Part shown: one piece after another, positions 1 through 64,000 of the stretch | Position numbering within the stretch: the stretch's first letter is position 1 | How the letters are laid out: each line of letters opens with the position of its first letter | Origin: Auriscalpium vulgare | Lineage: Eukaryota > Basidiomycota > Agaricomycetes > Russulales > Auriscalpiaceae | Reading direction: 5' to 3' | DNA length: 64,000 bases | Assembly: GCA_019915015.1 (NCBI GenBank) | Contig: JAHBBC010000012.1 | Location: forward strand, 1,364,001-1,428,000 | Translations under genes and position numbers: made by a program | Notes under the pieces: model-generated | Seen by the model: the letters and a program-made list of their open reading frames with translations, nothing else | Databases searched by the model: none | Told to the model about the DNA's origin: nothing

Positions 1-199
1 TGCGCTGTCAGCGCGCCAACTCGGAAACTCTATTATACAGCAAGGCGGGCATACATCGCCAGGTCGTAATCATACAGAGAACCACAAAGCCTACAGACGA
101 TGGAGAGCAGGTCAGAGAGCGGTCAGGATCAGGAGCGCGTGCACATGTGTCACGAAGAGAGCAAGGTCATGCCAGAGTTCAGTCCGAGAAATGCAACCA

Positions 200-2067
200 C
201 TAGACGTCCGCCCAACCGCCTTCGTCGAGCTTGTAGGACGCCTCTGACTCGGGTTTGTCCGGGCTGTCGACGAGTTTCGCGACGCGTTCTTCGGCGCGAC
301 CCTTGCGCAGGAACATTCGGGTTGCAGAAGAGTGAGATAGGATGTGACCGCCGATGGGCTTCAAGGCGCCGCCGGCGACGAAGGTCATCGTCGCGCCCGG
401 ATCCGCTGTAAGCAAAGCGTCAATAACGATGCTTATAATGGCCGTTCCAGATGGAGAGGCGTGCATTGAACTTGGTTTGTGATCAATATCGCGATCTTTA
501 AGCAAAGTTAGTAATAGTCTGGACACATGACCAAGAACAAACATTGAACTCTTCAGATAGCTTGGTGAGCTTTGATAGCATCTAAGAACAGAAAGTTTGA
601 GCTCATCCGCGAAGATTCGTCGCGCTCTCATTACCTGAGCAAGCTATGCAATAATGCGATCAGGTTGACACATCGTGAAGCGTGACTTCGTTGACGTACT
701 TTCTGCTGCCTTTCACTGAGTTCTCCGCGACCTGAGAAGTCCACTCGGAAGAGGGCCATGATGCTGTCTACAATCTGCAACAAATTTGCCATACACTAGC
801 TGAAGTGAAGACGAGGATCCAGCGTACTAACCAGGAGCCGGAAGTCCTTGTCTTCTGCAAACCTCAACGAGCACTCGTTAATCAACTCCATTTGGTGCTC
901 GCTGTTGAAGGCTCGAGCTACAGCTAGCTAGTCATTATCTGCTGCCAGACGAGAACATGTCACACACATACCATAGAGGATATTCTCGAGGGCCATGTCT
1001 CCGTCCACGCCAAACCGTTCTGCAATAGACCGTATGCGGTCAGGGCGAAACGTGCCTGCCGCATACGCATATAGTGAGTGCCCAAGAAAATTGACAGCGA
1101 TCGCGGGGTATACCTTCAGTGTCGACAAATGCAACCTTTCCTGAGGCGCCCCCGAGCTCCGGAGGAAGTTGAGCAACCACACTCATCGTGTGCGCCAATT
1201 GGGTCTTTCCAGTGCGATATTCACCATACACTAAAGCATCCGACGTCAACAAAGTGATAGACACGCGCCATGACATGACTAACCTTCTGTGATTGATTGC
1301 GACATCAATCCGCCTTCCATAGAGCAAGTGTCAGCGCACGAAGGAGAACGGCGAGGTTATGCATGCTGACCTCCCAGAATCGCATCGACTGTCTTGCTGC
1401 CTGTGCTCATGGTCAGGACTCGCTTGCGTTTGTCCTGCATTTCCAGGCCAGTCGCAAAAGAAGAGCCCTATACGTGGGCTTCAGACATTGGAAACCGTGC
1501 GAGAAGCCGTTTCGGACGTACCGTGATCTTATGCGCTGCTTCCTGCATATATTTCCTCATATTCGCGCGCATATATTTTGGGCATCACAGGTCACTCACC
1601 TTTATCTTCTCTACTTTCGCTTCCGACATACCCTACAGTAACCCGACGTGAGATTCAAGTTACTACAGGAGAATGATACTGCGTACCTTGATCTTCAGCA
1701 TTTGCCTTCGGGTTGTCATGTTGACACCCGACACAGTGTTGATCGCGGCACTCTGGACACGCATGAGAAACACTCTTCCAACCAATAAGGTGTGTGCATG
1801 CCTTCAGCTTCAAAATATCTTGGACATTAATGCCCTATGTGGCCAGTCAGCGCCGCGGTAGATCAGTGAGTATATGCGCGTGACACGGTTCCTTACGTGT
1901 TGCTGGAGTTCATCCACGGAGTCAAAGAAGGGCACCTGTGTGTAACATACGTTAGAACGTCAAACACTGAATGAGAAATGTTCACTCACGTCTTCCACTT
2001 CTTCTCCAGGTGGGGTCGCCGGCCGCGAGGGCGGAGGCATCGTTTGAGAGGCTGCTCGGCGCACCAT
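200..2067 (-). CDS. dmc1: Meiotic RecA-family recombinase Dmc1, many exons
   Basis: Dmc1 forms filaments on single-stranded DNA and drives strand exchange between homologues in meiosis. Reading exons from 2067 downward gives an N-terminal helix-hairpin-helix region ([11 protein letters not shown], then [19 protein letters not shown]), the Walker A segment GEYRTGKTQ, the Walker-B-side [11 protein letters not shown], then [39 protein letters not shown], and a C terminus [22 protein letters not shown] ending at WADV-stop (200). Order and spacing match Dmc1 rather than Rad51 (MTTRR and the ending). There are about ten introns of 45-60 nt. Two look like GC-AG introns (1753-1801, well supported by alignment; 406-464, less sure), and one exon (635-643) has only 9 nt. 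The ATG at 2067 is the first that gives a sensible acidic N terminus; exons 1990-2067 and 1897-1935 follow. Transcribed in the same direction as bdp1. The identification is secure; single splice sites are my own reading. Confidence 0.93.
635..643 (-). other. 9-nt micro-exon of dmc1 (codes Leu-Ala-Gln)
   Basis: Between the exon ending in ...ERQQK and the exon starting [13 protein letters not shown], the family pattern (ERQQKLAQMLSRL in human DMC1) needs three more residues. On the minus strand, CTTGCTCAG sits between an acceptor (gcatag, 644-649) and a donor (gtaatg, from 634). It supplies exactly L-A-Q in phase 0. The assignment rests on the splice signals plus family spacing. Confidence 0.8.
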
Positions 2068-2293
2068 GTCGACAAATGAGTTGGTTGAAGAAAGGGAATA
2101 TGAGTTGCGTATGCGTATGCGAGGAGGTGGAGAGAGGAACAGGGCGCGATTCAGGGAGAAGCTGTTCAAAATCGCGGTCACGTGTACAGTTCACACGCAG
2201 ATCGCGTCTGGGATCGGAGGCGTCAGACGAGGATATCACATCGATATCGTACATTTATCGAGGGCGAGCTTCGTGGATACACGCCGCTCATGA

Positions 2294-4607
2294 TCAATCA
2301 TCCCATTGATTGTCATCAATCGTCCCTAGTACCTCCACCCCGTCGTCCTTCTTGTTTTTGCTCTTCTTCCTGCTGTTTCCGGAAGCTTTTGCGGGTGGCT
2401 TGTTCGAGCCCCCAGAAGTTGCCCGAGCACCGGAGTCCTGAACTGCATGTGTGGAAGACAGATCGGTGTCCATGTCATCATGAGCGCCATCTGCGCCGTC
2501 CCCTTCACTGAGACCTGGAGTGCGACTCTGCTTTCGTGGGGCGGATGGTGACGACTGCTCTGCCTCAGCGGTCACTTCCGAGAGGTTCAAGGGTGTCCGT
2601 GCGCGAATGACCGGCGTCGGCCCAGAAAAGTCTTTCCCAGTCATCCTGGAGAGCGTTTTCATGTCTGTGCCAGAGTGGGATTAGCGATGCGAACGCAGCA
2701 AGGCTTGAGCGGCGCGTACCATAAGGAACGCGATTATCAAGGCAGTACGTGATCCGCGCAGGGTTCTTCCTATCTTCATTCTTGAACTTCGCTTTGCAGG
2801 CCTTACGATCGCGGCCGGGGAGTATGTACGATATGAGCTCGTAATTCTCACCAAACTGTGAAACAGCCTGTAGACATTCGTCAGTGAGTGAAGGCAGCTC
2901 GCAGGAGACGCCACTTACTTCGTAGAAGAGTTCCGTCTCTTCTGCACTCCACCGAGTCCCCCGGTACTTCTTCCCATATGAGGCAGAGTTTACGAACTTC
3001 GTCGCGTCAGATTCTTCGACATGAGTGTAGTTCTCAGTATCGTTGTCTTGCGCACGGTCAACGTACAACGATTCCTCGTCGACGATTGTCTCTCCGTTCG
3101 GACCAATGCGGATCTGGACGTTGAACCGACTTGTTGCCATGGACTGGGTGTAGTCGAAACCAGAACCGGAGCCGTCTACAGCAGGTTCTGAACTCGTACT
3201 CTGAACCTCTGGTGGTGCTGGCGTCGAAGCGCTGGACAACGGAGCGGAGGAACTGCTCGCCGATGGCCCCGCAGCAGCGTCGTCGGGGTTCTCGCTGGGA
3301 CCTGAGATGGCACCTTGGTTGTTCGCATCGTCGTCGTTTCTTCCGTACTTCTTAGCCTCCATGAGAACTTTCATGCGAAGGCGCCGTTCGCGGTTAGAGT
3401 GTTTCCAGGCCGCGTGGTTATCCAGAATCTGGGCCGCCTTGCTGCTGATACGTCCCTGCCCAGTGTCCTCGCAGAGCGTGGCCATCGTGACAACGGTAGG
3501 GTCGAGCTCTTCTCCGGGATCTGCATTGGGGTCGAAGACTGGGACAGCAGAAGATGAACGAGACTTGCGCGAGCTTGTCCGCTTGCGTTTCGTTGATGCA
3601 GGCGACTCCTCGTCCTCTCCTTCACTGTCTTGAGGAGCACGACGGGCACGTCGCTTCCGTTTGGCCTTTGGTGCGTCTTCCCCATCGGGATCCTTCTGTT
3701 CCCCGTTCGCATCATTGGCGCGCTTGCGCCTGACACGCTTGTTTGTCGGTGCCTCTGCGTCGCCAGCGGTAGCCTTCTTCTTGCGTGTTCGTGAGGGCTT
3801 CCCACTGCTGACCGAATCGCGTGGAGCGGCATCTTCCTGCAGAATATCAGCGATAGCTGTCTCGCCGTTCGCCAGACGCGCAGCGTGTTCCAGGATGGCC
3901 GAGAATTCGTTCTGCAGGTCATCATGCGCGGGGGGCTCTGGTAGCTGACTCATGGCTGCTGAGCTCATGACGTCTGCCAGAGTTACTGTTGGCTCAGAGA
4001 TAGAAGCGGTTGCCGGCGCGGCAGAGTCGGTGGAAGCGAGGGACTCGACTGTGGGGCGGCCTGCATTGCTAGAAAGGGCTGATGACCGCACTGCAGTGGA
4101 GGCTATTGCTCGAGATCCAATGGCAAGAGGTGTTGGGGCAGCTCGGGACGGTGTTGCGATAGGTGTCGGCTGGGTACTCTGGAGACTCGGGGTGGAGAGA
4201 CGCTGCGCCGAGCCTTGCGGCGGTACCACTGGTGGAGCAGCACCACGGGGAAGGACTTGTATGGCTGGGGGTTGAGAACTGCCACGATTCAGAGCGAGGT
4301 CGCCAGAGTAAGATTCCAGAGATTCATCAGAGCCTCCTGAAAGACTGGGGACATGGGGCCTGACAGGGATAGTCGGTGGAGGAGGCATCATTGATGTCGA
4401 CGCAGTCGCGGAATCGTGATCATGGGGCCGTACAGAAGATGACCTGTGGCCCTGGGGGTCGGGAGTGGAGGAAACGCGCCGAGGTGCATCGGGAGGGCGA
4501 GACCGCGATTTTGCGACAGGCTTGAAAACCGTGCCACCCTTCTCTGTAAACAAGTGAGCGGGAGTAAAATGAAGCCGTATTTTTCACTCACGGACGCGCG
4601 TAGACAT
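2294..4607 (-). CDS. bdp1: TFIIIB subunit Bdp1 (B'') with SANT domain
   Basis: Bdp1 is a TFIIIB subunit that helps open promoters for RNA polymerase III in the nucleus. A 16-nt first exon (4592-4607) splices onto the long exon to give the start MSTRVQKGGTVFKPVAKSR, a typical Bdp1 opening. The first half is Ser/Pro/Ala rich and basic, with several Lys/Arg-rich stretches. The conserved extended SANT domain lies near the C terminus: YRGTRWSAEETELFYE, then (after an intron) AVSQFGENYELISYILPGR, then KACKAKFKNEDRKNPARI, then (after another intron) VPYDMKTLSRMTGKDFSGP. The protein ends in an acidic/basic tail TIDDNQWDD. Length is about 730 residues. Its ATG lies 161 bp from the ATG of the divergent gene at 4769, so the two probably share a promoter. 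Family call is firm. Confidence 0.92.
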
Positions 4608-4768
4608 GTTGAGGTTACAATCCGAGTGAGCTGATGAAAGGGTCGTCGAAGGATGGTCGAAGGCGTTGAATGCGAAGAAGCGAGCGATCTGATTGGCTAC
4701 CGCGCGCGTCTTGCAGCTTCACGCTCGACAAGCCTAAGCAAGCCTCGCACTCTACTCCTGCACTCCAA
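4608..4768. promoter_or_regulatory. Divergent promoter interval bdp1 / unknown Cys-cluster gene
   Basis: The two coding regions start 161 bp apart on opposite strands, so both promoters must lie in this interval or overlap the first exons. I see no strong TATA box. The interval is defined by position only. Confidence 0.5.
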
Positions 4769-6690
4769 ATGCTCCGCAGTGAAGATTTGCCGACCGGTGC
4801 GACGCCAGGTTGGGAACACGATGAAGAGATTACGGAGGAGGATGCGCAGGAGGATGTCGGGCCTCTCAAGAGTGTCCCCGATAGGTACGTCTCGATTCAT
4901 GTCTCGCCTCTGTCTGTCAGCTGAACTGCCGCAGTTTCGTGCTTGTAAACTCGCTCACAGGATGTATGACCGTCTTTCTGTTCGATTCATATTGCAACCT
5001 GACAACTGTGTGCAGCTCGCGCCAAGTGGATTTCCTCGACGTTTCCCAAGTTCTCGAGCAAGACGCGAGGAGGCAAAGCCGCGCCGGAGCCTGTTCCTCC
5101 TGCTCATGCTGCTCGCCTGCTGGGCAAACTCGACCTTCACATTGGTCCTCACATCTTCTCGGACGTGTCTCTCTATGAGGTCCATTACGTTCCTCCTCGG
5201 CCGCCCAACCCACCTGTCGCGCACCCTGGCACTTGGCAGGCAGCAGCATATGGAAGTACCCAGTTTGTGCCATACAGTCAATATGCTGCACAATATTCAT
5301 CGTCGATGCCTCAGGCTGCTGCCCCAAGTGCACCTACGCCCTTCAGCTCACCCCCCGGGGAAATGCCTATGACCGCAGCAACCGTCAAACGTGTCAACGA
5401 TGCAGCTATCTCTGACCCCATTCTTGCCAACTTCTTGCATCTCGCTGCCACCGGTCGCGCCACTCATGAGCAGCTCCAGACCTTACAACTGCTGATTCGA
5501 TCCCTTGCCGCGGTTCCCGACTCCACACCCTCATCGTCCACCCCGGCCTCGACGCCAACCCCTTCTTCTGCAGTCACCCCTTCCACTCAGACTCAGGCTC
5601 CCGCTACATATCCAGTCGTCCCGCAGGCATCGGCAGCTCCGATACCAATGCCAACCTATCAGTATCCGTACGCGTATGCGGCCCCTGTGCAGTATCCGCC
5701 TGCGCCAGTCGTGCCTCCGAAAGAGCATGACATCGTCCTGGAGTTTCGCGAGAAGGCTTCTGATCGATGGCTACTACCACGGGGCCCCGTTGACCTGGAG
5801 CGTTCACCCGCTGATGGCGCCATCCGAGAGATCCTACTGTCTGTCATCTTGCCATTCTCACAAACCGAGAAGGCGCCGACCGATCCCGGGAGCGAAACTC
5901 CTGCTCCCGCAGCCGAGCCACCTGTGGAATCTACCCAAGAGGTGGTCAGATTGCGGCTTACAAAGGCGACTCAGACGGTCTGGGACGCTTTGATGCACTG
6001 GGCTGGGGGACAAGCTAAGCTGGAGACAAATAAGGGCATTCTGCGTAGCATTGTACCTCCCCTTTTCACCTTCATTTATGTATGAGTGCATCTAACTAGT
6101 CTGTTCAGAAACCGCCAGAACGTGCATACCTTGGATACCAATTGCGCGAAGGCGACCTCCTCACACAATTGCAAAACGTAAGGGGAAGTGATTTCCAGTC
6201 CTATGCTTCATCTCAAAAGTGCTACAGGCGGCCGCCCCACCCTTCACTATGAAGACCATCAAACCTGCATACGGGGATAAAGCACGTCCGAAGCGCAAGG
6301 CACCAGCCCGGAAAACAGCTAGCGATGCGTCTGCAGCGCCTGTAGCGCCTAAACGGCGAAAATCCACGCAAGTGAAGACGACCGCTGTAGTCAAACAAAA
6401 GATTGCCTGCGTATCCTGCGGGCAAACAGATGTTCCTTTGATGATGGGTGGACGTAAGCCTCATCAACGTCGGCGGTCGCTCTTCGACTGACTCCCCACT
6501 CTCAGGATACTGTCGACCATGTGTGGAGTCAGGAAAGGCTCAACCAGTCGCATATCCGCCCTTATTAACCCCTGGTGCTGCTGTTTCTGTCCCAAATCCC
6601 ACTGCTTCTGTCGCTTCTGCCACCGCCCCTGCCGCTGCCGTTGTTCCCATCCCTCCCACTGTACCTACTACCACGGTCCCTCCACAATAG
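4769..6690 (+). CDS. Unknown nuclear-type protein with C-terminal CxxC...CxxC cluster
   Basis: I do not recognise the family. The joined exons start MLRSEDLPTGATPGWEHDEE and read through short introns into ISSTFPKFSSKTRGGKAAP, LLGKLDLHIGPHIFSDVSLYE and a Tyr/Pro/Ala-rich middle part (about 5200-5720). A conserved-looking block follows: EHDIVLEFREKASDRWLLPRG. After introns at about 6050-6109, 6180-6228 and 6453-6507 comes a basic segment (KRKAPARKTAS, PKRRKS), which could be a nuclear signal. Last is a Cys cluster, CVSCGQ...RYCRPCV, spaced like a small treble-clef or GATA-like zinc site, and a low-complexity tail. The basic stretch, zinc-site geometry and promoter shared with bdp1 suggest a nuclear role, possibly a chromatin or transcription subunit; this is inference. 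The exons near 4890-5020 are the least certain. Confidence 0.7.
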
Positions 6691-6898
6691 TTCCCGGCGC
6701 CTCTCAAAAGGAAGCTACGTTCTGTTCTTCCTGATCCACGAGTGCGAGTACGTGCGCATCCAGCACACTCACAGTCATTATGTTGTACACTACAGTTTGA
6801 CCAAGATACAAATAAAGATAGTGTACGTGCGGTAAAATGAGAATCCTGCGATGAATGCGAAAATGCGATAAGCTCACAACAACTCCTCGAAAGCAACT

Positions 6899-9800
6899 CT
6901 AGTCGAAAACTCTCGCCCACCAGCCAATCCACCACATCACCACTGCAACCTGAGCGCATACTATCGATGCCTCGACCAGCACTGCCGTCCACTGAATGAT
7001 GGCGATTGTCCCAAAGAGAGGTAAAGTAATCCACCACAAACTCGGTGAGGCCTGGAGTGGGAGCTTGTAGTAGGAGCAGAACGTGCTTGCTGCTCTAGAC
7101 TGCAGGGCAGTGACCCCGAGCGTGCCAGAAAAAAAGATGACGAGTGCGACCCAATGCCTGAACGACCGCTTGGGCAACACCTTGATGGGATACCGGTCCG
7201 CTTCGCCGGTGAACTCGTTCCGATACCAAGGAATGATTAGGAAGTCTTGAGCATCAACGCCAATTACTTTGCCATAGTTCCTCCAGAACGGAGTCACCGT
7301 GTCTAACAGGAACGTCAGAGCATCCATGCCAAACTCCCAGAGCTGCTGATAACGATCTTTGTAGCTCTCTTCCAAAGCGACGATGTGAGACAGCTGCGTT
7401 CGGCAACGATCAGAAATGAACGATGCGCTGTCACTCAGAACATACCTCTGGATATACGGAAGACGTGTGGTTCATAGCGGCGTTGTACTCTGCTTTGACG
7501 GCGGCGTGCAGCTTCTTGACACGAGTGAGCGTTTCCGACACCTCCGTGGCTCTCTTCGTGACGGAAATTCGCCGCGTTTCCAGGGAATCCAGCGCAGCGC
7601 AGAGCGACTTGACGGGACCATCGAGCACGCTCCGGTCAGATGCGAAGTTGACGGGGCTTGCCTGCTGCAAGAACGCCTGCACCACTTCGGCTTGTTCTTT
7701 GATATGCTGGTGGATGTTATCAACAGCCCTGTATCCCTTGAGGTAGCGTGTATGACCAGTGACGACAGCTGGATCATGAGAAAATGCATCTATGAGGTCC
7801 GGCGACAATGCGGTATGAGGAAGACCGAGCGCCTTCGACAACCTCGATTGTACTGCCTCGTATTCCTTGATGCCGGCCGCGATACGCTGCAGGAGGTGAC
7901 GATTTCTGTAATTCTGTGATAGAGTATCATCTAGAAGCCTGGGAGATCCGATAAGCACCGTGAATAACGACAGGAAGATGGTACGTACTGCGCCCTTCGC
8001 TCGTACTCTTGCTGTTCGGCTGCTTCATCCAGCAATCGAGCACGCCGCTCGTCGTCCTGCATGAACGTTGGCTTGTCCGAAGACGGAAGCGATGAGCGAA
8101 GTCCCCGAAGCTGTATGATACGCGCAGAAGGCACGCCAACAGCAGTTGCAGACGTGTCCTGCCGCGGAAAGGGAGAACGAGTGTTCTTCGCGGTCATTAT
8201 ATCCTCGCGGCCAAGACTCGACGATTTTGGAGGCTGCTCTGGCGTCTTCGACGCGTCATGCCAGTCTTCCACATTATCCTCGTCGGGCTGGTCCTTGGCA
8301 TCTGCGTCAGGTTGACTGCGTGCGACGAGGTCGAGCTGTGGAGGGCGAAAGTGAAGCTTGCTCTTCCGTGGACTCCTCCGCGAACTCTTCGCGCCATCCT
8401 CAGATCTGTTGTCCTCAGAGACTGACTGATGCGATGATGAGGCCTCATCGCTTTCATTGCCCCGCCTCCGGACTCGACTGGCGAAATCACGAAGATGAAT
8501 GCCACTACTTGAGGGCGAAGGACCGTGTAGATTCTGACTGCGAGTCGATCCACTGAAGAGGCTACTGTATATCGAGCTCCGGGGAGAATCCGTCGGTCCT
8601 GGTAATGACTGCTTCCACGGTCTACTGCCACCATCAGCGCTGAGCCTGGAGCCTTCGTCGATAGACCTCCGATTAGGGTCGAGAGCAGGCTCGAAAGACA
8701 CATGATTGTCATATTCGCGGTTGCGAGACAGGGATGCCTCCAAATGGTTGTGGGTAAGATATTCGAAGGGAGCGACGGATGGCGGGGTGCGTGGAGGGGA
8801 GGTGTCGCGCATAGAAGGTGACCCAACCAGAACGTCTTCAGGAATAGTGTCCATTGTTAAGCGTCTCGTCTGTCCCTTGAGGTGTTCCTCCACGATGAGA
8901 GCAGTTACATGCCACGGTAGACGCTGGGGGCCGCTCATTCCTCGCCGAGATTGGAGGTGCTTTTGCCATGTCATTGGTTCCGCTTGGTCCAAGGAGGACT
9001 GGACCAACGGGTCTAGCTTGGCATACCAATGAACAACCTTGACTAGGTTTACAACACCAGATGGGGACTCCAACGAGGCATATGACTGGTAGCGTCGCCG
9101 GAGTTGATCACTCGTGATGGCAGCCTTCTTTAGAGTCTGAGGCTTCACTGAAGCTCGTATGGACGCCAATTTATCTGGAGACCTTATCAGTTTGTAGGTA
9201 TGACACTACTGTAAACGTACTCACCGTCGAAGGCCAACTGCTGCCTCTCGACTGCTTCCTTGCCAATCGGCATTGATGACTTGTCCTTTGCTTTGCGCTT
9301 CGCCATCAGATGCCACTTCCTCTCGGCTTTGTCCTCTTCCGAGGCAGCCCCTGCCCAATCAAGAGTGGAGCCGTCGTTGGTTGATGTCGGCACTGGGTGT
9401 AAGTTGTCGGGGCCCACAGACGGGCTGAAGTCGAGCTCCGACTCCATGCTCGGCTTGGCAATCCGCGTCACCAGAGCGGGAGGCTTTGGTCCCGGGGAAG
9501 AAGAGGACGAGTACGATGAACCGCTGACTCTAATGGCTTGCTGAGTAGCTTGCAGGCGAGCCTCCCGCCGGATTTTGAGCTTGAGCGCTCGTTGCACGTC
9601 TTCTAAGATCTTGGGGTCTAAAGGCGAGGGTGTCAGGAAACGTTGAGTCCGACCCTGCAGTTGTACTCGCCTTCATGCGCTACACATATTATCAGACACG
9701 CATGCAAAGCACAGAGTGAATGGAGACGTACATAGATCATACTCGTCAGAGAATATGCCCGGCTCTAGGTCGTCCATTGCAGGCTCCAAGCTGCTAGCCA

Positions 9801-10170
9801 TCCTCCGCCCCTTGTCAGGTCGTGGAACCTGCCCCGTTCCCTCCGTTGTCAAGGTCCGTCTGCGCAATAAGGTTGACGCCTGCGTGCTGCTCCTATGGGA
9901 CCGACCAAGCGCCGTGGGACCCGTGGGGGCAGCATGCGCAGAACGGACGCGACGTCTCCCATCTTTGTCGGCAGATGCAAGCCCATCTTGTGCCACAGAG
10001 GTAGCTCTGGCGTTCGGAGGAGGCCCAAGACCGATTGGAAAGGGTTTAGGTACAGCGTCGAGCTCCGAAGAGGCGCTGCCAGAGTGCTGGTAGGCAACTG
10101 GGGGAAAGTAGACTCGAGGCTGACGAGTACTCGAGGTCAAAGGGTCGGTCGGCGGCTGATTGTGGATCAT
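6899..10170 (-). CDS. Unknown ~1030-residue protein with C-terminal membrane anchor
   Basis: Six exons join cleanly: start MIHNQPPTDPLTSSTRQP at 10170 (an in-frame stop lies just upstream), a 9-nt exon at 9671-9679, then 9617-9226, 9169-7990, 7931-7433 and the last exon to 6899. The first 700 residues are Ser/Pro rich and probably disordered, with an ordered patch RRRYQSYASLESPSGVVNLVKVVHWYA. A helical, coiled-coil-like region (QEYERRAQLLDDTLSQN through LETRRISVTKRATEVSETL) follows. The end has at least two hydrophobic segments (WVALVIFFSGTLGVTAL and the Trp-rich WWITLPLFGTIAIIQW onward), so it is likely tail-anchored in an internal membrane. The pattern, long disordered head, coiled coil and membrane hairpin, is seen in organelle tethers, but I know no homologue. 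Exon joins keep the frame throughout, which supports one gene. The 53-nt intron after the micro-exon uses a GC donor. Confidence 0.75.
9671..9679 (-). other. 9-nt micro-exon followed by GC-AG intron
   Basis: The exon ending in ...DEYDL and the exon reading DPKILEDVQRALKLK are in compatible frames only if CGCATGAAG is kept between an acceptor (tgtgtag) and a GC donor (gcgagt, from 9670; intron 9618-9670). The nearby GT at 9665 would shift the frame. Confidence 0.6.
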
Positions 10171-10398
10171 AGCCGCGTTGTATGGCTCCGCATGAGCCAG
10201 TAGAGCTCTGCGGTGCCCGAAGTCGTGGTGGTGGTCAACGTCGCTGCGAGCGCCGAGCTCGTTAGTCCGATATCACGTGTCCAGCGTAATGCCACCGGTG
10301 GCCCTGGCCCGTAAGCTTTGACAGTGGGGGTTACATTCCAGCACAGTACTACATGACAATTTCAACAAGGCATTCTGTTACATGTCGTTCCTTCAAGA

Positions 10399-11319
10399 TT
10401 ATCTCGCCCCACGGCCCTGCACTGCAGACGACACGGTGAAACGCCTCGTCGGTGAGGCCACAGCACCACCAGCGAGGGCGTGTTCATTTTTGTCCTCAAT
10501 GACAGACGAAAGCGACTCTGAGCGAGCGCGCACGAACGGATTGAACCGCGAGAGTGGCGCAAGGCGTTTGGCTGGAGCATTGCTCGCTTCTGTGGGGTCT
10601 GTATGCCGAGGCGACGAATTCTTCGTCAGAGCTCGCATGATGCTGGATGGTCGCAAGCGTCTGTGGCCGGCGGTCTTGCCGTCATCACGTTGCTCATACT
10701 CGTTGCTGTAAGACGAGGTGTGGGTGACCGGAAATGCAAGGCGCACTATGATTCCATCAGCACACAATTGAGACGCTCGGGGTCCGGCACTTACTCTCCT
10801 GTGCCGCTTGGGCCTCAGCCAGTGCATCCAAGTCTCGGGTCAACCGACACCGCGCTTGTTGCGAGTACATGGTTGCATAGCCGTGGCCGACAGGACTCGA
10901 CATTCCGCTGCTGTATGCGGAGGAGCTGGCGGACGGCGATGTTGGAGTATACAGAGGGCTGTTGGGGGTGTCCACAAATCCCGATCGAGACCGTCGCTCC
11001 TCTGCGCGTTTGCGGTATTTCAGCAACTGGTCGGCTTCTGCCCATGCTTGCGCTGTCAACGATATATGAGCTGGTGATCAAAAGACATGCATAATCATCG
11101 CGCACCATGTTGGAGACGGTCGTCGTGCTGTCGAACAACTTCGTCCCACTCCGGGCTGAAGACATTAGGCGGAGGCAGCTCTCTCCTGCGAAATCTCGTG
11201 GGTGTCTGGAGTGCTCGTGACTCAAGATGGGACGCGTCGCGATGGCTTTCCGAGGTCGTGCGGCGATGACGGCCGGGCCGAACGTAACAGGCATGCGGAT
11301 CGGGGTCATAGCGTGACAT
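10399..11319 (-). CDS. Unknown Arg/Ser-rich protein
   Basis: Not recognised. The likely start is MSRYDPDPHACYVRPGR (11319); the frame also has an ATG at 11412. The first exon ends in ...DDRLQH and splices at about 11104 to AQAWAEADQLLKYRKRAEER. A low-complexity Ser/Pro stretch follows, then LDALAEAQAAQE. A second intron (about 10710-10790) leads to the last exon, EYEQRDDGKTAGHRRLRPS...RFTVSSAVQGRGAR-stop. I could not settle the phase of this second intron: the obvious GT donor leaves the frame wrong by one, and a donor 4 nt downstream fixes it. The protein is basic and probably mostly disordered with one short coiled coil. It lies tail-to-head between the membrane-anchored gene and surf1, all on the minus strand. 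Confidence 0.5.
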
Positions 11320-11674
11320 GACCAGTGCGGGGGAGGACGAGGGAAGGAGCTGCTCAGCAGTGGGGCATTTCCTCAGCTTATATTGTCGGGAACGGAGTTG
11401 GCTTCTCGGCAAGCCTAATTGCCCCGCCGGCCACGCTCACCTCGCGCCCTGTCCGAGCCACTCAGTTGCAAATGCACAATGGTTGAAGTACAAAGCAACT
11501 GGTGAAGAAGCCTTCGTACCTGTCCCTTATCAAAGGCCAAGATCTGAACCAGGTCCGAGAAGCATTGTTGGAAGCTGCACACGTGCTATTTTGTCGCAGG
11601 CATTGGTCAACGGCCACAGCAGCGCGGAAGAAATGGTTCATATGACAGACTAGACGGAAGGCAGACAACATGCT

Positions 11675-12707
11675 TCATCGCGGAAGTCTGGAAAATGTCC
11701 TGCGTTGCTTCATGAACAGACGCACGAACATGACGCTCGTGAATGCGGAGAGGAAGTACCTGTGTAGGCTTCAGCAACTCATGCCACCCGTAATATCTGA
11801 AGATTCTTACCAGGTGGCGACATAAGACGCATGGGCGTTCCGGACATCCACGCTGGGGACCTTTCCAATGGGGAGCCCTCGAGCAGCTCGTAAAGTCGCG
11901 TCACCAGCGTGGCCCTCTGGAAACTAAATCAAAAACATGACATCGCTCCGACTGATCATACATACCGAATATCTCCTCCACCAGCACAGGTTGAACGTTG
12001 GCACGCTCGCCACCCGCATGTTCTACCATAGCATCCACATCAGCCCAGTACCACTCTCCTTTGTCAGGATGGTTGTCGGGCGTGAAGTTATTGCGAGCCT
12101 GCGACTCTCGCAACATGCCGCGGATTTCGACTTCCCCGAGTTCAGTCTCGCCCGCTGCAGACATTTTCTTAGCAGTTTTATCATCGACAAAACCTCGGTC
12201 GACAAGCACAGTGCTGCCATTCGGCCGGACGAGGGGTGTGATGACATGGTAGCCGTGTGCGCCATCGCGGACGCGAGGCCCAAGGAGCATCGTGTGTGAA
12301 TGGTCCCATTTTCCACGAAGGATGACTTTCCGGTAGACGAACTCCGGTATTGCTGCAATGCTACGGAAGACTTGCATCGTCTGCATGGCCTGCTCAAGAG
12401 AATGTGACAAAACGTACTTGACATTATTCGGCAGAACGATTGGTTCTCTCTCCAATTTCTCCGTCAACTCGTCTATCAGCGCAACCTTCCACTTGAGACG
12501 CTGAACTTGCCAGGTCCCAAGAGCAAAAGTGAAGACCGGAATAGTGCCCAGTATGATCATAGTCGGATTAATGAGTGAAGAGCGGCGAGCAGTGTACTGA
12601 GGTGCGCTTTGGGTATGCTCGAAGCGCGTTGCCCATGGTTTTGATCGTGGTATACGGTGGGACCGCAGGCCTTGCCGGAGACCTACACCCCAGAGACGTG
12701 ACGCCAT
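11675..12707 (-). CDS. shy1: SURF1/Shy1 cytochrome c oxidase assembly factor
   Basis: SURF1 proteins sit in the mitochondrial inner membrane and help build complex IV. The product starts MASRLWGVGLRQGLRSHRIP, an Arg-rich mitochondrial-type presequence. It then has a first membrane segment and the family signature MIILGTIPVFTFALGTWQVQRLKWK, the Gly/Arg blocks RKVILRGKWDHSHTMLLGPR, GYHVITPLVRPNGSTVLVDRGFV, and NNFTPDNHPDKGEWYWADVD. Two introns (about 11898-11940 and 11761-11810) precede the last exons, which read EGHAGDATLRAARGLPIGK, NAHASYVATW, and the second membrane helix YFLSAFTSVMFVRLFMKQR before the stop at 11675. Length is close to 300 residues, usual for the family. Its ATG lies about 140 bp from the sla2 start on the other strand. 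Confidence 0.93.
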
Positions 12708-12845
12708 GCAAGAGCTAGAGAGCGAGCCGCCTGAGGCCGCCTGGGGTTACCGCTGTGCGCGCTACGGTATGCCTATTTTCCCACGCTCGGGGCTCAGGCT
12801 GCACTGCGCGCAGCACACAACCTAGTATCTTCCTTTCCTCCAACA

Positions 12846-15800
12846 ATGTACGTGTGCGGTATCAAGTCAGTGTCATGCGTCTAAAGCAACGCACATCAGG
12901 TCGTATGGGAGGCGGCAGCAGGGGTTCGACATCGACGGCGATGAGGTCCACTATCCCACTCGACCCGTCGACAAGGACAAGGCCGAGCAGGAGTTGGTTG
13001 TAAATATCAAGAAGGCGACCAGTCCGGAGGAATCTGCGCCTAAGCAAAAGCATGTTCGCAGTACGTCCTCCGCACAGTGCCAGTCGCGTCCCTACTTGAC
13101 TGTGCCCAGAATGCATTGTGTATACCTGGGACTACCATTCGTCCATCTCCTTCTGGTCCGGCCTTCGCGTTCAGCCAATCCTGTCCGATGAGGTGCAGAC
13201 CTTCAAGGCTCTCATCACTGTGCACAAGGTGCTGCAGGAGGGGCATCCAGTGGTGCGTGCCTCCTTGCCTTCTGTCATTGTATCACTAGCTTAAACGCGT
13301 TCTGCCTTTAGACCATCAAAGAGGCTCAAGCTCAGACTTCATGGCTGGAGACATGCGCGCGCACAGTTGGAGCTGACAGTGGTCGAGGTGATCAAACTTT
13401 GACCTCAGCTATTTCACTCTCAATCTAACATGCCTTCAGGGTACGGGTCCCTGATCAGGACTTACGTGCAATTCCTCATGGCGAAGCTGCGCTTCCATCG
13501 CATACGCCCTGAGTTCAATGGTCTCTTTGAGTACGAGGAATATGTCACACTAAAGGGCATCGACGATCCCAATGAGGGGTAAGTGCCGTCAGGTCATGTA
13601 CGGCGACGCGTGCTGACTTGTCTAGCTACGAGACTATTTCAGATCTTATGGCCTTGCAAGATCAGATCGAGTCCTTTCAAAAGTTGACCTTCTCTCACTT
13701 CAGACACTCCGCCAACAATGAATGCCGTATCTCGTCCCTGGTGCCGCTCGTGAAGGAAAGTTGGGGCATCTACCGTTTCATCACCAGCATGCTACGCGCC
13801 ATGCACAGGAGTCCGTGTTATTTGGCTAGCTTCGGAGTCTTGTAATTGACTTGACACAGGAACGAATGACCTGGAGGCACTGGAACCTCTGCGGCAACGG
13901 TACAATGCTCAACACTACAGCCTTCGCAAGTTCTACTACGAATGCTCTAACCTCAAATACCTGACCGGGTTGATCAATGTACCGAAGCTGGGTCAGGTGC
14001 GTTTCTAATGCCATCCGATGTTGCAGCTTGTTCAGGAGTCACGGTTCGTAGGAACCTCCAAATCTGTTGGATAACGACGATGCGCCTGATCTACCAGCTC
14101 GCCCGATGACCGCCAAAGTGAAGACACCGCCACCTGTTGCGCCCAGCCCCGACGCTGCCCAGATCAATGAACAAGCTCGCATGCTCAAACAGTATGAGGA
14201 TCAGCAAGCCGCGTTGATGGCACAACGAGAAGCTGAAGAACGTCGTCGCCTCGAGCTCGAGGCTCAGGCGCAGCGCGAGTTCGAGCAAAGGCAGGCCGAG
14301 CAAGCTGAACGAGAGCGGCAGGCGCAGGAACAACTGATGCAGCAACAAATGTACCAGCTTAACAACCAGGCAGCCCAGCACGTGGGCGAGCTGGAGCGTG
14401 AGTTATTGGCCATGCGCGGTCAGTATGAGAGGGACCAACTTCTTCTGGAGCAGTATGATCGGGTGCGTCCTGCTGCCTTCGCTTGCCGCCACTCAATCTT
14501 ATCATGTCTTGTAGAGGGTCAAAGCTTTGGAAGGAGAGCTTGGCACCATATCAGCTACCGTCGGAAACCAATTGCTCTCCAAAGACGATCTCATCAAGCA
14601 GCTCCAAGATCAAGTCACATTATGGCGGAACAAATACGAGGCGTTGGCCAAGCTTTACAGTCAGCTGCGGACAGAACATCTTGACATGCTTTCGAAGTCT
14701 AAGCAGCTGCAGCTGAAGGCTAACTCGGCTCAGGAGGCTATCGATCGCATGGAACGTATGGAGCGTGATCTGAAGTCGAAGAACTTGGAATTGGCGGACA
14801 TGATTCGCGAGCGAGATCGCGCACGATTTGACGTCGATCGTCAAAAGGCATCCCACAAGGATGAGATCGACAGATTACGACGCGAGATCAACTTCGCGCA
14901 GGAGAGGGCTGACGACTCCACGCGGTCGAAGAGCTCTGAGATGTCGAGCATTCTTGCCAAGTACAACCGGCAGATCACCGAGCTCGAGGACTCCTTGCGG
15001 GTAAGGCTAGATTAGACCCTTGCTTTCCGTTCGCTAATCAGTGCGCAGTCCAAGCAAATCCAGATCGACGACTTGCTCACGAGGCTGGATTCCTCGTCCG
15101 GGGATATGGAACGCCTACGTGACGAGAAGGATCAGGAGATCCTCATTCTGCAAGAGGGAATGGACAGCACTATCCAGCAATTGCACGAAGCTCAGCAGGC
15201 AAGTAGTTACTGTATGTCGTAATCATGGTGGGCTAACCGAATCTGCAGAACCAAGGCATCGAAGTGGAGGCTACGAATGCCCAAATCGACACCTTGATTT
15301 TGGACAACAGGAAGAAACTGAATGAGATCATCGGTATGTCCCCACGTCGCATGAGCACGCGAGCCTGTTCCAATGTTGCGCAGATTCTATTCTTCAGGCC
15401 TGCGTGCAAAAAGTGGACGACGCCATCTACGAGCTCGAATCGCCAACCCAAGCCGGCAACCAGAACTCCACCCCGGAGTATACCCTGTCTGTCATTGAGA
15501 AGTCTCTCAGCAACGCCACTGACTTTGCGACCGTCTTCAACCTGTACATCGACAATCAACCCGGTGGGGAGCACGTCGAGGTTATTAAGGGCGCCAATGA
15601 GTTTGCCCAGTCCTTGGCCGACGTTCTCACCAACGTGAAGGGTACTACGCGTCTCGCGAACGACGACGATGCCTCGGACCGCCTAGTGAACGTCGCCAGG
15701 GCTGCCGGCGACATCGGCCTGCGCTTCTTCCTCAACCTCCAGTCGTACAAGCTCGACCTGGTCGACCGCCGGCAGCGCACCAGCGTCGCCATGCGGAACA

Positions 15801-16618
15801 ACAGCGAAACCCGCAGCGCGCTCACAAAGCTCTCAGAAACCGTCGAGGCGATCATCCCGAAGGCCAAGGCGAACACGCTCGCAAAGGCGAACGGCGACAT
15901 CGGCGACATCGTCGAGCAGGAGATGCAGAGCGCCGCGCAGGCCATCGAGGCCGCGACGCGGCGCCTGCAGGAGCTCATGTCGCGCCCGCGCGACTCGAGC
16001 CGCTTCAGCGCCGTCGACTTGCAGGTGCACGACGCGATCCTCGCCGCCTCGCTCGCGATCACGAACGCGATCGGCCGCCTCATCAAGGCCGCCACGGACT
16101 CGCAGCAGGAGATCGTCGGGCAGGGCAAGGGCTCGAGCTCGACGCAGCAGTTCTACAAGCGCAACAACCGCTGGACGGAGGGCCTCATCTCCGCGGCGCG
16201 CGCGGTCGCGTTCGCTACGACGCTGCTCATCGAGAGCGCCGACGGCGTATTGTCGGGCACGCACTCGCTCGAGCAGCTCATCGTCGCGTCGAACGAGGTC
16301 GCGGCGTCGACCGCGCAGCTCGTCGCCGCGTCGCGCGTCAAGGCGAATCTTATGTCGAAGACGCAGGAGCGCCTGGAGCTCGCGGCGAGGGCTGTCACGG
16401 AGGCGTGCAAGGCGCTCGTCAAGCAGGTCCGTGCGATCTCCGCGAAGCAGGCACAGGAGGAGGACGTCGACTACAAGAACATGGCGACGTTAGAGTTCAA
16501 GAAGCGCGAGATGGAGCAGCAGGTGGAAATCCTGCGCCTCGAGAAGGATCTCGGCTCCGCGAGGCATCGTCTCGGTGCGATGAGGCGTGCGGGGTACCAC
16601 ACCGACGAGACCGACTGA
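12846..16618 (+). CDS. sla2: Endocytic adaptor Sla2/HIP1R (ANTH - coiled coil - I/LWEQ)
   Basis: Sla2 links clathrin-coated pits to actin. Read through about ten short introns, the product is about 1060 residues. It has an N-terminal ANTH domain (ELVVNIKKATSPEESAPKQKHVRK, CIVYTWDYHSSISFW, GYGSLIRTYVQFLMAKLRFH), a Pro-rich linker (PARPMTAKVKTPPPVAP), a long coiled coil (14160-15330, rich in Gln/Glu/Arg, with EGELGTISATVGNQL and RNKYEALAKLYSQLRTEHLDML), and a C-terminal I/LWEQ talin-like actin-binding domain (about 15400-16600: RAAGDIGLRFFLNLQSYKLDL, RWTEGLISAARAVAFATTLL, QLVAASRVKANLMSKTQERLE). The start codon is assembled across an intron: AT at 12846-12847, then G at 12900, giving MSYGRRQQGFDIDG. 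The large last exon is GC rich. Sla2 is often found near homeodomain mating loci of basidiomycetes. Confidence 0.94.
12848..12899 (+). other. 52-nt intron that splits the sla2 start codon
   Basis: The exon upstream ends in ...caacaAT, the intron runs gtacgt...catcag, and the next exon begins G-TCG-TAT. Unspliced RNA also has an ATG here (ATG TAC GTG TGC...), but that frame hits a stop after 14 codons (TAA at 12882-12884). Only spliced RNA therefore yields Sla2. Confidence 0.7.
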
Positions 16619-17028
16619 GCTGTGTTGAATACACACACTATGCCAAATCTACAGACAATTGCTTTGGGGGGGCTTCTACCAATACGTACACTGACCTTGT
16701 ATTCAACCGCGAGACGCGATACCCCAAGCTCCCTGCGCAGGCGGGCGGCACAAAGAGAGTGTATAAAACCGACTATATAATGCGTGGGTGTCTGTATGTG
16801 TATGAATGAATGAGTGAGGATATGCGACATGTGGCAGCAAAGAAGAATTATACGCTAACGCACAGAATGTCGAGCAAAGTATGCATGCAAAATTAACAAA
16901 GTAGAGGATAGACAGTGAACGGAGACGATATGGAAATATGAATAAGATAGAAAAAGACTGTGGGTGAAAGTGTAAGAATGAATTGTGTACAACCGCTCCA
17001 CAAAGTGATAGCCCCACCGAAGTAGATG
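16619..17028. other. Convergent 3' interval, no gene seen
   Basis: This 410-bp AT-richer stretch separates the convergent ends of sla2 (+) and the disordered gene (-). It holds TG/TA-rich simple sequence (about 16780-16840) and no open frame I would support; it is presumably 3' UTR of both genes. Confidence 0.5.
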
Positions 17029-19780
17029 TCAATGAAGTCCGTAATCCTCGTCGTCCGAGCTGCTCCGCACCGTGTCGAACGACGTCTTGCCCATGTCCAG
17101 GAAGTTGTCCGGCGGCTTGTCCCTCTCCGCCTCGTCGTCGATGTCGAGAAACGACGGCTTGCGCATGATCGAACGCGGCGGCGCCTCCGCCGCGCTCGTC
17201 CGCCGGCTCCCGTTCCCGTTCCGCCACGCGGGGGGCGGCGACAGGGGCGTGATGGGCACGATGCTCGCGCGGTTCGGAGCGCGGCTGGCCCCCGTGGCCG
17301 TCGCGGGGCGTGCGCGGGAACGTGGGGGCACCGGCAGCCCGGGCGACGCTGTATGCGGCACGAGGAACGACGATCGATCTGGCGACGGCGTGGTCATGTT
17401 CCCCTGGGCGGTGGACGGCCGTGCGCTCGTAGGCGAGCCGATGCCAAGCGTGCGTGTCATCAGCGAGATGTGCCTTGCTGGAGGCTGCTGCGACATCCGG
17501 TGGCCAGGGCGTACAGGGGGACCTGTGGTCGCGAAGCGATCCGAGTAGCGCAGCGAGGATGGCGGAGAGGAGTGGTGCAGGTCCCAGGACATCGAGTCTG
17601 AGAACGTGTTTGATAGCGACGTCGACACAGAGGTGAACGAGTCGCCTCTGGATCGGACGAAGCCAACAGTGCTCTTGCCATCCTGCACGAGGGCCTCCAG
17701 CTTCAGCATATCTGCAGGTGCCATGATGTGCTGCGGGGTGTAGTCGCTCGTAGAGATCGTCGCACCGCCTGGACTAGATGGTGGTTCTAACCCGTCATCC
17801 CAGAACGAAGATGAGCTGTGGTCCATCGGACTCGGAAGCGTCGAGTGAGGCGTGTAGTGATCCTCGACAGGCAGACTGAACACAGACCGCCCATCGTCGT
17901 CCGCCACCGACTGGGCTTGTGAAGACGTGGAGCGCCGTAGGCTGCTAGGCCCAGAGAAGAGGCGCTTTCTCACCGGGACCGGGCTACTCTTTGCTTCTAC
18001 CTCCTCGCCTCCATTTGGTGCGATGGAATTTGCAGAGTTGGTGTGACGAAGTGAGGCCGGCAAAGGCGGAAGAGGTATGCGAGAGTGATGGAACGAGCGC
18101 TGCTTCTTCACGAATTTACCATCTTCCGGCGGCGATGTAGGTGTGGACATGCCGCTCGGCGTGGAGGGCTTTCGATGGAGACTCTGCGTCGAGATGGCCT
18201 TCTTCAGAGTCCGCGTAGGGCTGAACTCAGTGCGCGAGCTGCTCGAAGACGGGCGCGCCGAATGGCCTGGAGCGTTATCTCTGCCCCTGGGTTGACTCGA
18301 TGGTGGCATGCGCCCAGCAGAAGAAGGCTTCTCCTTCGCACGTTGCGCGTCTGGCCTAAAAAACTCATGATTTGCGACGGCATCACGATTTGACGAGACA
18401 GATGATGCGAATGAGAGACTGGAAGACGAAGAAGCGGCGGAGTTGGGAACTGCGCGAGATATGTCTTTGACCAGGGGCGTGGGTGGAAGGCCGGCGCTGG
18501 GAGGAGCGAAAGGGGGTTGGAGAGGCTGGAGGCGGTTGATGGAAGGTTGGCGAACAACAACTCGGGGTCCAAGGTCAGCGTCGATGCGGCGGGCATCGGA
18601 CAGCAAAGAATTGTTTCGGTGCGATGGAACACCCGCGTCCGTCTTGCCCCGCGGTCGTGTCTTGGGCCGTGGCACATCGTTGTGAGCTAGCCGGCCTTTG
18701 TCGGTGAGTGTCGACGACGATGGGGAAGTGGGGAAGCGGTCATGGGAGAGAGGGGTTGACGGGGATGCAGGGACGGGGCTGGCGAGGAAGGGAGGCTCGC
18801 GCCGCACAATCTTCTCACTCTCCACGGTGAGCCTAAGGAACGTGTTAGTCTGTTAAACGAGCTTGAGAGAGCATGACGGAGTTAATTACCGCGAGGCGCG
18901 CCGACTGTTGGCGGGTTCCGCAGCCAATAATGGAGACGGCAAGGGAAAGTTGTGAGAGAGCTCGGAAGACGAGGCGAAAGAACCTCTGTTGTGTGGATCC
19001 GACCTCCGTGTGTGTGAATCGGAAGTGGAGGCGTCTGAAAAGACGGAGAGACGAGAGTGATCTGTGACCTTCCTCGGGGACGTGGTATACTGCGGAGCCC
19101 CCACGGCGAACGGGTCCATGTCGTTGGTGTCAAGAACGGACTGCTGGAAGGAGAGGTGCCTCCCTGAATGCCTGTCAGAGTGAGGCGTCCTGGGTCCTAC
19201 CGAGTCCTCCCATGAGTGACCGGTGGATACCGACTTGGCCGGCGGACGGCCATAGGGGACGGAAGGACCGTCGATGTCGCCAGTATGGAGGGGGAGGATG
19301 GGGGAAGGCGGCTCCTGGATGGCCAAAGGACGCTTGGGCTTGAGACCGATGGCAGTGGCAATGTTGGTGAGCTTTTTGGACGGCTTGAAGGATGTGCGGT
19401 CACTGGCGGAAAGCGGGGAAGGTGAGAAGACGGAGGAATGGGGAGAAAGGGGACGGACTTGTTCAAAGACTTGGAGGAGGAGCGGGACCACCATCTCTGG
19501 GACTGCTGGGGTGCGGGGACTGACGGAAGGGCTGGAATCATGGACAGAGGAAGAAGGAGCGAGATAGAGGCAAGGGGCGAGATATGTACTAGGGAATGAG
19601 CGGAAGAAGGCCGCGAGATTCGACGCGGCGGGGAGGGAGAGCGGGGGCGGGTCAGAGCATGTGGAAAGAGCAGGAAGAGAAAAGTCACGGGCGCTGGATA
19701 CGGGCAACGGACGCGCGGAACTTCTTTACGTCGAGCACGTACACGTTCGCCGCACTCCCGGGACCCTCGCCCCGCCGCAT
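17029..19780 (-). CDS. Large disordered Ser/Pro-rich protein of unknown function
   Basis: Not recognised. The main exon (to 17029) reads on from VESEKIVRREPPFLASPV through about 600 residues of Ser/Pro-rich sequence to SFDTVRSSSDDEDYGLH-stop. An intron at about 18832-18889 joins it to an upstream exon with a more ordered patch: VPEMVVPLLLQVFEQVRPLSP, TSFKPSKKLTNIATAIGLKPK, LDTNDMDPFAVGAP. A possible first exon (MRRGEGPGSAANVYVLDVKK, ATG near 19779) joins in frame across an intron of roughly 190 nt; the alternative is a start at the internal Met of VPEMVVP. The C-terminal short motifs (SIMRKPSFLDID, FLDMGKTSFDTVRSSSDDED) look like phosphorylation or docking motifs because they stand out from the low complexity. 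Total is near 830 residues. It may be a signalling scaffold; that is a guess. Confidence 0.65.
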
Positions 19781-20940
19781 TTCCTCTGCCACATGTCCCC
19801 CACGTCCCCCGCCTGCTCGCTGCCCCCCGAGCTCGCCCTCTGTCGCCCGCCGCCGTCGCGTCCGTGCGTCTGCCAGTGTCGACGGCCGCCGCTCGCTTAA
19901 CGCTGAATATTAGGTAACTCCTGCCCCATCGAGATTCGGAGATTCAGCCGAGATCCTCCAAACCTTCACCCCAAGGGCCTGCAGCGAGTCAACTTGTCCT
20001 GTTCGCATCTGCATCATCTGTTGGCTCTCCACCCAGCACAGCACCGTTTGTTCCCAACACTCCCCTACACTCTCCGACAGGACCGACATCAGCGTTCCTG
20101 ATTTATACTATAGGCCCCGCGCGTCTTCATTATAATCAACCCCGCCCTTCTGAATCTCAACACTCTCAGATGACCGTCCCTTATCGCGTCTCTGCTCCCC
20201 CCAACAGGCATTCCGCTCTCCCTCTCAACCTCCGGAAGCGACGGGGCGCCTCTGAGTAACGGCCGTGTCACCCTGGAAAGCCTGAAACGCAGAATCTCGA
20301 CATCTCCCGACGCTTGCTCAACGCTAGACGCCCGCCTGGCGCGTTGACCTGATGTCCATTTGGCTTTCGCAGCGTTGACATGTCTACGCCGCAGACAAGC
20401 TTTTCTCGCGACGGGCCACTAGTCCAGTGTCAGATGGGAACCAACGGCAACGGGAAGGAAGCTCAGGGTCCTCGAGGCTCGGCGAACCTCGAAGAATGCG
20501 TCGAAGTCCTCGGGAACTGTACGCTCGCAGGCCGGCCTGGGAATATATGCAGGATCGGCTCGGTCTCCCAAAATGTCTGCATTAAAAAGCATATCAGAAC
20601 AATTCAGTCGACTCGACTTGAAGCGTTGCCAGGGCAGCCGCTGCGCTTCCTTTGCTGGCGGCGGCGATTACTGCTGCCCTCTCTGGCGAGGCCGCGAGGC
20701 GTGTCTTCGGAAGAAAATTGGGGCACCGCGGAACAAGACATTCGAGACCGCTCCAAGCACTGAACGTACTGAACCTGCAGACGCCGCCATGGCGCCTCCT
20801 CGCCGTGGCCGTCAGGCACTTCAGGGCACTCCACAGCCACGTAGACCGACTGCGCAATAGATTGGCTGCATGTATGTTAGTGAACATAGAATCCAGCTGT
20901 GGCGATATAAGTAACGGAATCCCGCAAACGAGCAGCAGAT
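19781..20940. other. 1.16-kb interval without a supportable gene
   Basis: Both neighbours are on the minus strand, so this should hold the upstream region of the disordered gene and the 3' end of the voltage-sensor-like gene. It contains pyrimidine-rich stretches (19950-20240) and only short open frames without coding character. I see no tRNA, repeat or conserved motif. Confidence 0.5.
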
Positions 20941-21881
20941 CAGCCTATTTCGGCCCACACGTCCTCCTCGTCTCTCGCCATCTGCGCCAGATGGGGCATG
21001 TCCGACATCGGGGCACGCGCTGCTGGCCGCTGCGCATCTCGCGCGTCGAAGAGAACAGGGTTGCGGTTCGACGGCGCGCGCAGCTCGTCGCTCTCGTCGT
21101 CCGAGATGTCGAGGTCCATGTCAAGGCTGTGGCCAGCGCGTCGCGCCGCAGACAGGTCGATCGGCTTTGGGCGCGCGAATATCGACTGCCCTGACCTGCA
21201 GGAGTGCGCGCGTCAGCCACGCCGATCCGGAAATACATAAAGACAAAACCCACTGCCGTACGACGGTTGCCAATCGCCCAAATTGCAGCACGTTCCGCGC
21301 GACGAGAAGCAGCGTATCCAGGATCTCCTCTTCCTTACTCGCTGCGCCGCACCCCGCGAAAAAGATCACCAGTAGAGTCAACGCGCAGAACGTTGTCACG
21401 ATGAGGTCAAAGACGTTGAAGGGGTACTTCCAGAATTGCTGTCGTCACGCAGATCAGGCTGGACATGCACACGCCGAAACGAGCGAGAGACTCACGCGAC
21501 CGAACGCCAGGAACCGAATCACTACCTCCGCGATCATGGCGGTGTTGATGATGACCTCGAGTACATAAAAAGAGAGCCCGGGGCACCCGTCCTTCAGGCT
21601 CAGGACTACTGTCGTAATGGACAGCGCCGCCATCCCCAGGTATAGCACGATGTATATTCGGGAGTGCACGAAGCGGTTGGCAATGCCTCGCGTGATCTCT
21701 CCGCGCGTCAGGGCATAGATGGAACGCGAGGGCCTGCGGGAGATGGTCAGCGTGTCCGTCCCGGGCGAGATGCGAGCGGTGCGAACTGGGGTTGGGTCGG
21801 AGGTCCGTTGAACTCACTGCGCGTGAGCGGGTCGCGCTCGCCGCTCTCCAGGTCTTCGAGGTCTTCGTCTCTGCCCGACAT
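20941..21881 (-). CDS. Stand-alone voltage-sensor-like four-helix membrane protein
   Basis: The start MSGRDEDLEDLESGERDPLTR (21881) is a short acidic cytosolic head. The later exons give four hydrophobic segments arranged like S1-S4 of a voltage-sensing domain: IYIVLYLGMAALSITTVVLSL; LSFYVLEVIINTAMIAEVVIRF (acidic residue in the second helix); FWKYPFNVFDLIVTTFCALTLL (the N..D pair typical of S3); and LLLVARNVLQFGRLATVVRQ (repeated Arg, as in S4). A cytosolic tail follows (FARPKPIDLSAARRAGHSLDMD, SDMPHLAQMARDEEDVWAEIG) with no pore domain. Length is about 240 residues. Introns at about 21441-21495 and 21199-21250 join in frame. The first intron does not: the obvious donor after LTR and acceptor before PSRSIYAL leave the frame off by one, so this junction is unresolved. 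Family known from related fungi as small ion-transport-like proteins; the function is unproven. Confidence 0.7.
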
Positions 21882-22092
21882 GGCGATGGTGGAGGCAGTT
21901 AGGGGAACGCTGCTGAGTCGTGGGGCATTCGTCGAGGACGCTCGCTGAGCGGGTTCGGCAGATGCCGGGCCCCGGCCGCGGCTGCGTTGACGTTCTGTCA
22001 CAGTCACAGCAGCTCGACTCGCCTCCCGCGTCCATCGTCCTCGTCGACCCAACACCTTTCATTCACTCGTAACCTCCGAAACAGCGGCCAAG
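21882..22092. promoter_or_regulatory. Divergent promoter interval, voltage-sensor-like gene / cwc25
   Basis: The start codons of two divergent genes are 211 bp apart. The interval is pyrimidine rich toward the cwc25 side (ctcctcgtcgacc..., cattcactcg). It is defined by position only. Confidence 0.45.
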
Positions 22093-23526
22093 ATGGGTGG
22101 CGGAGACTTGAACATGAAGAAGTCCTGGCATCCGCTCCTGATGAAGAATCAGGAGCGGGTGTGGCTCGAGGAGAAGAAAGCGGTACGTCGTGCTCCCAAT
22201 TATCGTTCATCTGTGTATACTCATGCTATCACGACATAGCTCGAGGAGAAGAAGAAACTTGACCAGCTCCGCAAGGAGAAGGAGGAAGAGCGGCAGCTCC
22301 AGGAACTACAGCGTCTCCAAGAAGAGCAGACAGGCAAGAAGAAATCAGAGAAACTGGAGTGGATGTATTCAACACCAGCCACGGGCTCGACCCAGAATAC
22401 AAACGACCTGGAGGACTATCTTCTGGGAAAGAAGCGGGTGGATAAGATTCTGAAGGGTGACGAGAACGAGAAGGTGCGTAGTCGAGTTTCATATATGTAT
22501 CCTCGGAATGCCGACCCCCATCTCCAGGTCGGCGCTGCGCACAAGAACTTTATTGCTGTGCAGAATGCCAACAACATCCGCGATGTCGCCGCCAAAGTCC
22601 GTGAGGACCCGCTCTTCGCCATCAAGCAGCAGGAGGCCGCTGCGTACGAGGCGCTCATGTCCAACCCCCTGCGCCTGCGCGAGATGCAGGAGCGCAACGG
22701 CATGAAGCCGAAGAAAGACAAGAAGGATAAGAAGCGGGAGAAGAAGGAGAAGAAGGAGAAACGGAGAGAGCGGCGCGACAGGTCGCCGACGCTGCCCTCA
22801 GACTACGACGAGCACGACCGGTCCTACTCAAGACGCTCGCCAAGTCCATACGACCGCCGTGCCCGCTCTCCCCCTCGCCACTCGCCTTCCCGCTCACGCT
22901 ATCCTGACGACTACCCACGCCGGCGCGACGAGCACGCCTCCCATCCCGAGCGCAGTCGAGACCGCAGCCCAGACGACCGGTATCGCCACGAGCCCCGCCG
23001 CAGCTACGAAAAATCTTCGCGGCGCACAGAAGACGTGCGCCCCCGGTGGCCACGCTCTGACGAGTCGGACAGCCCTCCCGAACGTTCTACTCGTCGGGGA
23101 CGGAGCCGGAGCGTCGGCGACGATCGTTCCCGCGATGACCACCACGCCAAGCGCGACCGCAGCTCGAGTCCCTGGGACTTCGACGACTCGCACCGCAAGC
23201 GCCCTCGCGTCAGCCCGCCCCCGCGGTCACGGCCGGAGCCGCGGTCGCGCGCGCCCAACCCGCCGCCGCCCGTGGACGATCGCGCCGCGCGGCTGGCGGC
23301 GATGACCTCCAACGCGTCGGCGATGACGGACGAGCGGAAGGAGCGCCTTACCGCTCTGCTGGAGAAGGAAAAGGCGGAGCTGGAGAGGGAGGAGCAGCTG
23401 CGCGCCAAGTCGAAGGGCATGGGCGGGTTCCTCAGCCAGGAGCAGAAGAAGGTGTTCGGCGGGGCGGGTGGTCTGGAGGACCGGCTCAAGAGAGGGCGCG
23501 CGGGTCTGGTATCTCAGGCTGATTGA
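22093..23526 (+). CDS. cwc25: Pre-mRNA splicing factor Cwc25
   Basis: Cwc25 acts in the spliceosome at the first catalytic step. The start [20 protein letters not shown], followed by [20 protein letters not shown], is the conserved N-terminal CIR-like block. Next come [20 protein letters not shown] and [19 protein letters not shown], then, across the second intron, [23 protein letters not shown] and [20 protein letters not shown], all family hallmarks. The C-terminal half is Lys-rich, then Arg/Ser/Asp-rich (RS-like, with [15 protein letters not shown] repeats), and ends with [17 protein letters not shown] and [20 protein letters not shown]. Introns lie at about 22183-22240 and 22474-22528. 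The length, near 430 residues, fits fungal Cwc25. The RS-type tail is usual for splicing proteins. Confidence 0.93.
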
Positions 23527-23719
23527 TTGCTTCAATGTTCGCCTTGCTCTGCCTGAACGGATTTCTCAGGTCTGGCTCGGGCCGGTTGATAGTGTTCGTC
23601 GCATCTTCCTTACGGTGTAAATGAAGCCTGGCTAGCAGCGCTTAGGCGAGCTTGTATGACATGCATTTGCGATATGGAAGTCCAATATGAAGGAACGCGG
23701 TACAGTGCTTGATAGTAGA

Positions 23720-23790
23720 TGCGGAGAACATGACAGCAGACGCAGAGAACATGATAGCAAATGCAGAACATGATAGCAGAATACAAACAC
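23720..23790 (+). repeat. Short tandem repeat, ~20-nt unit
   Basis: Three to four imperfect copies of a unit like gaacatgatagcagacgca lie between cwc25 and the next gene. They are just downstream of the minus-strand stop at 23840 and could fall in either 3' UTR. Confidence 0.7.
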
Positions 23791-23839
23791 CAAAGACTCG
23801 AAGAACGCCGCAAGGTCAAGGCACATGAAGTCAGCCGGG

Positions 23840-24664
23840 TCAGAAACTAACGTTGATGTCCGACTCATCGCTGCGCGAGTGAATGTGAATGTAGACGTCG
23901 TTGGGGGCGTCCCGCGGGCGCATGAACGAGTCCTGATCGGAGTCTGGGGTCGATCCTTCTGAGGACTGTGATGAGGTCGGCGTGACGAGAGGCGGCGTCG
24001 GGAGGTCTGGGTCGCCCAGGCGGGTGGGGCGCCACGGCGGCAGCTTCGGCGTGAGGTGGGGCATGGGGGGCAGCGGGGCCAGGGTCGCCTGCTGCTTGCC
24101 GATGTACTGGTCAATCGCGGCCAGGGTCTTCACGAAAGAGAACCGCCGGTGGGCACGCGGCCGAGGCGTCTCCTGCGCAGGCGACGGTTAACACCCCGAT
24201 CAGAGGAACGTTGCGAAAGAGGAATAAACTCACGGCTGGCTCGGTCACCTGCAACTCCTCGTGCTCAGACAGCGTGCTGCCGTCCAGCGTGTGTTCAGAG
24301 CTGTCGGACGCGTCCTCGAGGGTGGCTGACAGCGTGTGCGAGGGCGAGGCGACGGATCCGCGTCCCCAGAAGAGGTCGTCGCAGCAGCGTCTGTCGCTCG
24401 TGTCCTTCGACTGCGCGACCTTCGGATACACGACGCCCATCTGGTGAACACACATTGAGTCAGCTGGAGGAAAATTTACGCGGGCTTCTGAGACGCTCGC
24501 ACCTTTCTGGTGCGGTCAGCCGGAGGCGTGGCCAGTTCGCTTGGGAAGTGCACGCGTATGCGTGTGTGCATGGGCGTAGTGTGAACAGACGACATGTATG
24601 ATGTGTGGGAGACAATGTGGTGGCGGAGTGCGGGGAAAATAGCTTGAGCCAAGACTGACGGCAT
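23840..24664 (-). CDS. Small unknown protein (three exons, ~220 residues)
   Basis: Not recognised. The exons join in frame. MPSVLAQAIFPALRHHIVSH through FPSELATPPADRTRK (24664 to 24503) splices to MGVVYPKVAQSKDTSDRRC...HEELQVTEPA, then to ETPRPRAHRRFSFVKTLAAIDQYIG...RSDESDINVSF-stop (23840). It contains an acidic Ser-rich middle part, a Pro-rich patch (LAPLPPMPHLTPKLPPW) and a short helical motif (FVKTLAAIDQYIGKQQ). It is likely cytosolic and partly disordered. Splice signals are good (gtgcga...caccag; gtgagt...gcgcag), which makes this a better candidate than the many overlapping open frames here. Confidence 0.6.
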
Positions 24665-27261
24665 TCGCTCTATTAGTACTGCAAAGTAGCCTCCTGGTCC
24701 AGGTCAGAATCGAATATCCGCATGCACTGCTACTCTGTGATGCTCCGGATCTGAGCCGGATAAATGAGATTTTCTATCGGACTGGCAGGATAATATGATA
24801 CAACTCAAGCCGCATATGGGTTGGAGAATACAAGATTCGTGTCGAAGTCACGGAACGGACGCATCCTGTCGACGCGTTCGCTGTCTGCGCTGCAAGCCGC
24901 AAATCTAGCTCGGCCCCTGCTCGACAGACGACGATGCTTGATTGCTTTGGCGGCGGGAGCACATGACTGTGGCCAGGGCCTGGAAGGAGAAAGTCTGAGT
25001 TAGAGAAAGCATCGCCGAACAAGCGAGGCACGCACGAGTACCAGGGTTGTGAAATCCCGCGGCTGCGCAGTCCCTGCGGGCCCTTCCAGTTCACCAACTA
25101 CTACGCCGAGATTTTCGACGTCCTCTTCGCTGGCGATGGGGCCCAAGAAGTCCGGCTACGGACGGCGCAGGAGAATGAGCAAATAGACACCGCGAAGACG
25201 GCTGCTGATGCACCACCGGAGCTGAGCCTGGATTTGCGTCGCCTGGGCCGCCGGTATAGCCCATCACGGGAGGCTCCTTGGGCGAGATCAGCTCAGTTGC
25301 AGCGAGAATAAACGGTGGAAGCTCACTGTGTCCTCTACCATCGATTGTGCCGCCGAATCACGGTTGAAGGAGGGATACGGGTGGTAGCGAATGTGATGAG
25401 ACGAACGGTAGGTCGGGAGGCGAAAGTTGGAATGGGACGCTCGCGGTTCGTCCGACGGCGCCATGGTGGTTGATCGAGAGATGGGCGCGCAGGGTATTAA
25501 AGTAGGGTCAAGACCTTGGGCGCAAGCGGAGGCAGTAACAGCAAAGGAGGAAGCGGTATGAGGAGAAGGACCAGAAAGAACATGAGGCGAAAAATTGCGG
25601 TTGTGTCAAGAAAGCTCGTGGTCCCGAACGATCAGGCAGCGAAGCTACTTAGTTCAGAACTTTATATCCTCCGTCTCTCTTAGACGCCGACTCCCACAAC
25701 AACACGCAGACGATAAGGCGATCACTTACCCCCGGACTCTCCGTGCACGGCCTGCCTCGGGGAGCAGGGCGGCGCTTCGCCAGGCGCCACACCGCCACGA
25801 GTGTCGACCGTTCCTCCTTTGAGGGCATAGGGACCACGACCAACCCGTGCTGCGGTGCTGCTTGCTCCGAGAGACAAAAGCAAGCCCATTTCAGGCCAGG
25901 ATAGCGGATAAGCATCGGCAATCTGTATGCGGGACGAGTTAAAGGGCAGTGTCAGGGTCCTAGTTGCCGCACCGCTGCTGAAAATCCAGACCTAGGATCT
26001 TGACTCCGTGGCACCGCCATCCCGGCGGTAACGTAGTCAAACTACCCAATTGCATCGGCATCGCTGCACGGCCACGGCATGTCGACTATTCTGCGTCAGA
26101 AAGGACCCTGGCATCAGAAATGCTGCCACTTCCTCCAGAAATTTCCAAAAAGGCGGTCCTATGCTGTCATGTTTGCATCGTAGCTAGCACGAGACGGTGA
26201 GTAAACCTCTTCTGAAGAGAACGTGTTCGAAAATTTCAAACCGTCTACCCAGCGTCCCGAGGGACGACAAAGGCAATGACATTCCGTCAACCCATATCTT
26301 GTATTTGCGCGCGTCGTCGACATAGCTCTGGAGGCGCCCGAAGACGAGATTTCGCGTGACTGTAAGCCATTGGGGAGGGTCCTTGGCTTGAGCTTGCGCG
26401 GAAATTGCCCGCGACCCTCCGCAACCTAGCGTTCGGCAGCTGTCGGACGCAATCCTGGTGACCAAGATGGTATTGCCTTCTCCAGATCCACAGGATCTGC
26501 GAAGGACGAGGAAAGTGAGTAGGAGGATAACCTTCAAAGACAGAAACAGGCGAGTCGACGAATTTTCAATGCCTTTAAGTTTGACGTCTGTTGAGTTAGG
26601 AGATGTGGCGAAGTGCTTTCCCATCCGAGTCGGCGGGAGCATCGCAAGCGGTGGAAGACTGACGGCGGCGATTCGGTGGGATCATGGTCATCGATCCCTT
26701 GGCAAAGGCCGTTGGATTGGCGAGCGAGAGGCGAGGTGTCGAAAAGCCATGCAGCCGGCGGTGCCGCGCCCATTTGCACGGCTCGACGGCACAGAGCGGC
26801 ACACGACGGAGACAAATTTTAATTTATCGGCTCGGCGCCGCCTCGCTACCACCTCGATCCGCCCCCAGACGTCGTGCTCGTGTCTTGCAGGCCTTTCGTT
26901 TCTTCCTCGGCGAACATACTCGGCGGTAATCGGATCCTCGGTCGTGTGGAGGGAGGAAGCACTCGACGGCGCAGTGTGGCTTCCACATTTCCTTCTGCCT
27001 TGCCAGCGCTCCTGTCGAAAATTTATCTTCATTCTTTGATCGCGGAGTCTCCCTTGAAGTTGGCGAGGTCACGTCGAACTTGACGCCGCCATGTCCTCGC
27101 CGCCCAGGCCGTCGTTGCATGAACCAACGTTGGTCGGATGCAAACCGTTCGATCGGCGCGGTGACCTCCGCCGACGTCATGGCCCTGCGTGGGCGAGTGC
27201 CGTGCTCGTTCGAGCAGTTGGCAGTTCAACTTCGACTTGACCAGAACCCCTAAGTGCAAAG
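24665..27261. other. 2.6-kb gene-poor interval
   Basis: No gene with known domains. One frame (24966-25310, +) is open for about 115 codons without an ATG. It has protein-like composition (GPFQFTNYYAEIFDVLFAGD, then PPELSLDLRRLGRRYSP), so it may be an exon or relic of an unknown gene. The rest has only short, mutually overlapping frames. The right part is presumably upstream sequence of the epimerase-like gene. Confidence 0.5.
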
Positions 27262-28447
27262 ATGGTGCAGAAGGTTGTAATATGCGGGGCGGGATTCCTA
27301 GGTGTGTCTCAGTTTCTGATTGTTTTGCGAACTCGCTGACATTTCAACAGGCCGCAACATCGCCGCCGCGATTGCCCGCGGCAGCTCATCTCCGGGACCT
27401 CCGCGCAGCGTACAAGTGTCTTCCAGAAAGCCTGACCGCCTCCACGCGCTCTTGTCTCGAGAACTTTCTCCTGGTGCCGTCCTCGCTCCGGCGGTGGCAG
27501 CCGATATCACGAAACCCGACACGTTGGTCCCTGCGTTCAAAGACGCGTCTGTCGTCATCTCCTTGGTCGGACTCCTGCAAGGCTCGCCCGCTCAGTTCGA
27601 AGCCATCCAGTGGAGAGGCGCAGAGAACGTCGCGAAAGCCGCCAGGGCCGTCGGTGCGAAGTTAATCCACATCAGCGCGATCGGAGCGGATGCCGACAGC
27701 AACATCGCGTACTGGAGGACGAAGGCTCTGGGCGAGGAAGCAGCTTTCGAAGCGTGTCCAGACGCCACCATTATCCGCCCTAGCCTAGTCTTTGGGCCCG
27801 GCGATTCGTTCTTCACTGTGAGCGGTCGAGGTTGTCTTGGGAATCGTGTGATGACAATATTCTGATATGGGCGCAGAGATTCGCCAGGCTCTCGCAGATT
27901 CTTCCCATCCTTCCCGTTTTCGGCGATGGCGGCACGCGGTTCCAGCCGGTCTACGTTGGCGACATCGCGAGGCTCACCGAGGTGATATCTAGGAACGACC
28001 AGACGATTCGCAAGGCCGTTGCCGGCAGGATAATAGAAGCCGGCGGCCCGGACAGTAAGCTTTGCTTCGTTATTTGTTCATGCGGTCTAAATTGACCTCT
28101 TCGCCTTAGTCTTCACTTTCAAGGAAATCATGGAGTTGGTCCTCAAGTACACACATCGATATCGCCCGATTGTACCTGTGCCGTGGTTTGTTGGGAAGAT
28201 GCAAGGAGCGGTCCTCGAACGGCTGCCTTCTAACATCCTCACGCTGACAAGGGACCAGGTATGATGCGACGTCATGAGCCGGAAGAACAATGGAGACCTG
28301 ATCCTTTATTGACAGGTGGAACAGCTGCGGCACGACAATATCCTATCGTCACCCCAACCCGAAACCCATGTGTCGTTTGAGAAGCTCATGTTCGATTACG
28401 GGGAGCGATTGAGGTCTGTCCACGAAGTGTTGCCCGAGTATCTGTAG
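27262..28447 (+). CDS. NAD(P)-binding epimerase-like protein (NDUFA9-type atypical SDR)
   Basis: Five exons give about 310 residues. The start MVQKVVICGAGFLGRNIAAA is a Rossmann dinucleotide-binding turn (GxGFLGxxI). It continues with VSSRKPDRLHALL, ADITKPDTLVPAFKDASVVI, the AENVAKAARAVGAKLIHISA block, YWRTKALGEEAA (the Tyr-x-x-x-Lys replaced by a Trp-x-x-x-Lys arrangement, as in NDUFA9-like relatives), ATIIRPSLVFGPGDSF, and GGTRFQPVYVGDIARLTEVI. The C-terminal half includes VFTFKEIMELVLKYTHRYRP and ends SVHEVLPEYL-stop. Fungal members of this group act in mitochondria, some as a complex I accessory subunit or in coenzyme Q biology; which of these applies here I cannot tell. All four introns have clean GT-AG sites. 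Confidence 0.85.
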
Positions 28448-28773
28448 TGCCGTCAGCATGTTGTCTAGACTGGTCAATGTCAGAATGTTTGAAAACCTGT
28501 GTTTGACGGCCTGCGCGGCCTTCCTCAGAATGTGCGGGAGGGAGTTGGAGGCGCAGCCGCACCAAGGGATCGGACACGGCCGACGAGGCGCAAAGCGTTC
28601 CGGCGGAACGCAGCCACCCATCGGGAAGCCGGATAAGGCGTGTCTGGCCAAATGCGGAAATCACGGTTGCTTGGACTGGAGACGTGGTTGGGCTGGGCCA
28701 CCTATAAGAATAGCTGTCATGAGTACCTCGATGATGCACGTCCAAGAACTCCCACTGTCCCTTCAGTCCGTAG

Positions 28774-30867
28774 ATGTCGAGACCTTCGACCCCATCAGAG
28801 CATGTCGCATTTCCCGTAAACCACTCGTCCGCGATGCTTGAAGACGCGACGAGCGCACGAGCTCCCAGCCCTGTACCCACGGCCGTGGAACACTCACGCG
28901 AACGCGAAGGCAGAATAAAGGAGATTGCCAGCAGTACCAATCTGAAGGAGCAGCCCTTCAGCATTTACTCTCTCCAAGAGAAATGGGCGATCGTTTCCAT
29001 GACCTCCTTCGCCGCGGTCTTCAGGTCAGAGCCTTGTTTTTTTTTCTTCTTTTGCCACGACAGAATTCTCAACGCCTCTCCAGTCCGCTCACCGCCAACA
29101 TCTACTTTCCTGCAATTCCTAAGCTGACAACTGAATTCCACAAGAGCACAGAGCTCATAAACTTGACCGTTACCGTCTACATGATCATGCAAGGGCTAGG
29201 TACGTCAATGCTCCACGCCATGGAACCTCCGTACTGACATCTCAATAGCTCCCATGGCATGGGGCACCCTCTCCGATAGATGGGGGCGTCGCCCGATGTT
29301 CATAGCTTGCATGGTACTCCTCTCCTTGTCTTGTGTCGGTCTCGCCCTCGTGCCGACCTCTGACTACTGGCTGCTCCTCCTCCTACGTGGCTTTCAAGCC
29401 GCTGGGTCCGCGAGTACCGTGGCGCTAGGTATGCTTGCTCGCGTCGCAATTCACCGTCGCGCTAATATGTCCTATCAGGCGCCGGTGTCATTGGAGATAT
29501 ATCAACCCCCGCCGAACGAGGTGGCTTCATGGGCATATTCAGCATCGGTCCCATGGTCAGTAACGTCCTCGCACAATTCCTGTTATCACTAGTAGCTGAA
29601 TAACGGCGTCCTTCAGGTTGGCCCCAGCATTGGTCCGGTGATTGGTGGCATTCTGTCCCAGAGCTTAGGATGGAGGTGAGTCAAGCCTTCCTTTCTCCGA
29701 TGCATGTTCTCAACCATTTCCAGGTCAATATTTTGGTTCATGTGCATCTGCTCGGGCATATGCGCACTTGCCATCGCACTGTGAGTTGCCACGAATTTGG
29801 TTTACTTTGTTTGTCAGGCTGATGATTTTTGCTCAGCTTCCTCCCGGAGACTCTTCGATCCATCGTGGGCAATGGAAGTATACGCCCCTTGAGGGTATAC
29901 CTGCCACTCGTGCCGATTATTGGTAGACATCGTGGAGCCCCGACCGACACTACACGCCCCCCTCGCAAGCCCTTCACCAACCCCCTCCGCATATTCACCT
30001 ATCCAGATGTCGTTGTCCTGCTCGTGTTCAACGGCGTCATCTATGCCGTGTACTACGGCGTCACGGCCAGCATATCCTCGCTGTTCAAGAAAGCGTATCC
30101 TTACCTCAACCAGACGACGACCGGTCTTTGCTTCCTTGCCATTGGTGGAGGCATGCTCATCGGCACGCTGCTCTCTGGGAAGCTCATGGACCGGGACTAC
30201 GCGGCCATCCGAGATGCGATGATCAAGAAGGCCCAGGCGGACTCTGAGGGCCAAATCATCGATGTGAACGAGATAACCAAGTCGGATAACTTCCCCATCG
30301 AGAAAGCGCGTCTGCGCACCGCTCCCATCCATCTCGCCCTCTTCATCGGTTGCGTCCTTGGCTACGGATGGGCTCTCCAAGCGAAGGTCAATCTCGCCGT
30401 TCCCCTCATCCTGCAGATGATCAGTAAGTAGCTCATGCCTTCGAATTTATTCTTCTCGTTGACATTCGTTGCGCAGTGGGCCTCACGGTGGTGTCGATCA
30501 TGAATATCATTACCACCCTCCTGGTTGACTTGATGCCTTCGCAAGGATCGTCCATCACTGCTTGCGTAAGTTCCGCCCTCATACTCTTGAACGACGAGAA
30601 CTAAACGTTTTTGTTTTCTTTCGATAGAATAACATGGTGCGATGCCTCCTCGGGGCGGGTCTTGTTTCCGTCATCGACATCATCATCAAAGCATTGGGGG
30701 CCGGCTGGACGTATATTGTCCTCGGCGGAGGCTGTATCCTTGTTTCTCCTTTGTTGATCGTGGTCCTTCGTTGGGGTCCCGTTTGGAGGGAACAACGACG
30801 GGTCCGCACGGCTGAAGCCAACCCGGATAAGGCCAAGGCCAAGGAGGAGAAGACGGACATAAACTAG
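28774..30867 (+). CDS. Major facilitator superfamily transporter (DHA1, drug:H+ antiporter type)
   Basis: Nine or so exons give about 520 residues with twelve likely membrane helices. The head MSRPSTPSEHVAFPVNHSSA (or a start at the second Met, 28834) leads to YSLQEKWAIVSMTSFAAVF and SPLTANIYFPAIP (helix 1, DHA1 motif). The MFS motif A follows as APMAWGTLSDRWGRRPMFI, then LLLLLRGFQAAGSASTVALG (helix 4, RGFQ), GGFMGIFSIGPMVGPSIGPVIGG (motif C-like), FLPETLRSIVGNG at the end of the first half, and GGGMLIGTLLSGKLMDRDYA in the second half. It ends in a basic tail KAKAKEEKTDIN. Fungal relatives export drugs or polyamines across the plasma membrane. The substrate is unknown. Nothing in its neighbours points to a biosynthetic cluster. 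Confidence 0.9.
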
Positions 30868-31242
30868 ACTTGAGACCGATGGCCGCTTGCCGTTCTCGCT
30901 TAGCACCGCTCTACTGTAAAGTTGCTTTCCTGCTATTGATTCGCTCTTTCTGTATCCCATAGCCAGCGCGCACACGATACAACTACATACGTTGACCTGT
31001 ACAAGTAATACCATGGAATACTCTAATTTCAGTTATTTATGGATGGATTGTAGTTGCCCTTCGGATGATTTGCCTTTCCTACCGAGGAAGGCGCAGTAAA
31101 AGCCTGGTCACCAGTTTATCCTATCCTACCGGGTTTGTGGCACGGAAGCGATCGCCGGTTAGATCTGATCTTGTAATCGCTCGCTCGATGCATCGGGTCC
31201 GAATTGCAAACGGCGATTCCGAGTCGCAAACGGTGATGTAGG
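30868..31242. other. 375-bp intergenic interval, nothing recognised
   Basis: Lies between the MFS gene and rev7, both on the plus strand. It contains the repeated words cggaagcgatcgccgg and aaacggcgattccgagtcgcaaacggtgat (a near-duplicate of about 12 nt at 31206-31235) close to the rev7 start, which could be promoter elements. No open frame. Confidence 0.45.
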
Positions 31243-32311
31243 ATGTCGACATTGACTTTCAATCGTACGTGTCTTCTACCTCACCCCAAGTAAAGCCCTC
31301 AAAAGAACCTAGAAACCGTTCATGGAATCACGGAATTTAGTAAGTCTCATCATGCAACAGGTGTTACATAAAAGATGACGATACGACGTCTTACAGTCGA
31401 GGTCGCTATCCACACCATACTGTACGTCCGCCAGATATACCCGGCCGACCTGTTCATACGTCGGAAGAAGTATGAAACTCCGGTGTTTCAATCTCGTCAC
31501 CCGGGATTGAATGAATACATATCCGGCGCCGTCAAGGCTGTCGGCGAAGAGCTGATCTTGGTCTGCACACAGTGTTGTTTCTAACCGTGGATTGTCATTG
31601 AGACTTTCACAGGGAAATGTCGACAAAGTAGTCGTCGTTATCAAGGACAAGGAAGATGTCGCCTTGGAGCGCTTCATCTTCTCCGTCCAGAACATGATCA
31701 ACGTGGAGTCTTTCAATAAAGAGACAGAGTTAGTCCCTCTGGGTATCCCCTTCTCACCAATGCTGACAGGAAACAACTAGGGTCGAAGGGGCAATGGAGA
31801 CCGCAGCTCTCGGGCAATATTTAAGGTCATTCCTCGTGAAGCTGAATATGATTGAAGCGCAATTAGGCGAGCTCCCACATAACGGTACACTTTGGCATCC
31901 ACCGTCTCACGCCAATTTCTAAAGTATTGCAGCCGAAAACTCGTTTGCAGTTGTTCTAGAGCTCCGGGATGGCAAGGCGCCGTCTGCACCTATGGGCAAA
32001 GTTCGCTCTTCTCGAGAGGTTGCCTCGTTTGTTGCTTACTGAGCGACTCCACACAGGACGATCCACCTCCGTGGATGCCTGCTACCGCTCAGCATACAAC
32101 GCCTGGCGCGTCCGAAGAGGCAGAACTACACATGGTCAGAGCTGTTGATACCGGAGTCATCAACGTAAGGGGTTCAGACTTGCTGCGGCGTCTTCACGGA
32201 ATCTCACAGGTTGTCACACAGCTCTCTCTTGCCGTGCAAGAGTCGGAGGACAAGCTGCGAATGTCGTCACAGCCTATTGCCGAATCGAAAGGCAAGCAGC
32301 GCGCTGCGTGA
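31243..32311 (+). CDS. rev7: HORMA-domain protein REV7/MAD2B (translesion polymerase zeta subunit)
   Basis: REV7 bridges REV3 and REV1 in DNA polymerase zeta. Two very small first exons (31243-31264, 22 nt; 31313-31339, 27 nt) splice to give MSTLTFNQTVHGITEFIEVA, matching the start of the HORMA fold. The large exon reads IHTILYVRQIYPADLFIRRKKYETPVFQ then HPGLNEYISGAVKAVGEELIL, GNVDKVVVVIKDKEDVALERFIF, and VEGAMETAALGQYLRSFLVKLN; human MAD2L2 has ILYVREVYPVGIF and KVVVVILDKE at the same places. A C-terminal extension follows the HORMA core, ENSFAVVLELRDGKAPSAP and then an exon with DDPPPWMPATAQHTTPG and a coiled segment to SKGKQRAA-stop. It is about 250 residues against about 210 in animals. 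Convergent with snx4. Confidence 0.92.
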
Positions 32312-32477
32312 CATCGTTATTCCGCTCCGCCTCTGTTCCGTGTAGCGCGATCGGAGAAAGCGAGCCATCATCGGGGCCAGCGACTGGATGCACGAATATG
32401 AGAAACGTCCGACGTCAGTAAGCCAAGAGCTAATAATAAGTGTACAGTAAGGATAGTAAAGCACGGATAGACACTCG

Positions 32478-34315
32478 TTAAACGTCCACGCGTATACGTT
32501 GAATAATAGGGATGATTCTGTCCCACTCTTCCATAGCCTGCAAGTCCGATTCAATGAAGCACGACCGGGAGAAGACCGGGTGACTCACACTCTTGTAGAG
32601 TTCAATCTGGCCGTCAGCAAGATTTGTCAACATCTCCTTCATCTCTGCCTCCTTCGCATACTGGAATATGGCTTGTTCACGCAACGTCTCATCGCTGAAG
32701 GCGTCTGATGTCTCGTGCGCTGTAGTCACGGCATCTTCCAACTAAATGCAAGGCGTCAGCTCGATGACGGAAAATGTATTGGCCCGAGCTGACCTCTTTG
32801 ATTTTGACATCCAGCTTTCTCATCTTCTCCACTCTGCTCCGGTCGTCGTCTGCCCCGCGAATAGCATCCACTTTGTCGCGCAGGTAAGCGCCGATACCTA
32901 GGCCGGAGCTGCCAGCGTGACCGCTGATGACTGCGGACAGCCTGTCCCGCTCAGCCGTGACGCCCGACAGATAGTCTGTGAGTTCTTCGAGATCGAGTTG
33001 CTTCTGATCGCGAAGCTTGAGAACACCCTTGTGTGCATGAGAGTACGAAAGCAGGGAATGTAAGTGGATCAGGAAGGGGTCCATAGTGTTTTGCGTCTAC
33101 AGAGGATTCAATTGGAAACATCACAAGACTGAGCGCATTTCACGTACTGTATGCCGAAGCAGAGCGGAGAACTCCAGCAGCGTGTTGGAAAAGTGGTTCA
33201 ATTGATCAGTTATGCCCGATTCTAGGAATCCCAGACCCTGCACGGCGACGGCCAAGTCATGATAGTCCGCCGTTAGATCTTCGCCGGATGATTGAAGATC
33301 ACCCGCTCATTTTAGCCTCAGATGCAGCAGAGGCAAGAGGTTACACATAGTGGCTTACCTGTAGTCCGTGAGCGAACACGGGTCCAGAGACGCTCAGAAG
33401 TTGTCAAGCTCTCCTCGAACTTGTCGACATTCTCACGCATTGAGAGAAAGCGCTCATCTGGCTTCCGAACGCGGGCGAAAGCGTTCAATAGCGTGTCGGA
33501 GAAATTGTCAATGACGCCTTGCGATGAATCAGGGCCAGGGGGGTGAGCAACATGTTGGTGCATGATCACATGCTGGTCATGAAAGGTTGAGCAACACAGC
33601 GTGCACCAATGTATTGACTACTCACCCATTCTGTCGACTCGAAGAATGCCCGAACAAGTGTACTTCGTTGTAATGTAGGATGGCGCGCCAGTCGTGCAAG
33701 GAAACGGTGCAGGCTAGACAGTCTTTAGCCAACTACAGAGTTATTGACGGCGATGGACATACTCCTGACGCCGCCGCTCCATAAATTCTGGGCTGAATCT
33801 GTCGCCAGTGACATATTCTGTGAGGACCAGTCAGTTGAAGTGTAAGTGATGGTGTACCACGGTCGACGTACCAAGCCGATGTTTGTCAGGTAATGGGGGT
33901 ACAACGCATGCAGGGAAGTCCTTGGCAAGGTGGGATCGAAGGAAGACAAAGTCCTGGAAGCGACGTCGGGCAGTAGGCGTCCGCGATGAGAATATGGGGA
34001 GGTTGGTCTAAAAAGACCTCGTAAGCTGTCAATCTGCTTCAAGGCCTGCGCAGCTGAAGTTACCTTCGCAGTCACCAGATACGAGACATATGCGTCTTTA
34101 GTATCTGGAAGCTCCTTGACAGGATCCTTGACCTGGGTGACGAGGTAGCCCTCCCACTTTGGATCGTGTGGGCCGCGTTCCTCCTCGCCTTCTGCATTGC
34201 TCTGCCTGAATCCCGGACGAGCGGAGGTGGAGACATCGTCGTGGGTATCGTATCCCTGTGCAGCGGGCGATTCCCAGGTCACGCTGTCAAAGACATCGTC
34301 CTCGTCGCCGAGCAT
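32478..34315 (-). CDS. snx4: Sorting nexin Snx4/Atg24 (PX-BAR)
   Basis: Snx4 recycles cargo from endosomes and takes part in selective autophagy. The start MLGDEDDVFDSVTWESPAAQ (34315) leads to KWEGYLVTQVKDPVKELPDTKDAYVSYLV, the beginning of the PX domain. After an intron it continues TNLPIFSSRTPTARRRFQDF, VFLRSHLAKDFPACVVPPLP and, after another, EYVTGDRFSPEFMERRRQE, the phosphoinositide-binding PX core of this subfamily. The BAR region follows in later exons, with QNTMDPFLIHLHSLLSYSHAHKG, VLKLRDQKQLDLEELTDYLSG, YLRDKVDAIRGADDDRSRVEK and AMEEWDRIIPIIQRIRVDV-stop. Length is close to 500 residues. The divergent PTM1-like gene starts 174 bp away. Intron positions around 33080-33330 and 33550-33720 are approximate. 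Confidence 0.9.
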
Positions 34316-34489
34316 TGTGGGAGATGGCGGTGGCTATTGCAGCGAGTCGGACGAAAGGAAGCTGAACTGCGGGAGAGCGTCGTCACCTGCACGGTGGTCA
34401 TCGCGCCGCGTTAGCGCCTGCGGTCGCATAAGGGGGGCACGGGCGTCAACAGGCGACAACAACACGCCTCGAATACTTCCGCCACCACC
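34316..34489. promoter_or_regulatory. Divergent promoter interval snx4 / PTM1-like
   Basis: 174 bp between divergent start codons; no specific element recognised. Confidence 0.4.
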
Positions 34490-36891
34490 ATGGCCCGCAG
34501 CTGCACGCTGCTCGCATGCGCTGTCGGCCTCCTCTGCAGTGCGCTCGGCGTGGCTGCCTACGAGGTTCCGCTGCAGGACACAGACTATTCGCGCCAGATA
34601 TGCTCGGGAATGTGGAGTGGTAGTAATACCTACATCAATGGTATGCGCGTGCCCACCCTTGTCCCTAGCTGCGCTCATCCTGTACAAGTTAGTTTCGAAA
34701 GCACATCCCACGGCCAGCTGGCTATGGTAATATATGAGTGGAAAGACTACCAGTACCTGGGCAAGCTCACTTCTGAGACAGATGAGTTCCTGCCTGTGAG
34801 TGCAACTCAGCATCCCCACACGCCCCTCACTCACACACATTCGGCTCAGCAGAGGACGTACGTTTGCACATCCGACGCAGTCCGTAGGGGGTTCTGTAGC
34901 ACCTCAGAGCTCGGGCGTTTCATCCTCGACCTCCCAAGCGACCTGTCCATTGCAAACACCAGCTTCTGGTCTGCCCGCGTAGCCTTCCCGGGAGCCGACG
35001 GCACGGTCCCCCCATTTGACGATGCACAGCCAACAAACTCGTCCGGAAGCAGCCTATGGGACAATCCGGCAGGAAATCCGAAGCTGCCGCCTGGCGACTG
35101 GGACACGAACATCCGTGCACGCGCTCTCACGTCGCGGCAACAGGCCGGCCTGAATCCGAGCCCTGACGGCCTACTCACATATCATGAACCTATACAGTAT
35201 CTTGTTCGCACGACGGGGTACTATTGTGTTGGTGAGTTGTGTGGAGGGAGTTTGCATGTAGTGTGCTGATATATGACTAGCTGTTGTACCTGTCACGGTC
35301 CTGCAGTCATCGTCGCCAACCGAGCCGTCTCCACGTCAATCATCTGAAATCGTGCCAACGTACAAGGGCTTTGTGCTATTCCAAAACAAGTTTTCTGGCC
35401 AGCTAGCCGCCACGGACTATCCCAAAGTCAATGTATGCGCATCGCACTACCGTAATCCCATATTGCTGATGTCATGCGCAGTTCTATTTGGCCATGTTCA
35501 TCATCTCCTCATTACTCGGGGCTGCGTGGGGCTGGATATGCTATCAGCACATCACTGAGCTACTCCCCATCCAAGTGAGAACCCATTGGTTTTGCAAGCT
35601 GACGCAACACTAAGCTTTCCGGATAGTACTACCTTTCATGCCTTGTGGGTTTCCTGATCATCGAGATGGTTGCCAACCTAGGTATGCGTTGTAGAACGAA
35701 TGTCGCATTTACTGACCACTACTGCAGCGTACTACCGGTATCTGAATGCCCATGGGAAAGGGGCGGCATCGACAGTTTTCCTGTTCGTTGTGGCCATCCT
35801 CGATGCTGGCCGCAATTCGTTGTCGTTCTTCATGTTGCTCGTCGTGTCCCTTGGTTTGAGCGTGGTCCGCGACAATTTGGGAGTCACACTGCGCAAATGC
35901 CAAATTCTAGCAGCCGCCCACTTCGTCTTCGGAGGTGAGTGCTACTGTTTAGTCAGGCATGCGTCGGCATTACTTGACAGCCCCTGGAAGTGCTTTATGC
36001 CGTCGGAATCGTTGAGCTCGAATTCGAATCAACCTCGGCGTTCATTCTATTAATATTCGTGATTCCCCTCGCCTTCACGCTCAGCGGCTTCCTGATGTGG
36101 ATTCTTTACTCTTTGAACGGTAATTGTTCCCCCGGTCTACGTCCAAACGTCCAAACGGCTCACACGATGCCGCAGCCACAATCACGCAGCTCAAAGCCCG
36201 CAAGCAGCGCTACAAGTTGCGGATGTTTCAGCGTTTGCAATATATCCTCCTCTTCGTCGTCTTCGTGATTGCGATCTTCTTCGTTGTCTCATCTTTGACC
36301 TTCTCCGGGCGTTTGGCCGAAGGTAAGCCCGCATCCACTCCCGGAATCAAATCTTATGCTCCTCGCAGATTACGCCGCGAACAGCTGGAAGGCCCGCTGG
36401 TGGCTGTTGGACGGCTGGCTCTCACTGCTATACTTCTTTGCGTTCGGCGCAATCGCCTACCTATGGCGACCGTCAGCTCATAACGGCAGATAAGTGCTTC
36501 GTCAAGTCGTTGCAGGGGCTCCCCGATATTGACCATGCTTCTGATATCCACATTACTCATGTCGGAAGAACTAGCGCAAGATGAGGAAGACGCGGAAGAC
36601 TACGACATGGAAGCCATGGAATCTCGCGAGGACGTTGGTCATAGCCGGTATCGGGAAGACGACGAGGCGACCTTGGTCGGCGGTCAGAGGGGACCGGCGT
36701 CTCTCGGCGAGGATGCCGTGGTGTTCGAGATTGGCGATGAGGATGCCCACGACATTAGTGACGACGACGAAGACGATCCTCACAAGCGGCAACGCACACC
36801 GCGCAGGCATTCAGAGGAGCACCACGAGGAGGGCGATGACGAGCGGTCCGGCTTGATGAGCGGAGGGGCGCCCAAGAACAGGGACGATTAG
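34490..36891 (+). CDS. GOST-type seven-TM Golgi protein (PTM1/GPR107/108 family)
   Basis: The start MARSCTLLACAVGLLCSALGV is a signal peptide, followed by a lumenal domain with Cys pairs (DYSRQICSGMWSG, LVPSCAHPVQVSF, TYVCTSDAVRRGFCSTSEL). Seven hydrophobic helices follow across short introns: FYLAMFIISSLLGAAWGWICY, YYLSCLVGFLIIEMVANLAYY, TVFLFVVAILDAGRNSLSFF, MLLVVSLGLSVVRDNLGVTL, VLYAVGIVELEFESTSAFIL, IFVIPLAFTLSGFLMWILYS and FQRLQYILLFVVFVIAIFFVV, then WWLLDGWLSLLYFFAFGAIAY. The helix-3 motif VVRDNLG is typical of this family. The tail is very acidic (DELAQDEEDAEDYDMEA...ERSGLMSGGAPKNRDD). The family acts in Golgi trafficking. It is 125 bp from the convergent end of rpb2. Confidence 0.9.
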
Positions 36892-37016
36892 ACACTTTAG
36901 CTTTCATTTGTCCTCAGCAAGTGAGTAATATATCATAGCAGTAGGGTACACATGCATGCGATGTAGGTGCGACAGCATCTAGAATCCCGGCACAAAGCAA
37001 GACGACAGGAACCAGA

Positions 37017-40000
37017 TCAATCTCGTACACGACCTGTGGAGGTGGTATACAACCGCGGAGCGATGTTCATGCTTTGCAGTTCCTAGAAGCGTCTGTTGAG
37101 TGCGAGTGCGAGACGAGGAACGAGAGCTAACACACCTGGAACAGCAATTTCGCTGCGTAAGGAATGTAAAGCTGTGAACAAGTCGTCTTCGTCTTACAAC
37201 CTCGGCATTCGAAAGTTTGCTTTTTCTGCAGGGACGAAGTCAGACCGAGTGCATACGAAGAGTGGCTACGAAGAACTCACCAAGTTCGCTATCGCCGTCA
37301 AACCACAGCTACAAAGAAGGTGAGAGGCGAATACTCGACAAGTAGACACGCAGCTTACATATCACAGACGTGCAGACGGTAAGCATCGCTGGCGTCGAAT
37401 AACCGCTCCTTCAAGAACCCGGCTACACCATGCGATATCATACAATCGCGCTCCATTTCTCCGAAACGCAGGCCACCATCACGGCTGCGACCTTCCACCG
37501 GCTGTCTCGTCAAAATCTGCACAGGTCCACGCGCCCGAGAGTGAATCTTGTCGTCCACCATGTGCTTCAGGCGTTGGTAATAGGTCGGGCCCAAGTAAAC
37601 CTGTGCTTGCAGCTTGCGGCCGGTATGCCCGTGATACATTATCTCCAAGCCGCGCGATTGATAGCCCTGTTGGTTTAGGTACTGTGACACTGATTCGACG
37701 GTGAGATCGGTAAATGGTGTTGCATCGCCTTCGTTCCCAATTAGCGTCGCGACCTTGGAGAGGAGCGCCTCGACAAGATGTCCGATGGTCATACGTGACG
37801 GGATGGCGTGTGGATTTATGATAATGTCAGGTGTGATGCCCTGCGCAGTGAAAGGCATGTCTTCCTGCCGGTAGGTGATACCGATTGTACCCTTCTGACC
37901 GTGACGAGACGCGAACTTGTCGCCGATTTGAGGTATACGAGTGGATCGGACGCGGATCTTGACAAACTTCTGGCCGTCGGCGTTAGTCGTGATCAAAACC
38001 TGATCTACTATCCCGCTCTCCGTGGTCTTCAACGGGGTCGACACGTCCCGACGGGTGTGTACTCGCGACCGCTGGCCCATTTCCTCGCCATCGGGAGGCA
38101 GGGGCGCAGTCTTACCAATAATGATGTCGGCACCGCTCACGCCGGTGCCCGGCGCCACCAAGCCATCGTCCTCCAGCTTGTCGTACGTCCCGTGCTTCAG
38201 GCGCAGTGTGTTATCATGCGATGGCTTCTCGAATTCTTCGAGCTGCTGCACGCCACTCCGTTTCTCCAGGTCCATGTAACTCCGGTAATAGATGCTGCGG
38301 AAAAGTCCACGATCGACGGAGCTCTGATTCATGATGACGGAATCCTCCTGGTTGTAGCCGCTGTAGCACAAGATGGCAACAATCGCGTTCTGGCCAGCGG
38401 GAAGCTCTCGGAACTTCAAGTACTCCATTGATCGCGTGGTCGCGAGCGGCTTTTGAGGGTAGTAGAGGATATTGGCCATTGTGTCCATGCGCACGAGGAA
38501 ATTGGTGAGGTAAATACCCATGGCCTGCTTGCCCATGGCAGACTGGTAGGTGTTACGAGGAGACTGATCGCAATGTCAGCATAGATAATCAGAGGCCACA
38601 GATTTGAGACACACCTGGTTATGATCAGGGAAGGGGATGATGCTGGCGCAGATACCAAGAATCATGCTAGGATGGATCTCGCAATGCGTCCATGTATGCG
38701 TATTGATGCCCGATGCCGCCTTTAATCGCGCGGCAGGATCGAACTCGGTGTCGTTCGCTAGTGGGTCAACACCAGTGCTTTGCAGCCGCGAGTTCTCCAG
38801 ATCCTCCGGTGTCATGCAGATCATGACGGTCTCTTCTTCCTCCGCGTCCAACAGCTCGATAACACCCGACTTGACAAGATGCTGCCATTCGAAGGCATCC
38901 CCTGTGTCATCTCGGAAGCCCTGGGTCAACCACCGAACATGCTTTTTGTGCAGCACGAGCGACTGGTTCTCCACGACGAATAGTGGTCGACATACACGGC
39001 CGGGGTCGGTGTACAAACGGAGCTCGCGCTCGCGGATATCGCGGACAATGGACACCTCTGGATGGACGTCGTCCTTGCGACGCAGCTTCTTGAGGGTCTC
39101 GATGAGATTTGCTGGATCGCGGTGGACGCCCATCCACACGCCGTTCACAAAGACCTTCGTCGTGAGAGACGACGAGTGCGCATTCTCCTCCAGGGACTCC
39201 AGACCCCACTCCTCCAAGAAGTCGATGATGGGTCCAGATGTGGAGCCGACGGAAATTGTGGCCATGAGCGCGAGGTTCTTGACAAGACCACAAGCCTGTC
39301 CTTCTGGCGTCTCGGCGGGGCAGACCATTCCCCAATGTGTGTTATGAAGCTGGCGAGGCTTCGCGATCTTCCCCTCGCGACCCAGAGGAGTGTTGCAGCG
39401 TCGAAGATGCGACAACGTGGACGCGTAAGTGTACCGGTTGAGCACCTGAGAGACACCAGCCTTGGCGGACATGGCCTTCTTCTGATCACCCCAGTTACCG
39501 GTGGCAAGGGAGTACTTGAGACCGTTCGTGATCGTGTTGTGCTTGATCGCAAGGTTCAAGTTGAACTCTTTATGAGTTTCGACGCACTTTAAGTGTGGAG
39601 TTCAGTACCGCCAGCAGCGCACCCGAATCTGTCCACGTACCTTCTGGAGGTAGCGATACACATCCCTCGTCAACTTCCTATACAGCATACGGAACAAATT
39701 GGCAAGCAATGGCCCTGCCAGATCCAAGCGCTTCTTCCCAAAGTGGTCACGGTCATCCAGTTCTCGTCGCTCCAGGGCGGCAAGGAGCAGTCTGTGAATC
39801 ATGTAGCCGAAGAAATACGCCTTCTTCGACTCAGAGCCTTCCGACATCGAGACGTGGGGCAGCATCTCCTTCTGCAAGATTTCCTGGGCATAGCGCACTC
39901 GACGCTCCTTGGACAAGCCCGTAGTCGTACCACGATTACCAATGAAGTCCAGGGCAATCTTTGCTGACTGTCAGCGAACTTCAACGCAGCACAGCAGGAA

Positions 40001-41200
40001 GATGCGTACGTCGCGGCTCTGAATGACGAAGCCGTCGTCTATACATGGCTTCAGCATTTCCAGCATCTGGAAGTCCTGCATGTCGTAACATATATGCTCG
40101 AGGATATCCCGGTCGGAGATGACGCCAAGGGCACGGAAGACGACCCATATAGGAATGTCTACCTTGATGTAAGGGATTGTAGCCTTCATGACATTCCCGG
40201 ACTTCATAACATTACGCGTCAGCGCGCCGAGCATGAACGAACAACAACGCGCCACTCACTGTCTTCTCCTGGTTTCGATGAAACATCTTCACCTGGAACT
40301 GACTAATCGTCTTTCCACCCTTCTCGACGGCCGAGCGAATCTCGGCGAGGAAATTGATGGGGGAGGGCTGCGCCTTCGCGAAGACATACACATGGTTTGT
40401 GGCCATACGCTCCTGCGCGATGAGGACCTTCTCTGATCCATTGATGATGAAGTATCCTCCTGAGTCATACGGGCATTCGTTCAGGTCGTGGAGCTCTTGT
40501 TCGCCAAGTTCCGACAGAATGCAGAACATGGACCGCAACATGATGGGCAGCTGGCGTCGGATGAGCTCCAGAACTTCGCATCACGTCGACGCGACGCACC
40601 TTTCCTATCCACACCTTCGGGTTTTCCGCCTGCGGCACATCCTCCAGCTCCGTTTCCCATGTCATATCCCCCGGTTGCCCATCAGGATCCTCCCGTCCAG
40701 TCGAGAACTTCCTGAACACCTCGACATATATCGGCGCCGAATACGTCAAGTTCCGCAACCGCGCCTCCTGCGGGAAGATGGGCACCACGGAGCCGTCTAT
40801 TTCCGTAATGGTCGGCCGCGAGAGGAAGATCTGGCCAAAGTGCAGCTCATAGCGACGCGTCAGGTCCGTCTCGTGGCCCGTGTGCTGCTCCGCCTGGTCG
40901 AGAACGAGGTCCGGGCTCTCCTCGATCATCTCCTGCATGCTATGATGCACGAAGTCGTTAAACGAGTCGAGTTGCTGGCGCACGAGGCCCTTTTCGTCGA
41001 AGAAGCTGGAGATGACGGTCCAGCAGTCCTCCTGCGTGATCTCCTCATACTCTTCGTCGCCCTCCTCGCCATTCAGCTCCTCCGTGCCGTACGCCGGGTC
41101 CTCGTAAGAGGCGGGCTCCTGGCTGGGAGACGCAGCTGGAGCAAGAATGATAAAAAGGGCTGCAAGACGAGCGGCGGAACATGCGCGTACCGGCACTCAT
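37017..41200 (-). CDS. rpb2: RNA polymerase II second-largest subunit Rpb2
   Basis: Rpb2 forms half of the active-site cleft of RNA polymerase II. A 10-nt first exon (MSA..., ATG at 41200) splices to [20 protein letters not shown], then [21 protein letters not shown]. Clear family blocks follow: [128 protein letters not shown] and [20 protein letters not shown]. The last long exon stops apparently at 37355, but splicing on recovers the C-terminal zinc clamp, [29 protein letters not shown] and [20 protein letters not shown] at 37017. The length, about 1,260 residues, fits. It is a common barcode gene, and a frequent neighbour of homeodomain mating loci. Confidence 0.97.
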
Positions 41201-41539
41201 CGCCAGACGAGGACCCAACGGCAAGTGGAGGCGTGGGGGGACTTAGGCGTGCTGTATAAAGCACTGCGGCACTCTTTCAGAGTGTTTTTGAGTCTGCGAA
41301 CGAAGGCCGGCGATCGTCGACAGGGAAGGAGATGCTGGACAAGACAGAGGTCTGCAGACTCGAGTCGCGGCGACGCTGACCAAAGAACGGGCCCTCGGTT
41401 ATTTGGTGCTGTTGACGCGACTTGCCTTTTCAGAGACTCTTTCTCACGCTGAGCAGCATTGGCATTTGGCACCGAAAAATATATATGCCTGTCCGTGGAA
41501 CTCATATACCGTACAGTCCATTGCATGTACATTAAAGCA

Positions 41540-42658
41540 TCACTCGAATGCCGCCAAAAGATCGTCCATTTTGCCCGCTGCGCTGCGAGCATAGCCACCC
41601 TGGGGAACTCTGTAAGCGCTGTCTGGACTACGAACAGGAACCTCACCCCAAAGAGAACAGTGTGGTTCAGATAATGAAATAGCTCGTACAGATCACCGCG
41701 CTGGTCGTATTGTTCTACTGGCTCGGTCTTCGGGAAGTGCGAGTGATATGTCAACAAGAAGGATGATGGGATGCCGCCGAATATGCGCGCTAATGCGAGG
41801 CTACAAGTAACGCAGACATCAGAGTGAGCTGGTCGCACATGTTCACGCGAGCACTCACTCTGCCTCATTATGGCCGTATAACGATGCCGGGTCAAAGATG
41901 ACGGGCTCGCCGGTGGTGGTGTCGGTGCCCGTGTTACCACTCTGCGCAGAGGTAAGCGCATAGTCATAGCCGACAGAAGCGACCGTACCCATAAGTCGCC
42001 GTGCAGCAGCACAGGGTCGATCTTAAGCTGGCCGAGCAACGCAGGGATCACCCTGTGGGCTGGAGACATGTGGACGCGCGTACATTCACACGGCGGAAAC
42101 GCACCTTTGCCTGACTTCCGCGCCCTTCTCCACGAGCTCCTTGTACCGTCCTCGCGACGCCAGGGTACCCAGCAGATCCCGAATCATCGCGTCGAAGCAC
42201 TTCTCCCAGGTGTCAAACCAGCCGTTTGCCAGACGCGTGGCCCCGCAGAAGGTAGGCACATGGAAACCGTGGCCGGTCGTGCTTTTGTGCCTGTGCAGCT
42301 CTGTGGCCATTCGCCTCCCAAGCACGGCACCGGACTCATTTGTGAGCGACTTGAAGTCCTTGTAGTCAGATATGAAGAACTGTCGCCCTTTTCCATCCTT
42401 CGAGTCCTCCCCGCTCTTGTCTACAACCCCCAACACGTGCAGCGCCGGCGCCAAACCGGGCGCAGCTATGCTCATCAATTTCAACGCCTCTGCCTCTCCC
42501 GCATACTGCTCCTTATCCCCCGGCGAGCGGATTTTGACGAAGTAGCGATGACCTGAGGAAGACTGAACGCGCGGGAGGGACGCAGTGAACGTTGCGTCTG
42601 GCTCTATACGCTGAAGATACCTGAGGACGAAAGACGGGATGTTTGCGCGGTCGACCAT
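41540..42658 (-). CDS. Fructosamine/ketosamine-3-kinase-like protein
   Basis: These kinases phosphorylate sugar adducts on glycated proteins so that they fall off. The start MVDRANIPSFVLRYLQRIEP (42658; an ATG 18 nt upstream is possible) leads to the nucleotide-binding beginning RYFVKIRSPGDKEQYAGEAE, then LAPALHVLGVVDKSG and RQFFISDYKDFKSL. Across introns the catalytic block LKIDPVLLHGDLW is followed directly by SGNTGTD, the signature of this aminoglycoside-phosphotransferase-like family, and then GEPVIFDPASLYGHNEA (metal-binding Asp-Pro). The C terminus reads LARIFGGIPSSFLLTYHSHF, YDQRGDLYELFHYLNHTVLFG and GYARSAAGKMDDLLAAFE-stop. About 300 residues, normal for the family. It lies in the same direction as adck2 and rpb2. 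Confidence 0.9.
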
Positions 42659-42844
42659 AGCGAGTGCAAGAAGCACATTGATCGTTCGTGGCGATCATCT
42701 ATATAGTATGGAGTGGATGACGTAAGCAAACCCCGATCTCTGGCGGTGGAGCAGCCTGGACCAAGGCACCGAAGCTAAATGCTAGGGGTGAGCCTGGCAA
42801 CAACATCGTCAGCAACGCCGTCAGCGACGCCCCCTCGAAAACCC

Positions 42845-45072
42845 TTACCAGTCGTATCGTATCATATCGTCTGCGTTGACAAACGCTGCGGTGGCCAGAT
42901 CCCGCGCCTCCAGCAATACCCACACCTGTCAGGTTTGTCAGTTCCGTTCCTCCTTTGGCATTCCGCAACACACCTTCAACAGTGAGGTCAAGTTCCCAGA
43001 TGGCATCCGCATCATGCTCTCCTCCGCGGTCATCTGCCGCCCCAACTGCCGTAAGATCGGTAGCGCGCTCTTGAACAGATCCAAAGAGGGATCCAGCTGT
43101 CGACCAATGCCCTCTAGCAGCAAGATCGATATGACCGTGTTGATGAAATCGCCCTCCATCTTGACATGATGCTGCCGCACGGCGCGCAGGACATCAGTTA
43201 GGATGTCCGAAATCTTAATTTGTCCGAGTGAAAACGTCTTGCGCTTGACCCCCAGCACGATGTGCTGCATCTTCAGGGCGAACGTCTCCGAATCGATGAC
43301 CAGTTCAGGCGTGCGGCACCGCTCGACCATCAGCTTTCCCGTCCGATAACCGTCGAATTCCGCTACTGCGCGGAAGAGGTCCAGGAAATTCCGCCGATTT
43401 TCCTCATTGAGGGTGGTGACAAGCCCCGCATCGATGAAAACAAGCTCGGGTAGGTAGCCTTCTTCGCTGAGCTTGTTGAGCTCGGCGCACCACGCGGTAG
43501 GCGAGTGGGAGAGGGTGCCAAGCTTTGCGACGATGGCATCTGAGTCTGGGCTCGTCGGGTCGGCGTTCTCGGTGCCGGAAAAGAAAGATGACCAAAGATT
43601 CTTCAGGACGATTGAAGTCGACGATCGCGTGAATTTGACCATGATGTTCCCGGGATGGAGATCGGAGTGAACAAAGTTGTCTAACAGCAGCATGTTCTGC
43701 GGATACACGTCAGAGAGAGCGAGGGCAGGTAGAGAAAACACCGCACTAGGAACGCATCCAATCCAAGCTCCGCAAGTTCGTCATCAAATGGCCCCCCTCC
43801 ATTCTTGAGGAAAGCCTCCAGAGGCAACGCTTTTTGATACTCCTCAACCAGTAGGTCGTTGGTCGACCAGACCGTCAGCGGCCTCGGGAATGTGATCGGC
43901 GCAGACCGGGTCATGAAGTGTTCCTCAAACGTCACCAGGTTCTCCGCCTCCTTGCGCAAGTCTACCTGTTCGTACATCATACGCCCGAAAACCTCGACTT
44001 CTTCGGGGAGTGACACCCATTGCATGCCAGGGAAGAGAGTGATGATGTGTGCGAAGATCGACATTATGGAAAGGTCGCGTGCGATGAGGCTGGAAACTCG
44101 GGGATGGAGCACCTTGATCGCAACAGCGGCGGTGGGGACGGACGGGAAGGATTCGGGGAGGATGGCGGGAGCAATCGCCTTCGGTCCATGCTTTGGAGCG
44201 CGCTTGGGGTCGAAGTAGGATGGGGGAAGCAGGTTTTGCTTGAGAGTCGCGCGGTAGACTTGCGCAATCGCGCCCGTACCTATGGGCTCCTCGTCGAATT
44301 CTTCGAACACCTCGTGGAAGGGCCGGCGGAAGACGCGTTCTATAACAGCCTTGGTGTGCGAGAGTGCATGTGGCTTTCCCCGCGAGTGCATTTTGCCCAT
44401 GCGCTCGCACAGGAGCACGGGGAAGAGGTCTGCGCGAGATGCGGCCCATTGTGCGAGCTGAGCGGCTTGGTGTCAATACGGGTATATGCGTGTAGACATG
44501 TACACGCGACTCACCTTGATAAATGTAGGCCCCGCGCGCTCCATCTGTGCGACTAAGAAGTCGTACCACCACACTGCACCCCACTTCTCGCCTTGCAGTC
44601 GCGCGTCTGGCGTGCCCACGAGGAGCATCGGGGACGAGAGGAGAAGGGGTATGAACAAGGCAAAGAGGTGTATGAACCGCCGTGCCGTGAGCAAGGGTTC
44701 CCAGATGAAGTCCCTGAGCAGTAGTTTTATGCGAGCAGATATTGTCTGCTCATGCTCGGAAGGTGAAGACACGAAGGGCTCTGCGACGGGCGGGCTCGGG
44801 GAACATGGAATGAGGGCTGGTGACGCGAAGACCTGAGGAAGTAAAGAACGCGACGGTGGCAAGAAGTAGAGGGTGAGCCCGCCGGCCAGAGGTAAAACCC
44901 AGAGCGGTATTCTTCGAATGCTCATGCGAGGGAGGGCGGCGGGTGCGCGGGTGAAAAATGAAGAAAATACAGGGTGTCTCGCCCAGCGCGAGGCATGGCG
45001 GATGCGAAGCGGCGGTGGAGGGAACAGGGCGAGTCTGAGGCTGGGGGGAAGAACGGAGGGTCGGAGGGCCAT
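42845..45072 (-). CDS. Mitochondrial ABC1/UbiB-type atypical kinase, ADCK2-like
   Basis: The likely start MALRPSVLPPSLRLALFPPP (45072) is an Arg-rich, Pro-rich mitochondrial presequence, followed by a membrane segment (IPLWVLPLAGGLTLYFLPPS). Kinase-family blocks follow in order: QMERAGPTFIK (end of exon), LAQWAASRADLFPVLLCERM (where most relatives have KxGQ), FDEEPIGTGAIAQVYRATLK (Ala-rich nucleotide loop), AVAIKVLHPRV (the catalytic Lys), EEVEVFGRMMYEQVDLRKEAENL, FVHSDLHPGNIMVK (catalytic loop) and PELVFIDAGLVTTLNEENR (metal-binding Asp). The end, VWVLLEARDLATAAFVNADD, is reached through an intron (42892-42948) and stops at 42845. About 690 residues. ADCK2/Cqd1 proteins influence coenzyme Q and lipid handling in mitochondria. 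It is divergent from the glycogenin gene. Confidence 0.9.
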
Positions 45073-45674
45073 AGGAGTACTTGCCTGCTGCTTGCCTGTA
45101 CTTGCAGCTAAGGGAGAGTCGGAGGCATTGGGCGCTACATACAGCTTGACGCCGGTGTCGATGGGGATGTCAAAATGCACGGACGCTTCTGATTGGCTGA
45201 GAAGCGCCATTGACGTCACGCAGCCTCTTCGCCCGCTCCGAGTCGCAGCGTAAGTAAGTGCTGTATGTACCATCTTGCGAAAAGAGAAACTTCCTGCGAG
45301 GCTTTCGCGCTCTAGTAGTCCAACAATCTCAGCCTGAGGGTCATCTTTGGATAAAAGCTATGCAGAGACGCCGAGCGGTACCTAGCCTCCAAGAAAGTGC
45401 CGGATGGCAGCGGAAGGAACCATCGGGCACAAATCTACCCCGCACTGCACATGTAGCCCCAGCTGCATTTTTTTTACCCCACTCCCGCAGCAGACAGAGA
45501 CAGCTGTCCAACGAGATCGGTCCGAGTTGATCCCGTGGGAGAAATATTTACGCGTGTTTGTGGTCAAGTATTCCAGTTCGGTTTCGACTCCGAGCCTTAG
45601 TTAGGTCCGCCCTGCCCGTTTTCTTCTTCTGCACCGTCTCTCGACGTGCCCCTACTGAGTGGGCGTCCCCGTCC
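45073..45674. promoter_or_regulatory. Divergent 600-bp interval, adck2-like / glycogenin
   Basis: Upstream regions of both genes. It contains a run of eight or nine T residues (45468-45476), then ccactcccgcag. Pyrimidine-rich sequence precedes the glycogenin ATG. The adck2-like frame stays open up to 45273, so a longer N terminus cannot be excluded. No other feature seen. Confidence 0.4.
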
Positions 45675-48600
45675 ATGGCCTCTCCTTATGCCTTTGTTTC
45701 TCTTTTAACTTCCGATTCTTATCTTCCTGGCGCCCTTACTCTCGCCGCCGCGCTCAGGGACGTTCACCCGTCTCCTGCAGCTCTTCCAGAGGTTGGCTTC
45801 CAGACCGTATGCCTCGTCACGCCGGAGACGGTCGACGTCTCCAGCATCAAACTTCTGAGGAAGGCCTTTAATGTTGTCATTGGTGTGGAAATACTCGAAG
45901 AGGATAATGCTCGGGGTCTGCAGCTGCTAGGTGAGCATCCTCTCTCTATGCGCGCCCGCCTGCCTCTTTCCAAGACACGCCCCTTTCCATCCGTACAATC
46001 ATCGCGACGGCGACGGCGCCCTTCAATCAGCGTCGTTTAGACGCGCCGCCCGTCGAGAGACGACACCTGACCACCGTGGTGTTGTCATCGAATACGGAGT
46101 TTGCACAGTCTCCTGACCACCTCACCCGCTGCTTATTAACCGGATCATTCCATCCCTTCTCATTTCGCTATCAATGTCGGGACGCGCTCCACTCACTGCC
46201 ACCCCTATGCCAATTCTACAGGTCGTCCAGATCTAACCACCGTTCTCACGAAACTTCACGCGTTCCGGCTCACCCAGTATTCAAAAGTCATCTTCCTCGA
46301 CGCTGATATTCTTCCCACCCGTCCACTCTCTCATCTTTTCACTCTACCCCATGAATTCTCCGCTGTGCCCGACGTGGGCTGGCCCGATATATTTAACTCC
46401 GGACTACTGGTGTTCAGCCCCGGCGAGGACAAGTTCAACGACCTCATGACGCTCTCCAAGACAAAAGGCAGCTGGGATGGAGGAGACCAGGGTCTACTCA
46501 ACGAATGGCGTGGCTCAAACTGGAATAGGCTCAGCTTCACATACAACACCACTCCAACCGCGGTCTACACGTAAGTCAAATTTTCATTCTAGAATTCTTT
46601 CATTCGCGCCGGACGCGTCTCCTTGCTCACGTCACGTTCGCGTCCACGCAGGTACGCGCCCGCATACGAGCGGTTCGGCTCGCAGATATCTGCGATCCAC
46701 TTCATTGGGCCGAACAAACCGTGGTCCGCGATCCCCTGGCGCGCTCCTGGCTCGAAGGCAGCGCAAGAAGCGGCCTCAGAGCAGCTGCGGGTGTATGACT
46801 ATGGATCACTCCTAGACCGGTGGTTCGCCGTCTACGACCGCCATTACCGCTCCGCGCCCGTCGTAACGCCTACAGAGTACGCGTCGCGCAGGTACGAAGC
46901 CGCTTGGGACCAAGAGGCTAGCATTGGCGCGGAAGCCGTTGCTCCTCCCCTGGTTTCCCCTGCAGACGCACCTTTCGGACTCGACGAATTGCGACGGATT
47001 GCGATAGAGGGTTTCACCGGCGTTGGAGGTTCCTCTACGTCCGCCTCCGGCGATGGTGAATATCTGCGCCTGCCGCTGGAGGGCCGCTTTGACTTGATGC
47101 GGCCCAAGTACGACCCCGCCCTCGAGCCTGGGGCGCCCTCGGCCTTCGACGTGCCTCCGGGATCCGGCGGCGAGGGCGGGGGTGGCGGGGACGGCTGGAG
47201 CGGCGCACCTCATGGCACGCCTGCTGGCTACGCACAAGGCCAGGCCAGCCAACAGGGGTATTTCGATCCTTCGAGTGCCCGGTCTACGCCGCGGGCGAGT
47301 CAGGAGCCGTTGCATGGATCGCCGCCACGTATGTACACGCTCCCTACACCCGGTCCGCACGAGGTTCCACCTGCGCCCTACCTCGGTCCGCATTCTCTAC
47401 CTCCCACTCCAATGCCGTCGCGTACGTTCCATCAAGATGGTGGCGGAAGTGCGCCTTCGCAGAATCAGTCTGCTGTACAGTGGCAGGGGCAGCATACTCC
47501 ATACCCTCCGTCCGGCAGTGGCGGCCCACCGGACCACGCTCAGGTATCGGGACAGTCGCAGGAAGGCCACGGATTTTATTCGGGCTTGGCGCCGTCGTCA
47601 GGTCATCGCGAAGGGGATCAGGATTCTTCGCAATCTTTTGGACAAAATTCTGCGCAAGGTGCTCCGGGCGCAATACACCAGGGTAGCGGGCATGGAGGCG
47701 AGCAGCCGCAGGAGGGGCAGCAGTACGCGCACGGGCATGACTCTCAAGGTCAGCATCGCGGACCTGATAACCAGGGCCGAGATCATGGACCTTCCTCAGA
47801 CCAACCGCAACCGAACGTGCACTGGCAAGAGCCAGCTCATAACCAGCAGCAGCACCAAACACCTCCGACCCAGCAGCACCAAACACCCTCGGCCCAGCAG
47901 TATCAAACACCCCCGTCCCAGCAGCACCAGACACCCCCGCCCCAGCAACCCCCACGTCCCGTGTCGCCTCCGATGATGTCCTGGAACCCAGCCATCGAAC
48001 CCCCTCCCAACACTGTGCCGGTATCGAACTTCCCTACCAGTACGTACTTTCCGAACGCTTGGGACGAGGCTAGCGACCACCACACAGCCAGCGAGCATTC
48101 TCCGGTTCGCGACAACACGAGCCCATTCTTCGCACCGCCCCCTCCGTCAAGGATCCCGGAGCGGCTGCTGCAGGAGAGGCACTACGCGAATGTCCTGGGC
48201 GACAGGGGCGACGCCGTGCCAAGCCCTGACCGCTCAAAGGTCAAACCTGTCTTCCCTTGGGAGGACTCCCCGCGTCACATGCCAGGTCGAGTTTTCCCGT
48301 CGTCAGATTCTCCACCTCCTGGTGTGTTCTTGCAACCTGTGCCGGAAGCCTCACCTCCCCCCAGCCCGCCCACGCAATCCTCTCCGCGATCGTACAGCCC
48401 AGTGTCCTACAGTCCAACAACGAGGTCACCTGGGGGCCTACCCTCAAACTTCGGCTACATGAATGCTTGGGACGGTGTCCCAAGCATCCAGAAGTACGCG
48501 TCGCGCCTCATGCGCTCGCCTCAAGCTGCAACACCCCTCGCACCTGCCTTCGACATTGCCGAATCGCGTCGGCGGGAGAGCAAGCTCTTCAAGAGCTGGC

Positions 48601-49430
48601 AGGAAGAGTCTGGCGAAAGCAGCATGGACGGCGACGATGAGGATACCGAACCTGAGGAGGACGATGCGACGGCGACGGCTAAGAGGCGCTCCCGGTCGGG
48701 ATCCTCTTCCACGTCGGCGCCGTTCTACTCAGGCAAGGGCAAGTCGAGGAAGGAATACCGTTCGCAAGGTGTGCAGACGATTCCTAAGGATACCCGCCAC
48801 CAGGGTGTCCAAGTGGCTCTTCTGGCAGTCCCATCGGATGCTGATCGAGACCGGTCTGCTAAAGACAGGGACGGCCGACCTCCGGGTTTGCGCTCAAGGC
48901 AAGGCAGCTACACGAACGTGCCGAGCAAGCGCAACACTGGCACCGGCAACGACACGACGACGGACACGACGGGCGTCGGCGAGACCTACATGGGCGCCGC
49001 CCGCATCTCGCCGACGCTGGGCTCCCCAACGGGCATGCGCAGCCCGCGCATCATCACGTCCCCCCCAAATTCCTCGCAAAACCTCGCTGGCCAAGTCCCC
49101 GCGCTGTCGAAGCCCGTCCCGCCCAAGGTGTCCACGCCGCTGCGCCAGTCCCAGCGCGCCACCGCGTCGCCCATCCTGCGCACGATCTCGTCGAGCGACG
49201 CGGCGTCCTCGCCGTCGAGCGCGGGCCCGCCGGTGTCGCCCAGCGACCTGTCGGAGCTGCAGACGCCGCCGGTGCGCAGGGTTGCGGGACGCGTGTGGGA
49301 TCCCGCGCGCGGCGTGGATATCTTCAAGAAGGGCTCGGAGGAGGTCCTCGCGCGGTTCCTGCGCATGGGCTCGTGGGAGGAGGAGCGGCAGACGCAGGCT
49401 GCGCAGAGGCAGTCGTCTTCGCCCGTATAA
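45675..49430 (+). CDS. Glycogenin (GT8) with very long disordered tail
   Basis: Glycogenin primes glycogen by glucosylating itself from UDP-glucose. The catalytic domain is spread over three exons: MASPYAFVSLLTSDSYLPGAL with ALTLAAALRDVHPSP; then RPDLTTVLTKLHAFRLTQYSKVIFLDADILPTRPL, which carries the metal-binding DxD; FSAVPDVGWPDIFNSGLLVFSP; GGDQGLLNEW; and AIHFIGPNKPWSAIPWR (exon 3). Introns lie at 45931-46221 (unusually long, about 290 nt) and about 46572-46651. The remaining 800 residues are Pro/Gln/Ser rich, with a tandem QQHQTPP-type repeat (47850-47950). The protein ends in a well-ordered-looking motif, RVWDPARGVDIFKKGSEEVL, ARFLRMGSWEEE, probably the conserved C-terminal motif of fungal glycogenins that contacts glycogen synthase. 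Total about 1,130 residues, several times the usual catalytic length. Glycogenin neighbours mating loci in several Agaricomycetes. Confidence 0.93.
47830..47955 (+). repeat. In-frame repeat coding QQHQTPP units in glycogenin tail
   Basis: About five imperfect 21-24-nt units (cagcagcaccaaacacctcc-like) code QQHQTPP variants. Such in-frame repeats often vary in copy number between strains. Confidence 0.85.
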
Positions 49431-49993
49431 ATAACTCAGTCCGCGTGTAGCTATACACGTCACGTAATTCTGTCGATTACTACTTTACTTTCTTCCCTCC
49501 CCATCGCGTTTGCTATCCACTATCACTGTGTTCCTGTATACCCGGTCGATTTGACGGACATTATGTTTCCACTGCGCACTAGACTGTACCAGCACCCGCT
49601 CTTCTATCGCTTTCCGCCCCTTTTCGAATCTCTTTATTTCCTTCGGTTTCCGCACATCGCGCGCTCCTGTTCTGCACATATGTTTGCATTCTTCTGTCAT
49701 CCCGGTTCTGTTTGTCAAGTGTTTCGGAGACATGTCTTCACACTATGGTCTGCGTTCCGTGCAATATCCATTTGGATTCCATGCCACGTGCTACTGCGTT
49801 CGAACTTGGCGCCATCGATGATGTCACCGCGTTATGACGACGGAATCCAAGGGAGGACATGGTTGCTCCATTGACAGCCTCCTCCACTGCTATAAGAATG
49901 GACCTCTCCTCTCGCTCTTCATCCAAATCTCACCATCCAGCCCACATCACATCCGCATTTTCTCGCCCAATCTCAATCCTAAATTCATCCAAC
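49431..49993. other. Interval between glycogenin and Ala-rich gene copy 1
   Basis: Presumably the glycogenin 3' UTR followed by the promoter of the Ala-rich gene. Its last part (gacagcctcctccactgctataa..atggac, near 49868) is repeated before copy 2 (near 51626), which shows that the promoter was duplicated together with the gene. Confidence 0.6.
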
Positions 49994-51083
49994 ATGTCCC
50001 AAGCACCGTACGCCGCGCCGCCTCGTCCATGCGGTGTTAGTATGCTGACCTGTCGCGCAGATACGAGACCACCGCTGCCCGCATCGAGACCGAGACTTCC
50101 ACGGTCGAGCTCGCGAAGGAGGTCCACCAGCAGGCCCGGGAGGCGCAGGTCGCTGCCGCAGAGGCCGCGCTGATTGCGAGCACCTCGCCGTATCCCGCCA
50201 ACGCTGTGTAAGTGCCCTTACCTTGGGTATTTGTTGAGGGTGATTCTGACGAAGCGCCCAATAGTCCTGCAAGCGAGGTGACGACAGCCGCGAACGTTGA
50301 GTCGCGCGCGCAGGACCCCGTTGAGGCTCAGGATATCCACAACATCGCGGACCATACTGCTGGTGTTGCCCAGCACGCCGCGTCTACTGCCCATGTATGC
50401 AGTTTTACTTCAGCAATGTGCGATGCTTGTGATTGACGTCACTTTGCAGACGAAGGGACCAGGACTCACCGGCGAGCCGAAGGACGCGCTCACACAGCTT
50501 AGCACGAAGGCGTCGGCGATCACAGACTCCGCCGTCGAGCAGGGCAAGCAGAACGTCGCGTCCGCGTCAGCCACTGGTGGGACGTACCTGGAGCAAGCAA
50601 AGAACCTGGCAAGCAGCGCTATCGCCACCGCTCAGGTATGTGCGCTCCGTCACACTCCACTTGGTATCGTGCTCACGAATCTTGGATTGCCAGTCGTACA
50701 TCCCGGGGTCCGCCAACGCCAACGCCAGCCCCGCCACCACCACCCACGACCCGAATGCTTCCACCGTCAGCTCCACGCTCGAGACCGCGAAGCAGTACGC
50801 CGCATCCGCCACGTCGGCTGCGCAGCCCCAAATCGACGCTGCCAAGTCGACGCTCCAGTCCGGCGTGGACTATGCCCGGGACACCGCGCTGAGCGCCATC
50901 GGGTACGGCCCCACGACTGCCTCCACCGGCAGCTCAGCTGCGCCCAGGACCACCGGCGTCCCAGCGTCCACCGCCGCCTTGGAGAGTGGCAACCACACCG
51001 TCGCGTCGCCGTATCCTCCTACCGGGTCTGCCCATGGAACGGATGCGCAGAGAATCGCGGAGGTGTCGGCAGGACCCGCGTAA
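49994..51083 (+). CDS. Ala-rich LEA-like protein, tandem copy 1 (5' end damaged?)
   Basis: Family not recognised. Four clean exons: YETTAARIETETSTVELAKE (with HQQAREAQVAAAEA), PASEVTTAANVESRAQDPVE, TKGPGLTGEPKDALTQLSTK...EQAKNLASSAIATAQ, and SYIPGSANANASPATTTH through QIDAAKSTLQSGVDYARDT to RIAEVSAGPA-stop (51083). The composition (Ala, Thr, Ser, repeated 11-residue-like amphipathic helices) resembles LEA or CsbD-type stress proteins, but that is appearance only. The first exon is the problem. Compared with copy 2, copy 1 lacks 4 nt near 50019-50022 and has a TAG (50036-50038) where copy 2 has CAG. Either translation starts at the ATG at 50029 with a 27-nt intron (gtgttag...gcgcag), or copy 1 is damaged. 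Confidence 0.6.
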
Positions 51084-51189
51084 TTGGCCACACTTTCTTG
51101 GAATCCTTGAGCATATATCATCAGTGTACTTGTAGCATAATCTGTGCATACTCTTCGTCGTCACGAATGCAACCATTAGCATATGCATC

Positions 51190-51343
51190 TGTGCAGACGC
51201 CGACTTGGAGTCAGATAACGGCGGATCATGCGAGAGGGACGGCAACGCACATGCCGTCCAGCGCCTCGCGCGCGAGGGTCTGCACCTCTGTGAAGTACTT
51301 CTGCGCCTGCAGCAGGCTTTTCCTGAAGAGTTCTGGGGAGTTG
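51190..51343 (-). pseudogene. Duplicated fragment of the unknown gene at 52941-53543
   Basis: This stretch closely matches 53266-53415 (for example gccgtccagcgcctcgcgcg and gtacttctgcgcctgcagca occur in both). In the intact gene it is the end of the first coding exon, QAQKYITEVQTLAREALDG, on the minus strand, plus intron. Here it has no start, no continuation and runs straight into glycogenin-derived sequence at about 51343. Confidence 0.85.
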
Positions 51344-51537
51344 CGATGAGGAAACCGAATCTGAGGATGACGATGCGACGGCGACGGCTAAGAGGCGCTC
51401 CCCGGGCCGGTCGGGATCCTCTTGGCGTTCTACTCGGGCAAGGGCAAGTCGAGGAAGGAATACCGTTCGCAAGGTGTGCAGACGACGGCCGACCTCCGGG
51501 TTTGCGCTCGAGGCAAGGTAGCTACACGAACGTAGTC
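51344..51537 (+). pseudogene. Duplicated, internally deleted fragment of glycogenin exon 3
   Basis: The segment matches 48639-48915 of the glycogenin gene (gatgcgacggcgacggctaa, gtcgaggaaggaataccgtt and cctccgggtttgcgctc are shared) but lacks about 12 nt and about 85 nt inside, so the reading frame is broken. It begins exactly where the other gene fragment ends. Confidence 0.85.
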
Positions 51538-51751
51538 TCTCTGAGGCAGATCTAGAGCGCCATATGTCACCGCACCATTGATCATGTCACCGCGCTAAGA
51601 CAACAGACGCAAGCCTGGACCTATTGACAGCCTCCTCCACTGCTATAAGGATGGACGAGGCTCTCCTCTTGCTCTCCATTCAACTCACGCCATCCAACCC
51701 CACATCACAACCACATTTTCTCCCCCATTTTCAGCCTAAATTTCATCCAAC

Positions 51752-52643
51752 ATGTCCCACGCACCGTACGCCGCGCCGCCCGCCTCGTCCATGCGATGTC
51801 AGTATGCTGACCTGTTGCGCAGGTACGAGACCGCCGCTGCCCCCATCCAGACAGAGACTTCCACGGTCGAGCTCGCGAATGAGGTCGCTGCCGCCGAGGC
51901 CCCGCCGATCGCGGGCACCTCGCCGTACCCCGCTAACGCCGCGTAATTGCTCTTACCATGTGTAGTTGGGGATGATTCTGACGCAGTGTGTGAACAGCCC
52001 TGCAAGCGAGGTGACGACAGCCGCGAACGTCGAGTCGCGTGCGAGAAATCCCGTCGAGGCTCAGGATATCCACCACATCGCGGACCATGCTGCTGGTGTC
52101 GCCCAGCACGCCGAGTCCACTTCCCATGTATGCAATTATCTCAGTGATGTGCGATGATTTTGATTGACGTCACCTTTCAGACAAAGGGACCTGGACTCAC
52201 CGGCGAGCCGAAGGACGCGCTCATACAACTTGGCACGAAGGTCACAGACACCGCCGTTGAGCAGGGCAAGCAGAACGTTGCGGCTGCGCCGGCCACTGGC
52301 GGGACGTACCTTAAGCAAGTAAAGAGCCCGGCAAGCAACGCGATCGCCACCGCTCTGGTATATGCGCTCAGTCTCACTTCACTTGACATCGTGCTCACGA
52401 ATGTTGAATTGCCAGTCATACATCCCGGGCTCCGCGAACGCCAACGCCAGCCCCGCCACAACCACCCACGACCCGATTGCTTCCGCCACCTCCATCTACG
52501 AGGCCGCGCTCGCATCCGCCACGTCGACGTCGGCTGCCCAGCTCCAATACGACGCAGTCACGGCGATTCTTCGGACTGGGGCGGACTACGACACCGGGCT
52601 GAGCGCCAAAGAGCTGCCAGTGGTGCCAGTGGTGGGGCCGTAA
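51752..52643 (+). CDS. Ala-rich LEA-like protein, tandem copy 2 (truncated C terminus)
   Basis: Tandem paralogue of the gene at 49994. The start MSHAPYAAPPASSMRCQYAD reads in frame through LLRRYETAAAPIQTETSTVE, then splices (weak donor gtaatt, 51946; acceptor gaacag) to PASEVTTAANVESRARNPVE, TKGPGLTGEPKDALIQLGTK and SYIPGSANANASPATTTHDP. It lacks a nine-residue segment present in copy 1 (HQQAREAQV) and ends early at GLSAKELPVVPVVGP-stop (52643). Sequence similar to the C-terminal coding part of copy 1 goes on in another frame to about 52785, so an indel has cut off about 45 residues. It still looks translatable, but the mutated donor and early stop suggest decay. Confidence 0.6.
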
Positions 52644-52940
52644 CCAGCTACTGCCAGGACCACGGGCGTCCCAGCTTCCACCGCCGCTTTGGAGAGCACC
52701 GCTGCGTCACCGTATCCTCCTACCGGGTCTTCCCATGGGACGGATGCGCAGAGAATCGCGGAGCTGCCGGCAGGACGCGGGTAATTGGCCACACTTTTTT
52801 GGAATTCTTTGAGTATATTTCATTAGTGTACTTGTAGCATAACCCATGCATAGTCTTCGTCACGAATGCAACCATCAGTATGTGCATATGCAGCGCGCGG
52901 TAGCACATACGGTGGTGCGAATGTCGACAATGGTCGGGCA

Positions 52941-53543
52941 TCATCTGCCCTGCCTTTGTTGGGCGACCATTATGTTGACGACGTCCTCTGCACTGTTCTG
53001 GTATAATGAATGCTGATTGTAGAGCAGGCTGACAGCTTTCGTTGCGTTCGCAACGAGCTCTTCCTCTGGGGGCGCAGTTCCATTGTCCTGGGGTATGAGG
53101 GGCAGCGCGCCGACGCCGCTCGTCGTAAGCAGGTCAGACAATGTCTGGATACTCTGCTTTAGTGTGTCCAAGTTCGCTGGTTCGAGTTAGCGCTTGCATT
53201 GCCCACGATTGTGCGCACATACCCGTGGTCTGCGTAGGGCTCGCGTTCCCGTGGTACGCCTTCTCACTGTGCAGACGCCGACGCGGGGTCAGATGCGGCG
53301 GACAATGGCAAGATGGATGGCAACGCACATGCCGTCCAGCGCCTCGCGCGCGAGGGTCTGCACCTCGGTGATGTACTTCTGCGCCTGCAGCAGGTTGTTC
53401 CTGAAGAGCTCCGGGGAGTTGGGATCCTGCTTCGCGGGGTCGGGGGCGGGCGCCGCGGCGGCGGCGAAGGACGCCATGTCGAGGGCGGAGGGGGCGAACG
53501 CGAGCGATGGGAAGAAGACGTTGCTTGGGCCTGCGAAGGCCAT
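52941..53543 (-). CDS. Small helical protein of unknown function (three exons)
   Basis: Not recognised. Exon 1 starts MAFAGPSNVFFPSLAFAPSA (53543) and ends LLQAQKYITEVQTLAREALDG. A 43-nt middle exon gives IEKAYHGNASPTQTT (donor gtatgt at about 53223), and exon 3 gives ANLDTLKQSIQTLSDLLTTS, GVGALPLIPQDNGTAPPEEE and LVANATKAVSLLYNQHSLYQ, with stop at 52941. About 165 residues, mostly helical, with no signal peptide or membrane segment. The heptad-like hydrophobic pattern suggests a subunit of a larger complex; this is inference. A fragment of exon 1 is found 2 kb away at 51190-51343, the other end of the tandem duplication. Confidence 0.65.
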
Positions 53544-53757
53544 GATAAGTATCGATGCTGCCGGCACGGGCGTTGCGGGCGTTTGGGGTCGGCGCTGGGT
53601 GGGAAGGCCACTTCCGTTTTCGAGGAGGCGGCGGGGGCTAGCCACGTTCTGCTCTGACGTACACGCTCTATTGATAGATAAGATCAGATGCGCGGTGGAG
53701 CATTCCGCCTGCCATCGCCACAATCGCAACTCCTTCCTCTCGACTCCCATCGACATC

Positions 53758-54724
53758 ATGGTCAGTTTTCACTGTCTTCGAGGATTTCGAGGGCTGATTG
53801 TCCCATAGGATAGCTTTATGAACCTCGCAAAGCAGGGCTACGAAGCCTACAGCCAGTCGCAGGGCGGCGGCGATTGTAAGCCCCTTCGCCATCGCGCATC
53901 TGCCCGTCCTCGCTCAGGTCTGATTTCCTCTAGCTGACGCCAGGAAGACCGGCGGCGAGGAGTACAACAGCCCCCACAACTCTGGACAGCAAGGTGGTCA
54001 GGGCCGCCCCCAATGTGAGTCTCGCAGCGCGTCGCTGGGCAGCTGCGGAGCGTCCCTGATCCATTGCATCATCGGCGTCTGTAGTCAATGAAGACGAGGT
54101 CGTGCAGACCGCGCAGAACCACGGCGGCGGGGACAGCTCGCTGTTCAGTTCGGCGCTGGGGTTCCTCCACCAGAACAAGGTATGTGTGCGTGCATCGATT
54201 GTGGCGTGCGGCGATTGACGCGTGATTGTGGCAGAGCCAACACGATGAGCCTGTAGACGAGGAAGCAGTCCAGGCTGCCCACAAGCAAGCATACCATGAA
54301 GGCGGCGCAGGCGGTTTAGATGCTTCGTCGATGGGTAGCGCTGCCGCCCTTCAGGTGCGCGACCATCGTCTAGTCGATTTCAGACGCTGACTTCGTGTAT
54401 GACATCATAGACCTTGAAGAAGTTCACGTCGGGCGGCGGCGGTGGCGGTGGCTCGCAGAACCAACTCATCAGTATGGCTATGGCTGAGGCGGGCAAGCTG
54501 TTTGACCAGTCTGGTGGAGCCAGCGGCGGCAACAAGCAAGATGCGGTCAACGGCGCGGCCATGACGGTCATGAAGCTGCTCGTGCAAAGCAAGTTCAGCT
54601 CTATGACCGGTGGTGGGAGTAGCGGCGGCATTGGGGGCTTGCTGAGCATGGTGCGCATCGGGCTTAATTCTTTTGACTCTGGGTCTTAACGACCACCTTC
54701 TTGCAGGCTTCCAAATTCGCATGA
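53758..54724 (+). CDS. Gly-rich small protein (DUF7721-like, fungal)
   Basis: The ATG (53758-53760) forms the whole coding part of exon 1; a 48-nt intron (53761-53808) follows at once. Later exons give DSFMNLAKQGYEAYSQSQGG, DARKTGGEEYNSPHNSGQQG, NEDEVVQTAQNHGGGDSSLF with SSALGFLHQNK, DEPVDEEAVQAAHKQAYHEG, and TLKKFTSGGGGGGGSQNQLI, SMAMAEAGKLFDQSGGASGG and AMTVMKLLVQSKFSSMTGGG. The end is LLSMASKFA-stop. This mixture of Gly-rich linkers and short amphipathic helices is typical of a fungal family I know as DUF7721; no biochemical role is established. About 200 residues. A partial relic of the last long exon lies at 59055-59225. Confidence 0.75.
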
Positions 54725-55104
54725 ATGTAAACCCAGCGCACTGCAATCTTTGTAACAGTAAATGTCGAGGTCTACTTGTGTGAGCCTTGAGACTTTGCAC
54801 TTTGTATATCGCAAACCGTCCCTTTGATCACTCTTGATGCTGGCACCCTCCTTTGAACAACTAGGGCTATCCGAGGGGGAGGTTCCGTCGCAACCTTGTA
54901 CTAACGTGCGGCGGGACATTGGTTTGGGAATAGCGTTAGGCGCAGGGCGCGAGGCGGACGATAAGGAGGTCGATCTACTCGGTGAATGGCTCGGTCAACG
55001 CGAAGGTATCACAATGACCAGCCTGCCTAATATTTTCACTGCGGGCCCCTCTCTCCACCCGCGCCGACCTCGCGTCCAACTGTTGATGCCGCCTCTTCGT
55101 TTTC

Positions 55105-55605
55105 CGTCCGCGTCGCCCGCCGGACGCCTCGCACTTCAACATGGCCATTGCGTGCGCACGAAGCCGCCCTCGTCGCTGTTCCGAGTCCCGCTGTTAGACA
55201 CATTTCCCGACCGATATATTGGCCCTGACAATGCGCAGGCTGCGTATATGCTATCGAAGCTGGGGTACGACTCGATGGGCGCGTTCGTGGACCAGGGCCG
55301 TGCCCCTGTAAGTCAGAGTCGCGTCAAACGCCATCACGGAGGAGAAGATTGGCAAGCCGTTGAGCGAGGACGAACTTTTGCATCGGGCGAAGGATTTGGC
55401 TCGCGCGAACAAGCCGGGCATGAGTTAAGGACATCGGGATGGGGTATCTTAATGCGGTGGTTCCTCCGGTCATTTTGCGCAATGTGAGTGATTGCTTCAC
55501 TCGACCCCAATAGTGCGCTCATGGAGATGACACAAGGTCATGGAAAACCCCGCTCGGTACACGCAATATACGCCCTACCAAGCCGAGATCGCCCAGGGTG
55601 CGTAG
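55105..55605 (+). pseudogene. Relic of glycine dehydrogenase (glycine cleavage P protein), 5' part only
   Basis: Glycine dehydrogenase is a mitochondrial enzyme of about 1,000 residues. Here only its beginning remains. PLLDTFPDRYIGPDNAQAAY with MLSKLGYDSMGAFVDQGRAP is open. After a remnant intron, AITEEKIGKPLSEDELLHRA and KDLARANKPGMS end in a TAA at about 55426. In another frame GYLNAVVPPVILRN follows, then a recognisable intron (gtgagt...acacaag), then VMENPARYTQYTPYQAEIAQ. Nothing of the rest (PLP domain, later 800 residues) is present: the next 400 bp show no match. Frame breaks plus truncation show a pseudogene. The gene is a known neighbour of homeodomain mating loci in Agaricomycetes, so this could be a former flank gene. 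Confidence 0.85.
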
Positions 55606-56039
55606 TTGGTCTGGGTTGCGTTTGGCACGCATTAATCGTTACCCTCATTTCCTGACGGAGGTGTCTCCGGTATAACATGGTGCGTGATGCTTTGACACGG
55701 CGTTCAGCGAACGAAGCCGGGCTATAAACGGCAAGCAAGGAAGACTTCGGCGGCACTTCCCCATGAGTGACGACCTCAACCGTGAGCATTCGGGCAGCAC
55801 CATCTCGACGAGGGTGCCACGATCAAGAAGAGTGAGGGCAAGTAGTTTGGCAAGCAGGTGTAGATCAAGAAAGCTAAAGGAGCGCTCGCGGAGCAAGAAT
55901 AGATCTGAATGGCCTCAAAAGCTGACGGGCGGTCAACACGAACGTCCCCGGTTTAACAAGTATTCCTTCAAGTATGTTACCGGCATAAAATAAGCCGCAT
56001 GATCAATATGGGATTACAGGTTAGGTACAAAGACCGTCA
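55606..56039. other. Interval after the glycine dehydrogenase relic
   Basis: AT-richer sequence with short frames only. No further match to glycine dehydrogenase and no other domain recognised. Confidence 0.4.
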
Positions 56040-57251
56040 CTACTCTCCAACGGTTAGTTTTTCTATACAACGCCTCTTCATATAGTAATAGGCCGCATCG
56101 ACCACAGTTTTCGCCTGGAACGCACGATCGGGGTTATAGTACCGCTTAACGTCCAAGAATTCCGCCTGGATGACAGCCTCTGGCTCAGGGCGGAAGGGTA
56201 AAGGATCCGTATTCAGACCGATAGATAAGTAAAGCGCCACGGACAGATGGGCAGGATCCGCCTCCCTAAGGTCGGGATGCCTGTCCGCTTGTAACAGAAG
56301 CTCCGCGCTCGGCCTGATCCCTAAAACTTCGTAGAAGTTTTCACGGGGCGGGGTCTCGACTTGCGCTGCCCTCCTGAATAGCAAGTAATATGCCGCGCCC
56401 ACCAAAGACGTCGCCGGCGCCTTGCGCGAATGAAGCGTGGGGTTGGTAATTTGCGCGTCAAGAAATTCGAGGAGGATGAGAAACTTCGGTGACGGGCATG
56501 GACCAGTCTCGTCGAGAACGAGGGCTTCGAATATAAGTTGGGCGAGCTGTGTTTGGCCCAACTCAGGCGAGTGAAGGCCTACTACAGAGCAGACTGCTTG
56601 CCTGAGTGGCAGTTCCGACAGGCTCCAGGTCCTCGAAGAGTCGCGTGCGTTGAGTAACTCGTATGGAAAGGATGGCGCGGTGGTTGACTGATAACGACGC
56701 TCGAGAAAGCTGTATGCCGCGGCGCTCAGGGATGCGGCAGGGCTGGTTCGCTTGAATGCAACGGGGCAATTCCCCATATCGGTGTACGGCAGCTTGTGCT
56801 CGATGAACTCCAGGTAGGTGACAAAATCTGGGGGAGGATAGAACTCTGCGTCGGAGCCTACGGAATTGGAGTAACCCATGGCGTTGTAAAGCGCGACGGT
56901 GAGGACTGCTGGATCGACCTCGCCTAAGTTGGTGTGGGTTTGGGCGAGATGAAGGAGCGCGGCATCGTTCCGAACTGCACAGCCGGTGGCAGAGGCTTGA
57001 GATATGTGGGTGGACAGGATGTATTTGACTTCCGAGTCGGGGCTGCCCGTCACAACAGTGCTGGCGGGCGACTCTATCGAGGTATAAGCCGGAAGGTTTG
57101 TGGTCGATGGATGAAACTGGAGGGAAGGCGGCTGAATTTCAGGCGTGGTCGGCAAGCGTGAGCGCATATTTCCCATGATGAACGAGTCCAAATTATGTAA
57201 AGCTCTGGAGTCGAAGAGGGCGACCTTATTTATATGTGACGAAGAAGTCAT
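56040..57251 (-). CDS. Unknown protein made of three ~105-residue repeats
   Basis: Single open exon. The likely start is MTSSSHINKVALFDSRALHN (57251) or MGNMRSRLPTTPEIQPPSLQ (57176); the frame stays open to 57446. After a Pro/Ser-rich head, three similar units follow. Unit 1: LLHLAQTHTNLGEVDPAVLT, VALYNAMGYS, FVTYLEFIEHK, ASLSAAAYSFLERRYQ. Unit 2: LRQAVCSVVGLHSPELGQTQ, FLILLEFLDAQ, TSLVGAAYYLLFRR. Unit 3: LLLQADRHPDLREADPAHLS, VALYLSIGL, VIQAEFLDVKRYY, VVDAAYYYMKRR. The shared pattern is a helix, DPAxLxVALY, a Pro-rich turn, LEFxD, and AAYYxxxRR. No catalytic motif, signal peptide or membrane segment. I know no family with this repeat. It lies among relics next to the mating genes and is convergent with nothing nearby. 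Confidence 0.7.
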   Translation of the reverse strand: MTSSSHINKVALFDSRALHNLDSFIMGNMRSRLPTTPEIQPPSLQFHPSTTNLPAYTSIESPASTVVTGSPDSEVKYILSTHISQASATGCAVRNDAALLHLAQTHTNLGEVDPAVLTVALYNAMGYSNSVGSDAEFYPPPDFVTYLEFIEHKLPYTDMGNCPVAFKRTSPAASLSAAAYSFLERRYQSTTAPSFPYELLNARDSSRTWSLSELPLRQAVCSVVGLHSPELGQTQLAQLIFEALVLDETGPCPSPKFLILLEFLDAQITNPTLHSRKAPATSLVGAAYYLLFRRAAQVETPPRENFYEVLGIRPSAELLLQADRHPDLREADPAHLSVALYLSIGLNTDPLPFRPEPEAVIQAEFLDVKRYYNPDRAFQAKTVVDAAYYYMKRRCIEKLTVGE

Positions 57252-59054
57252 GCGGATGCAAATGATCACCGGTCGCCGAACTGCACCCGAATGAACCTGG
57301 CAGGGCCCTGCTATGTAATGCCGAGTTTGTGTCCCAACAAACGGGGGATATGTCTGGAGAACAGATGACCTGGAAAGCGTGTAGACTCGTAACCACTCTG
57401 TCTCAGCGACACTTGGGCATGGGGAGGACGCCCCTCCACCTTTCAAGTCGTCAGGCAGACGGTCACCGGTCTAGAAAGCGTGTGGATAACGGTTTCCAGG
57501 GTTGTGGTGGGAGAGCTATGGGCCGCAGGGGAGACCCGTGCTGCGCACCCCGACGCGCTGCGCGCGTCGCGCAACGCGCCCCGGCGAGAGACTCGGGCTG
57601 GCGGGTCAGAAACGACACGCCCGAGCTCGCGGCACAAAATCCCTCGAGCTGCAAGCACAGGGAGGCCCCTCGAAGCGAGAAACGCGGAACGAGGTACCAC
57701 CTGAGCAAGCGCTAGGGGTTGGTGGGTGGGTCAAAACGCGCGCGGGCGCGCGACGAAGTGGGGAGAGTGCGACGAGCGTGGGAAGCTCGCTCTGCACCTC
57801 CCGCCGCTTTCTGCCGGCGCCCAACTCAGTTACATAGCCTCCGTAAGAGGCCCCGCCTCGCAAGCTCGGCTTGCCTCTTGCCCCACGTTCGTACAGAGTC
57901 TAGCTACTACAGCTGCAACTGTCCTCGAACCTCGCCATCCGTCCTCTGCACGATCGTACTCGAACGGCCGGCCGTAGCAGGCATGTTGGCTGAAAGTGCG
58001 CGTACGGGCTGCTCGCGCTCAGTTTGATTCCGCATCGGTAAGTAGGAAAAGTGCGGAAGTCGAGTGAAGGCCCGACGTCACCGGTCACCGCGAGTGGGTA
58101 CGTAATCCCATCCGCATGGCGAGGAGTGAAACAGCCCTGTATTGCACAGACATGTCCATGGGCAACGAGGTCGGCGGTCGGCTGGCGGGGCTGGCGGGGT
58201 GCTGGCGGGACGCTGGCGGGGCTGGCGGAGGCGGGTCCCAGACGCAGGCAGGTCCGATAGATGGAAGTAAGTGTGAAGAGCGTGATCGGTAATATAAGGA
58301 GAGCACTACCTGAGAGACAAAAGGAATCCGCACTGCGGTGTGGGTGTAGGTTGTGCGAGTCAAAGAGAAGAGTGTCTGTCCACACGTCGAGCTATTTAGA
58401 CTGTGAGTCGCCACGGAGACATCGTAACGTCTTTTTCACGCCTCAAGGCTGTGTTCTCTGTGAGACGGTGGCATCTGCCTCAAGGTTTCTAGGTGCCCGT
58501 CTTGGGGTGAGATTCACATTGGTTGCCTTTGGGTACTTCGACGGCCGATGCGATGTGAGGAGAGGATGGGAGGGAGGCCGGCTGTGAGTGCTGTCCTTCT
58601 TCTTGGACGTCGCGTATTCAATTTCGAGTTGGCGTGAGGAGCGCGGGTCAATGACAACATCGACAAATCCGTTTGCAGCGAGCTGGAGTCCCATTGGACG
58701 GGTTTGTGCACGACCCGCGTCTCAATATCGCACCAAAGCAAAGCCTGATGCTTTCCTTCGTCGCCCAAGCAATTTGTGAGCGCTGTTGCATTATTGCGAA
58801 GGACACCTGGTGTACCGCCTTTTGTGTCGTCGAAAGCAACCCCTGGCCTCTCAGGAGGACGCGGGACACTCGTAGCACAGCATCGTACGTTTCTTTTCGC
58901 CTTGTCCGGTATTGTAAACTCTCTGTCCTGTTCAATTTGCCACAATCGAACGCCGACTAGCCCTTGAGTATCTAAGGTATGTTCGCGTTACGTTTTGTCG
59001 TATGTGCCGATGACACACGGTGTACAAGGTCAGCAACGCGATAGAGCATTAATG
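57252..59054. other. 1.8-kb gene-poor interval with short GC-rich repeats
   Basis: No supportable gene. It contains GC-rich sequence at 57540-57760 (gcgctgcgcgcgtcgcgcaa) and, at 58185-58240, about five imperfect copies of gctggcggg. Open frames are short and overlap in several frames. Confidence 0.5.
58185..58240 (+). repeat. Tandem gctggcggg repeat
   Basis: About five imperfect 9-10-nt units (ggctggcgggg, tgctggcggga and similar) in a gene-free interval. Confidence 0.8.
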
Positions 59055-59225
59055 GCGGCGGTTCGCCATGGCTGAGGCGAGCAAGCTGTTTGGCCAACCT
59101 GGTGGGGCGAGTGGCACGGCCTTGACGGTCCTGAAGCTGCTCGTGCTTGCAAGTGCGCAAGTGTGCAAGTGTGCAAGTGCAAGTTCGCTGGTGGCAGGCT
59201 GCAGCGGCCTTTGACTTTGGGGCTT
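59055..59225 (+). pseudogene. Relic of the Gly-rich DUF7721-like gene
   Basis: Sequence such as atggctgaggcg-gcaagctgttt and tgacggtc-tgaagctgctcgtgc is shared with the last long exon of the gene at 53758 (54477-54600), but about 35 nt in the middle and all upstream exons are missing. It then decays into a repeated gtgcaagt motif (59155-59180). No start codon or continuing frame, so this is a fragment, not a gene. Confidence 0.8.
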
Positions 59226-59489
59226 GCTGTCTTCGTCGCAGGTTAACCTAGCTTGGCCGTCAGATGCGTTGCAGACGAGCATGGCATTTTGATTCATATT
59301 GGAGCACAGGCCGGGTATACGCAAAGATTGTACTGTACAGTGGGATGTATTGAATTGATACAGAAGCATAAGTTAGCATGATAAAGACGACAGCGATACA
59401 GTATGGCAAGTGAGATAAAAAAGAGTAGGATGTGCATCGGAAGGGGAACATGGACACAGAGAGAACAGCGCATGGGGATCATAATCAAA

Positions 59490-61609
59490 TCAAGTCAGGT
59501 CTTCCTCCTTCACGCACCAGGCCAAATCCAACGAAGACGATTTGACGCTGCGCGGGGATGACGAGTCCCTGTCATCGCCGACATGCATACTTCGTGCGAA
59601 ACATGTCGCTGCAGTTGCAGTATCGCGTCTTCCGTGGAAGTATAGGGGTTGTTCTGAGAGATGCGGTGGGGATGAAGGAGGGGTTTCCAGTTCACGCATA
59701 GGCGAGTCGGGGCTGCGAGACGATATGGAGGCGAGTGAGGGCGTGCGCGATACACTGCTGCGTGGGGAGGACGATACGGACGAAGGGGTCCGTGGATGAC
59801 CGCGATCCATTGAGTCGGCGTCAGCCACCCGCACGACTGGCTGGCGCCTCTTTGGCAGGGCTGCCATTTTCCTTCGTGGAGCAGTGAGACTCGCTTTGGT
59901 GGGAATCGTCAGCGCAAGCGACGGTTTCTCCACATCGACCGGCTGCATTCTGGGTGTGCTGGACGGTCCTGAGGGTGCTCGTGCGGTTGCCCGCCCAGAG
60001 ACAGTCTGAGCGCTTCGTGGCGAAGCAAGTGGTGGGACAGCCGTCGACGGAGGAGGTAAACTCCGACGTGCTGGACTTGGGGGCGAGACCATCGTAGGCC
60101 GGGGGATGGGCGACGGGCTGCCAGGTTCTTCCTTCCATGTGGACGTCATGCCAGCAGACGTCGCCACGGCGGAAGAATTGGGACTATGCGCTCGGCTCGG
60201 CTCGTGTCGATTTCCTGGCGGAGGCATGGGGGACAGGGTGGGGTAGGTTTTGGCCGGCGGGACAGACGGCTTTCGCACACGGTTAGGCAATGGCGCAACT
60301 CTGCGCCTAGTAGTAGAGGACGCGTCCGATGGGGGCTGTGAGAACTTGACAACGACGTTAGTATCCACACCTTCAGACATATAGCGAAGAGCTCACCAGA
60401 GTATTGGAAGGACCAGCCAGAGAGACCGCCGGAGTTGAAGGCGCGCTCTTCGCTGCTGGCATAAGAGCAAACATAGGCGCTCGTGCTGCGCGGAGAGGAG
60501 CGGTGGCTCTGGGGCGTCCAGTCTTAGTGGCGTTGTCGCTAGGCACGATTCGCATCCCGTTGAAGGCATCCAACATTGACACGACATCGTGGCTAACTTT
60601 CGGCTTCGACACGTGATTTAGGGGATGGGATAGTCGAGGAAGTGGGCGATGGGAATCATGCTCTGCGTCACTGTTCGGGGGATAGCATACGGGGAAGCTG
60701 TGTATAGGTGCGCAGCAGCTGGAAAGATCGACAGTTGCGGCACAGTCGCCGAACTACAAAATTCGGGAAATGAGCATGGCGGCAAGATCAAGATGACTGC
60801 GTCCTCACCAGCGCCAGTGTCGAGGGTTCAGCGGCGGGAGGTATTTCCTGGGATGCCACACGAGATAGAGGAAGAATGGACGCTGTGGTAGTTGCATCCG
60901 TATTATCCTCTATCCGTGCCACAGGGAAAGACGTGACATTGTGCTGTGTGATTGGGTGTGAGTCGAGTAAGTGATCATTGAGCCAACCTTGATCACGCAC
61001 CGATACTCTAAGTTGTCTTGACCACGGGCTTTGTATCAGAATGCAGTCATCGCGTTCATCGTCTACGCTCTCCTGAGGTGACAGCGTCAAAAGATGTCCG
61101 ATGATATGATCCTTGGTACTCACCTCGATGCCCGGGCGCAATGGATGTTTGAACAAAGGCATTGACGGAGAGTGTGTAGAGTGAGCCAACCAGGTAAGGG
61201 AGAGGTCTACAACATGCGACGTCCATGACTGCAACGTTTTTTTGTAACGCAAGACAAATGTAGCTTCAAAGTGTTGTAGAATGTCCTCCGACGCCTGACC
61301 CGGCGTACTAATAGCCATCAAAGCAGCCGCAGAACGCGTAAATTGAGGTTCTGAGTGAGCCTTGAGACGATGGGCAGTTTTGATGTAGATCTCCGAGAGA
61401 CGCGAGGCAAGGTGTGGGCCGATTCCGATAGCCCGCAACGAAGATGCGAGGGGTGTGGGTTCTGGAAAACGGATGCTCCGGGATTGCGAAACGCAAGTAG
61501 CAGCTCCATGACAATTGCTTGTAGTAGACCGACGAAGTCGAAGAGCGTGATCGAGTATGCTCCGGAAAAGGTCGGCTTCTTGTGTACGGTGATGCGAGGG
61601 CATGGCCAA
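59490..61609 (-). CDS. HD2-like mating protein lacking a recognisable homeodomain
   Basis: Divergent partner of the HD1 gene. Exons 60809-61609, 60397-60753 and 59490-60344 join in frame (introns gtgagg...ttgtag, 55 nt, and gtgagc...tcaag with a perfect tactaac branch site, 52 nt) to give about 670 residues. The N terminus, MAMPSHHRTQEADLFRSILDHAL with LASSLRAIGIGPHLASRLSE, IYIKTAHRLKAHSEPQFTRS and ILQHFEATFVLRYKKTLQSW, has the helical pattern of the HD2 dimerisation/specificity region. The homeodomain should follow, but residues about 150-215 (PLFKHPLRPGIE, then ERDDCILIQSPWSRQLRVSV) contain no WFQN helix. At best this is a badly degraded homeodomain; SRQLRV may correspond to PRQIEV. The last two exons are Pro/Ser rich and basic, with possible nuclear signals (RRRVAPLPNRVRK, RRKMAALPKRRQP), ending CVKEEDLT-stop. 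Call by position plus N-terminal resemblance. Confidence 0.65.
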
Positions 61610-61808
61610 TGGACTCGGACTCGATGATGGTGTGCGGGGACAGGGAGTGGGGACGCGCTCTTCAGTTCGGCATCGTGGGAATCCATACTATTTGGTTCCA
61701 CCAACAATCCATTGTCCTACGTAAGCAAACGGACAGCCATTGTCTCGCCTTGTACAAATTGCGAATGCACCCACATTGTCAACTTCATCGACCACCCACG
61801 CTCGCAAC
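61610..61808. promoter_or_regulatory. Divergent HD2/HD1 promoter with ATTGT/ACAAT words
   Basis: 199 bp separate the two start codons. The sequence holds an inverted pair ACAAT-cc-ATTGT at 61704-61715 and two further ATTGTC words at 61739-61744 and 61775-61780. ACAAT is the core bound by HMG-box factors, which control mating genes in several fungi; use here is inference. Confidence 0.5.
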
Positions 61809-63800
61809 ATGCCTTCCCGAAACTTCCGGTACGAACTCACGCAGGTCAACTCAGACTTCCTCCTCGCCATGACACAGGGCCCGGCTGCTCTCGAGCGTTT
61901 TCAACAGAAATGGAGCCAACTGTGGCGAAGCGTCAAAAAGGCCGCACAACACGGCCTTCTGGACGACGCTGCATTATCCCTTGCCTCCACCTCTTCCAAG
62001 AACTTGGAGATTCTTGCTCAATATTTCCTTGAAACAACGACCCTTGCCGACGAAATCTCTTCGTCTCTTCGCCACACCGCCCTCCAGAACCTGTCGGGCT
62101 GCGACGCCCAAGCGACCTCCCACCCACAACAAGTCAGCGGCTCCGTGAAGCCCTTTTTCAAAACTTTTCCTTCCCCAAATGGCGACGTTGATGACGCGGT
62201 CTCGCCATCGGCGTACCCATGGTTGATGAAGAATTTACACAACCCTTATCCATCCCTCAGGGAGAAGGACGAGATGGCGCAATTGACGGGGCTTCCTGTT
62301 GCGTCCGTGGATGCGTGGTTTCGCTCAGTCAGGCATCACATTGGATGGACGTCGCTGTGCCAAACCCATTTCGCAGGATCCCCCTCTGCCACCATCTACG
62401 CGGCTCGCCTTGCCTACTTGGATGATGGAGTGGGGTTGTCGGCCGATGTTGTCTTCGACTTCAACATCGTGAAGGTACATGCAGAGACCTTGTACGTCGG
62501 TATAGGCCCCGACTCGGATGCTTGTGGCGCCGATGTGGCGGGCGTATATGCCACGGATACGAACCCCTCCCCTCCCCTTCTTGACCAGCACGCGACCCCT
62601 CTGGATGTTGACAATGATAACGTGGAAGAGGAAGATACAACGCCTCCCCCACCTATCGCCGGTACGAAAAGGCGTGCGACAGAGGACCCAGCAACCGCTT
62701 CAAGTATTGACTCGAGATTGTCAAAACGTACAAGGTACGCACCAGCAGATCGTGTATTCTGCCTCCGCTCAACGTCTTTTAGACTTAGTCCTGCTCCATC
62801 TTCGTCCGTTACTTCATCGCCCTGGTCGCCGTCCAACTCTACCTCATTTCAATTCATTGATCCCTGTGCCACCGTCTCGTCAACCTTCTCCCCGGCAATA
62901 CCTGCCTTGGCAGATATGCAACTCTCTGCAACGACCATTGATGCCAGTGCAGGTGCTTTCGCGTCTGCGTCACTGGTTTCGGACGTCTCTATTCGTCCAA
63001 CAGAGGCAGCCCAATACAGTCCGACTGTGTTAGGAAAGCGCGCCGCGTCTGATTCGGATCCAGGTCGCCAGGCGAAACGCGTGCATATCCTTCATGGCGT
63101 CGACGAATCCCCCTATCCCTCGTTGCCCATGCCAACGAGCTCTCTGCTAGCTAGTCCTGGCTATCGACCCTCTGCTCCCCTTCCGGATCCAAACCCCGAC
63201 CCCGCGCACGCAACTTTCCTTGCTTTGGACCGCACATCTGGCTACGAGGGTGCGAGCTCATCCCTTTCCGAATTCGCATTCGTGGACAATATTGTGCGCA
63301 CCGAGGATGCCCCACCTGGTACGCTGTTACGCGCTATCCCCGCGTCATTCAAGCTCATCTCTGCTTCAGAGGCGACTAGTCCACACGATACAGCGGTCGG
63401 CGACCCATTGTCACCACTCTCCACCGATCTAGCAGATGAAACAGGACTACGCTCGTTGGACGACTTGTTCCAACTTTCTCCAGACGAATCATTCTTCCCG
63501 CCATATAACGACTTTGTGACCTCGACGGAGGAGATTGATTGGTCTTCCTTTGATGAGTTGATACGCTCTACGTCTCTTTCCTCGGGGTCATCATCACCAT
63601 CACTCTCTGCCTCCAGTGTGGCATCGCCTCTCAGTGACTCACCTTCGCCTTTTGGCGATCCATCCTCTTTCGATTTGTTACTCCGTGAAGAGGGCTCTTG
63701 TGCTCACGACGAACTTACATCCTCCCTCCCTCTCGACGTTGGCGTCTGTGACGCAGAACAGTTTAACCTATGGGCTTCAATTTTTGACACTTTAGCATAA
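61809..63800 (+). CDS. HD1: HD1 homeodomain mating-type protein
   Basis: HD1 proteins pair with HD2 proteins of another allele to switch on dikaryon development. The start MPSRNFRYELTQVNSDFLLA (61809; a 23-codon longer frame begins at 61740) leads into the helical specificity region: AALERFQQKWSQLWRSVKKA, SKNLEILAQYFLETTTLADE. Residues about 130-190 form the atypical homeodomain: AYPWLMKNLHNPYPSLREKD, EMAQLTGLPVASVDAWFRSV, then RHHIGWTSLCQTHF. It has the loop NPYPS, WF in helix 3 and the GW that follows in HD1 members. A bipartite nuclear signal (TKRRATEDPATASS...SRLSKRTR, about 300) and a long Ser/Pro-rich, acidic tail follow. A 48-nt segment (62735-62782, gtacgc...tttag) could be an intron; it has no stop and keeps the frame. 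About 660 residues, ending 63800. Confidence 0.93.
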   Translation: MPSRNFRYELTQVNSDFLLAMTQGPAALERFQQKWSQLWRSVKKAAQHGLLDDAALSLASTSSKNLEILAQYFLETTTLADEISSSLRHTALQNLSGCDAQATSHPQQVSGSVKPFFKTFPSPNGDVDDAVSPSAYPWLMKNLHNPYPSLREKDEMAQLTGLPVASVDAWFRSVRHHIGWTSLCQTHFAGSPSATIYAARLAYLDDGVGLSADVVFDFNIVKVHAETLYVGIGPDSDACGADVAGVYATDTNPSPPLLDQHATPLDVDNDNVEEEDTTPPPPIAGTKRRATEDPATASSIDSRLSKRTRYAPADRVFCLRSTSFRLSPAPSSSVTSSPWSPSNSTSFQFIDPCATVSSTFSPAIPALADMQLSATTIDASAGAFASASLVSDVSIRPTEAAQYSPTVLGKRAASDSDPGRQAKRVHILHGVDESPYPSLPMPTSSLLASPGYRPSAPLPDPNPDPAHATFLALDRTSGYEGASSSLSEFAFVDNIVRTEDAPPGTLLRAIPASFKLISASEATSPHDTAVGDPLSPLSTDLADETGLRSLDDLFQLSPDESFFPPYNDFVTSTEEIDWSSFDELIRSTSLSSGSSSPSLSASSVASPLSDSPSPFGDPSSFDLLLREEGSCAHDELTSSLPLDVGVCDAEQFNLWASIFDTLA

Positions 63801-64000
63801 CTCAAATCACCTATGGCTCGATATCGCTCGCTGTATATGTTTTTTCCCTCCCCTTATCTCTCTCTATATCTCTCTCTCTCCCTCTGTATTTTTCTATCTC
63901 TCTCTCCGTCTGTATTTTCTCTATGCTTATTTGATATGTACCTCGACATGCGTCTCATGTGCCATGTATTGTTACTTCTCTCTCTCTTCTACCAATGCCA
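63801..64000. repeat. CT-rich microsatellite downstream of HD1
   Basis: Runs of (tc)n with occasional ta and tg (63845-63990) fill the end of the window, probably partly in the HD1 3' UTR. No gene. Confidence 0.8.

Follow-up and report, generated by a model that had tools for sequence, protein, structure and literature searches.

An open gene in the HD2 position beside a mushroom HD1 gene has no detectable homeodomain

In the mushroom A-locus switch, the homeodomain of the HD2 protein is treated as the essential DNA-binding half. As outlined in PMC3140503, HD2 proteins bind DNA strongly and HD1 proteins bind it weakly and contribute nuclear signals and an activation domain, the usual division being that HD2 binds and HD1 activates, and the account of Coprinopsis in PMC8545103 has DNA binding by the heterodimer require the HD2 homeodomain. 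Tolerance of a defective homeodomain has been reported for HD1: in the sections of PMC4101180 on HD proteins, the tetrapolar Pycnoporus is described with a degenerate HD1 homeodomain and an intact HD2, no HD1 motif could be found in Postia, certain exchanges in helix III of HD1 are tolerated elsewhere, and a defective HD1 homeodomain need not end function where HD2 works. Erosion of HD2 has been reported as pseudogenisation or disruption, as for the truncated extra HD2 (xHD2) of Trichaptum (in the account of PMC8970355) and the disrupted HD2 of Microbotryum superbum (PMC12510652), the latter source also mentioning that some bipolar systems are accompanied by loss or disruption of HD genes.

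The locus described here resembles those of Pycnoporus and Postia in being a mating pair with open frames and a defective homeodomain, but in those species, as far as PMC4101180 treats them, the defect lies in HD1 and the HD2 of Pycnoporus is intact, whereas here the domain is gone from the gene in the HD2 position. With Trichaptum and M. superbum it would share the erosion of an HD2 gene; pseudogenisation or disruption is reported there in the relevant parts of PMC8970355 and PMC12510652, whereas the gene found here is full-length, open and common to two lineages. In the literature searched, which included few subscription journals, no report of such a homeodomain-less gene in the HD2 position was recognised and no paper on the mating behaviour of Auriscalpium was found.

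The window, that is, the whole stretch of 64,000 nucleotides that was analysed, corresponds to C12:1364001-1428000 of an assembly of 51.6 Mb in 96 contigs, and the features of the locus are collected in Table 1. The HD2-position gene stands head-to-head with HD1, whose identity is given by Pfam, with 205 bp between both start codons, and thus holds the position divergent from HD1 that an earlier note on this DNA had described. The same note had read it as a three-exon frame of about 670 codons. This frame is indeed open, at 665 codons, and its openness is common to the homolog in A. vulgare, but the A. vulgare protein model (P0001) indicates five exons and 629 aa as the likely product. The two extra introns are indicated because P0001 is without the corresponding residues; both stretches are in frame with good splice signals, and the gap in P0001 opposite the second is slightly longer than the 57-bp stretch itself. 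Together, introns 1 and 2 bracket the expected place of the homeodomain, the comparison being by place and not by exact codon.

Table 1. Features of the HD1/HD2-position locus (window coordinates).
Feature	Coordinates	Strand	Remarks
HD2-position gene, exon 1, start codon and N-terminal, probably dimerising region	61124..61603	-	ATG at 61603; P0001 begins with identical MPSHHRTQEA
HD2-position gene, intron 1, 51 bp	61073..61123	-	in frame, GTGAGT..CTCAG; residues missing from A. vulgare model
HD2-position gene, exon 2, 24 codons	61001..61072	-	expected HD2 homeodomain place, without homeodomain likeness
HD2-position gene, intron 2, 57 bp	60944..61000	-	in frame, GTGCGT..CACAG; taken as coding in the earlier note; missing from A. 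vulgare model, in which the exact donor is not checkable
HD2-position gene, exon 3	60809..60943	-	
HD2-position gene, intron 3, 55 bp	60754..60808	-	
HD2-position gene, exon 4	60397..60753	-	
HD2-position gene, intron 4, 61 bp	60336..60396	-	
HD2-position gene, exon 5 with stop codon, C-terminal region	59490..60335	-	stop codon ends at 59490
Common upstream region between divergent start codons, 205 bp	61604..61808		
HD1 gene, Mating_N and Homeobox_KN	61809..63800	+	probable in-frame 48-bp intron, 62735-62782
HD1 TALE (KN) homeodomain match	62220..62333	+	C12:1426220-1426333
HD1 Ser173 codon	62325..62327	+	homeodomain position 51, normally Asn

When the products of the HD2-position gene were searched against Pfam, none of its three ORFs matched any family at E<=10, and the search was equally empty for the 648-aa product obtained by taking out three introns and for the 394 aa of the N-terminal part obtained by taking out four; P0001 is likewise without a Pfam domain, homeodomain included. 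The earlier note had reported no WFQN-type recognition helix on either strand, and this held, as the motif WF.[NSDH] was absent from all six frames of the gene, with FFCNAR on the plus strand as the one loose match.

A homeodomain split by introns was sought in an intron-aware scan of positions 57400-61808 on both strands, in which GT..AG joins of 40-150 bp and unspliced ORFs gave 6,811 peptides. The best of them scored 10.3 bits against the homeodomain profile, compared with 7.4-10.8 bits in ten shuffles, whereas four homeodomains of this genome that are split by introns and had no part in the profile, taken as positive controls, reached 30.3-42.0 bits (C12, 33.9 and 30.3; C7, 42.0; C50, 40.8). 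An earlier run of this kind on the gene had given 7.5 bits against 4.5-10.2 in its shuffles. Two-intron joins, assayed over 59490-61808 with stricter splice signals, introns of 45-80 bp and no positive control (338 peptides), gave at best 5.1 bits, with 1.8-5.7 in ten shuffles. The shuffles permuted base pairs in blocks of two and match the composition only roughly, and the scan profiles miss the TALE homeodomain of HD1 itself (9.0 and 9.5 bits), so that these scans probe for a homeodomain of the classical kind that would be expected in HD2. A missed exon or intron-split homeodomain is unsupported by the one- and two-intron scans, and by the A. vulgare ortholog as well.

Among the matches listed, relatives of the HD2-position gene and of HD1 were found only in Auriscalpium vulgare (Russulales), where both are annotated as hypothetical proteins, FA95DRAFT_1330489 (P0001, 611 aa, E 2e-170 against the HD2-position gene) and FA95DRAFT_1675197 (P0002). 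Identity amounts to 494 of 605 aligned residues (81.7%) for the HD2-position protein and 520 of 634 (82.0%) for HD1, making this an ortholog pair, and it has the same lack of an HD2 homeodomain, with 21 residues in A. vulgare for the 24 of exon 2 at the expected place. The absence is thus unlikely to stem from a faulty assembly or from one broken allele.

The motif SRQLRV, in which the earlier note had seen a remaining resemblance to the recognition helix, was initially attractive as a homeodomain fossil since an intron directly follows it. Against the HD2 helix of Pleurotus, quoted as RQIEVWFQNHR in PMC10739230, it scores 4, at rank 19 within the protein (P 0.035 for a random 14-mer); extended across the intron, it scores -13, at rank 133 of 607. 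With three of its residues missing in P0001, it was dropped as insignificant and incomplete. A likeness of the intron to the Trp48-codon intron of other homeodomain genes in the genome was left aside as well, since the two positions differ by one base. Those genes form a multi-copy family in which the intron splits the Trp48 codon after TG (L004-L014, L045, L046 and L048), spread over C4, C1, C10, C63 and C22, with near-identical copies on C4 and C63.

AlphaFold models, built from two-sequence alignments with a mean pLDDT of 37, were used as a contrast only. In the P0001 model, helices extend up to residue 139 and none are found beyond, whereas the HD1 model of equal depth has three helices (133-142, 150-160 and 164-187). 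In Foldseek, no match listed for either model had an E below 0.001; TALE homeodomains were the best PDB matches of the HD1 model among the best 50 of 274, weakly (best E 0.07), and no homeodomain appeared among the best 50 of 84 matches of the P0001 model. These data confirm that the HD2-position gene is open and spliceable and carries no detectable homeodomain, as the earlier note had proposed for the HD2 partner. As the feature that defines HD2, a classical homeodomain with WFxNxR in helix 3, is missing both here and in the A. vulgare ortholog, the gene is classed as one without homeodomain that occupies the HD2 position and probably derives from HD2, and not as a member of HD2.

The HD1 partner has a recognisable TALE homeodomain and yet departs from the norm. 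Its homeodomain matches Homeobox_KN with 40.7 bits (E 2e-10, cut-off 24) and remains above the Pfam cut-off in P0002, and its Mating_N match is barely above the cut-off of 21.4 (21.7 bits, E 2e-4), P0002 matching this family only at E 0.47. In an alignment with homeodomains of solved structure, its helix 3 is WFRSVR, compared with WFQNxR, and thus has Ser in place of Asn51; in P0002 it reads WFRSVM, with the identical Ser51, Met for Arg53 and the next two residues also changed, so that the HD1-class WFxNxR with Asn51 is found neither here nor in A. vulgare. Of the residues concerned, Asn51 makes contact with a base of the DNA and Arg53 with its backbone. In Schizophyllum, the homeodomain of only one partner is reportedly essential (Luo 1994), and in Ustilago both are said to be critical (Schlesinger 1997). 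In the C-terminal coding region of HD1, 60 bp (window 63123-63182) match C5:713727-713786 at 93%.

These observations bear on the suggestion of the earlier note that the dimer would bind DNA through HD1 only. The locus would then still control mating, the pair dimerising and contacting DNA via the TALE homeodomain of HD1 alone, in reversal of the usual division. Such an arrangement would be helped by an HD1 homeodomain that scores over the Pfam cut-off in both sequences and has a predicted three-helix fold, and by two genes that remain open, but it presumes a normal HD1, yet Asn51 is replaced by Ser in both sequences and, in A. vulgare, Arg53 by Met together with two adjacent changes, and HD1 proteins are in any case described as weak DNA binders in PMC3140503. 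We consider this unlikely, and a loss of the mating role, which the earlier note had offered as its other possibility, would fit the two sequences better.

The pattern of differences between both orthologs points to continued constraint. Single-frame similarity picks up again after all gaps (8/8 for the HD2-position protein, 7/7 for HD1), and with 111 and 114 amino-acid differences, respectively, the frames contain no stop codons, compared with 4.2 and 5.1 expected in the absence of constraint (P 0.014 and 0.006), an estimate that comes from one pair of protein models, in which frame shifts would show as loss of similarity and not as gaps. Within residues 321-360 of the HD2-position protein, all 39 aligned residues are identical to P0001. 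Residues 241-400 (within window 59490-61072), a stretch without known domain, are the best conserved of this protein (146 of 157 identical). As both frames are kept, something probably still selects for both proteins. A young relic, in which function was lost recently and the locus is drifting with frames that are open by chance, would agree with the loss of DNA-contact residues from both partners and with P values that are not overwhelming; against it stand the 82% identities, with frames common throughout, and the conserved blocks, and we regard it as improbable.

In the surroundings of the locus, a Peptidase_M3 gene at C12:1481380-1482865 (ORF from 1480447), about 53 kb from the HD pair, is taken as MIP by family and place, and with this assignment the HD locus is linked to MIP. 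The assembly has one copy of the HD locus, which was considered and dropped as evidence of homozygosity, since the neighbouring regions are single too. Between HD1 and the M3 peptidase gene lie three direct copies (82.7-84.9% identical) of a unit of about 6.9 kb (C12:1429124-1450762, L015-L017), with one inverted copy beyond the peptidase gene (C12:1483945-1490739, L020-L021); by eye, some of its ORFs resemble pieces of ABC transporters.

Further to the right, two adjoining genes whose homeodomains are both interrupted by an intron occupy C12:1509707-1512502 (L023), at a distance of about 82 kb from HD1 and 26 kb from the M3 peptidase gene. Their WFQN helices are intact, and they do not form an HD1/HD2 pair. 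On C66, C12:1500984-1512671 and 1523031-1528000 recur in a copy of 99.7-99.9% identity (99.7% over 11.7 kb), which is without, at C66:45110-45116, the element of about 10 kb found at C12:1512671-1523031 (L023-L024, L026). This element has LTR-like direct repeats of 300 bp and, by eye, ORFs like reverse transcriptase; it looks like a retroelement that one of two haplotypes or copies has and the other lacks.

The earlier note had also allowed for a second pair with a normal HD2 near the window, and none was found, either across C12:1354001-1508000 or in 31 of the 36 genome-wide PF00046 matches. To the right (C12:1428001-1508000), the best scores were 11.5 and 10.5 bits, from one Arg/Ala-rich and one Ser-rich peptide, with no WF helix, and in C12:1354001-1428000 the best was 10.1 bits, compared with up to 10.2 bits in same-profile shuffles from the HD2-position region. 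In the scan of C12:1354001-1428000 the profile gave 35.3 and 32.2 bits for two positive controls and missed HD1 (8.3) and the homeodomain match on C15 (L049, 6.5); TALE-like or atypical homeodomains could thus escape these scans and are covered partly by the whole-genome Pfam searches. There, PF05920 had two matches, of which one is HD1 and the other, on C3, a general gene without mating signature; Mating_N had a single match, and HD1 itself, when searched against the genome, found only itself and no second HD1. The first ORF of the HD2-position gene found itself and three matches at E 1.8. HD1 is row 28 of the PF00046 matches, and no helix resembling that of Pleurotus HD2 was seen in the 31 rows read, which leave out C39:59935 and four on C66 and include L009, L010, L013 and L014 as judged around helix 3 only.

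These searches weigh on the more ordinary possibility that a normal HD1/HD2 pair exists at another place in the genome or dropped out of the assembly, the present locus being a decayed paralogous sublocus. Sets of several HD genes occur in many Agaricomycetes, Trichaptum has a truncated extra HD2 in the account of PMC8970355, and the atypical match on C15 (LNNWFRNRRK) is not resolved in its upstream part; nevertheless, the single Mating_N match, the HD1 search that returns only HD1, the non-mating character of the other KN match, the PF00046 rows read and the lack of a further homeodomain near MIP, by a profile that misses TALE types, all speak against it, and we give it little credence.

The descent of the HD2-position gene has to be judged by its architecture, because no similarity to any known HD2 was found among the matches listed, in a search that requires common 5-residue words. 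With HD2-class proteins of Agaricomycetes (Coprinopsis, Agaricus and Pleurotus) it shares the divergent orientation from HD1 and a long C-terminal region; its N-terminus, of similar length to theirs, is helical in a low-confidence model, and two introns lie, by place, where they would be expected, whereas these proteins have a classical 60-residue homeodomain with WFxNxR and no detected sequence similarity to it. That an unrelated gene came to stand head-to-head with HD1 would account for the missing match and for the lack of a significant vestige, but would leave to coincidence its place and orientation, its modelled helical N-terminus of about 140 residues, comparable with the helical 130-150 residues of HD2 proteins in section 3.4 of PMC8305134, and two introns whose place corresponds to that of introns 1 and 2 of HD2, which split the homeodomain in Flammulina and Coprinopsis (as given in PMC3140503). 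This origin seems very improbable to us; place, linkage to MIP, modelled helical N-terminus and intron places suggest that the gene probably descends from HD2.

The explanation that we prefer, at even confidence, is that of a retained HD1/HD2-derived pair without canonical DNA recognition, probably outside mating-type control. The HD2-position gene would descend from an HD2 mating gene and be maintained, having kept its N-terminal, probably dimerising region and its long C-terminal region and lost the homeodomain, and HD1 would have kept its N-terminal domain and TALE homeodomain fold while losing the base-reading Asn51. Both proteins may still pair through their N-termini. The canonical switch should not work, as the strong DNA-binding half is gone from one partner and Asn51 from the other, and with HD2-led DNA recognition control of mating type would presumably be lost too. 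Mating type might in that case be set by the pheromone/receptor locus alone, or selfing might bypass its control. Genes for STE3-type pheromone receptors are present in the genome, several of them on C30; the cluster at C30:227361-284291 is in part copied near-identically at C76:19403-39621. The proteins of the pair may have been kept for another task, such as recruiting or blocking other regulators; more specifically, and only tentatively, they could form a conserved dimer without canonical DNA recognition that acts as a co-regulator by recruiting or blocking other transcription factors.

Such a pair would serve as a natural test of which parts of the HD proteins stay once DNA recognition goes, and of whether they have any role other than in setting mating type. 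If the co-regulator reading were true, this would be a mating switch re-used after giving up DNA reading, rather than a pair of pseudogenes.
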